IMG/VR virus record: IMGVR_UViG_3300013006_000009
Coordinates: 1-32,850 of that record
Length of the DNA: 32,850 nt
Direction: 5' to 3' (one strand)
Origin: a virus
Shown: positions 1-32,850 of the stretch, piece after piece
Position numbering within the stretch: the first letter of the stretch is position 1
How the letters are laid out: the number at the start of each line of letters is the position of its first letter
Translations under genes and position numbers: made by a program
Notes under the pieces: generated by a model
What the model was told of the DNA's origin: nothing
Database searches by the model: none
What the model saw: the letters and a program-made list of their open reading frames with translations, nothing else

Positions 1-123
1 AGAGCATCAACCTTTTCGGTTTCCTCTGCAGTAAGATCGGTGCGCTCTTCGGCAGCAACTGCCTCTAGAACTGCATCCATTTCAACCTTAACTGCATCAC
101 GGCGCTCAAGAGCAATATCAAGA
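1..123. repeat. Terminal direct repeat, left copy (contig closure)
   Basis: Bases 1-123 are identical to 32728-32850. The repeat lies inside the capsid gene and joins its two parts in one open frame. It is therefore best read as the assembly overlap of a circular contig rather than a biological terminal repeat. The unique length is about 32,727 bases. Confidence 0.93.
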
Positions 124-137
124 TATGACTTAGACAT
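1..137 (-). CDS. Major capsid protein, N-terminal part (gene continues at the right end of the window)
   Basis: This is the 5' end of the major capsid gene, cut by linearisation. The ATG is at 137-135, preceded by a good ribosome-binding site (TGGAGAAAAATG). The first residues read MSKSYLDIALERRDAVKVE and run in frame into the MDAVLEA... frame at 32807. Across the junction the protein is about 450 residues. The N-terminal part is charged and helix-rich, as in the delta (scaffolding) domain of HK97-type capsid proteins, which the prohead protease normally removes during maturation. See the entry at 31512-32850 for the body of the protein. Confidence 0.92.
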   Translation of the reverse strand, partial: MSKSYLDIALERRDAVKVEMDAVLEAVAAEERTDLTAEETEKVDA

Positions 138-224
138 TTTTCTCCAATGAGTGTTTGATTTTTGTGAGGTGGTGGCGATGCTCTCCACGGCGCTTTTAGG
201 GTGTGGGATTCGCTCCGGCTTCAA

Positions 225-247
225 TCTGCTAACAATTTGCTAGCAGA
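225..247 (-). other. Hairpin between prohead protease and capsid genes
   Basis: TCTGCTAAC (225-233) pairs with GCTAGCAGA (239-247) over a 5-base loop, giving nine pairs including one G-U. It lies immediately downstream of the protease stop codon and about 90 bases before the capsid ATG. No T-run follows, so it is not a clear terminator. It could stabilise or process the mRNA ahead of the highly expressed capsid gene; that role is inference. Confidence 0.5.
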
Positions 248-250
248 ATA

Positions 251-1927
251 TTATTTTGTGTTGTTGATAATTGCTTTGGCTAGGCGTAGGGAAATTGAAC
301 GGCCTGCAGCCATAGGCATACCAATTGGTTGTAACTCAACTTCAGGATCTTCAACTTCAATAGTTGGTGTTAAAGTATCTAGTCCAAGCAAAACCTCAAG
401 CATACTTTTGCCTTCCTCAAGGCTATCGTAAGATTCAGAAACTTTTTCAAGAATTGAATTAATAACAAGTGTTGATTCGCCATCTAGGGCGCGGCCCTCT
501 TTGATTGCATCCATTGCGTTTTGTAGTGCCTCTCTTGCTTCAACAGTTGTTGTTGGATATGCAGGATAGGTAACAACTGAAACATCCCCATCTGCTAGTG
601 AAACTTCAGTAAGTGTGCGAACTGAACGATCCTCATTCCACTTTTGGCGAATGACTCTGAACGCAAAACTCATCTGATCTACATCACCGCGTTCAACTAA
701 CTTATACAAATCACGGCCTTCAGTTGTATCTGCAATCTCTGCATCCATAAATAGGCCACGCTCATCTTCACTGAGTGTGAGAGTTCCATTCTTAGTGCGA
801 GCCAATGGCAAGCCTTCGTGGTTAATGAGTAGGCGTACATCCGGTGTTTCGCTCAAAGTCTTGCGAAATGCGCCGGGCGCAATTGTTTCTTTAAAAGGTA
901 GGGGAACACTTGCATCATTGAATACTGCGGCATAACCGCGTAAGCGCATAGTTCCATCTTCAGCTTGGCGTGCCTCAACATCTTGAACTGTAAATGTACG
1001 GCGTTCGATTTCTTTCATCTTGCTCCTTGAGTTTGCATCAGTAATACTGGATGGATTCATTGTTTCAATTTCAAGAGATTGATAAGCCTCTCTTGCGCTA
1101 TCCCCATTATCAATTGCAAGTTTTACTGTTTTTGTTTCCATAATTTTTTCAGCCGTTGCTTTTTTATATTCAGGGCTAGCCATATCTGTATTATTTAATG
1201 TTAAAGCATTATATTGAACACCTGCTGCACGCAAATCTGTTGCAGTTTTACTGCGTTCACTTTCAAGGCGGCCAGTAACAATATGAATATAATAATCTTT
1301 TCCAAGTTCATTAACATAATTAATGTTTTTTTGGATGCCTTCACTGCCATTTAAAACAGTTCCATCAACATCAACAATAACAACAGTATCTGATGAACTA
1401 TTGCGTTGATTCATTTCTAAATCAATAGAATCAATTTTTCTTTGCGCCCAATTTTGCGCTCTATCACTAAAATCTGAATCTCCACCCCATAATAACCAGG
1501 CAACTAATCCAGCTCCAGGATATTGAGAATTTGAACTATCTTTATTTTGTGGAGCATCACCATCTACTTTATGACGGGCAAACCAGGGTGCCATCTTGCG
1601 AACTTTATTTTCTGTAATGCGCCCTGCAGCCATATCGCGAGCCTCGCGTTTTGTGCCTTCAGTTAGGCCATCACCACCAAAACCTTCATCAAGATATTTC
1701 AGGCCACGCTTGGCATTTTCACGAATGAATGAAGGAACGCTTAAATCAACTGCTCGAACCTCGCCCATTGGATCAATGCCTTCACTGATTGATACGGCAA
1801 CCATCTGATCTACTGCATCTTGCTTATTATCGTGGCAACCAATTGTTGTGTATGAACCATCAGATTCTTGCTTAACAGTTGCCCATCCAGCGCAATCACC
1901 CTGTTTATCAGAAATAAAATAGGGCAT
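251..1927 (-). CDS. HAD-like domain fused to HK97-type prohead maturation protease
   Basis: The 558-residue protein has four parts. Residues 1-50 form a short domain (DCAGWATVK, GCHDNKQDA) that I recall at the head of actinophage maturation proteases. Residues 60-170 (GDGLTEGTKREARDMAAG, WFARHK, GAGLVAWLLWGGD) are a recurrent phage domain of unknown role. Residues 182-290 look like a HAD phosphatase: motif I DVDGT at 186-190, a TGR at 218-220, a lysine in EYKKATAEK and an acidic motif IDNGDSAREA. Residues 305-460 are the HK97-family protease with the expected His370 (INHEG) and Ser420 (MSFAF). The protease cleaves the capsid delta domain during head maturation. The start ATG overlaps the portal stop (TAATG). 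An internal ATG at 1018 (Met304) has its own AAGGAG site and would give a free 255-residue protease. Protease assignment is strong; HAD activity is inferred from motifs. Confidence 0.9.
   Translation of the reverse strand: MPYFISDKQGDCAGWATVKQESDGSYTTIGCHDNKQDAVDQMVAVSISEGIDPMGEVRAVDLSVPSFIRENAKRGLKYLDEGFGGDGLTEGTKREARDMAAGRITENKVRKMAPWFARHKVDGDAPQNKDSSNSQYPGAGLVAWLLWGGDSDFSDRAQNWAQRKIDSIDLEMNQRNSSSDTVVIVDVDGTVLNGSEGIQKNINYVNELGKDYYIHIVTGRLESERSKTATDLRAAGVQYNALTLNNTDMASPEYKKATAEKIMETKTVKLAIDNGDSAREAYQSLEIETMNPSSITDANSRSKMKEIERRTFTVQDVEARQAEDGTMRLRGYAAVFNDASVPLPFKETIAPGAFRKTLSETPDVRLLINHEGLPLARTKNGTLTLSEDERGLFMDAEIADTTEGRDLYKLVERGDVDQMSFAFRVIRQKWNEDRSVRTLTEVSLADGDVSVVTYPAYPTTTVEAREALQNAMDAIKEGRALDGESTLVINSILEKVSESYDSLEEGKSMLEVLLGLDTLTPTIEVEDPEVELQPIGMPMAAGRSISLRLAKAIINNTK
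1016..1032 (-). promoter_or_regulatory. Internal ribosome-binding site and ATG inside the protease fusion
   Basis: On the minus strand the bases read AAGGAGCAAGATG, a near-ideal Shine-Dalgarno with 4-base spacing. They sit exactly where a stand-alone HK97-type protease would begin (MKEIERRTFTVQDVEAR). This suggests two translation products from one frame. Confidence 0.65.
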
Positions 1928-3324
1928 TACTTAACCTCATAGGCTGCTGAAGGATCTGCAGGATCAATTGTTGCAATCTGCTGCAATTGACTTGAAGGCA
2001 ATCCGGTGTGCTTCATATCAGGCAAGCCAACTGCCTTAGTTACTGCTGCAGGATCAAAGCCAACCTGAATCAAACTTGCTGCAATCTCGGTGCGTAGCTT
2101 CAGGCCAACATCTTTGGCATCTGTTGCATCAATGTTTTGTAGTGGAACGCGGTACTCATCGCCACTTTCAATTGGTGCCATATCCTCATAAGAGTGAACA
2201 TCATTGATTGAAAGGAAACCTTCACGCAAGCCCTTTGTGTAGGCATCATAACGCTCAATTGTTGTGCCACGCAGCAGGGCATCTAGGTTGAAACGGATGA
2301 ATCCATCAGGTTCAGGTAGCAATGTTGATAATGATTGCTCAATTCGCTCCAAGATAGGGCGCAATGAGTGCTGCACAAATGAAAGGTTTTGTGCTTCAAC
2401 TGATGCAAAAGACATTGCACCGGCTACAGGATGGCCTAGCAATGAGAGTGGAACGCGGAAAATACGGGCAATTTCTTCAACTGAGAAACGGCGTGTATCC
2501 AAAAGTTGAGCATCATTTGCATTAATTGTGAGTGGAGAGAATGAAGCGCCACCTGAAAGGATGCCAATTTTACCTGCGCGGTATGGACCAGTGTGGCTAA
2601 TATTCCAATCACGGCCAATATCTGCTGCCTGCTCTTCAGTAAGTTCACCTGGAACTGTGATAACGCCACCTGGATTAGCAGCATTACCAAAGTATGAAGC
2701 GGCATAAGTATCTGCAGCCATCGCTGAACCAATTGTTGTACGGCAAGCCGCAATTGGGCTTAGGCCGTAACGCTGGCCTGGCAAACGGAAATCAGGAATG
2801 TGCATAATCTCGCGGCCATCGAGAACCTGCTCATAGGTTCCACCGCCTTCAAGGCGCACCTTCACATAGTAAACTAAAGGTTCACCTGGGGCGCGGCGCT
2901 CAATACGCACATAACGCGGATCAATAACATATAACTCTTTTACATCGCCCATATCATCGCGCACTGTGAGAATGTAAGCGTTGCCTTCAAGTTTAAATGA
3001 GGTAACAATCTGCTCATAAAATTCAAGGCGTGTTGTTTCAGGATTTGGGCGAGTTACCCATTCAGGTTGATCTCCATAAACAGTTGCATAAGGCAAACGA
3101 TTACGGCCACGGCGTACATACGCAGAAACAGGCAATGAGCTAACTGTATCTGCAAGCAAGCGAACGCAAGCATAAACAGTGGACATACGAATAGCGGTTT
3201 CAGAATCAACAACAACGCCTGCCATTGTTTCAAACGCAGGGCGGCCTGGAATCAATGGTTCAATATATTGATTATTATTACGCTTTTCGCCTGATGCGTT
3301 GCTAAGGCGCTTAGATAAACTCAT
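1927..3324 (-). CDS. Portal protein (HK97 family)
   Basis: At 465 residues this has the usual length and sequence of HK97-type portals. These form the dodecameric ring at the capsid vertex through which DNA is packaged and to which the connector binds. Diagnostic segments are MSTVYACVRLLADTVSSLP near residue 48, the stem region with RIFRVPLSLLGH, and SFASVEAQNLSFVQHSLRP. The gene sits between terminase and protease in canonical head-gene order. Its ATG overlaps the stop of the upstream small membrane gene, and its stop overlaps the protease ATG (both TAATG), so translation is probably coupled. Confidence 0.95.
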   Translation of the reverse strand: MSLSKRLSNASGEKRNNNQYIEPLIPGRPAFETMAGVVVDSETAIRMSTVYACVRLLADTVSSLPVSAYVRRGRNRLPYATVYGDQPEWVTRPNPETTRLEFYEQIVTSFKLEGNAYILTVRDDMGDVKELYVIDPRYVRIERRAPGEPLVYYVKVRLEGGGTYEQVLDGREIMHIPDFRLPGQRYGLSPIAACRTTIGSAMAADTYAASYFGNAANPGGVITVPGELTEEQAADIGRDWNISHTGPYRAGKIGILSGGASFSPLTINANDAQLLDTRRFSVEEIARIFRVPLSLLGHPVAGAMSFASVEAQNLSFVQHSLRPILERIEQSLSTLLPEPDGFIRFNLDALLRGTTIERYDAYTKGLREGFLSINDVHSYEDMAPIESGDEYRVPLQNIDATDAKDVGLKLRTEIAASLIQVGFDPAAVTKAVGLPDMKHTGLPSSQLQQIATIDPADPSAAYEVK

Positions 3325-3464
3325 TAGTTAGCCTTTTCTGTTAACCATACTAGAAAACTACCTGAAACAATTAGAGCAATAGGAACTGAAACCATCGCAA
3401 GGCCAGTTGTAACCAGTGATACACCAACAATTTCTACTGTAACTGCTAGATCAATCTTTTTCAT
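3324..3464 (-). CDS. Small membrane protein between terminase and portal
   Basis: A 46-residue frame (MKKIDLAVTVEIVGVSL... to ...VWLTEKAN) with ATG at 3464-3462, preceded by GGGAGCAAA. The stop overlaps the portal ATG (TAATG) and the start lies 8 bases past the terminase stop. Two lysines are followed by a hydrophobic stretch from about residue 6 to 42, enough for one long or two short membrane segments. I do not recognise a family. The tight packing and good ribosome-binding site support it being a real gene. Its position suggests a head-assembly or membrane role, but nothing in the sequence decides. Confidence 0.7.
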   Translation of the reverse strand: MKKIDLAVTVEIVGVSLVTTGLAMVSVPIALIVSGSFLVWLTEKAN

Positions 3465-3472
3465 TTTGCTCC

Positions 3473-5017
3473 CTATACCTGAATTGAAAAGAATCTTGCC
3501 ACCGGTGCAGGTGGTTCAGCCGGTTGTGTGGCCCGGTCATAACCAAAGATTGATGCAACTGCAGCATCCACCTTGCGCCTACTGCTCGCCTTGGCAACCA
3601 TAACACCCCTACTTGATTGTTTCGTTACGCAGTTGGCTATATGTCGCGCAAGCCTTTCATCACCATCGTGTGTAAATGATTCATTCACAACGGCTTCATA
3701 AAACTTTTGCGTTGCTGGCACCATATTTTGCGCTGAGTTGGGATAGGAAACTACAGGCAAACCCTCTTCATCCAAAACCATAAATGTACGCTGCCAACGC
3801 GCAGGATCAAAAACGATTTCCTTAACATTGAAGCGTTCATCTCTGTAGGTATCAATAATTGTTTGCTCAACCTCGGCAACTGGGATATGCCAACCCTGTT
3901 CAGCATCATCAGGGCGTTCCCACAAGCCAACAACCATAAGGTGTGGCTTATCTCCACCCAATAACCAGGCAACTAGCGCGGTTGAGTCATTTGAAAACGC
4001 ACCATCAAAGGCAAGAATTACATCCTCACCGACTTCAGGGAATCTATCCTTATCGGCTAGTGCTTCCCAAGCGCCTGTTGGTAGCCAAGCAACTGAAGTA
4101 TTTACGAAACAGTTGAGGCGCTTTGTACGAAATTCAGCTTCAGGTGTACGCAAAACTGCGCTTTGCATTTCCTCTGCATCGAGCAAATCGTTATATCCGG
4201 GATTTGCTTCAAGCCAAAGTGATTGATCCCGGTGATCGCCTTCAGGCGTTGTTGGCTCCCACCACGAAAAGAAAAATGAAGGATCCTTTGTTTCACCCTT
4301 AACAACCTTTTGGCCGTATTGGTAAAGCGAGTAGCAAAGAGAATCTTGGCCATTGCTTTGAGTCTTTACACCTGCAGTTGTGATGCCCAGGAGAAGCGAA
4401 TCGGCACGCGCACCACCTGCAAGTGAAAGCACATTCCAAAGTTCCCAAGATGGTTGGGCGTGAACCTCATCAAAGATTACTAGCGGTGAAGGGTTTAAAC
4501 CCTCTTTTGAGTAAGCCTCTGCAGATAGTACGCGGTAAACGCTGCCCTTATCTTTGAACTCAATGGCATCGCGGTACAAAGTGAACATTGAAGATAACTC
4601 TTCATCTAGCTCAATCATTCGCTTGGCAGTGCCAAAAACAATTCTTGCCTGATCTCTATCAGCAGCGCAAGAATAAATTTCAGATCCGTTGCCGCCCATT
4701 GTTAAACCAGCCAAGCCCATTGAAGCGGCTAGTGCGCTCTTTCCATTTTTGCGGCTCATCCCGATTAGGGCGGTGCGGTGTCGAAACCTGCCATCTTCAC
4801 GGCGGGCTAAGGTATGGCGCAATAACTCTTTTTGCCAGGGGCGCAGTTGCAATAACTTGCCGGCAGGTGAAGCCACTGAATCTTTGGTTACTCTACAAAC
4901 GGCCTCTGCAAACTCGGCGTACAAATCGCCATCACCGCGTTCAATATCCTCAATGGGAACTTCAGTTAACCAGCGCGGTGGCCATCCTGCAATATCAGCC
5001 ATTTCTCTTTTGCTCAA
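3473..5017 (-). CDS. Terminase large subunit
   Basis: This 514-residue packaging motor and nuclease has all the expected landmarks of the HK97-like terminase family. Walker A is SRKNGKSA at 88-95 and Walker B is LVIFDE at 179-184 followed by VHA. A coupling segment (GITTAG) lies near 211-216. The C-terminal RNase H-like nuclease has acidic residues at Asp338 (AFDGAFSND), Asp404 (VFDPARWQ) and Asp484 (KVDAAVAS). It hydrolyses ATP to translocate DNA into the prohead and cuts the concatemer. The 5' end overlaps the small subunit gene by 23 bases. Confidence 0.96.
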   Translation of the reverse strand: MSKREMADIAGWPPRWLTEVPIEDIERGDGDLYAEFAEAVCRVTKDSVASPAGKLLQLRPWQKELLRHTLARREDGRFRHRTALIGMSRKNGKSALAASMGLAGLTMGGNGSEIYSCAADRDQARIVFGTAKRMIELDEELSSMFTLYRDAIEFKDKGSVYRVLSAEAYSKEGLNPSPLVIFDEVHAQPSWELWNVLSLAGGARADSLLLGITTAGVKTQSNGQDSLCYSLYQYGQKVVKGETKDPSFFFSWWEPTTPEGDHRDQSLWLEANPGYNDLLDAEEMQSAVLRTPEAEFRTKRLNCFVNTSVAWLPTGAWEALADKDRFPEVGEDVILAFDGAFSNDSTALVAWLLGGDKPHLMVVGLWERPDDAEQGWHIPVAEVEQTIIDTYRDERFNVKEIVFDPARWQRTFMVLDEEGLPVVSYPNSAQNMVPATQKFYEAVVNESFTHDGDERLARHIANCVTKQSSRGVMVAKASSRRKVDAAVASIFGYDRATQPAEPPAPVARFFSIQV

Positions 5018-5462
5018 GCAAAGCCTCTAACTTACCTTTGGCCTTAACTTCAGCAACCCCCAACTTACTGCGATCCGTTGGCGTGAGGCCAAGCAAGGAA
5101 AGCAATTTAACAATATCGTTTTCTACAGTGTTGAGCATCCCAAACAAAGGGTTGGCGTAGGCATAACCCTTATCTGTATAAAGCACATAATCAGATGCGG
5201 CTAACTTTTCCTTTAGCTCATATTTCTTATCCATCTTTTCGCAGAGTTCAACTAGCAACCTGGCATCAGTGTTTGCTATCCAGGGTGCCATTGCTCGAAC
5301 ATCTAGCCACATCTTTTGGCCTGCATCGCTAAGGTGCAAAGGCGCATCGCTCTTGATTTGAGGCAAGGCGATTATATTTTTGGAATCAGGCAATGGGCGT
5401 TGCCCAGGGTTTCCAGTCTTTCGCTTTTGCTCAATTGGCTTGCGCGGTCTGCCTGCAGTCAT
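4995..5462 (-). CDS. Terminase small subunit (P27 family)
   Basis: At 155 residues it has the P27-type signature. The basic proline-rich start is GRPRKPIEQKRKTGNPGQRP, the middle is helical (LSDAGQKMWLDV, DARLLVELCEKMDKKYEL), and the family-typical end is LGLTPTDRSKLGV. It recognises the packaging site and recruits the large subunit. It overlaps the large-subunit gene by 23 bases and the upstream nuclease-like gene by 32 bases. P27-type terminases with a neighbouring HNH gene usually belong to cos-packaging phages. Confidence 0.92.
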   Translation of the reverse strand: MTAGRPRKPIEQKRKTGNPGQRPLPDSKNIIALPQIKSDAPLHLSDAGQKMWLDVRAMAPWIANTDARLLVELCEKMDKKYELKEKLAASDYVLYTDKGYAYANPLFGMLNTVENDIVKLLSLLGLTPTDRSKLGVAEVKAKGKLEALLEQKRNG

Positions 5463-5952
5463 TGGTATCCATTTCGCTTAGTAACCTACCGCCCCCGGCC
5501 AGGTTGATTGCTTTGCTTATTGGTAGGTATCCAACAACTTTATCTATCGTGTTGGCATTTGAAAAATCAGTGGTTGATGGCATCGGTTCACTTTGCCAAA
5601 CAATTTCTTGGCTTGAAAGATTCCAAGCATAAATACCTAGCGGGGTTGAGTTGATATACACCGCCTGGTAGTTCAAGTTTTCAGCTTTAGAAACCAAAGC
5701 ATCAAACTTATGTTTCTCAATTAACAGTTCGTTGTAATGCGTGCGCCTGCATTTGAGTTCAATAATCAAACCGCGCTCATCGCTTACGCAGTCTGCGCGA
5801 TCAAACTGATTGGCGCTTTTTTTCAAATCGCGTAGGTAGTTAGTTTGCAAAAACTGCAGCAGTTCAAGTTCAGACAAACCAAAACCCCCCAGGTTGAATT
5901 TTGCAGAGAACTGCGTTCTCAGGGCATCGGGGTTTATATCCCGCACGCTCAA
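5431..5952 (-). CDS. Putative PD-(D/E)XK nuclease-like protein
   Basis: A 173-residue protein without a family name I can give. Residues 50-67 read FDRADCVSDERGLIIELKCR: acidic residues Asp51 and Asp54, then a beta strand ending in Glu65-x-Lys67. This is the core pattern of PD-(D/E)XK nucleases. A helix with EKHKFDALVSKA and a second strand (QAVYINSTP, GIYAW) follow, as in restriction-endonuclease-like folds. It lies between the HNH gene and the terminase small subunit and overlaps the latter. A role in end processing or recombination is inference. Confidence 0.55.
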   Translation of the reverse strand: MSVRDINPDALRTQFSAKFNLGGFGLSELELLQFLQTNYLRDLKKSANQFDRADCVSDERGLIIELKCRRTHYNELLIEKHKFDALVSKAENLNYQAVYINSTPLGIYAWNLSSQEIVWQSEPMPSTTDFSNANTIDKVVGYLPISKAINLAGGGRLLSEMDTNDCRQTAQAN

Positions 5953-5960
5953 GCAACTTT

Positions 5961-5992
5961 GTACCCGTACGGGGGATTGCCACCGGGGGGTA
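5961..5992. other. G-rich palindromic spot upstream of terminase, candidate cos/packaging site
   Basis: The 49-base gap between the HNH gene and the nuclease-like gene holds the perfect palindrome CCCGTACGGG (5964-5973) and two G-runs (5971-5975 and 5985-5990). Cohesive-end sites of cos phages often lie next to HNH and terminase genes and are GC-rich. There is no direct evidence of cleavage here. Confidence 0.25.
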
Positions 5993-6001
5993 TTTGCTTG
6001 C

Positions 6002-6307
6002 TTAGGTATTGCCTTTTTGTGAATTGTGTGAACGGCAAAGCACCCGTAGGTTGCTTATCTCTAATCTAAGGTGAGGTGCATCCCCCAGGGGGATGATGTG
6101 ATCAACAGTTAAATCTTTATTGGTGCAACCCTTGATAGAACAATAAGGTTGCAACTGCCTAAGATACTTACTTAGTTTGTTCCAACTGTAATCATATCCA
6201 CGCTGCGTGCGGGTTGGCCTACCCCTATCCAGTATGCGCTTACATTCCACGCATCGAGAGGCACGCACTACCTTGCCACATCCGGCGCACGGCCTAGGTA
6301 ATACCAT
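6002..6307 (-). CDS. HNH endonuclease (terminase-associated)
   Basis: The 101-residue protein starts with two CxxC-type knuckles (CAGC, CVEC), followed by a basic segment. The HNH core is LTVDHIIPL...NLRVLCRSHNSQKG, with the catalytic His in VDH, the metal-binding Asn in SNLRVLC and the His in RSHNS. HNH proteins beside terminase genes are known to be required for cos cleavage in HK97-like phages, which is the likely role. The ATG overlaps the end of the preceding nuclease gene by 14 bases. Confidence 0.9.
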   Translation of the reverse strand: MVLPRPCAGCGKVVRASRCVECKRILDRGRPTRTQRGYDYSWNKLSKYLRQLQPYCSIKGCTNKDLTVDHIIPLGDAPHLRLEISNLRVLCRSHNSQKGNT

Positions 6308-6668
6308 CGTGCTTTTCCAAATACTCTATTGCATAAGATAGAAACACAACTGAATCTTTGAATTGTCCTAACCCAAGATTGCAGTTATTACATAACAAAC
6401 CTCTAACAGTATTTGTTTCGTGGTTATGATCTACTGCTAATTGTTTCGGTAGTTCATCCCCATTAATTCCACAAATCCCGCAAGAGTAGCTTTGTTCCTC
6501 AAGCAAATCTTTTCGATGAGTTGATGAAATGTGTGTTGCTCTCTTATGTTTGTTTCTGCAATCATTGCAAGTAGTTCGCCTATTGTTCGGTGTGCGCTTA
6601 TCTTTGTGATAATCAGTTAGCGGTTTATCAATGTTGCATTTCTTGCACACCTGATAGTTATTCGTCAT
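6294..6668 (-). CDS. Recombination endonuclease VII-like HNH protein
   Basis: The 124 residues start with zinc knuckles (CKKCNIDKPL, CNDCRNKH). The endonuclease VII signature is CGICG...LAVDHNHETNTVRGLLCNNCNLGLG at residues about 63-101. T4 endonuclease VII resolves branched DNA before packaging; small relatives like this are common in phages and may also act as homing-type nucleases. The ATG at 6668 overlaps the end of the upstream 59-residue gene, and the stop overlaps the second HNH gene. Two HNH genes in tandem are unusual but not unique. Confidence 0.88.
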   Translation of the reverse strand: MTNNYQVCKKCNIDKPLTDYHKDKRTPNNRRTTCNDCRNKHKRATHISSTHRKDLLEEQSYSCGICGINGDELPKQLAVDHNHETNTVRGLLCNNCNLGLGQFKDSVVFLSYAIEYLEKHDGIT

Positions 6669-6837
6669 CCTCGGCTAATGTTTCATATTGTTCATTTGAA
6701 ATAAAATATTCTTTGTAGGCAGTCAATGCAGAGATAGTTGCACGATTAAGTAATGTATCTATTCCATCAAAGGATAGAACTGAATCTGTTGTTATCTCAG
6801 TTGTTACATCACCGATGCTAACCGAAATGTTGATCAT
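6658..6837 (-). CDS. Small acidic protein of unknown function (59 aa)
   Basis: The frame starts at ATG 6837-6835 with GGAG nine bases upstream and ends at 6658. It reads MINISVSIGDVTTEITTDS... and ends ...YETLAEDDE. The ATG overlaps the stop of the gene before it (ATGA) and its end overlaps the endonuclease VII-like start. The composition is acidic, with an alternating hydrophobic N-terminus typical of beta strands. I recognise no family; operon context supports it. Confidence 0.6.
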   Translation of the reverse strand: MINISVSIGDVTTEITTDSVLSFDGIDTLLNRATISALTAYKEYFISNEQYETLAEDDE

Positions 6838-6989
6838 CTAGTTAGCTCCAATCGTGAATCAAGTAAATCATCAATGAACTTATCAACAATGTGTTTCTTT
6901 GAGTCAATGGTTTTAGAGCGCGTATCAACGGCGTGAGCCAACGCTTCATCTATTTCTTTGATTGTTTCGGTATCCATATCCATATCCAT
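6834..6989 (-). CDS. Small charged protein, first gene of the late operon (51 aa)
   Basis: The frame MDMDMDTETIKEIDEAL... ends ...LDSRLELTR with TGA overlapping the next ATG. Three in-frame ATGs (6989, 6983, 6977) stand in a row, separated by GAT codons. The first is only 5 bases past the T-run of the terminator at 6995-7020, and no clear Shine-Dalgarno precedes any of them. The protein is a predicted charged helix with no recognised family. Confidence 0.5.
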   Translation of the reverse strand: MDMDMDTETIKEIDEALAHAVDTRSKTIDSKKHIVDKFIDDLLDSRLELTR

Positions 6990-6994
6990 AAAGT

Positions 6995-7020
6995 AAAAAA
7001 CCCAACCTAAATGGTTGGGG
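6995..7020 (-). terminator. Intrinsic terminator between replication and late modules
   Basis: On the minus strand CCCAACC (7019-7013) pairs with GGTTGGG (7007-7001) over a 5-base loop and is followed directly by six T residues (7000-6995). It would end leftward transcripts coming from the replication module. A promoter-like element lies just upstream at 7054-7085, so it may instead act on the late transcript's own leader. Confidence 0.8.
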
Positions 7021-7053
7021 AGAGTTGATTAGATAGCAATACCTGTTACACGC

Positions 7054-7085
7054 AGTGTATCAGTAGCGTGTGAACTTTTCGTCAA
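7054..7085 (-). promoter_or_regulatory. Candidate late promoter
   Basis: On the minus strand TTGACG (7085-7080) resembles a -35 box. TGATACACT (7062-7054) resembles an extended -10 (TGn plus TACACT). The spacing of 20 bases is longer than the usual 17, but an extended -10 can tolerate this. It precedes the terminator at 6995-7020 and the late genes. Confidence 0.4.
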
Positions 7086-7088
7086 GTT

Positions 7089-7778
7089 TTACTTAGATGC
7101 AAGGATGCTTGCCAAATCGTAAAGGCTACCTTTGCGTTCAATCTTGTTGGCTCTTATGATCTTATACACCTGCCGTTGGGTAATGCCAAGCCATAAGGCA
7201 ATGGCCTCAACATCCAGGTAAAACTTTTTATTAGGGTTAGACATTGCCAAGGCAACCAATCGGAGAACAGTCCACGATTCTTTGCACCCGAAACAACTCA
7301 CATCATCCATAAGGTTTTCAACATCAATCACAATGAACTTACGGCAATCATCAGTAGGGCAAGGGATTCGGCGGGGTTGCTCAATGAATTGCTTAGTGGC
7401 AGCCATTCCCTTAGCGTGAATCTCTCCAACCTCGGCTGCAAAGTCTTTTGCCCAATCCTGTTGCAATGACCAATCAAGGTGAGCCAAGTGGAAACTACAG
7501 GTTGCTTCAACCTCGGCTTCAGTTGTGGCTTCAGCTTTAACCAATGCAGGCGGTGTTAGTTGGCGTGCCTCTCGAATCATTGATTCCCACCCGTGAAGAA
7601 TATCTAGGGTTTCCTTGGCCATTGAGTAATCAAGAGCAGCCACATTAATCCCAATAGATCGCTCGGCGCTTACTGCTCCACTGCCTGAACGCGCAGGTGC
7701 TAGGTGATCACTGGCAAGTTTCTGCAATCGTGGGATGGCAGAAAGGTGAAGCCATACTTTCTTGGATATATCTCTCAA
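7089..7778 (-). CDS. Zinc-ribbon and helix-turn-helix protein
   Basis: This 229-residue protein has a helical N-terminal half and a zinc ribbon with Cys140, Cys145, Cys162 and Cys165 (CPTDDC, CFGC). Its C-terminal helix-turn-helix at about 187-212 (VEAIALWLGITQRQVYKII) resembles excisionase- or MerR-type DNA-binding domains. The likely role is DNA binding in replication or transcription control. The TTG start (7778) overlaps the previous stop (TTGA) and has AGGTG six bases upstream, so this start is supported. It is the last gene before the late-module boundary, which would suit a regulator of late transcription, though that is inference. Confidence 0.7.
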   Translation of the reverse strand: MRDISKKVWLHLSAIPRLQKLASDHLAPARSGSGAVSAERSIGINVAALDYSMAKETLDILHGWESMIREARQLTPPALVKAEATTEAEVEATCSFHLAHLDWSLQQDWAKDFAAEVGEIHAKGMAATKQFIEQPRRIPCPTDDCRKFIVIDVENLMDDVSCFGCKESWTVLRLVALAMSNPNKKFYLDVEAIALWLGITQRQVYKIIRANKIERKGSLYDLASILASK

Positions 7779-8116
7779 AATGGCACCTCATCGCTAGTTG
7801 TGGATAACTTTGGGCTTCCCCAATAGTGGGGCGGTTCCTCGGCAAATACTGTAAGGGTGTAGCAGGTGTGAGTGGCAAGCACAATAGGATCCTTTGCCCC
7901 CATCCTTGGCACCATTCGGCGGGTGGCCTCAAATGAACCGGCAGTGCGGTGTATCTGATAGGTGGCAATGCCGGATGCGAGCGCCTGTATCTCTTCAATA
8001 AGATTGAGACGCTTTATATCAAGTTTGACCTGGCAAGCACTGGTGGCTGAAATGCCATCCCATACAAGGTTCCCGCACTTTCGGCAGTTAACGGGCTTAA
8101 AGTCCAAGTAACTCAT
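7775..8116 (-). CDS. Small zinc-finger-like phage protein
   Basis: A 113-residue protein beginning MSYLDFKPVNCRKCGN. Cys11 and Cys14 form one half of a zinc site, and Cys28 may complete it. A helix follows (KRLNLIEEIQALASGI), then a beta-rich end. It is translationally coupled to the HTH protein downstream (TGA/TTG overlap). I recall similar two-gene pairs in actinophage replication modules, without a known function. Confidence 0.55.
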   Translation of the reverse strand: MSYLDFKPVNCRKCGNLVWDGISATSACQVKLDIKRLNLIEEIQALASGIATYQIHRTAGSFEATRRMVPRMGAKDPIVLATHTCYTLTVFAEEPPHYWGSPKLSTTSDEVPF

Positions 8117-8142
8117 CCAATCGTTCCCATACCGATAATGAT

Positions 8143-8264
8143 GGTGTTCCTTATTCCGTATCTATACAGATACGGAACGGAACGAACACCGATCACGCTC
8201 ATTTCTGCCTGTGTTCCTTTTTTAAAAGGGAACACAAAAGGAACGGAACGGAACACGGAACACC
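8143..8264. repeat. GGAAC-repeat and inverted-repeat region after the primase gene
   Basis: This gap holds a perfect 10-bp hairpin TTCCGTATCT/AGATACGGAA (8154-8163 and 8168-8177). A second inverted repeat is TGTGTTCC/GGAACACA (8210-8217 and 8229-8236) around an A/T-rich centre. GGAAC-type units are clustered at 8174-8190 and at 8240-8264 (four units in tandem), with the same unit inverted at 8143-8150 and 8211-8217. Such iteron-like clustering beside a primase gene suits a replication origin or an operator; the function is not shown. Confidence 0.6.
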
Positions 8265-8268
8265 TCAT

Positions 8269-10392
8269 TTATCCCACTACCAATTGGGTAACTATTGCAT
8301 CAGTTAGTGAAAAATGCTCTTTACCTAACTCTGTTAAGTAAAGGATAAAGGATCTTTCATTACCCTTATTCTCAATCCAACCGCCGGCCAACAAGTCGCT
8401 TAGGCGCTCGCCAATGGCCTCTTTGGAACCACTGATGCCATCTTGGACAATACGGCGGTTTGCCCCTGGATGGTTATGAATGAACTCGGCAATCTCTTTG
8501 AGTTTCTTCAGCTCTTTATTAGATTCGTACTCATCCTCTGCCAATGGCACCGCAATCACATATTGCATCTGCGCCTTTGTGGAATCAATGGTGATAATCG
8601 CAGCCTCTTGGGTGCGGTCTGATTTTCTCCACATACCTGAAATCTTGCGGATGAATCCAGGGCGGTCTTTGGTAACTCTCATTGTGAGGCTACCGATTCG
8701 CCCAGGCGATAGCGCCTCAAGTGGCTCGACTAGGTAGGCAGCGCCATCAATCGTGGCCAACTTGGCCTGCCCGCCAATGGCAAACCGCCCGCGTGTTTCT
8801 GCATTTTTCGTGATGTGATCAATCAACACAACGGCAGTGCCACTGGCAGTGGCAACAGTGCGTGGGAAAATACGCATCCAACGGGTAATGGCATCATTAT
8901 CTTTGGTTTCACCGCCCCACATAGTGAGAGATTCAGTAACGCCATCAATAATGATGAGAGTGGCGCTATTTGGCTCAAGGATAGATTGCCAATAAGGATC
9001 ATCAACATCGCGTGGACCATCAGGCCGGATATAAGTGAAGTATTGTAAAAGGTTGGCTCTGCTCACCCCTAGCGCCTTGAGGCGGTTCACAATATCAATG
9101 GCATCTGATTCAAAATCAATATAGATAACTTTTTTATCATTCTTTAGCATCTCGGCAGATGCAATTTGAGCTACCCAAGATTTGCCTGATTCGGATTCTC
9201 CATAAATTGAGTGAACGCGCCCTGTATAGATAAGGCCGTGGCCATCAGTGCGGTTAAGAATCGTGGCAACAGGTGCCTGGAACAAACCATCATAATAATC
9301 TTTGAGTTCGATAGGTTTCCAACTTGATTCTTGCTCTTCATCATTATCTGAAGCTGAAACAGTAGGTTGACTAGGAGCATTAAGTGTATTTGTGGGCATC
9401 AGTGCGTTGCTAAAATCAAAAGAGCCAAGTGCCTGTTGGCCGTAGCCCTGCGAGCGCAAATCACGCGCAGCCTCTTTGAAATCGCCGTTATGAAATATAA
9501 CTGCGTAAGCGCCAAACTTATCGTAGGAACGCTCTGCATCAAATATGGTAGATGTTGAGAAAACTCGCAATTTATCGGTATTTTGGTAATTGGTAGTTGC
9601 AGAAACACCGAAATCTTTGCCGGGGCGTGTCCAAGTGGTTTTTTCGGCGCTTTGATAAGCAATTTTCCATCCAAGAGGCTCTAGCAACTCGCGCCAAGTA
9701 GTTTTGGCGTTAAAATCATCACCAGGTGAAGTAGCACCTTCAACCTTTTGTGCTACATCGTAAGTAACTGAATCTGCCTTTGGCATTTCATCAAACATTG
9801 CAAAAATAGTGTGAAGAGCGTTTCTTTCTTCAAGGGTTAGTGTTGGAATTGCCTCAATTGATCCGCGTAGCAACTCCCAAGAGCCACCTGAAGGGTGAAC
9901 TTGGCCTGAAGATGGCGCAGTGATAACAAAACCGCCTTCACCGCGAGTTTCAGCGAAAACATCAACTCCACCATTCTCACCGGGCTTGCGTGCGAGTTTG
10001 GTATTGCCTGGAACTGCGCCCGTGAGGCGATAAAGCCAATGAAGGCCACCTGAAGGTGTTATTTCAACATATCCAGCGTTAATTCGCTCCCATAACTCGC
10101 CCATATTTGATGCGTTAGCGATTTCTGCAATTTCTAAGTGCATTTTGGCGCTTACGGCTCGCCCCTCAAGTTCAAGCATCTCTAAATTGCCTGAAATGGC
10201 ACCGCAAATGACCCCAACGCCTTCAGAATCAGATTTAAACCAACTAATTAGCTCATCAGGGGTTGGCATTTGATGTTGGTACTCTTTCCAACTGCTCAAA
10301 CCAGGGCGCTTTGATCCATCTGAAGCAACCGGCACCGCAACAATGCCTGCGCTCGCAAATCTTAGTGCGGTAGTTAAGATTTCATTGCTCAT
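8269..10392 (-). CDS. Primase-polymerase / RepA-like helicase fusion
   Basis: The 707-residue replication protein has an N-terminal bifunctional primase-polymerase domain (about 1-185). Seen there are VPVASDGSKRPGLSSWKEY, VICGAISGNLEMLELEG, SGGLHWLYR and VDVFAETRGEGGFVITAPS. The metal-binding acidic pair appears as ELE (74-76) rather than DxD, as I recall for actinophage members. A RecA-like ATPase follows: Walker A GESESGKS (398-405) and Walker B LIIIDG (479-484), with DHITKN as sensor region. The C-terminus (625-690) looks like a winged helix. It should prime and unwind phage DNA. Its ATG overlaps the methyltransferase C-part stop (ATGA). Confidence 0.92.
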   Translation of the reverse strand: MSNEILTTALRFASAGIVAVPVASDGSKRPGLSSWKEYQHQMPTPDELISWFKSDSEGVGVICGAISGNLEMLELEGRAVSAKMHLEIAEIANASNMGELWERINAGYVEITPSGGLHWLYRLTGAVPGNTKLARKPGENGGVDVFAETRGEGGFVITAPSSGQVHPSGGSWELLRGSIEAIPTLTLEERNALHTIFAMFDEMPKADSVTYDVAQKVEGATSPGDDFNAKTTWRELLEPLGWKIAYQSAEKTTWTRPGKDFGVSATTNYQNTDKLRVFSTSTIFDAERSYDKFGAYAVIFHNGDFKEAARDLRSQGYGQQALGSFDFSNALMPTNTLNAPSQPTVSASDNDEEQESSWKPIELKDYYDGLFQAPVATILNRTDGHGLIYTGRVHSIYGESESGKSWVAQIASAEMLKNDKKVIYIDFESDAIDIVNRLKALGVSRANLLQYFTYIRPDGPRDVDDPYWQSILEPNSATLIIIDGVTESLTMWGGETKDNDAITRWMRIFPRTVATASGTAVVLIDHITKNAETRGRFAIGGQAKLATIDGAAYLVEPLEALSPGRIGSLTMRVTKDRPGFIRKISGMWRKSDRTQEAAIITIDSTKAQMQYVIAVPLAEDEYESNKELKKLKEIAEFIHNHPGANRRIVQDGISGSKEAIGERLSDLLAGGWIENKGNERSFILYLTELGKEHFSLTDAIVTQLVVG

Positions 10393-11117
10393 TCGGCAAC
10401 CATTGCGTTAACAATCCAACTTACAACAGGAACTGCAACCGCGTTGCCCATTTGCTTATATCTACTACTATCTGCCTGGCCATCGGTCCATCCATCAGGA
10501 AATCCTTGAAGGCGCTCGCACTCTGTTGGCGTTAAACGGCGCACCACTGATAAATCCATTGTGCCGCCGATGTTTGAATTGGTAGCACTACTTGAACGAA
10601 TGGTTTGGGCAGTTTCACCAATCGAAGCGTTATAGAAATCAACGGCAACTACGCCTGGAACCTGTTGCCTATCAAGAGTGTATGCCGGGGCATTTTCATC
10701 ACCAATGCCTGTTCCGTTTTGGTGTTTTTCAATCTCTCTTGCATCATCAATTGGAAAAATGCTTGATTCTAAAAAAGAGGGCGGTTGTTGACTAGCTTTA
10801 AGTGTTGGCGATACATTCTCAAAGGTGTTTGCGTTACTCCCAAATTGTGTATCAAAAGCAATAGTTTCTTTCGGATCACTGTTATCAAAAATCATTGGTA
10901 CATTTCCCCCGCCCGTTCCATATCTTGAAATAACTGTTGGCACAATGCCATCTACATACACACGCACATCATTAACGCGTGTGCCATCAATAATAAGCAC
11001 TGTTGCAAATGCTTCCCCGTTATTATCCATTGCGTTCAATGTAGGCACCACGCCTTCATCAATCCAAGATTCATAATCTTCAACATTTTGCGCCCGCTTA
11101 GTTTTCGTGAACCACAT
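10389..11117 (-). CDS. C5-cytosine DNA methyltransferase, C-terminal part (motifs IX-X)
   Basis: The 242-residue frame carries the end of a C5-cytosine methyltransferase. It has motif IX (RRLTPTECERLQGFPDGW), motif X (RYKQMGNAVAVPVVSWI) and, before them, a variable target-recognition region. It overlaps the N-terminal part by 20 bases in the +1 frame. The ATG at 11117 has no clear ribosome-binding site. It may therefore be reached by frameshift, be separated by a one-base indel, or be a true second subunit as in split enzymes such as M.AquI. It cannot methylate alone because the catalytic Cys and cofactor motifs are in the other frame. Confidence 0.85.
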   Translation of the reverse strand: MWFTKTKRAQNVEDYESWIDEGVVPTLNAMDNNGEAFATVLIIDGTRVNDVRVYVDGIVPTVISRYGTGGGNVPMIFDNSDPKETIAFDTQFGSNANTFENVSPTLKASQQPPSFLESSIFPIDDAREIEKHQNGTGIGDENAPAYTLDRQQVPGVVAVDFYNASIGETAQTIRSSSATNSNIGGTMDLSVVRRLTPTECERLQGFPDGWTDGQADSSRYKQMGNAVAVPVVSWIVNAMVAE

Positions 11118-11838
11118 TTTGGATAATCGCTTTGTTATCGGTTAAATCATCAACTGCAATTCCTTTGTAATCTCTAGCGCATAAAGTTCCACTTATTGCG
11201 TTGCCACCTGCTCCAAGGCCGTTTGCAATTGTTGAGGAAGAACCTTTCCTCTTCGATTTGCCCGCCTCAAGATACCCTGCGCGGCCTTGGCAGATAGAGA
11301 GTATTTCTTCAGGTGATTGCCCTTTGTTTCCAAGATTTCCGACAATGAACACTCTACGCCTGCGTTGTGGTACTCCAAAGTATTGAGCATCAAGTACCCG
11401 CCAGGCGATGCTATACCCGCGTTCGACCAACGCTTCAAGAACAACGGCCATATCTCTGCCCCCATTTGAGGAAAGTAAACCAGGCACATTTTCGAGGATA
11501 AAGTTTTGCGCTCTTGTTTCGTCAAGGATTCTACAGATTTCCCAGAATAATCCACTACGCGATCCATCCAACCCTGCTCTTTTTCCAGCCACGGATAAAT
11601 CTTGACAAGGAAAGCCACCCGTGATGATTCCATTTGTAGGTTCAAATCCTGCTGCTCTAAGTTGTTCACCTGTTACCCCCGTAATATCGCCAAAAATAGT
11701 TGAATCAGGAAAATGCCGGCGTAGCACATCCTGCGCTTTTTTATCAATCTCAACAGATGCAACTACTTTCACACCTGCGTTTTGTAGTGCTAAATCAAAG
11801 CCACCAACACCTGCAAATAAACTGACTGCAGTTTTCAT
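11098..11838 (-). CDS. C5-cytosine DNA methyltransferase, N-terminal part (motifs I-VIII)
   Basis: The 246-residue frame starts at ATG 11838, where GGGGGAGCAA gives a ribosome-binding site and the upstream stop overlaps (ATGA). It has motif I FAGVGGFDLAL for S-adenosylmethionine, motif IV GGFPCQDLS with catalytic Cys78, motif VI ENV (116-118) and motif VIII QRRRRVFIVG. It then stops at VVHEN. Phage enzymes of this type usually protect phage DNA from host restriction. The rest of the enzyme is in the next frame at 10389-11117; deleting a single base near 11100 would fuse both. Active together only if frameshifted or assembled as two chains. Confidence 0.9.
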   Translation of the reverse strand: MKTAVSLFAGVGGFDLALQNAGVKVVASVEIDKKAQDVLRRHFPDSTIFGDITGVTGEQLRAAGFEPTNGIITGGFPCQDLSVAGKRAGLDGSRSGLFWEICRILDETRAQNFILENVPGLLSSNGGRDMAVVLEALVERGYSIAWRVLDAQYFGVPQRRRRVFIVGNLGNKGQSPEEILSICQGRAGYLEAGKSKRKGSSSTIANGLGAGGNAISGTLCARDYKGIAVDDLTDNKAIIQNVVHEN

Positions 11839-11996
11839 TTGCTCCCCCATCCCGTTCCTTTGAAGTGTGCAGGTACTGCAGTAAATGATTTTTTGGCTAA
11901 CTTGCCACACTCACATAAAGCTAAGTGTTTATCATTCATCTTGAATTCGCGTTCAAATTCAATACCGCACTCGCACTTGAATTGGTAAATCGGCAC
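11835..11996 (-). CDS. FmdB-type zinc ribbon protein
   Basis: A 53-residue protein starting at GTG 11996-11994, which gives the family-typical first residues MPIYQFKCECG and is preceded by CGGGGGAGCA. The zinc ribbon has CEC and CEC pairs (KCECGIEFE, LCECGKLA), matching FmdB-type putative regulators. The end (HFKGTGWGSK) is also typical of the family. A longer reading frame upstream exists but runs through a tRNA-like sequence and lacks a start signal. The stop overlaps the methyltransferase ATG. Confidence 0.82.
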   Translation of the reverse strand: MPIYQFKCECGIEFEREFKMNDKHLALCECGKLAKKSFTAVPAHFKGTGWGSK

Positions 11997-12024
11997 TGCT
12001 CCCCCGTTTCGGTTGTATCTTGCG

Positions 12025-12093
12025 CGGCGTTGCAGGAATCGAACCTGCTCCAACTATTGCTAGTTGCCCCGTGAGTGAACCATCACAACGCCT
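12025..12093 (-). other. tRNA-like element
   Basis: On the minus strand GGCGTT(G) at 12092-12086 can pair with (C)AACGCC at 12032-12026 like an acceptor stem. A canonical T-arm follows from GCAGG TTCGATT CCTGC. The anticodon-arm position, however, is a perfect 6-bp stem capped by a GCAA tetraloop (CAACTA GCAA TAGTTG, 12067-12052). The D-arm region is GTGA...TCAC. No usable anticodon loop is seen. It may be a degenerate tRNA, a tRNA mimic or a captured tRNA 3' end. Confidence 0.5.
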
Positions 12094-12119
12094 TTCTTGG
12101 CAGAAAGGTATGCCAAGAA
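12094..12119 (-). other. Perfect hairpin after the SSB-like gene
   Basis: TTCTTGGCA (12094-12102) and TGCCAAGAA (12111-12119) form a 9-bp perfect inverted repeat with an 8-base loop. It lies directly after the stop of the SSB-like gene and before the tRNA-like element. No T-run follows leftward, so processing or mRNA stability is more likely than termination. Confidence 0.6.
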
Positions 12120-12578
12120 TTAGTTAATTGGTTTTGCTCCCAATTGAGCTAATAGAGCCTGCACTGCAGGATCATTGATATTTGCTGCTGGTGCAGTAGC
12201 AGTTGCAGGTGCTGCAACCTTTGGCAGATTGCCTGCAATGTAAGCATTTGCCTTTGCAACGGCATCTGCATCACCTGTTGCATCATTGAGAAGCCAAGGT
12301 GGATTCTTACCTGGCTTTGCGATTCCCTGGCCAATACGGCCAAGTACCTTTTGCCCAATTAGGGGCTTGAGTGCGTTTTTCAGTGCGACATTGAACCAAA
12401 GCAAAGAGATATGCTCTTCATTTGTATCAAGATCAACCACATTTACTTCAATTGCATCTGCAGGGCCGTTCACTGTTTGGATATTTGCCTTGAACTCAAT
12501 TGGTTCAACAATGAGAAGGTGGCCGTTAAAGTCTGCAACCTTAACGCCTTCATTTGCTACTGGTGCTGAAAAAGCCAT
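12120..12578 (-). CDS. Putative single-stranded DNA-binding protein of the phage replication module
   Basis: A 152-residue protein whose core (GHLLIVEPIEF, NIQTVNGPADAIEVNVVDLD, LIGQKVLGRIGQG, KPGKNPPWLL) matches a family I recall from actinophage replication modules, usually called ssDNA-binding. The first 100 residues are beta-rich as expected of an OB fold. A flexible Ala/Pro/Thr linker (TATAPAAN) then leads to a C-terminal tail. It would coat single strands during replication or recombination, next to the Cas4-like exonuclease. The ATG has GGGGG eight bases upstream. Confidence 0.6.
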   Translation of the reverse strand: MAFSAPVANEGVKVADFNGHLLIVEPIEFKANIQTVNGPADAIEVNVVDLDTNEEHISLLWFNVALKNALKPLIGQKVLGRIGQGIAKPGKNPPWLLNDATGDADAVAKANAYIAGNLPKVAAPATATAPAANINDPAVQALLAQLGAKPIN

Positions 12579-12615
12579 TTGGCTTTCCCCCGTTTCTTTT
12601 GGTTTAGGTTGGGTG

Positions 12616-12720
12616 TTAGTTGTTTTCTAACTCTGTTGGTGGATTGGATTCAATCCATTCTTTATTTATATCGCTGATTGTTTTCCAGGGTTGGCAATCG
12701 CATCCATCACGGCTGCACAT
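12616..12720 (-). CDS. Tiny cysteine-containing protein (34 aa)
   Basis: The frame starts MCSRDGCDCQPWKTISDI and ends ELENN. Its ATG overlaps the stop of the exonuclease gene (TAATG), which suggests coupled translation. Three cysteines in the first nine residues could bind a metal. No family is recognised. It fills the gap between exonuclease and SSB-like genes and is supported mainly by this fit. Confidence 0.5.
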   Translation of the reverse strand: MCSRDGCDCQPWKTISDINKEWIESNPPTELENN

Positions 12721-13463
12721 TATTGTTCACCAGTATCACCATTGCAAGCAATGGATAGATCAGTGCTAAATGGGCGGTAGTACGGGCAATACATACACAT
12801 TCTAGATGGTGTTGCAGGTATTAACGGCCACATTTTAGGATTTTCTTCAACATCAATGGTTGATAGCAATTCATAAACTGAATCTAATCGAGCCAAAGCT
12901 GAAAGTGCTGCGCTTTCATCATAATCAAATAACTCAATGTGCATATCTGTTATTTGGCCACCGGTAGGCAAGAAAATAAGGCCAACCTTATTCACCACCG
13001 CGCCCTGTTGGGCTTTTCCGTAGCCGTACAACTGCACTTGGGTAATCTGTTGAGATGTAGCGCCTTCACTGCGCTTGGCTTTTACACCTGCAGGTGAAGT
13101 GGTTTTCCAATCTAGCACATACCCTTTTTCAATATCAAATAAATCAACTGTTCCCGATAGGTTTGCCCTAATCTGAACCTTTTGCTCTACTTCATACTTT
13201 TCAGGGAACTTGCTAAAAATTTCCTCTAAGAATGAGTGGATGGCGGTACCAACATTGGCTGCCCAGGAACCGCCACCCGACTCATTAGCCTTATCCCAAT
13301 CCAATAACTTGTAAGCCAATCGGCGTACACACTCTTGCCCAACCTCGCTAGGTCCAATATAAACCTGTTGAGATCGTGGCGTGTAGCGTGAAGCCTCGGT
13401 AATGATATTGGTGATTTCATTCGCCAATTCTTTACTTGGACTGTTCAAAGGTGCAAAAGTCAT
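12720..13463 (-). CDS. Cas4/RecB-like PD-(D/E)XK exonuclease
   Basis: The 247-residue protein has the full nuclease core: His76 (GTAIHSFLE), Asp107 (SGTVDLFD), Asp118 and Lys120 (VLDWKTTS), and the Q-motif QVQLYGYG. Cys45 near the N-terminus and Cys223, Cys226 and Cys240 at the C-terminus are positioned for a 4Fe-4S cluster as in Cas4 and AddB-type nucleases. It probably resects DNA ends for phage recombination. There is no CRISPR array or other cas gene nearby, so it is a replication/recombination enzyme here. Its stop overlaps the tiny gene downstream. Confidence 0.9.
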   Translation of the reverse strand: MTFAPLNSPSKELANEITNIITEASRYTPRSQQVYIGPSEVGQECVRRLAYKLLDWDKANESGGGSWAANVGTAIHSFLEEIFSKFPEKYEVEQKVQIRANLSGTVDLFDIEKGYVLDWKTTSPAGVKAKRSEGATSQQITQVQLYGYGKAQQGAVVNKVGLIFLPTGGQITDMHIELFDYDESAALSALARLDSVYELLSTIDVEENPKMWPLIPATPSRMCMYCPYYRPFSTDLSIACNGDTGEQ

Positions 13464-13466
13464 TTG

Positions 13467-13784
13467 TTATTCATCCTCATTAACGATAGTAAAACGGCGT
13501 GAAGTAGATTTTACCTCAAGGGCTTCAATTACCTGCGGTGGTAACAGTTCCCTTGCGCGTTTCGTGTCGAATCGTGTGGATTCAACAAATGACCAGCGAA
13601 CTACCGGCTTATTGTGATACATACCAATTTGGTTATCACCCAAAGCCGCCTCAATGTGTGATCGAGCTACATCGGCTACCTCTTGCAGTTGTTTAATCTG
13701 CCCAAGTGCGTTTCTGTATTGCTCAAGCCACGCAGCAATGTTGCTATCAAAATCAACAATGCCTTTCTCTATTTCTACGCTCAT
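13467..13784 (-). CDS. Exonuclease-associated phage protein
   Basis: A 105-residue protein starting at the ATG at 13784 (MSVEIEKGIVDFDSN), chosen because GGGGG sits five bases upstream; another ATG 12 bases earlier lacks a site. A helical, coiled-coil-like N-terminus (AAWLEQYRNALGQIKQLQEV) leads to a beta-rich end with VVRWSFVESTRFD, RARELLPPQVIEAL and STSRRFTIV. I recall this protein as a constant neighbour of Cas4-like or YqaJ-like exonucleases in phages. Its function is not established; partnership with the nuclease is inference from context. Confidence 0.6.
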   Translation of the reverse strand: MSVEIEKGIVDFDSNIAAWLEQYRNALGQIKQLQEVADVARSHIEAALGDNQIGMYHNKPVVRWSFVESTRFDTKRARELLPPQVIEALEVKSTSRRFTIVNEDE

Positions 13785-13795
13785 ACTAACCCCCA

Positions 13796-14182
13796 TTAGT
13801 AATAGTTTTTGCGTTTAAAGTGATCCCAGGCACCACACGGCCCTGCAGATCCATACTTTCTGCCTATGTAGGCAAGTGCTGCAATCGTTTGAGCAACAGT
13901 AGAGTTACTGCGCTTCATTCCTAGATTGCGATAAGTACCATCCAATAATTGCCCAACACCTGATGCTGAACTTTCCGGATTATCCTTATCTTGCCAGGCG
14001 CTTTCTTTGCTCATAAGAGCGTTAAAGCACTTGAACTGTTTAGTTGTAAGTAACTCGCGGGCAACCTCTTTTGGATTCACTTGCATCAAATGCGGGCGCT
14101 CTTTGTAGATTACTAACGCAGGATTTGCAGGTTCAGCCGCGATGGTTTGCACCACCAATGAAGTTGCAATGCTTACGCTCAC
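13796..14182 (-). CDS. Secreted lysozyme-like transglycosylase
   Basis: A 128-residue frame whose C-terminal 85 residues look like a small soluble lytic transglycosylase/lysozyme-like domain. Glu60 in NALMSKESAWQ is the likely catalytic acid, followed by SSASGVGQLLDGTYRNLGM and a Tyr-rich helix. The N-terminus (SIATSLVVQTIAAEPA) is the end of a signal peptide. The annotated GTG start lacks positive charges. The same frame continues upstream with KRLIKRLALIV, ideal for a signal peptide, but contains only ATT or ATC as possible starts before a stop. It probably acts on host peptidoglycan after export. Its place among replication genes, far from the endolysin, is unusual. Confidence 0.7.
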   Translation of the reverse strand: MSVSIATSLVVQTIAAEPANPALVIYKERPHLMQVNPKEVARELLTTKQFKCFNALMSKESAWQDKDNPESSASGVGQLLDGTYRNLGMKRSNSTVAQTIAALAYIGRKYGSAGPCGAWDHFKRKNYY

Positions 14183-14649
14183 GATGAGTGCAAGCCTTTT
14201 GATGAGTCTTTTATCTGTTGGTGTAATGGTTTAGCTCCTTGTTCAGTTGTAGCAAACTTTATTAATACACGCCGGATATAACCGCCTGATGTATTAAGTT
14301 GTGCCACAATTTCGTTTACAGGCTTTCCCTTTAAGTGCAATTTGATAATTGAAAGTGCCATCCCTTTGAAGGCATAATCTTTATCTTTCACTTTGGCATC
14401 TCTTTCGGCAGGTGTTGACCCGCCCCAAATGCCGTGAGGAATCTGTTTTTCTAGTGCGTACTCCAAACACTCCATTCTGTGAATACAACTCGCGCATATC
14501 GCTTTGAGTTGGAGCAGTCTTTCTGCCTCTTGCTTTCGGTTATCAGGAAAGAATAAATCCTTATCTTCAACCTCGGCACATTTTGCTTGTGGAAATTTCG
14601 GGAGATCAACAAAGAAATCAAGTGTTTTCAATGTTTCTCTTCCAGCCAT
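14179..14649 (-). CDS. WhiB-family regulator with C-terminal helix-turn-helix
   Basis: This 156-residue protein starts at ATG 14649 (MAGRETLKTLDFF) rather than the TTG 24 bases upstream. Cys24, Cys52, Cys55 and Cys61 follow the WhiB 4Fe-4S pattern (C...CxxCx5C), and the family's turn GIWGGST follows. WhiB proteins are found in actinobacteria and their phages and bind the principal sigma factor. The C-terminal part (LKGKPVNEIVAQLNTSGGYI) looks like an added helix-turn-helix, making it longer than ordinary WhiB proteins of about 85-100 residues. Likely role: redirecting host RNA polymerase. Its end overlaps the lysozyme-like gene. Confidence 0.88.
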   Translation of the reverse strand: MAGRETLKTLDFFVDLPKFPQAKCAEVEDKDLFFPDNRKQEAERLLQLKAICASCIHRMECLEYALEKQIPHGIWGGSTPAERDAKVKDKDYAFKGMALSIIKLHLKGKPVNEIVAQLNTSGGYIRRVLIKFATTEQGAKPLHQQIKDSSKGLHSS

Positions 14650-14978
14650 TGTGTTAAATCCTGGATTACCCAAGATTTTTCAATCCCAGCGTTTCGGCGC
14701 TTGAGAATGATGTAATGCAATGGCACCTCGGCTAAACCGCGAGCCTTTGCATAATTTTCTGCCTCAATTTCAGCTTCACGCCAAAACTCAGGCAAACTTA
14801 TTGTTTTTCTATTCTTCAGTTCAAGAATGTAATGCTTCCCACCGACAATTGCGACTAAATCGCCTTCATCATTCTTTCCGGCCTTTACCAAACGCTCACA
14901 TAAGGCACCTGCACCCCGTAACCAACGCATAACATCGGTTTCAAATTGTGCGCCTTTGCGCCCGTTTGGATTCGCCAC
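14628..14978 (-). CDS. Holliday-junction resolvase-like nuclease
   Basis: A 116-residue PD-(D/E)XK nuclease resembling archaeal/phage Hjc resolvases: GRKGAQFETDVMRWLR with Glu13, EGDLVAIVGGKHYILELKNRK with Asp40, Glu53 and Lys55, then a helix and strand ending in YIILKRR. It would cut four-way junctions formed in replication or before packaging. The GTG start overlaps the previous stop (TAGTG), and its end overlaps the WhiB gene by 22 bases. Confidence 0.85.
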   Translation of the reverse strand: MANPNGRKGAQFETDVMRWLRGAGALCERLVKAGKNDEGDLVAIVGGKHYILELKNRKTISLPEFWREAEIEAENYAKARGLAEVPLHYIILKRRNAGIEKSWVIQDLTQWLEEKH

Positions 14979-15331
14979 TACTCGACTACTCGCAGTTTGG
15001 CTACTTTGGTACTCATCTCATCGGCCTTAAAAATACGGCGCTTTTTGATGGAAACAATAATATCTTGGCAAAGATTGTAAGCCTCATCTTCAGACATTGA
15101 AGCAATAAGAATGGCCATTTCGGGCATCTCATCCCTAGCCTGATCAAGTTGCTCAACATAACCTTCAGCCTTATATGAAGTGCGGTTTGCAGCCTGAAGT
15201 TCATCCAGGCAACTCAAATCAACTTGGCCAACTACATCTTCAACCAAATCAACGCAGGCATCACGCTCTTCAAGATAAAGGCAAATCTTGCCTGAATCAG
15301 TAGTATGGACTGAAAACAAAGGATCACGCAT
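14978..15331 (-). CDS. Acidic protein of unknown function (117 aa)
   Basis: The protein begins MRDPLFSVHTTDSGKICLYL. It has a strongly acidic beta-rich first third (EERDACVDLVEDVVGQVDLS) and a helical middle (YVEQLDQARDEM, EDEAYNLCQDIIVSIKKR). No catalytic motif or family is recognised. It is coupled to the resolvase downstream (TAGTG) and overlaps the small membrane gene upstream by 8 bases. Confidence 0.65.
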   Translation of the reverse strand: MRDPLFSVHTTDSGKICLYLEERDACVDLVEDVVGQVDLSCLDELQAANRTSYKAEGYVEQLDQARDEMPEMAILIASMSEDEAYNLCQDIIVSIKKRRIFKADEMSTKVAKLRVVE

Positions 15332-15449
15332 CTTTTTTCACCCAAGGATTACGGATTTCATTATCAAGAAAGTTATCTTTCTCTATAATCATCCACATAA
15401 TAAATAGGAATGAGCTAACAATTGCTATTGCTATTAGAAATAGTTTCAT
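15324..15449 (-). CDS. Single-pass membrane protein (41 aa)
   Basis: The frame starts at ATG 15449-15447 with GGAAAGG five bases upstream. It reads MKLFLIAIAIVSSFLFIMWM, one transmembrane helix, followed by a charged tail ending WVKKDA. Its stop overlaps the next ATG. No family is recognised. The good ribosome-binding site and overlap make it a likely real gene. Confidence 0.62.
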   Translation of the reverse strand: MKLFLIAIAIVSSFLFIMWMIIEKDNFLDNEIRNPWVKKDA

Positions 15450-15512
15450 TTTTACCTTTCCGTTCAAAGAGTAGGATGGCACATACTACACATCTTTAAA
15501 CTGCGCGACACG

Positions 15513-16061
15513 CTAGGCTTGTTGAATCTCTATCTGAAAAGGGGCGCAGGTGTTTATGTCGTATTTGGCAGATATTTGCAGGGCCTCAATGAATTCGCTC
15601 TGCGCCCAATCAGTTTGTGCCAGGTTAGGCAGGGTGCCGGCGAGATAACCCAAGGCATAAGGTGAGCCTGATCCGATTCCATAAAGATTATCAATGCTTT
15701 GGCTTATGTCGAGTGAATCCCCAATTTCAAAAATATTGCCTGCAAAAGCAATCAAAAAGCTAAAACTCACACCCTCTTTTTCAAAATCGTATGAGTTGGC
15801 CTTAAAGATAGCCACAATACTAGGGATGATTTTCTTGCCCATAAACTTAACAGGATCGGTGCCATCATAAAGGGGCGGTTTCCAGTTATACATAAGAATA
15901 TCGCCTGGCCTGCAATCGCCGGACACGGCAAAGAGATATTTGCCGATTTTCACGATTTTGGGAGTGCTAGGGGAAAGGGTGCGCTTATCGCCATCGGTGA
16001 TTTGAGAATCAGCGCCCAGGATGGCGAAATCAGCGCCCTGGAAGGCAATAATGGTAGTCAT
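15513..16061 (-). CDS. Proteasome beta / HslV-like N-terminal-nucleophile hydrolase
   Basis: A 182-residue protein starting MTTIIAFQG, so that removal of Met exposes a catalytic threonine without a propeptide. Counted from that Thr, Asp17 (ILGADSQ) and Lys34 (TPKIVKIG) match the proteasome triad. The later GIGSGSPYALGYLAG contains the family Ser near 129, and KYDINT gives the Asp near 166. This is the core of 20S proteasome beta, HslV and Anbu peptidases. I see no ATPase partner, so it may self-assemble or use host regulators. The TTG at 16091 is an alternative start; neither has a clear Shine-Dalgarno. It is the first gene of the leftward operon. Confidence 0.85.
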   Translation of the reverse strand: MTTIIAFQGADFAILGADSQITDGDKRTLSPSTPKIVKIGKYLFAVSGDCRPGDILMYNWKPPLYDGTDPVKFMGKKIIPSIVAIFKANSYDFEKEGVSFSFLIAFAGNIFEIGDSLDISQSIDNLYGIGSGSPYALGYLAGTLPNLAQTDWAQSEFIEALQISAKYDINTCAPFQIEIQQA

Positions 16062-16100
16062 TGGCCGATTGTAGGGGTTTAGCCTAGACAATGGCGAAAA

Positions 16101-16125
16101 CCCGCCTACTTCCCCTTTAGGCGGG
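16101..16125 (-). terminator. GC-rich hairpin in the leader of the leftward operon
   Basis: CCCGCCTA (16101-16108) pairs with TAGGCGGG (16118-16125) over a 9-base loop. On the minus strand it is followed by TTTTCG. It lies between the candidate leftward promoter and the first gene, so it looks like a leader attenuator or a weak intrinsic terminator. Confidence 0.5.
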
Positions 16126-16136
16126 CCTTCAGAGTG

Positions 16137-16165
16137 AGCCTAACACGCTCAAATCCCGTTATCAA
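16137..16165 (-). promoter_or_regulatory. Candidate leftward early promoter
   Basis: On the minus strand TTGATA (16165-16160) and TAGGCT (16142-16137) are separated by exactly 17 bases. The -10 box fits the actinobacterial TAnnnT pattern. It would drive the proteasome-like gene and the replication module. Confidence 0.55.
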
Positions 16166-16194
16166 ATTGTTACCAAAATTAACCCCAAATGGCG

Positions 16195-16221
16195 TTTACC
16201 TGTATATACAGGTGCTAGATT
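16195..16221 (+). promoter_or_regulatory. Candidate rightward early promoter
   Basis: TTTACC (16195-16200) and TAGATT (16216-16221) could form -35 and -10 boxes for the nine-gene cassette, although the 15-base spacing is short. The palindrome at 16199-16212 lies between them. Confidence 0.3.
16199..16212. promoter_or_regulatory. Perfect 14-bp palindrome, candidate operator
   Basis: CCTGTATATACAGG reads the same on both strands. It is in the only divergent intergenic region, between the rightward cassette and the leftward promoter, which fits a dimeric repressor site. The ribbon-helix-helix protein encoded at 17864-17995 is one possible binder; this pairing is inference. Confidence 0.5.
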
Positions 16222-16265
16222 TATCTCATTGAAGGGAACGGCTCTTCAATAGAACGGATCAGATT

Positions 16266-16613
16266 ATGGAACTTACATCAGCACAAAAAGCTGCACGCAC
16301 GCGTTCAATGAATAAAGCGGATAGAGCGTATGAAGAAATGTTTGCTATTCAATATAAAGAATGGGTAGATGCGCTAAATCGTTTTTGCCCACCACGCGAT
16401 GCAGTAATTGATGCTTTGCAAGCAAAGCGCGATGAAGCAATTGCAAAGATTGAAATGGAATATCAAAAAGAATATGAAACAGTAATGGAATCATTTAATA
16501 ATTTGATGAAGCCAACAGATGATGCCTTGGCATCAGGGCGTGAAAATGCTTGGGCAATTTATGGAAAAGCAATTATGGGAGAAATATCTTTTGATGAGGC
16601 GGTTGCAAAATGA
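16266..16613 (+). CDS. Helical protein of unknown function, first gene of the rightward cassette
   Basis: A 115-residue, highly charged and almost wholly helical protein (MELTSAQKAARTRSMNKADR; DALQAKRDEAIAKIEMEYQ), likely coiled coil in the middle. No family is recognised. It is the first gene after the divergent control region and overlaps the next ATG (ATGA). Its lead position suggests early expression. Confidence 0.72.
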   Translation: MELTSAQKAARTRSMNKADRAYEEMFAIQYKEWVDALNRFCPPRDAVIDALQAKRDEAIAKIEMEYQKEYETVMESFNNLMKPTDDALASGRENAWAIYGKAIMGEISFDEAVAK

Positions 16614-16852
16614 CTACTCAAAAACTTTGGATTTCCGATAATGATGGAGATGTTACTTGTGAAGCACACGCAGGTATGTATTTGAGATGTGCGATTCAAG
16701 CAAAGCCAAATGCAAAGCAACACAAAACACCTCTTGGCAATTGGGCAGTTTACTTCACTCATCTATTAGGGGGCGAGAATCTAGTTTGCGAAACTTGCGT
16801 TCCCTGGAATTCACCAAATCATCCATATAACAAAAATAAGGCAGGTGCATAA
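16610..16852 (+). CDS. Putative small zinc-binding protein (80 aa)
   Basis: The protein has Cys17 and His20 (CEAH) and Cys60 and Cys63 (CETC), a possible CxxH...CxxC zinc site, around a middle with NWAVYFTHLLGG. No family is recognised. It overlaps both neighbours by one to four bases, indicating coupled translation in the cassette. Confidence 0.65.
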   Translation: MTTQKLWISDNDGDVTCEAHAGMYLRCAIQAKPNAKQHKTPLGNWAVYFTHLLGGENLVCETCVPWNSPNHPYNKNKAGA

Positions 16853-17085
16853 TGACTAACTTTATTGCAGAGGGCTACGGCGCAAAAGATGAGCGCACAT
16901 CTGAGAAAAAAATCTTTACACACGCCGTTATTTTTCGTAATATTTCAAATGGCGATAATAACGCTACACCACGCGCCACTTTCCACATCTCGCTAAAACT
17001 AGCGCAGATCGAGATGAAGCGTATGGCTAGCAGAACCGATTGGCTTATTCCCTTGGGAATTGTTGAAGTTAAGGCAGGTGCATAA
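16852..17085 (+). CDS. Unknown protein of the rightward cassette (77 aa)
   Basis: The frame MTNFIAEGYGAKDERTSEKK has predicted strands (FTHAVIFRNI, LIPLGIVEV) flanking a helix (LKLAQIEMKRMA). No motif is recognised. The ATG shares a base with the previous stop (TAATG) and AGGTG lies just upstream. The last residues (VKAGA) echo those of the previous protein (KNKAGA) because both genes end with the same ribosome-binding sequence. Confidence 0.65.
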   Translation: MTNFIAEGYGAKDERTSEKKIFTHAVIFRNISNGDNNATPRATFHISLKLAQIEMKRMASRTDWLIPLGIVEVKAGA

Positions 17086-17243
17086 TGACTACAAAAGAAA
17101 AAGCGTTGGAACTGTTTGATGCAGGAATTCCAAATGAGATTGAAGATTCCTTTTTAAAGTCAATGTTGAATGGCCATCGTTGGGGATGGCATCAAACATC
17201 ATTTATGCAATGCCCTGCCTGCGAGAGAAAGGCAAATTCATAA
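17085..17243 (+). CDS. Small protein with a CxxC pair (52 aa)
   Basis: The frame MTTKEKALELFDAGIPNEIE continues with SFLKSMLNGHRWGWHQ and ends with QCPACERKANS. One CxxC at the C-terminus could bind zinc, possibly on dimerisation. It starts in a TAATG overlap and ends in another. No family is recognised. Confidence 0.6.
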   Translation: MTTKEKALELFDAGIPNEIEDSFLKSMLNGHRWGWHQTSFMQCPACERKANS

Positions 17244-17395
17244 TGACTATTAAAGAGGTGATTTTTAAAAATTGTGAACTCTGCGATGCTAACGCACTCT
17301 ATAAGCGCCAATATGAGCATCCAAACGGCGAACGCTATTGGATGAATGTTTGCCGTTTCTGCTCTTTTAAGAATACAGATTTTGAGGTGAAGTAA
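17243..17395 (+). CDS. Small zinc-ribbon protein (50 aa)
   Basis: The start at ATG 17243 overlaps the preceding stop. A longer reading from 17180 would overlap the previous gene without any start signal. Cys11/Cys14 (NCELC) and Cys37/Cys40 (VCRFC) with 22 residues between make a complete zinc ribbon. Proteins of this size and type often bind nucleic acid or RNA polymerase. Function unknown. Confidence 0.65.
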   Translation: MTIKEVIFKNCELCDANALYKRQYEHPNGERYWMNVCRFCSFKNTDFEVK

Positions 17396-17569
17396 ATGGG
17401 CGCATATAAGGAACTATTTATTGAAATTCAAGATTCAATCTGCAATATCGCTAAAAACCTTGAGCAATCAGTTGAGGATTGCGATGTTGACCAAATGAAA
17501 CTTGCACTACGCGGTGCAATTTTAAACTCTGCTCTCACTATAGCTTTTATTGAAGAATTGGAGAATTAA
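17396..17569 (+). CDS. Small helical protein (57 aa)
   Basis: The frame MGAYKELFIEIQDSICNIAK continues NLEQSVEDCDVDQMKLALRG and ends FIEELEN. It has a strong ribosome-binding site (GAGGTGAAGTAAATG). Two predicted amphipathic helices suggest a small helical bundle. No family is recognised. Confidence 0.62.
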   Translation: MGAYKELFIEIQDSICNIAKNLEQSVEDCDVDQMKLALRGAILNSALTIAFIEELEN

Positions 17570-17571
17570 AG

Positions 17572-17739
17572 ATGAAACTCAATAAACGCGGTGTAATCGT
17601 GATGTGGATTCTAGTAATCCTTATTGTGCTTGGTTTTACCTATCTAACGCGTGATGTTTGTTATGTAGGCAATATGCCTGGAAATACTCTTGGCTACGGC
17701 TCTTGCTCAAAAATGATTGATTTGGTGATTACAAAATGA
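17572..17739 (+). CDS. Small membrane-anchored protein with two outside cysteines (55 aa)
   Basis: A basic start (MKLNKRG) is followed by one transmembrane helix (VIVMWILVILIVLGFTYL). A 30-residue tail follows with Cys30 and Cys45, which could form a disulfide outside the membrane. The topology suits a superinfection-exclusion or membrane-modifying early protein, but no family supports that. Its stop overlaps the next ATG (ATGA). Confidence 0.62.
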   Translation: MKLNKRGVIVMWILVILIVLGFTYLTRDVCYVGNMPGNTLGYGSCSKMIDLVITK

Positions 17740-17864
17740 CTTTTTCAGATGTAGTTATGTACCACATCCATCAATCAATTGAGGCAATTGCCTGCAATGA
17801 ACCTGAACAGGCCGAAATGCACCGCCAAATGGCCAAGATTCTTATTGAAAAGTTAGGTGCCTAA
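17736..17864 (+). CDS. Tiny helical protein (42 aa)
   Basis: The frame MTFSDVVMYHIHQSIEAIAC continues NEPEQAEMHRQMAKILIEK and ends LGA. It is linked to both neighbours by overlapping start and stop codons. Two helices are predicted and no family is recognised. Confidence 0.55.
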   Translation: MTFSDVVMYHIHQSIEAIACNEPEQAEMHRQMAKILIEKLGA

Positions 17865-17995
17865 TGGCAACACCATTACGCTCTATCCGCGTACCTGATT
17901 TGATTTGGGAGCAGATGAAAGAATTAGCAACACTGCAAGAAACCAACATTTCAGCCTTATTGATTCAATTAATGAAAGAGGAATTAGAACGCTAG
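17864..17995 (+). CDS. Ribbon-helix-helix (Arc/CopG-like) DNA-binding protein
   Basis: A 43-residue protein with the fold's order: beta strand LRSIRVPD, helix IWEQMKELATLQ, turn ETN, helix ISALLIQLMKEELER. Such proteins dimerise and bind palindromic operators with the N-terminal strand. Being last in the cassette, it may repress its own operon through the palindrome at 16199-16212; this is inference. The start overlaps the previous stop. Confidence 0.68.
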   Translation: MATPLRSIRVPDLIWEQMKELATLQETNISALLIQLMKEELER

Positions 17996-18002
17996 TAAAA
18001 GC

Positions 18003-18044
18003 AAGTAAACCCCGCACCTGGAACGGCAGGCGCGGGGTTTACTT
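18003..18044. terminator. Bidirectional terminator between converging operons
   Basis: AAGTAAACCCCGC (18003-18015) and GCGGGGTTTACTT (18032-18044) form a 13-bp perfect stem, with a further CCTG/CAGG pairing inside the loop. It lies between the rightward cassette (ends 17995) and the leftward late operon (ends 18070), so it probably stops both. Confidence 0.85.
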
Positions 18045-18069
18045 ATTGGGGGCGTGTGAGCGCCTAAAC

Positions 18070-18336
18070 TTAATTTGTAGTTGAAATCTCGCCTGAAATA
18101 CTTGCGTAGGCTGCCAAATCAATAAAACTATCAAGGTGATCAGGGGTTTCAATTAATCTAGCAACCTTTACTAACCCCATACAGATTGCAACCTGAGCCG
18201 GTGTTACTTCAGTTTGTAGAAATGTTGACCATAAAGAGGCAATTCTTTGATGGTTGCTTAAAGCTGAACCATAATTCTTTTCTCTATCGCCGTGAGTGAG
18301 CCTATCGGCCTCGGCTAGAATCTCTTTGCGGTTCAC
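18070..18336 (-). CDS. DUF6378-like phage protein
   Basis: An 88-residue protein of a type common in phages: EILAEADRLTHGDREKNYG, then NHQRIASLWSTFL, TPAQVAICMGLVKVARL and a final DSFIDLAAYASISGEI. I recall this as DUF6378; its function is not known. The GTG start overlaps the glycosyltransferase stop (TAGTG) and has GGGGG four bases upstream. It is the last gene of the late operon. Confidence 0.75.
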   Translation of the reverse strand: MNRKEILAEADRLTHGDREKNYGSALSNHQRIASLWSTFLQTEVTPAQVAICMGLVKVARLIETPDHLDSFIDLAAYASISGEISTTN

Positions 18337-19394
18337 TATTCCCCCAATTCATACCAACCATCGCCCCATAAGGTAAGCAATCGTTGGAAATAATCATTGT
18401 ATTGAGCGCCGATAGTATCAAGGTTATAGAGAGAAACCGCACGCTCTCGGATTGCGGCGCGATTCAATTGCTTCACATTTTCGGCTGCATCCATAAACTC
18501 TTTAAGAGTTCGGCACCTAAAACCGGTAACGCCGTGGGGGTTATTCTCGGTAAAAGCGCCCCAATCGGTAGTAATCGTTGGGGTACCGCAAGCCTGAGAT
18601 TCAATAACTACATTCCCAAATGGCTCAACATAAAGGGTTGGGGCAAAAGTGGCGATTGCACCGCCCATTAACTTTGCTCTTTCTTCAGGATTCACGCTTC
18701 CCACAAATTCGCCGTAGCCAATCTGCTCACCTGGACCCGCCAAGATGAGGCGTTTTCCTAGGCGCTCGCACACCTCTTGGGCGATTCTGTAGCCTTTTCG
18801 ATCAATCAAACGGCCAATAAACAGGTAGTAATCACCCTTGCCATCGCCCAAAGGGAACATTTCAGGTTCCAAATACCCTGGGATAACTACATCATAAAAC
18901 TTGCCATCTGCAGTTGTTGGGTTTTTCCACCCTGCATAGATTGAGTGCATCCAAGCGTAGGATTCAAACACGCGGAAATTACTGAAAACACCGCCGTAGC
19001 CAACGCCAAATTCCACCGCTATCGCAGTTGGGAAGGCATCGGCAATTGGCTTGTGTGCGCCACCGCCGATTAAGCAAATGAAATCTTGCTCTTCAAATCG
19101 CCCTGCTATCTCTCGGATAGCGTTGCCATTGAAGGTTTGCCAGTGTGGCAGGGATGTATCAAATGAAACGCTTGTGTAGTGATTAGATCCCTGGGCTTGC
19201 GCTCGCATCTCTTCAGATATGCAGGTGATTAGTTCATCCTCGACACCTTCAGATTGCTCGCCGGCATACAAGTAAACAGTATGGCCTTGAGCCTTCATCA
19301 TCATTACAAAACGGCGTACCTTTTCAGTAAAGGCACATCCTGCATACTCTTTTGTTACTTGAGTATGAGGCAAAGCTACAATGTGAAACCGCAT
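18336..19394 (-). CDS. Glycosyltransferase family 4 (GT-B fold)
   Basis: The 352-residue enzyme has the GT4 donor-binding half: YYLFIGRLIDRKGYRIA at 189-205, RLILAGPGE, and EPFGNVVIESQACGTP with the E(x7)E pair Glu257 and Glu265. The N-terminal acceptor half holds the GGGAHKP loop. It should move a sugar from a nucleotide-sugar donor, probably with retention. Downstream of the collagen-like fibre, the likeliest substrates are virion proteins or host surface glycans; that is inference. No transmembrane helix or signal peptide is seen. CGGGGGAATA precedes the ATG. Confidence 0.88.
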   Translation of the reverse strand: MRFHIVALPHTQVTKEYAGCAFTEKVRRFVMMMKAQGHTVYLYAGEQSEGVEDELITCISEEMRAQAQGSNHYTSVSFDTSLPHWQTFNGNAIREIAGRFEEQDFICLIGGGAHKPIADAFPTAIAVEFGVGYGGVFSNFRVFESYAWMHSIYAGWKNPTTADGKFYDVVIPGYLEPEMFPLGDGKGDYYLFIGRLIDRKGYRIAQEVCERLGKRLILAGPGEQIGYGEFVGSVNPEERAKLMGGAIATFAPTLYVEPFGNVVIESQACGTPTITTDWGAFTENNPHGVTGFRCRTLKEFMDAAENVKQLNRAAIRERAVSLYNLDTIGAQYNDYFQRLLTLWGDGWYELGE

Positions 19395-19446
19395 TATTCC
19401 CCCGATTGTTTTTATTCTGTTGGAAGTATTATTTTCATTGTTTGAA

Positions 19447-22443
19447 CTATGAAGTTACCGTTGCTTTTGTTAGGGTTATAGATCCTGGACCAGTTAGCGG
19501 CGTAACTGCACTTAGTTTGCTTGTGGAAGCAAGCGTACCAGCACTAAAGTATCCCAACAGGATTTGACCGCTGCTGTTATTGGTCAGAACTGGTTTACCA
19601 AACAGATTGCTTTGAAGCCCAGTGTATGAGTTCCAGGTAACTCCACCATCTGTTGATGTTTTATAGGCACCGCTTGTGCCAGTATCAGCGCCGCCTGCAA
19701 TCGCAATAGTGCTGCCAACTTGTGTGGCCAATCCAAATTTCCCAGAAAGACCTACGGACCCAATATAAGTCAAACCACTCAAGGTTGCATCTCTATAAAC
19801 ATTTCCAGAATTAGTGATATAGGTATATGCGCCGCCAACATATGTAAAAAAGAATGAACCCTCATACCCCATTCCACCATAAAGAGAACTGGCGTAAGTT
19901 TGTGTCCAAGCACCGGTAGTTGGGTCTGCATTAGAATTAGTCCAAAATGAAGTTGGCACAAATGCACTTCTGTCTGTGATTATCCACATACCATTTGTGT
20001 AAGTGATACCTTGGAGATAATTTGATGACCACGCACCGCCGTTATTGCTTGATGTGAAAGTTACATTGTCAGTAGATGCATAAACGCTGCTGCCGCTGAC
20101 ATAGGCATATCTTCCATTCGCGTATGTCAGAGAAGGATAAAGTTCATTCTGCGCAGAAAGAAAATTGAAATTCCAGTTAATTCCATCAGTTGAATTGACT
20201 GCAATACCATTAGAAATCACAACAAATCCTTGTGGACCACCAACTGCATTTACGGGACTGTTACTAAAAGGACCAGGGTTGCCGTATTGAGTCCAAGTTA
20301 CCGCATCTGATGACAAGTAGTAGTATGAACCAGATGGTGGAATAGCGATGTATTTACCTAAACCTGATGAATAAGCAACAGTCACGCCATATGAAGGCAT
20401 AAAAAAAGTACCAGATTCTAGCGTGCTACCTGCTTCAAGTGCTTTTGCAGTTTCCATAGATATAGATGTTGCGTTTGTTGCAAGCGTTGCGGTTCCTGCA
20501 CTGAGGCCACTTGAAGGTGTGATTGTTATTCCACCTAGAATTGCAATAATTCCATTACCGTTAGATGTGTAGTTATAGACACCAGCGGTTGCGCTAACTG
20601 TCGCAGTCTGCGCACCAGCCACACCGCCAGGATAGTAAACAGAAACCTCTGCTCCTGGGCCAGTAGCCCCTGTAACTCCCGTTGCACCGCTTGCACCTGT
20701 TGAACCTGTAGCTCCAACGGGTCCTGTTGCACCTTGTGGACCTGTAGCACCTGCAGGGCCTGTTGCACCTGTAGCACCTACGGCACCGGCGGTGCCTGTT
20801 GCACCAACGGGTCCTGTTGCGCCCACTGCGCCTGAAGGTCCTGTAGCACCGGTAGCACCTACTGCGCCATTTGTGCCTGCAGGTCCTGTTGCACCAATCG
20901 ATCCTGTTGCACCAATCGGTCCTGTAACGCCAACATCACCTTGAATACCTTGGATGCCTTGAGATCCTGTAGCACCCGTTGCCCCTGCAGGTCCTGTTGC
21001 ACCTACAACACCTTGAATACCTTGTGGCCCTGTTGCTCCTACAGGACCTGTAGCACCAACAACGCCCGTGGCACCGACTGCGCCCGTGGCGCCTACTGCG
21101 CCTGATGCACCTTGAGGCCCTGTCGCGCCGATTGGCCCTGTTGCGCCAACAACGCCTTGAATACCTTGTGGACCTGTTGCACCTGTAGCACCTGCAGGAC
21201 CTGTTGCACCGATTGGACCCGTTGGGCCTACTGCTCCAGTTGCACCAACTGAACCTGTTGCACCTACGGGGCCTGTTGCACCTGTTGCACCTGTTGTACC
21301 AACTGCAATAAGTAATAATGCAAGCAATTGATTATTTGAAAAATTAGTTGTACCTGTTCCACCTGAAGAATCAAGTGAAACTGGCACGGTGCTATAACCA
21401 CCAACAATTGTTGCAGTAGCAGTTACTCTGAATTTTTGGAAATTGGTATGAACATCACGATCTTGAATAATAATAAAATCATCTGCATCTAAAAGTGAAA
21501 TAAATACATCAATATCATTGCCATTTGTATCATTATGATCAATAAATAATGTGGTTGCATTTATTTGTGTTGCATTACTCCAACGAATATCACCTGGGCC
21601 TGGGTCTCCTGATGTTGCAGTTGTATCTGCGCTATAATCAAATAAGCTAGTTGAGCCACCATTAGCACCCGCAGGCCCGCTTGCACCCGTTGCACCTGTA
21701 GGACCTGTGGCACCTGTAGCACCAATTGGACCTGTAGGACCCGTAGAACCAATAGGACCTGTAACACCTGTTGGGCCTGCAACGCCTATTGCACCTGTTG
21801 CACCAATTGGACCTGTAGCACCTGTAGCGCCAATTGGACCTGTAGGGCCTGCAACGGTTGAAGCCGCACCTGTTGCACCTGTTGCACCAACAGGACCTGT
21901 AACACCCGTTGGACCTACAACGCCTTGAATACCTGTTGCGCCTGTAGCGCCAACAGGACCTGTAGCGCCAACGCTACCTTGTGGACCTGTAGCACCTGTT
22001 GGGCCTACAACACCTTGAATACCTTGGATGCCTTGAATACCTTGTGCGCCACTTGGCCCTGTAACACCAATTGGACCTGTAATACCCGTTGCACCTGTTG
22101 GACCTGCAACGCCTGTTGGACCTGCAGGACCGCTTGCACCTGTGGCACCAATTGGGCCAGTAACGCCAACAGGACCTGTTGCACCTGTATTGCCTGTTGC
22201 ACCTGTAGAACCTGTTGCACCTGTGTTACCCGTGGCACCAATAGGACCTGTTGAACCTGTAGCACCTGTTGAACCCGTAGCACCGGCAGGACCGCTTGCA
22301 CCTGTAGCACCTGTGGCACCTGTGGCACCAATAATGCCTTGTGGTCCTGTTGGCCCCGTAGCACCTGCAGGACCTTGTGGGCCTTGTTCATTTGAAATGA
22401 CAATTTCTGTGTCCGTAGTGTTGACATAAACAATTGAAGTCAT
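19447..22443 (-). CDS. Collagen-like tail fibre with C-terminal Asp-box-type repeats
   Basis: The 998-residue protein has a short N-terminal strand region, then collagen-type Gly-X-Y repeats (residues about 21-262, rich in GATGPTG). A 120-residue globular insert follows (FDYSADTT...[12 protein letters not shown]), then a second collagen block (383-597). The C-terminal 400 residues are beta-rich. They carry repeated SxDxxxW-type turns (SSDAVTW near 711, STDGINW near 751, STDGGVTW near 930) like Asp boxes of beta-propellers, suggesting a carbohydrate-binding tip. It should form a trimeric fibre for host attachment. Its start overlaps the upstream gene (ATGA). Confidence 0.88.
20653..21297 (-). 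repeat. Collagen Gly-X-Y coding repeat, block 2
   Basis: About 72 consecutive Gly-X-Y triplets encoded by near-identical 9-base units (residues 383-597 of the fibre). The longer units [13 protein letters not shown] recur at several places. Such tracts are prone to expansion and contraction by recombination. Confidence 0.88.
21658..22383 (-). repeat. Collagen Gly-X-Y coding repeat, block 1
   Basis: About 80 Gly-X-Y triplets (residues 21-262 of the fibre), with one break at ASTVA near residues 194-198 that shifts the triplet register. It has the same codon style as block 2. Confidence 0.88.
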
Positions 22444-22787
22444 CGTGTCACCTCTGGTGAAATAGATAGTTCGCCCTGTAATAATCTTGTGACCACGCCA
22501 ACGCTCGAAATAAGTTCTAAGTCGTAAACAAATTGGCCAAATGGCAACGCCGTTGTTTGAATTGCAGTCTGATCTAGGCTAATTGTGCCAAGCGCACCGC
22601 CAAGGGTAATTCCACCATTGCTTGTTGTAAGCGAAAGTATTACTTCAGTATCTTCAACATCAACGCGAGCCGAAAGGCGAGCAGTATAACCAGTTAAATT
22701 AACTAGAACATTGTTAATTTTCCAAGTTAAGAGAAGATTGAAAGTTGCCCCTTGTTCAATCGTAAAATCTAAGGTACCTGCTGCCAT
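22440..22787 (-). CDS. Beta-sandwich phage tail/baseplate-associated protein
   Basis: A 115-residue protein beginning [20 protein letters not shown], with [10 protein letters not shown]-like ([15 protein letters not shown]) and FVYDLEL segments and the end ISPEVTR. I recall this type as a frequent small neighbour of phage fibres, with an immunoglobulin-like or BppU-like fold. It may connect the fibre to the tail tip; the role is inferred from context. The ribosome-binding site GGAGCAAATAA precedes the ATG. Confidence 0.65.
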
Positions 22788-22813
22788 TTATTTGCTCCAA
22801 AAAATAGTAAGGG

Positions 22814-22999
22814 TTACTTTGAGCCTCGGCCGAAATCAACGGCTGAAGAATCAAGCCACTTGAGAATTGGACCTGCTGCGCCTGCTAGGGCTGCCATTCC
22901 AAGAGTTTTTAAATCTGTTTCTCCTGCTAGAAAAAGCGCAATCGCTGCTGCTGCTGCCGCACGAAACCAGGAAAGGCCAATTTGCTTCATTTGTTCCAT
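22814..22999 (-). CDS. Putative holin
   Basis: A 61-residue protein with two hydrophobic helices (WFRAAAAAAIALFLAG at 11-26 and LGMAALAGAAGPILKWL at 33-49) separated by an acidic turn, and a charged tail DFGRGSK. Size and layout match small holins of actinophages (r1t-like). It would open the membrane for the endolysin encoded just upstream in the operon. GGGAG precedes the ATG by seven bases. Confidence 0.72.
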   Translation of the reverse strand: MEQMKQIGLSWFRAAAAAAIALFLAGETDLKTLGMAALAGAAGPILKWLDSSAVDFGRGSK

Positions 23000-23011
23000 T
23001 ATGTAACTCCC

Positions 23012-23491
23012 TTATTTATGAACCTTGCAACAGGTGCAAGTTGGCGTGATATATGCTTTTTTTGCAGGAATTGGCACGATTTTAGCACCAATCTGAGTAA
23101 CTATCTTTGGTTGGTTATACCACCAAAACCAGGGTGATGTATCCTCGGCAAACTCTTGCTTGATTGAAATATGAAGATGTTTATTATGAGGATTTGAACC
23201 GGTATATGGGCGATTGCCTTGCTTTGCCTTAGCCTTTGACCAAATGAGAGCGTTGAAAATTAAGTAATCCACGCGCTTATCCTCTTTCAGCTTTTCAAAG
23301 ATTTCAGCGCAATCAATCCCGTGTTTAGAATCGTGAGTTAAGTCAACTGCCAAGCCTGTATTGTGATCTGATTTAGGGCTTTGCTTTAAATGTGCAGCAG
23401 ATGGCAAAAGGCCATCACTGATTTTTTTGCGTAGTGGCCTCAAGGCCGTTGCTTGCCGTAACACGGCTATTGCTGCAGGTGATGCTTTCAT
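23012..23491 (-). CDS. Endolysin, M15/VanY-like peptidase
   Basis: The 159-residue enzyme has the zinc peptidase motif of the LAS/M15 group: SDHNTGLAVDLTHD with His43 and Asp50, and NKHLHISI with His107. It should cut peptide cross-bridges of host peptidoglycan. The C-terminus (PTCTCCKVHK) holds three cysteines of unclear use. No signal peptide is seen, so export relies on the holin. Its ATG overlaps the upstream membrane gene (ATGA). Confidence 0.82.
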   Translation of the reverse strand: MKASPAAIAVLRQATALRPLRKKISDGLLPSAAHLKQSPKSDHNTGLAVDLTHDSKHGIDCAEIFEKLKEDKRVDYLIFNALIWSKAKAKQGNRPYTGSNPHNKHLHISIKQEFAEDTSPWFWWYNQPKIVTQIGAKIVPIPAKKAYITPTCTCCKVHK

Positions 23492-23682
23492 TTGCTCTGA
23501 ATTAACTTGAGGATTGTTTCAACCTGGACTTCAAGCCGGTTGATAGAATCACGCATTGAACTGCCTGAATTGGGTTTAAGTTCAGAAAGGTAATGTTTTA
23601 CCAACCATCTTACCGCCCCTGCAAATGCAGTTATGATTGCAATGATAGATACTATTAAGCCTGCCCAATTTGCTGGGTTCAT
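23488..23682 (-). CDS. Membrane protein with cytoplasmic coiled coil, possible second holin
   Basis: The 64-residue protein starts at ATG 23682 (MNPANWAGLIVSIIAII), with GGGAG nine bases upstream; a longer frame to 23724 lacks such support. One transmembrane segment (5-27) is followed by a basic stretch and a coiled-coil tail (RDSINRLEVQVETILKLI). Single-pass proteins of this type beside endolysins often act as holin or antiholin. Confidence 0.62.
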   Translation of the reverse strand: MNPANWAGLIVSIIAIITAFAGAVRWLVKHYLSELKPNSGSSMRDSINRLEVQVETILKLIQSK

Positions 23683-23701
23683 TTGCGCGGATCTCCCGTT
23701 A

Positions 23702-23818
23702 TTAGTTAGTGATGGATGCCTCAAGGGTTGCCTTGAGAATTGCTATTTCTTGCGCTTGATTTCCAATAATTTCACGCATTGCTCTAAGCACAACTTGAAT
23801 ATCTACTTCCTTTTCCAT
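23702..23818 (-). CDS. Short coiled-coil protein (38 aa)
   Basis: The frame MEKEVDIQVVLRAMREIIGN continues QAQEIAILKATLEASITN. It starts right after the fibre stop, with GGGGAAG as ribosome-binding site. The heptad pattern predicts one coiled coil. Small proteins like this follow tail-fibre genes in many phages; no role is known. Confidence 0.55.
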   Translation of the reverse strand: MEKEVDIQVVLRAMREIIGNQAQEIAILKATLEASITN

Positions 23819-25024
23819 TTACTTCCCCTCTAGTGTTTGGATTCTTTTTTCTTGCTCTTGGATTAATGCCAACATCGCTGGCAAAAGAATACGATCATTC
23901 CAAGATTCTGGGCCTTGTGTTTCTGAATAATCACAAGCAATAGGATAAATAGCATCCACCTCTTCAGCGATAAAGCCAGGAATTAATACTTCAGCTCTTT
24001 CATCTGTAGGTGTTACATAGTTTTCATTATATCTAAATGCTCGAACTGGAAGATTGAGAAGTTTTTTTGGATTATATTCTGAAATGCTGACCAAATCAAC
24101 AATATCGTGTTTATATCTTTGAGAAGATGCAGTTGTATAAGTTAAACGGCCTGAAGATGAAACTCTATATCCATTGGCTGCTGCAGTTACATTTGTTGCG
24201 TATGGAGAAAAAAAGTGTGTATAAGTTGTTAGATTATTTAGAAAAATGCCAGTTCCATCAAAACTTGAGTTACCAGTAACAATTAAGCGTTCAGAACCAG
24301 CAGTGCCACCACCAATATTTGCATAACCATAAAATAAAGTTGATGAATTGCCACCAGTAATTGTTCCATCGGAATAAATCCCTAATGAACTTCCTGAGTA
24401 AATGTAATTTGAGGCAATAGTGAAACCACCTATAGTTCCACCTGATGCGTAAATATTTCCAGTAAATGATCCGCTTGTGGCAGTAATTGATCCAGTAATT
24501 GTGGCACCTGTTGCAGTCAAATAACCGCTTGAATTAATAATGGCGTTGCCAGCGATGTTGAGCGTTCCACCTGTAATTGTTGCGCCCGTAACATCACCTG
24601 AAAATACTGCTGCGCCTGTTGATGCACTTACCGAAAATGTTGCAGTTCCACCTGAGTTGAAACCTGCAAGGCCGGTTGAGTTAAGAACAACGCGAGCGCC
24701 TGAAGTAGATGAAGCACCTGAATATACAGTTAAGCCTGTTGCATCAATTGCAGTAAGTTGCTTAGTTGTTGGATTTTGAATTGCATAAGCACTAGGTTGC
24801 AAAGAATTTATGGCAGTTGTATATGCAGTATTTGCTGCAGAAAGTGCAGTTGCCGCATCAGCTTGTGCTGCATTGGCTGCCGCTAGTGCTGCTGCTGCTG
24901 ATGCGCTAGTTGTAGTAAGTTGCTCTGTAGTTGCAGGTGCATTTGCTGCAATAACTGATGCAGTAGTCATTCCTGAAGTAGTTACAGTAATCGGTGTAAT
25001 CGTAATTTGTGGACAAAGTGGCAT
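23819..25024 (-). CDS. Tail fibre with S74 intramolecular chaperone domain
   Basis: The 401-residue protein has a helical Ala-rich segment (40-75) that may trimerise. A long beta-repetitive shaft follows (100-290; GDVTGATITGGTL, GSITATSGSFTGN). The last 110 residues are an S74 chaperone: catalytic Ser300 and Lys305 in SSQRYKHDI, LPVRAFRYN, GFIAEEVDAIYP and a final coiled coil (MLALIQEQEKRIQTL). The chaperone trims itself off after trimer folding. This is a second fibre or tip protein besides the collagen-like one. GGGGAAATA precedes the ATG. Confidence 0.9.
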   Translation of the reverse strand: MPLCPQITITPITVTTSGMTTASVIAANAPATTEQLTTTSASAAAALAAANAAQADAATALSAANTAYTTAINSLQPSAYAIQNPTTKQLTAIDATGLTVYSGASSTSGARVVLNSTGLAGFNSGGTATFSVSASTGAAVFSGDVTGATITGGTLNIAGNAIINSSGYLTATGATITGSITATSGSFTGNIYASGGTIGGFTIASNYIYSGSSLGIYSDGTITGGNSSTLFYGYANIGGGTAGSERLIVTGNSSFDGTGIFLNNLTTYTHFFSPYATNVTAAANGYRVSSSGRLTYTTASSQRYKHDIVDLVSISEYNPKKLLNLPVRAFRYNENYVTPTDERAEVLIPGFIAEEVDAIYPIACDYSETQGPESWNDRILLPAMLALIQEQEKRIQTLEGK

Positions 25025-25033
25025 TATTTCCCC

Positions 25034-26125
25034 TTAGAGTGCAATCGTGTAAGGATCAACAAGGGAAGTAAAGTAACTAACCCGCCAATTATCTGAAGTA
25101 ATCGAGTGAGCCATACCTTCAACTACGCAGTTAATTGAGATGCTACGGCCATCATAGGTAACGCGCTTAACTGTAACTAAATCGTTAAGTTCAGTTTCTA
25201 AGAAATCTGTAGCCAAAGCACCAATACCAATAGGGGTAAAATCAAGTTGCTCAACCAAAACGGCAGCATCTGCATCTTTTCGAGCTGCATAAAGTGAAAG
25301 ATTTGTTGCAGCAGTTGTGGTATTTGAAGGTGCATCTAGTTTCTTTGACTTCAAACCATAGGTTGTAACGCTTGCGTTAAAAGTTGATGAATATTGAAGC
25401 AAACCTGGCCCGCGATCAACAATCGCCTGGTTATACACATAATCAGTGCCTGGATTAGTAATAATCCCATCATAACCAACGCTATTGGCATCACCCTGAT
25501 CGCTAAAAAGTAACTGCGTTGGGCGTGAAAATTTATTTGCAAGGGGAACTAGGGTTGCAACGCCCGTACGGCTTACATAGAAACGGCCACCAACTACATT
25601 GGCGCACTGCTCAAGCATATCTAGGCAACTGATACCTTGGCCGGTGGCAAGCATTACAGTAGTTCCTGTAAGACTGCGTGAGCCTGCTGGCCATTGAGCA
25701 ATGTCCAAAACTCTTGTTGCTCTTGCTGCTGCAGTTTCAGAATAAGCTGAAGTTGCTAGGGCAGGTGCAATTGTCTTTCCAAATGTAGCAAGGCCATCAA
25801 CAAAGGTAAGTGAAACAGTTGGGTAGATTCCCTGATTAACCATATTATCTTCAAGATAGCCTGTATAAATAACAGTTGAATTGCCACTAATTCTTACCTG
25901 CATACCCGCAATCAGTGTGTTATACCAGGAGCTACTTGTATTGCTAGGATCAAAAGCGCCTGATTGATTGTTAAGCACAACAGTAGCAGTTCCTGCATCA
26001 ATGAATACATCCTGATACATACGGCCACGGCGAATATCAACAGTGAGAATCAAATCTGCGCTTACATTGGTAAAAGTGCCGTTAAGTCCAAAAGCAACTG
26101 TAAGGGTAGGTGCGTTAGCAGGCAT
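25034..26125 (-). CDS. Minor tail protein (tail-tip/hub)
   Basis: A 363-residue beta-rich protein directly after the tape measure, where distal tail and hub proteins are encoded. Segments such as VDIRRGRMYQDVFIDAGTA, YTGYLEDN and GISCLDMLEQCANVVGGRFY match minor tail proteins of actinophages as I recall them. It probably forms part of the tip that carries the fibres. It shares a TAATG junction with the tape-measure gene. Confidence 0.78.
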   Translation of the reverse strand: MPANAPTLTVAFGLNGTFTNVSADLILTVDIRRGRMYQDVFIDAGTATVVLNNQSGAFDPSNTSSSWYNTLIAGMQVRISGNSTVIYTGYLEDNMVNQGIYPTVSLTFVDGLATFGKTIAPALATSAYSETAAARATRVLDIAQWPAGSRSLTGTTVMLATGQGISCLDMLEQCANVVGGRFYVSRTGVATLVPLANKFSRPTQLLFSDQGDANSVGYDGIITNPGTDYVYNQAIVDRGPGLLQYSSTFNASVTTYGLKSKKLDAPSNTTTAATNLSLYAARKDADAAVLVEQLDFTPIGIGALATDFLETELNDLVTVKRVTYDGRSISINCVVEGMAHSITSDNWRVSYFTSLVDPYTIAL

Positions 26126-27687
26126 TACAACACCGCGTAACCACTACCGCCACGCCGGCGATAGATAACCTCAAGGCCATTCTTAATGCCTGCCACTAAA
26201 TCACCCTGGGAAACGACTGATCCCGCTACATTCACTGTTATATTTCCCCCGTTCATTGTGGTGTTCCCTGCAATATTTCCGTGGCCTGCAGATGCAGCAA
26301 GGGAAATTGTAGGGCTTGAAATGCCAAGTTTCTGTTGCTTCAACTGATTTTTTCTAACAGCTTCAAGAGTTATTGCATCCGTTGAACTAATATTTTTAAT
26401 GCCAAATTTCTTTAAAGCATCTAAAGCCTTTTGTGCTTTGATTTGATCATTAGTTGCCGTAGTTAATCCATTAGTGGCATTAGTCATTCCATCAATGCCC
26501 TTAGTATAATCATCGGCAGTAACTGCAAAATTTTTGGCATCTACACCAAATTTGCCAAGCGTTGCTAATGATTTATCTGAATCATCATTGAATTTTTTGG
26601 CTGCTAATCCAACACCTATTAATGCAACTCCAAATGCTGCTGCACCTGCTGCTGCAGATATACCGCCAGTTGCAAGTGCCTCTGCTGCTGCTGCTGCAAG
26701 TGAAACAGTACGCAAAGCCTTCATTACTTTGATAATTGCACTAATTCCTTTAATAAGTGCTGCAGTTGCTGCTGCTACTTTAGCTCCGGCAAAAGCCGCA
26801 ACAATTATTGCGCCAAGCGTAACAAATACTTTTGCATTTCGAGCAACAAAACTAAATACATCGTACATTAATTTTGCAAAAGCAATGCCATAAGAAATAG
26901 ATGTTTTAAATCCTGCAGCAATTCTATTGCCATTTTCATCTACAAATTTCTGAATTGCAGGAATTGCTTTAGTAATAATGAGATCAGCAAAAGCCTTAAC
27001 TTGTGGCAGTAATTTATAGCCAAGAGATTCTGAAGCCTCGCCAAAAGCTAGTTTAATTCTTTCCATTTGACCGGCAAAAGTATTGGCTGCTGCTGCTGCT
27101 GCGCCTTTAGTTTCGCCTGAGATTTCCTTTAGAGCGCCGGCAAAATCCTTAGATTTAACTGTTGCTGCTGAAATTTGTGGGAACAACTTTTTAAGCGCAC
27201 CAATATTGCCACCATAGGCTTTTGCAACTAGAGCAGATGCCTGCTCCACATCAATATTTCGTGCTGCTGCAATATCTAAAGAAACGCCCAATAAAGTTTG
27301 AGCCTTAGTAACACTTCCAGTTACTGCTGCAAGTCGAGCCAAGGCTGGCCTCAATTGATCATCGGCAACGCCAAATTCTGCCTGCATTTGAGTTATGTAG
27401 GCTTCAGTAGATGCAATTGCAGCATCTGTTGCACCAACTGTATTGCGCAAAGAGTTGGCTAACAGAGTTTGAGATTTCTGATCCTCGGTTGCAGCCTTTA
27501 CGGCATCAAATCCAACCTTTACGGCAAAGGCACCTGCAGCAAGTGCAGCCAAACCAAAAGCCTTAGCAGCCTTATTAGAAAAATCTCCAAACTTTTTTTC
27601 CATTTTGGAAATGTCTTTAACCGCTTGCTTTGTGCCTTTATCTGAATACTCGGTGAGAATTCGAGCGACAATTGAGCCAACTGCCAT
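26125..27687 (-). CDS. Tape measure protein
   Basis: A 520-residue, Ala- and Lys-rich, mostly helical protein in the expected place after the tail chaperone. A coiled-coil N-terminus (DKGTKQAVKDISKMEKK), long helices through 230 and a hydrophobic middle (about 280-365, several membrane-like helices) are typical. Length sets tail length: at roughly 1.5 angstrom per residue the tail would be near 80 nm, a short siphovirus tail. The end (GGSGYAVL) lies in the TAATG overlap with the minor tail gene. Confidence 0.9.
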   Translation of the reverse strand: MAVGSIVARILTEYSDKGTKQAVKDISKMEKKFGDFSNKAAKAFGLAALAAGAFAVKVGFDAVKAATEDQKSQTLLANSLRNTVGATDAAIASTEAYITQMQAEFGVADDQLRPALARLAAVTGSVTKAQTLLGVSLDIAAARNIDVEQASALVAKAYGGNIGALKKLFPQISAATVKSKDFAGALKEISGETKGAAAAAANTFAGQMERIKLAFGEASESLGYKLLPQVKAFADLIITKAIPAIQKFVDENGNRIAAGFKTSISYGIAFAKLMYDVFSFVARNAKVFVTLGAIIVAAFAGAKVAAATAALIKGISAIIKVMKALRTVSLAAAAAEALATGGISAAAGAAAFGVALIGVGLAAKKFNDDSDKSLATLGKFGVDAKNFAVTADDYTKGIDGMTNATNGLTTATNDQIKAQKALDALKKFGIKNISSTDAITLEAVRKNQLKQQKLGISSPTISLAASAGHGNIAGNTTMNGGNITVNVAGSVVSQGDLVAGIKNGLEVIYRRRGGSGYAVL

Positions 27688-27689
27688 TT

Positions 27690-28244
27690 TTAAACTCGCT
27701 CTCTACTCAAGTGTTTTTTTAATTCAGCTTTGGCCTCTTCAAGAGCCTTTGCAACATTTTGTTCAATTCTTGCTTTATCTTTATCAACTACACGCCAAAC
27801 TACACGCGATGCTTGGCCAAATCTATTTCCCAAAGTACGCAGGAATTGGGCGCTACTACCGCCGCCCATACTACTTTTAGTTTTACGGCCCGCTACTTCA
27901 AAGATTGATCCTGCTGCAGACTTGTTAAGCAAGGCACCGGCACTTGTTGTGTAATCGCCTTGAACCTTGCCCTTAGCCTTAGTTTTTGTAATCTTTGATT
28001 TAATCTCGGCAGGGTTCCATCCAGGCCAACCTGCGCCACCGCGAGTACGCCCCTTAGCAGCATCTGCCTTGCGCCATCCACTCATAGGTGGATCCTCGCT
28101 AATCAAACCTTTCGCATCACGCTCTGCGCCTGAAAGTTCGCTATTAATAACTTTGTTGAAACGCTTAACTGCATCTTTATCAAAATCTTTTAATGCAGTA
28201 AGTGTTTCTTTAACGCCGTTAAGAATAACTACTTCATCAGCCAT
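27690..28244 (-). CDS. Basic protein between tail chaperone and tape measure
   Basis: A 184-residue, strongly basic protein. The helical start (ILNGVKETLTALKDFDKDAV) resembles HK97 gp10-like tail-completion proteins, which are missing from their usual place after the connector. It continues with DPPMSGWRK, a Gly/Lys-rich middle and a helical end (AKALEEAKAELKKHL). Its ATG lies just inside the frameshift extension of the chaperone. A tail-completion role is a guess; a coding gene is clear. Confidence 0.6.
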   Translation of the reverse strand: MADEVVILNGVKETLTALKDFDKDAVKRFNKVINSELSGAERDAKGLISEDPPMSGWRKADAAKGRTRGGAGWPGWNPAEIKSKITKTKAKGKVQGDYTTSAGALLNKSAAGSIFEVAGRKTKSSMGGGSSAQFLRTLGNRFGQASRVVWRVVDKDKARIEQNVAKALEEAKAELKKHLSRERV

Positions 28245-28640
28245 TTGATTTAGCTCGCTCTTTCATATAAATCGTGATTGCTTCAAGAATCCCTGGTGGG
28301 GCATCAAGCAAATCTATGGGAGAGATTCCGGTTTCCACCGAAATAGCCGCTACTGTGTAAGTTAGGCTATTTCGGTGGATCCGAAAGAATCATCAGCATC
28401 CAATTCGGCGCTAACAATCGTATCTAGAAACTCTGGCCCCCACGGCTTAACAATAATGCCGGCGGTTTGCATAGATTTCCAAGCAAGCCAATAGATATGT
28501 TCAATCTTTTGCTCTTCTCCAAGCAACTTAGGCATACCTTTGCCGTACTGTTGCTCAAATCCAACAATAACGCGTGGGGTTAACTTGTAAGTTGCCTCAA
28601 CGCCATCTGTTGTTTTTACCTTGATTGCTAATCCATCCAT
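28237..28640 (-). CDS. Tail assembly chaperone, -1 frameshift product (G-T type)
   Basis: After the 92-residue frame stops at 28362, the -1 frame stays open from 28391 to 28237 and encodes ...LTYTVAAISVETGISPIDLL and an end ...YMKERAKSNG. This is the usual T extension of siphovirus tail chaperones. The slip must occur between about 28391 and 28362. TTCTTTC (28389-28383) followed after 4 bases by a perfect 14-bp hairpin (28335-28378) is the best candidate. The longer product normally binds the tape measure during tail assembly. Confidence 0.75.
28335..28378 (-). promoter_or_regulatory. Frameshift-associated RNA hairpin
   Basis: CCACCGAAATAGCC (28335-28348) and GGCTATTTCGGTGG (28365-28378) form a 14-bp perfect stem. 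Its 16-base loop begins, in the minus-strand RNA, with the TAA stop (28364-28362) of the short chaperone. The stem starts 4 bases after the likely slip site, the normal geometry of a frameshift stimulator. Confidence 0.75.
28362..28640 (-). CDS. Tail assembly chaperone, short form (G type)
   Basis: The 92-residue protein (MDGLAIKVKTTDGVEATYKL ... WLAWKSMQTAGIIVKPWGPE) lies between tail-tube and tape-measure genes, the standard place of the G chaperone. It ends in an acidic stretch (AELDADDSFGSTEIA) where the ribosome can shift to the -1 frame. The ribosome-binding site AAGGGGGAAAAG is strong. It keeps the tape measure soluble while the tube assembles. Confidence 0.85.
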   Translation of the reverse strand: MDGLAIKVKTTDGVEATYKLTPRVIVGFEQQYGKGMPKLLGEEQKIEHIYWLAWKSMQTAGIIVKPWGPEFLDTIVSAELDADDSFGSTEIA

Positions 28641-28658
28641 CTTTTCCCCCTTGTTGTA

Positions 28659-29048
28659 TTAGGATTTTGTGATTGTACCACTTATAGGCCAAGTAACAGA
28701 TGCAGTTGCAAGTTCGCCAACTGCTCCATTAAGAGGTGTCCACTCTGAAACCAACGCTGAAAAACTGTATGCAGGTGTTTGGCCTGCTACTGGGCGAACT
28801 GTAATTGAAACTGCAGTTCCTAGTGTTGGGTAAATTGTTGCTTCAAGTGCGCTTGCTGCGTAATCCTGGTTAAATTCAAATGAAACAGAATTATCTGCTA
28901 GGCCAGCAACTCTTGTACGGGCAGTGTTGCCAAACGCAGTGGTTTCAACAACATCATAAGTAGATCCTAAAGTTACGCTTGTTACATAACTTGAAATATC
29001 TGTTGTGCCAAATGTAACTGCAACATTTGTTAATACAATACGGGCCAT
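28659..29048 (-). CDS. Tail tube protein, copy 2
   Basis: A 129-residue protein paralogous to the next one. Both start MAR(I/L)VLTN, share ETTAFG and ARTRV, and have nearly identical last 36 residues (SFSALVSEWTPLNGAVGEL, ASVTWPISG). Size, beta-rich pattern and position between tail terminator and chaperone fit the major tail protein that stacks in rings to form the tube. It starts directly after the stop of copy 1. One copy may be the tube and the other a minor or decorated ring; the sequence does not say which. Confidence 0.8.
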   Translation of the reverse strand: MARIVLTNVAVTFGTTDISSYVTSVTLGSTYDVVETTAFGNTARTRVAGLADNSVSFEFNQDYAASALEATIYPTLGTAVSITVRPVAGQTPAYSFSALVSEWTPLNGAVGELATASVTWPISGTITKS

Positions 29049-29468
29049 TTATGAAACCGCCTTTGTAATTGCTCCTGAGATTGGCCAAGTAACAGATGCA
29101 GTAGCAAGTTCACCAACTGCGCCGTTAAGAGGTGTCCATTCTGAAACCAATGCTGAGAATGTGTATGAAGGGTTATCTGCAGCAGTTGTAGCGCCGTTTG
29201 GCTTTACAACAACAGTTGTTACTGTTCCAACAAGTGATGAGCCTGCTGCGTTGATAGTTGCTTCAACTGAACTTGCTGCATAATCCTGATGAAATTCAAG
29301 AGCAACTGAATTATCTGCAAGGCCACCAACGCGTGTGCGAGCTGATGAACCAAATGCAGTTGTTTCAATAACATCATCAGTTGTTGTTAGGGTAACACTG
29401 CCAATGTGATCAGAAAGGTTAACCCCATTAATTGTGATATACGCGTTTGTTAGGACTAAGCGGGCCAT
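29049..29468 (-). CDS. Tail tube protein, copy 1
   Basis: A 139-residue paralogue of the gene that follows. It is ten residues longer because of an insertion around residues 76-98 (SLVGTVTTVVVKPNGATT). The N-terminal halves differ widely (YITINGVNLSDHIG against VAVTFGTTDISSYV), whereas the last 36 residues and the DNA behind them are almost the same. Upstream lies a small gene whose stop touches this ATG. Major tail protein function is inferred from position and fold pattern. Confidence 0.8.
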   Translation of the reverse strand: MARLVLTNAYITINGVNLSDHIGSVTLTTTDDVIETTAFGSSARTRVGGLADNSVALEFHQDYAASSVEATINAAGSSLVGTVTTVVVKPNGATTAADNPSYTFSALVSEWTPLNGAVGELATASVTWPISGAITKAVS

Positions 29469-29638
29469 TATTTAGTTTCCTCTACTGTTGCTAGTTTGAT
29501 TGATGCTTTTGCATCCTTGAGATGCTCGCCTGCAATCAGTGCTTCAATGTTCAAGCCTGATTCAAGCAATTCTTTTTCGGTGATTGAATCACCCTTTGCT
29601 TTGCCTTCAAAGTTATCTGAAGTGATTGTGTAGCTCAT
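29468..29638 (-). CDS. Small protein before the tail-tube genes (56 aa)
   Basis: The frame starts at ATG 29638 (MSYTITSDNFEGKAKGDSIT), with GGGAGAAAA upstream; a TTG 18 bases earlier is less likely. It holds a helical part (EKELLESGLNIEALI) and a beta end (ASIKLATVEE). It resembles small actinophage proteins in this place, of unknown function. Confidence 0.65.
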   Translation of the reverse strand: MSYTITSDNFEGKAKGDSITEKELLESGLNIEALIAGEHLKDAKASIKLATVEETK

Positions 29639-29646
29639 TTTTCTCC

Positions 29647-30045
29647 CTATCCCCAAATTGTGATGCGGTAACGATATGAAAGGAATTCAATATCACCTGA
29701 TGCGTAACTACCTGCCTCGGCTGAAGTAACCCGCAAGGTATTGCAGGCACCGCCAAGAGTTCGATCCGATTCAATCGCTTGCTTGATTGAGTAATCCCCT
29801 GAACCTGCCAGGTACTTATCAAGTTCATTTTGGCCAGTGCGCTCGCTGAGTCGCTGAACCAAAACTATTACATCCAGGTTTGCCTGATCCAAGCCACGGG
29901 CGTTGTTCAGGTCAAAAGTGAAATCCAACTGGCCAACAATTGCAGCAGGGGCAACCGCCGGTGTAGGTATCAATTCATACACCCGGATACCCTTAATAGC
30001 CTCTAGATTGGCTTTTAAGCCGTTTCTAACCTCACTAGGTATCAT
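29647..30045 (-). CDS. Tail terminator-like protein
   Basis: A 132-residue protein after the connector. Helix MIPSEVRNGLKANLEAIKGI, strand IRVYELIPTP, strands ANLDVIVLVQRL and YRYRITIWG, with a helix between, match the alpha/beta pattern of tail terminators such as lambda gpU, which cap the tail tube and join it to the head. Overlaps both neighbours by a few bases. Confidence 0.7.
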   Translation of the reverse strand: MIPSEVRNGLKANLEAIKGIRVYELIPTPAVAPAAIVGQLDFTFDLNNARGLDQANLDVIVLVQRLSERTGQNELDKYLAGSGDYSIKQAIESDRTLGGACNTLRVTSAEAGSYASGDIEFLSYRYRITIWG

Positions 30046-30653
30046 TACTTAGCCAAGCCATTATTGCGGCGCATTGGGCGTAGCAGAGCCTCAACATCGG
30101 CATCTAGCTTTGCAGCCAATCGTACTGTTCCAATATCAGTTGAACCGGCAATTCCAAATGGTGATTGATTACGCAGGAACAGGCGGGAAGCCTGAATCTT
30201 TGCAGCCGTTTTTACTTCAAAAGGAACACTAGACCAACCAAAAATACCCTTAACGCGTACAGATTGTGGTAAGTAGGCAGGGAAAACATAGGAACCTACG
30301 GCAAGGATGCGGGTTAATGGCCAACCGCGTGAAGGATTATTGACCGGTTCAACCATTCGATCTGATGCAGTCCATACAGTTGAGTAAGTCAAATCAAAAT
30401 TATCATCTGTTGCAATCTCGCTGATGCTCACAAAATCATCTGTAGGCAATACATAAAAGTTTTGAGGTGAGTAATATCGTGTTGCAGGGGCTTGAACTGT
30501 TCCATCTGTATAAAAGAAACGGCCACAATAATCATCAATTTGGCGGCTTGCAGTGGCAATAGCCATTTCAATACTAGCGTTTTCCATTGAATCTTCAATG
30601 TTCAAAGCTGATTTCACATCATTAAGCGTTGTATAGCCGTTAGTGATTGCCAC
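30045..30653 (-). CDS. Head-tail connector (gp6-like)
   Basis: The 202-residue protein has the usual helical start of connector proteins (YTTLNDVKSALNIEDSM, ENASIEMAIATASRQIDDYC) and GRFFY. It then has beta strands (FVSISEIATDD) and a helical end (AAKIQASRLFLRNQ). It binds below the portal to close the head and accept the tail. It shares a base with the tail terminator start. Confidence 0.8.
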   Translation of the reverse strand: MAITNGYTTLNDVKSALNIEDSMENASIEMAIATASRQIDDYCGRFFYTDGTVQAPATRYYSPQNFYVLPTDDFVSISEIATDDNFDLTYSTVWTASDRMVEPVNNPSRGWPLTRILAVGSYVFPAYLPQSVRVKGIFGWSSVPFEVKTAAKIQASRLFLRNQSPFGIAGSTDIGTVRLAAKLDADVEALLRPMRRNNGLAK

Positions 30654-30765
30654 GCTTTATTCTCGTTTCTACTTTGGGAATCATTGCGCGTTCCAGTTCA
30701 GGAACGGCGGTAGTAGTTTCCTTTGATTTTACCTTAATTCTTAAAATTCTTTTTATGCGTTCCAT
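30640..30765 (-). CDS. Tiny basic protein (41 aa)
   Basis: The frame MERIKRILRIKVKSKETTTA continues VPELERAMIPKVE and ends RIKRGNH. It overlaps the connector gene by 14 bases and the glycosyltransferase end by 13. The net charge is strongly positive. There is no clear Shine-Dalgarno, so it is less sure than its neighbours, but it exactly fills the gap. Confidence 0.42.
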   Translation of the reverse strand: MERIKRILRIKVKSKETTTAVPELERAMIPKVETRIKRGNH

Positions 30766-31430
30766 ATATCGTGCTGCCTATCATCTAGCCAATAATTCTT
30801 AGAATGAGGCAATATTGCGCCGGTATGAGCGTAGATAGGAAAGCCTAGTGATTTAACTCGCCGGCAAAATTGAAGATCCTCGCCAATCCAGTTGCCGTGG
30901 ATAGGTCCATCCCAAAACCAACACCAATCTTGCCCCTGGTGTTCATCAGCTTCATCACGCATTTTTTCTAATACGCTGCGGTGAATTAAAAGGCAACCAG
31001 TTCCTGCTGCATCTACTTCAAACAATGAATCTTTATCATAATTATTGAGTGGCAAGAATCCTTCAGGTGCATCTTGAAAGATTGTTGGAACTGGTTTTGG
31101 ATATGGAAATCCTGTTTCAAAACTTGCAAATACTAATCCCGCCACAACTGGGCGTTCCTTTTCGTGAGCCGCTTCAACCAATTTATCAAAACTTGAAACT
31201 GGCAATTGCTCATCTGAATCCATCATTAAAAGCCAATCAGATTTGGTTTCTAGAAATTGCTTAACCAACCGATTGCGTTGCTTTGATAAAAGCCCTGAAC
31301 CCTTGATTCGCACAAAGGGGCCTAATCGAGATGCCCTAGATTGCGTAAGTTGAATCAAGCTAAATGCAAACCCGCCATCAACTGTACCTGGATCACAACT
31401 ACCAACTGAAACTTTATGTGCGCTTTTCAT
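30753..31430 (-). CDS. GT2-like glycosyltransferase (GT-A fold)
   Basis: The 225-residue protein has features of GT-A enzymes: KQRNRLVKQFLE, then SDWLLMMDSDEQL with the DxD metal site at 71-73, AGTGCLLIHRSVLE, and WIGEDLQFCRRVKSLGFPIY with acidic pair Glu184-Asp185 as possible catalytic base. His202 and His209 may help metal binding. It sits between capsid and connector genes, so virion glycosylation is a reasonable guess. CGGGGGATT precedes the ATG. Confidence 0.78.
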   Translation of the reverse strand: MKSAHKVSVGSCDPGTVDGGFAFSLIQLTQSRASRLGPFVRIKGSGLLSKQRNRLVKQFLETKSDWLLMMDSDEQLPVSSFDKLVEAAHEKERPVVAGLVFASFETGFPYPKPVPTIFQDAPEGFLPLNNYDKDSLFEVDAAGTGCLLIHRSVLEKMRDEADEHQGQDWCWFWDGPIHGNWIGEDLQFCRRVKSLGFPIYAHTGAILPHSKNYWLDDRQHDIWNA

Positions 31431-31451
31431 AATCCCCCGATTAATTGAGAA

Positions 31452-31493
31452 GTGAAGGTTGGGCTAGTTGGGGGAAACTAACCCAACCTTCAC
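31452..31493. terminator. Strong hairpin after the major capsid gene
   Basis: GTGAAGGTTGGG (31452-31463) pairs with CCCAACCTTCAC (31482-31493). The stem extends inward through a wobble and five more pairs to a 6-base loop, about 18 pairs in all. The T-run (AATTTTT) lies on the plus side. In the leftward direction the tail is only TTCTCAATT, so it probably terminates partially or protects the capsid mRNA 3' end. Confidence 0.72.
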
Positions 31494-31511
31494 AATTTTT
31501 AACTCTCTAGA

Positions 31512-32850
31512 TTAGAAAGTTGGTGCTACCAAACCGGTGCCTGAAATGATTGAGGCAGCGAGTGGGTAACGCTCTGCTGAGAAGGCACCAAAGCCGTAAA
31601 CAACAGACTTAACAGTGAGTGAACCAGCGCCTGTTGCATCAAATGAAAGTGCAAAAGGTGATCCTGGTTGTTCCCAAAGGTGCATTTCTGGTGCTGCAAC
31701 GCAGTAGATTTCATCCTGGTTTGTTGCTGCGCCAAGGTTTGTAAGCACATTTGCATCAGTTACAACTGGAAGGCCAAGGATTGTGTAACCTGAGTTTCCG
31801 TATCCTGGAAGTCCAGCGCCTGCTGCTGCTGCGTTCATTGGTCCGTTTGAATTTGGAACTGCCAATGGGCGGCCTGTTGTGTCGCTTGAAGCAAGAATTG
31901 CTGCAAGGCGGCGTGGATGCATAATCCAGTGTGTTGGAGCGATGAAAACATTGCTCTCAACTTTCTGGTAAGCATCTGCCAACTTTGAGTAAAGAAGTGC
32001 AGTTGTAGGTGTTGTTGCAGTGTAAGTAACTGTGTTTCCACCTGATGCGCGGATTCCCTTGAACTGGCCGTTGTTGCCTGTTCCGTTTAGAACCTGGTAA
32101 TCCACTGTTGTGTGCCAAGAGCGAATAAGGTCTGCTACAACGAATGTATCAATACCTGTTCCGCGCTCAATAGCCTGCTTTGATAGATCCTGCTGGCCGG
32201 CAATTGTGCGTACCGGAATTGTGAGCAGAGTATCATCTGAATCAGTGTTAGAAATATCAGTGTTTTGTGTTTCCTGAACTGCAGTAGATGTTCCAGTAGT
32301 CATACGGGAAATGTTTAGAGTCATTCCCGCTGCTGGAAGTGCGTGCTTTGATGTTGCGTAATCTGCAGTTGGGCGGCCTGCGCGTGCATAAGGTGCAGCC
32401 AGATCAACCAAATACTGAGGGATTACAAGGCCAGCAAAGTTATCAGTTGCAACCGAACGGCGCTCGACTGATTCTTCCTTTGTGTGGCGTGCTAGGCGCT
32501 CTTGCGCTGAGTAATCGCCACGAATCTGCGCTGCGTAAACATCCTTAACGAATGAAACTTCAGCTTCAGGTGTGTATGTGCGTGCTTCGCGTGTAACTGT
32601 TGCTCCACCAACGCGAGGTGCTACAACTGCTGCGACTGAAGCGCGAACTTCAGCAGCCTTTGCATCTGCAGTAGCCTGTGTTGAGAACTTTTCAATCTTT
32701 GCATCAAGTGCGCGTGCCTCTTCAACAAGAGCATCAACCTTTTCGGTTTCCTCTGCAGTAAGATCGGTGCGCTCTTCGGCAGCAACTGCCTCTAGAACTG
32801 CATCCATTTCAACCTTAACTGCATCACGGCGCTCAAGAGCAATATCAAGA
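31512..32850 (-). CDS. Major capsid protein (HK97 fold), main part
   Basis: This is the capsid gene without its first codons, which lie at 1-137 because the contig is circular; the 123-base overlap repeats part of it. The 450-residue whole has a charged coiled-coil delta domain (about 1-125), a likely cleavage zone near ERRSVATDNFAGLV, and the HK97 core. Core features include DYATSKHALPAAGMT, a strand-rich E-loop, ESNVFIAPTHWIMHPRRLAAI, GYTILGLPVVTD and an end YGFGAFSAERYPLAASI. It builds the icosahedral shell. The apparent start at 32807 (MDAVLEA) is internal. Confidence 0.95.
   Translation of the reverse strand, partial: LDIALERRDAVKVEMDAVLEAVAAEERTDLTAEETEKVDALVEEARALDAKIEKFSTQATADAKAAEVRASVAAVVAPRVGGATVTREARTYTPEAEVSFVKDVYAAQIRGDYSAQERLARHTKEESVERRSVATDNFAGLVIPQYLVDLAAPYARAGRPTADYATSKHALPAAGMTLNISRMTTGTSTAVQETQNTDISNTDSDDTLLTIPVRTIAGQQDLSKQAIERGTGIDTFVVADLIRSWHTTVDYQVLNGTGNNGQFKGIRASGGNTVTYTATTPTTALLYSKLADAYQKVESNVFIAPTHWIMHPRRLAAILASSDTTGRPLAVPNSNGPMNAAAAGAGLPGYGNSGYTILGLPVVTDANVLTNLGAATNQDEIYCVAAPEMHLWEQPGSPFALSFDATGAGSLTVKSVVYGFGAFSAERYPLAASIISGTGLVAPTF
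32728..32850. repeat. Terminal direct repeat, right copy
   Basis: Identical to 1-123. Joining the ends through this overlap restores the capsid reading frame with no gap, which supports a complete circular assembly. Confidence 0.93.

Follow-up and report, generated by a model that had tools for sequence, protein, structure and literature searches.

The window analysed here, a stretch of 32,850 nt of viral DNA (IMG/VR record IMGVR_UViG_3300013006_000009), carries on its minus strand, at 15513..16061, a gene for a 182-residue threonine peptidase of the proteasome (Ntn) fold. Profile matches, an AlphaFold2 model and conserved residues together indicate a genuine and functional-looking enzyme. 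The explanation that we favour, with a probability of about one half, is that of a self-assembling, ATP-independent threonine peptidase of the proteasome/HslV/BPH fold that is used in host takeover. An earlier note had identified the product as a proteasome-type subunit with an N-terminal nucleophile; this identification is right, while the partners and roles that it suggested are mostly unsupported.

The reading frame extends from an ATG start to a TAG stop. Counting the initial Met, its translation contains Thr2, Asp18, Lys35, Gly48, the motif GSGSPYALG at residues 130-138 and Asp168, which become Thr1, Asp17, Lys34, Gly47 and Asp167 in mature numbering after Met removal; all the residues listed in the earlier note (Thr1, Asp17, Lys34, GSGSPYALG and a later Asp) are among them. 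The protein scores 29.1 bits against PF00227, above the Pfam cut-off of 22.4, and possesses the features that define this fold (an N-terminal Thr/Ser nucleophile, Asp17, Lys33 and an oxyanion Gly). It is the sole PF00227 gene of the whole record, and it also matches PHROG_1040 ('peptidase HslV family') over residues 1-179 (E=2.2e-25). Among 902 unrelated ORFs of 150 aa or more from the same loci, not one has the pattern T2/D18/K34-35, which is thus not a product of chance.

An AlphaFold2 model built from 28 viral sequences (mean pLDDT 91.7, pTM 0.87) likewise places the protein within the proteasome fold, in agreement with the earlier assignment. The best PDB matches found by Foldseek were BPH and HslV, and a second aligner gave Z values of 18.7 for yeast beta5, 17.9 for BPH, whose monomer fold is similar, and 17.7 for HslV; these values hardly differ, and the fold therefore gives the superfamily and not the subfamily; fold comparison alone cannot place the peptidase among connectase, Anbu and BPH. 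Residue 2 of the model superposes on Thr1 (chain residue 1) of the yeast proteasome beta5 subunit, and helices H1 (50-59) and H2 (70-88) are both present. The span from Gly47 to the GSG motif is 82, compared with 75 in HslV and 88 in BPH, which is consistent with a pore loop longer than that of HslV.

Hundreds of lake phages carry related genes. Thirty phage records were matched by tblastn, at no more than 33% identity, and a search of IMG/VR recovered at least 372 contigs encoding the peptidase (the window clade), together with at least 199 contigs of a sister clade (~29-35% identical to it); 80 loci were kept from each clade. T2, D18, K35 and G48 are invariant in 173 of 173 viral relatives, down to ~30% identity. 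Some of these loci were retrieved by patterns that include Asp18 or Thr2; as the patterns cover different parts of the protein, no single residue was forced throughout. Where dS was measurable, dN/dS between the peptidase and its closest relatives was 0.04-0.11. We know of no phage homologue with a measured activity, which would leave room for a binding or decoy ring whose catalysis is vestigial; the retention of the catalytic Thr, Asp and Lys and of the oxyanion Gly in every relative makes this very improbable, and loss of the Thr would also have spoken against the earlier identification.

Strong constraint also applies to surface motifs specific to the phage clades (W60, P62, P63, T171, P174, Q180). 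This could point to a sequence-specific processing enzyme or ligase resembling connectase, which would act on one phage or host target, perhaps as a monomer or an unusual oligomer. The fold permits such a role, as the monomeric ligase connectase demonstrates (PMC8665760), and BPH, the best-studied analogue, is inert on all standard substrates (PMC5777263). Subunit interfaces would, however, predict the same constraint on the motifs, and the S3-S4 insertion that defines connectase does not appear in our model, so that we consider this reading improbable.

The phage gene does not appear to have been captured recently from an actinobacterial host, as a search of 396 Actinomycetota genomes, run without a positive control, returned no relative at E<=1e-5. 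Only distant actinobacterial homologues were found, in Micromonospora and allies. Elsewhere among the relatives, Aeromonas phage 2L372X has two adjacent genes, gp211 and gp001 (L028:3001-3552 and the next gene), both annotated as HslV-family peptidases, and a heteromeric ring formed by this pair is possible.

The gene is preceded by a -10 box, TACAAT (16068..16073, minus strand), which ends 6 nt before the ATG and predicts a leaderless mRNA, since at this spacing transcription would begin with the A of the start codon. In 86 of 87 window-clade relatives, the start codon is preceded at a distance of 6-8 nt by a TANNNT box (against a mean of 9 and a maximum of 17 in shuffled sequences), and none of the 87 carries a Shine-Dalgarno core. 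Among 24 leftward genes checked, the peptidase gene alone has a box at the 6-nt spacing, one other having a box at 4 nt. The signals thus imply a leaderless peptidase transcript made from its own promoter. An upstream in-frame TTG (16091), which would add an N-terminal extension, was rejected because the -10 box falls inside that stretch; moreover, in 26 of the 87 relatives no in-frame start occurs upstream. The absence of a propeptide and the position at the head of a leftward operon, both proposed in the earlier note, are therefore upheld.

Directly downstream lies an ORF of ~41 aa with a single TM segment (MKLFLIAIAIVSSFLFIMWMII..., 15324..15449, minus strand), which had been overlooked between the peptidase and the following gene; a hydrophobic ORF recurs after the peptidase in most relatives looked at, with divergent sequences. 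The next gene (14978..15331, minus strand) encodes a 117-aa protein of unknown function that is conserved in 61 of 80 clade loci. Its AlphaFold2 model is of low confidence (pLDDT 68, pTM 0.50), too weak to support this neighbour as a partner of the peptidase. The remainder of the operon, also on the minus strand, encodes a RusA-like Holliday junction resolvase (14628..14978, PHROG_244), a WhiB-type regulator that marks an actinobacterial host (14179..14673, PHROG_472), a small transglycosylase-like protein (13796..14182, PHROG_12661) and a Cas4-like exonuclease (12720..13463, PHROG_1674), and the order of the peptidase with WhiB, RusA and the exonuclease is widely kept among relatives. From this content we infer that the peptidase is expressed early. 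PADLOC gave no match for it, which is weak evidence either way on a role in anti-defence.

Two further elements lie in this region. A perfect 12-bp palindrome, CTGTATATACAG (16200..16211), occupies the intergenic region between the divergent operons and recurs ~140-165 bp upstream of the peptidase gene in 27 relatives, which makes it a candidate operator. Just upstream of the leaderless promoter, an inverted repeat, CCCGCCTA/TAGGCGGG, at 16101-16125 is followed by TTTT on the minus strand; it was not reported by a terminator scan, and it may insulate the operon.

In the mechanism that we favour, a host methionine aminopeptidase would remove Met1 and so expose Thr1, as suggested by the MT start and by the precedent of BPH, which loses its Met1, binds epoxomicin at Thr1 and has no known unfoldase (PMC5777263). 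Asp17 and Lys34, both observed, would activate Thr1, and Gly47 would provide the oxyanion hole. By analogy with the rest of the family, the subunits probably form a homo-oligomeric ring, single or double, with the active sites facing inward, and the ring would open through a loop longer than that of HslV. Unfolded or specific protein substrates would then be cut without a dedicated unfoldase, as has been proposed for BPH. Since its gene opens the WhiB/RusA/exonuclease operon, behind a leaderless promoter of its own, the peptidase most likely acts early, and would remove or process host or phage proteins during takeover.

In one alternative, the peptidase chamber would attach to a host AAA+ unfoldase (ClpX, ClpC/ClpC1 or Mpa/ARC) and redirect it to substrates chosen by the phage. 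Consistent with the earlier note, no AAA_2 (Clp/HslU-type) or classical AAA ATPase was found in the record, and HslV itself requires such a partner. Although the HslU profile had some match in all 292 Actinomycetota genomes, only one of the 292 scored over the cut-off, and the weaker matches are presumably related Clp ATPases; a partnership with HslU, one form of the ATPase hijacking suggested earlier, is therefore unlikely. The single exception (G151; L116, L231) also has an HslV gene upstream and a 20S beta subunit, which may reflect a rare combination or assembly contamination. The 20S beta subunit exceeded the cut-off in 121 of the 292 genomes, none of them of 1.6 Mb or less, the size range of streamlined freshwater actinobacteria, so that the proteasomal ATPase may also be missing from streamlined hosts. 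Docking is further disfavoured by the 2021 survey, in which no new homologue had a co-occurring AAA+ partner (PMC8665760). We regard docking on a host unfoldase as possible, if on the doubtful side.

The record probably represents a complete genome of ~32.7 kb, as an exact 123-bp direct repeat is present at its ends (1-123 and 32728-32850). It encodes portal, terminase, capsid and tail proteins together with an HK97-type head maturation protease (251..1927, minus strand, PHROG_80), which is separate from the peptidase. The capsid matches Mycobacterium phages only, the terminase is nearest to that of Pontimonas phage phiPsal1, and a WhiB gene has been used as a marker for freshwater actinophages (PMC9878933). 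Taken together, these genes suggest that the host probably belongs to the freshwater actinobacteria. Elsewhere in the genome, a C5-cytosine DNA methyltransferase is divided between two overlapping minus-strand ORFs (10389-11117 and 11098-11910), one with the N-terminal catalytic part and the other with the C-terminal part, which may be a natural split, a frameshift or an assembly error; and two tandem tail-protein genes (28659-29048 and 29049-29468, minus strand) both match the major tail protein PHROG_4574.

A different genomic setting was observed in the sister clade, where a gap of 13-18 nt separates the peptidase gene from the portal gene before it in 79 of 80 loci (L145-L224). The peptidase gene also shares a 4-base ATGA overlap with the next gene, an 84-aa ORF, in 46 of the 46 loci with a call for that ORF. 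The position after the portal gene is the usual slot of the head protease. PHROG_80 was not found in the three sister-clade genomes checked, and in OX376641.1 (L228:17155-17691), a sequenced member that also has WhiB, Pfam and PHROG searches found no other protease domain in the head cluster. These observations would fit a protease of virion assembly, with head or internal virion proteins as its targets. Against this, the HK97-type head protease is present in the window phage and in three of its clade relatives, which rules out the peptidase as head protease of the window phage, and the window-clade gene stands in a different operon under its own promoter. In the sister clade itself, the scaffold and capsid genes lie ~8 kb beyond the peptidase, and capsids of the family concerned, Phage_capsid_3, may form without proteolysis. 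As a general explanation, virion assembly is accordingly quite improbable; a virion role confined to the sister clade and not extending to the window phage is possible, not likely. The combined scheme, in which freshwater actinophages use the enzyme for early takeover in the window clade and as a morphogenesis protease in the sister clade, whose gene is fixed between the portal gene and further virion genes downstream, appears unlikely as well. If true, the sister-clade role would be, to our knowledge, the first case of a proteasome-fold enzyme at work in virion assembly.

Function has been established for none of the new phage proteasome homologues of the 2021 survey, and literature searches on phage-encoded proteasomes, on VpV262 with the proteasome and on head maturation protease with HslV yielded nothing relevant. 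With its large size, strong conservation, small genomes and defined promoter and operon, the window clade makes it possible to test whether a phage brings its own ATP-independent proteasome, and for which substrate. A second and sharply different role that can be tested is suggested by the sister clade with its portal-adjacent gene.

As regards the known families, a maximum-likelihood tree recovered the window clade firmly (support 100/99) and joined it with moderate support (90/84) to other phage homologues, in a group apart from HslV, PrcB and the actinobacterial homologues; the tree contains several long branches, and its deeper joins are unsure. The peptidase shares with HslV (ClpQ) the fold, the Thr1/Asp17/Lys33 set and the GSG-PYAL motif, but the Gly-to-GSG span is shorter in HslV and no HslU partner gene is present in the phage. 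Its scores against the HslV equivalogs are far below the cut-offs (TIGR03692, 19.0 bits against 157.75; NF003964, 20.9 bits against 137) and it falls outside HslV in the tree, so that the label HslV-type does not hold in the strict sense. PrcB likewise has the same fold and catalytic set; the peptidase, however, has neither a propeptide nor an alpha subunit. A 20S beta identity was rejected, given the lack of a match to TIGR03690 (bacterial 20S beta) at E values up to 1, the missing propeptide, the single PF00227 gene and the position in the tree. The idea that it replaces host beta rings finds no evidence, and the peptidase does not group with actinobacterial PrcB.

Connectases are distinguished by a two-helix insertion between S3 and S4 and by the absence of the first helix pair; the peptidase model, with H1 and H2 in place and no such insertion, is not of this type. 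BPH (Thiobacillus, Cupriavidus; PDB 5ovs, 5ovt, 5ovu), whose hallmark is a tetradecameric double ring with an acidic cavity, is the best Foldseek match and resembles the peptidase in its lack of a propeptide, a pore loop longer than that of HslV, the lack of a known unfoldase and, as predicted for the peptidase, a Thr1 exposed by Met removal. Nevertheless, BPH is bacterial rather than phage-borne, is only ~20% identical, has a longer acidic loop and lies separately in the tree.

The closest parallels are phage-borne. Members of PHROG_1040, from phages of Geobacillus (E3), Vibrio, Aeromonas and Arthrobacter, Actinomycetia phage DSL-LC01 and others, match the peptidase over its full length, and those members that were aligned share its catalytic residues, although the matching annotated phage records are no more than 33% identical to it. 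Many have a Cys after Thr1 (MTC) where the window clade has MTT, and several lie near nucleotide-metabolism genes in larger genomes, whereas the window clade lies near WhiB in a 33-kb siphophage. The group I homologues PPH and AAH (Fuchs, Alva and Lupas 2021, PMC8665760) are also phage-borne; neither a function nor an AAA+ partner is known for them, and they have in common with the peptidase a compact proteasome-like subunit with helices H1-H4 and no propeptide. PPH is excluded by its length (~140 aa, against 182) and by its lack of helix H2. AAH, which was compared by description only, was not found in Actinobacteria-specific phages in that survey (PMC8665760), in contrast to the window clade with its WhiB phages, and the distant actinobacterial homologues (L104, L107, L113), whether AAH or not, branch apart from the phage group. 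The peptidase is therefore of a kind already described in phages (PPH, AAH; PHROG_1040). What appears to be new, judging from the genomes compared, is a large actinophage clade in which it stands behind a predicted leaderless promoter at the head of a WhiB/RusA/exonuclease operon, and which may supply the members from Actinobacteria phages that were missing from the 2021 survey.
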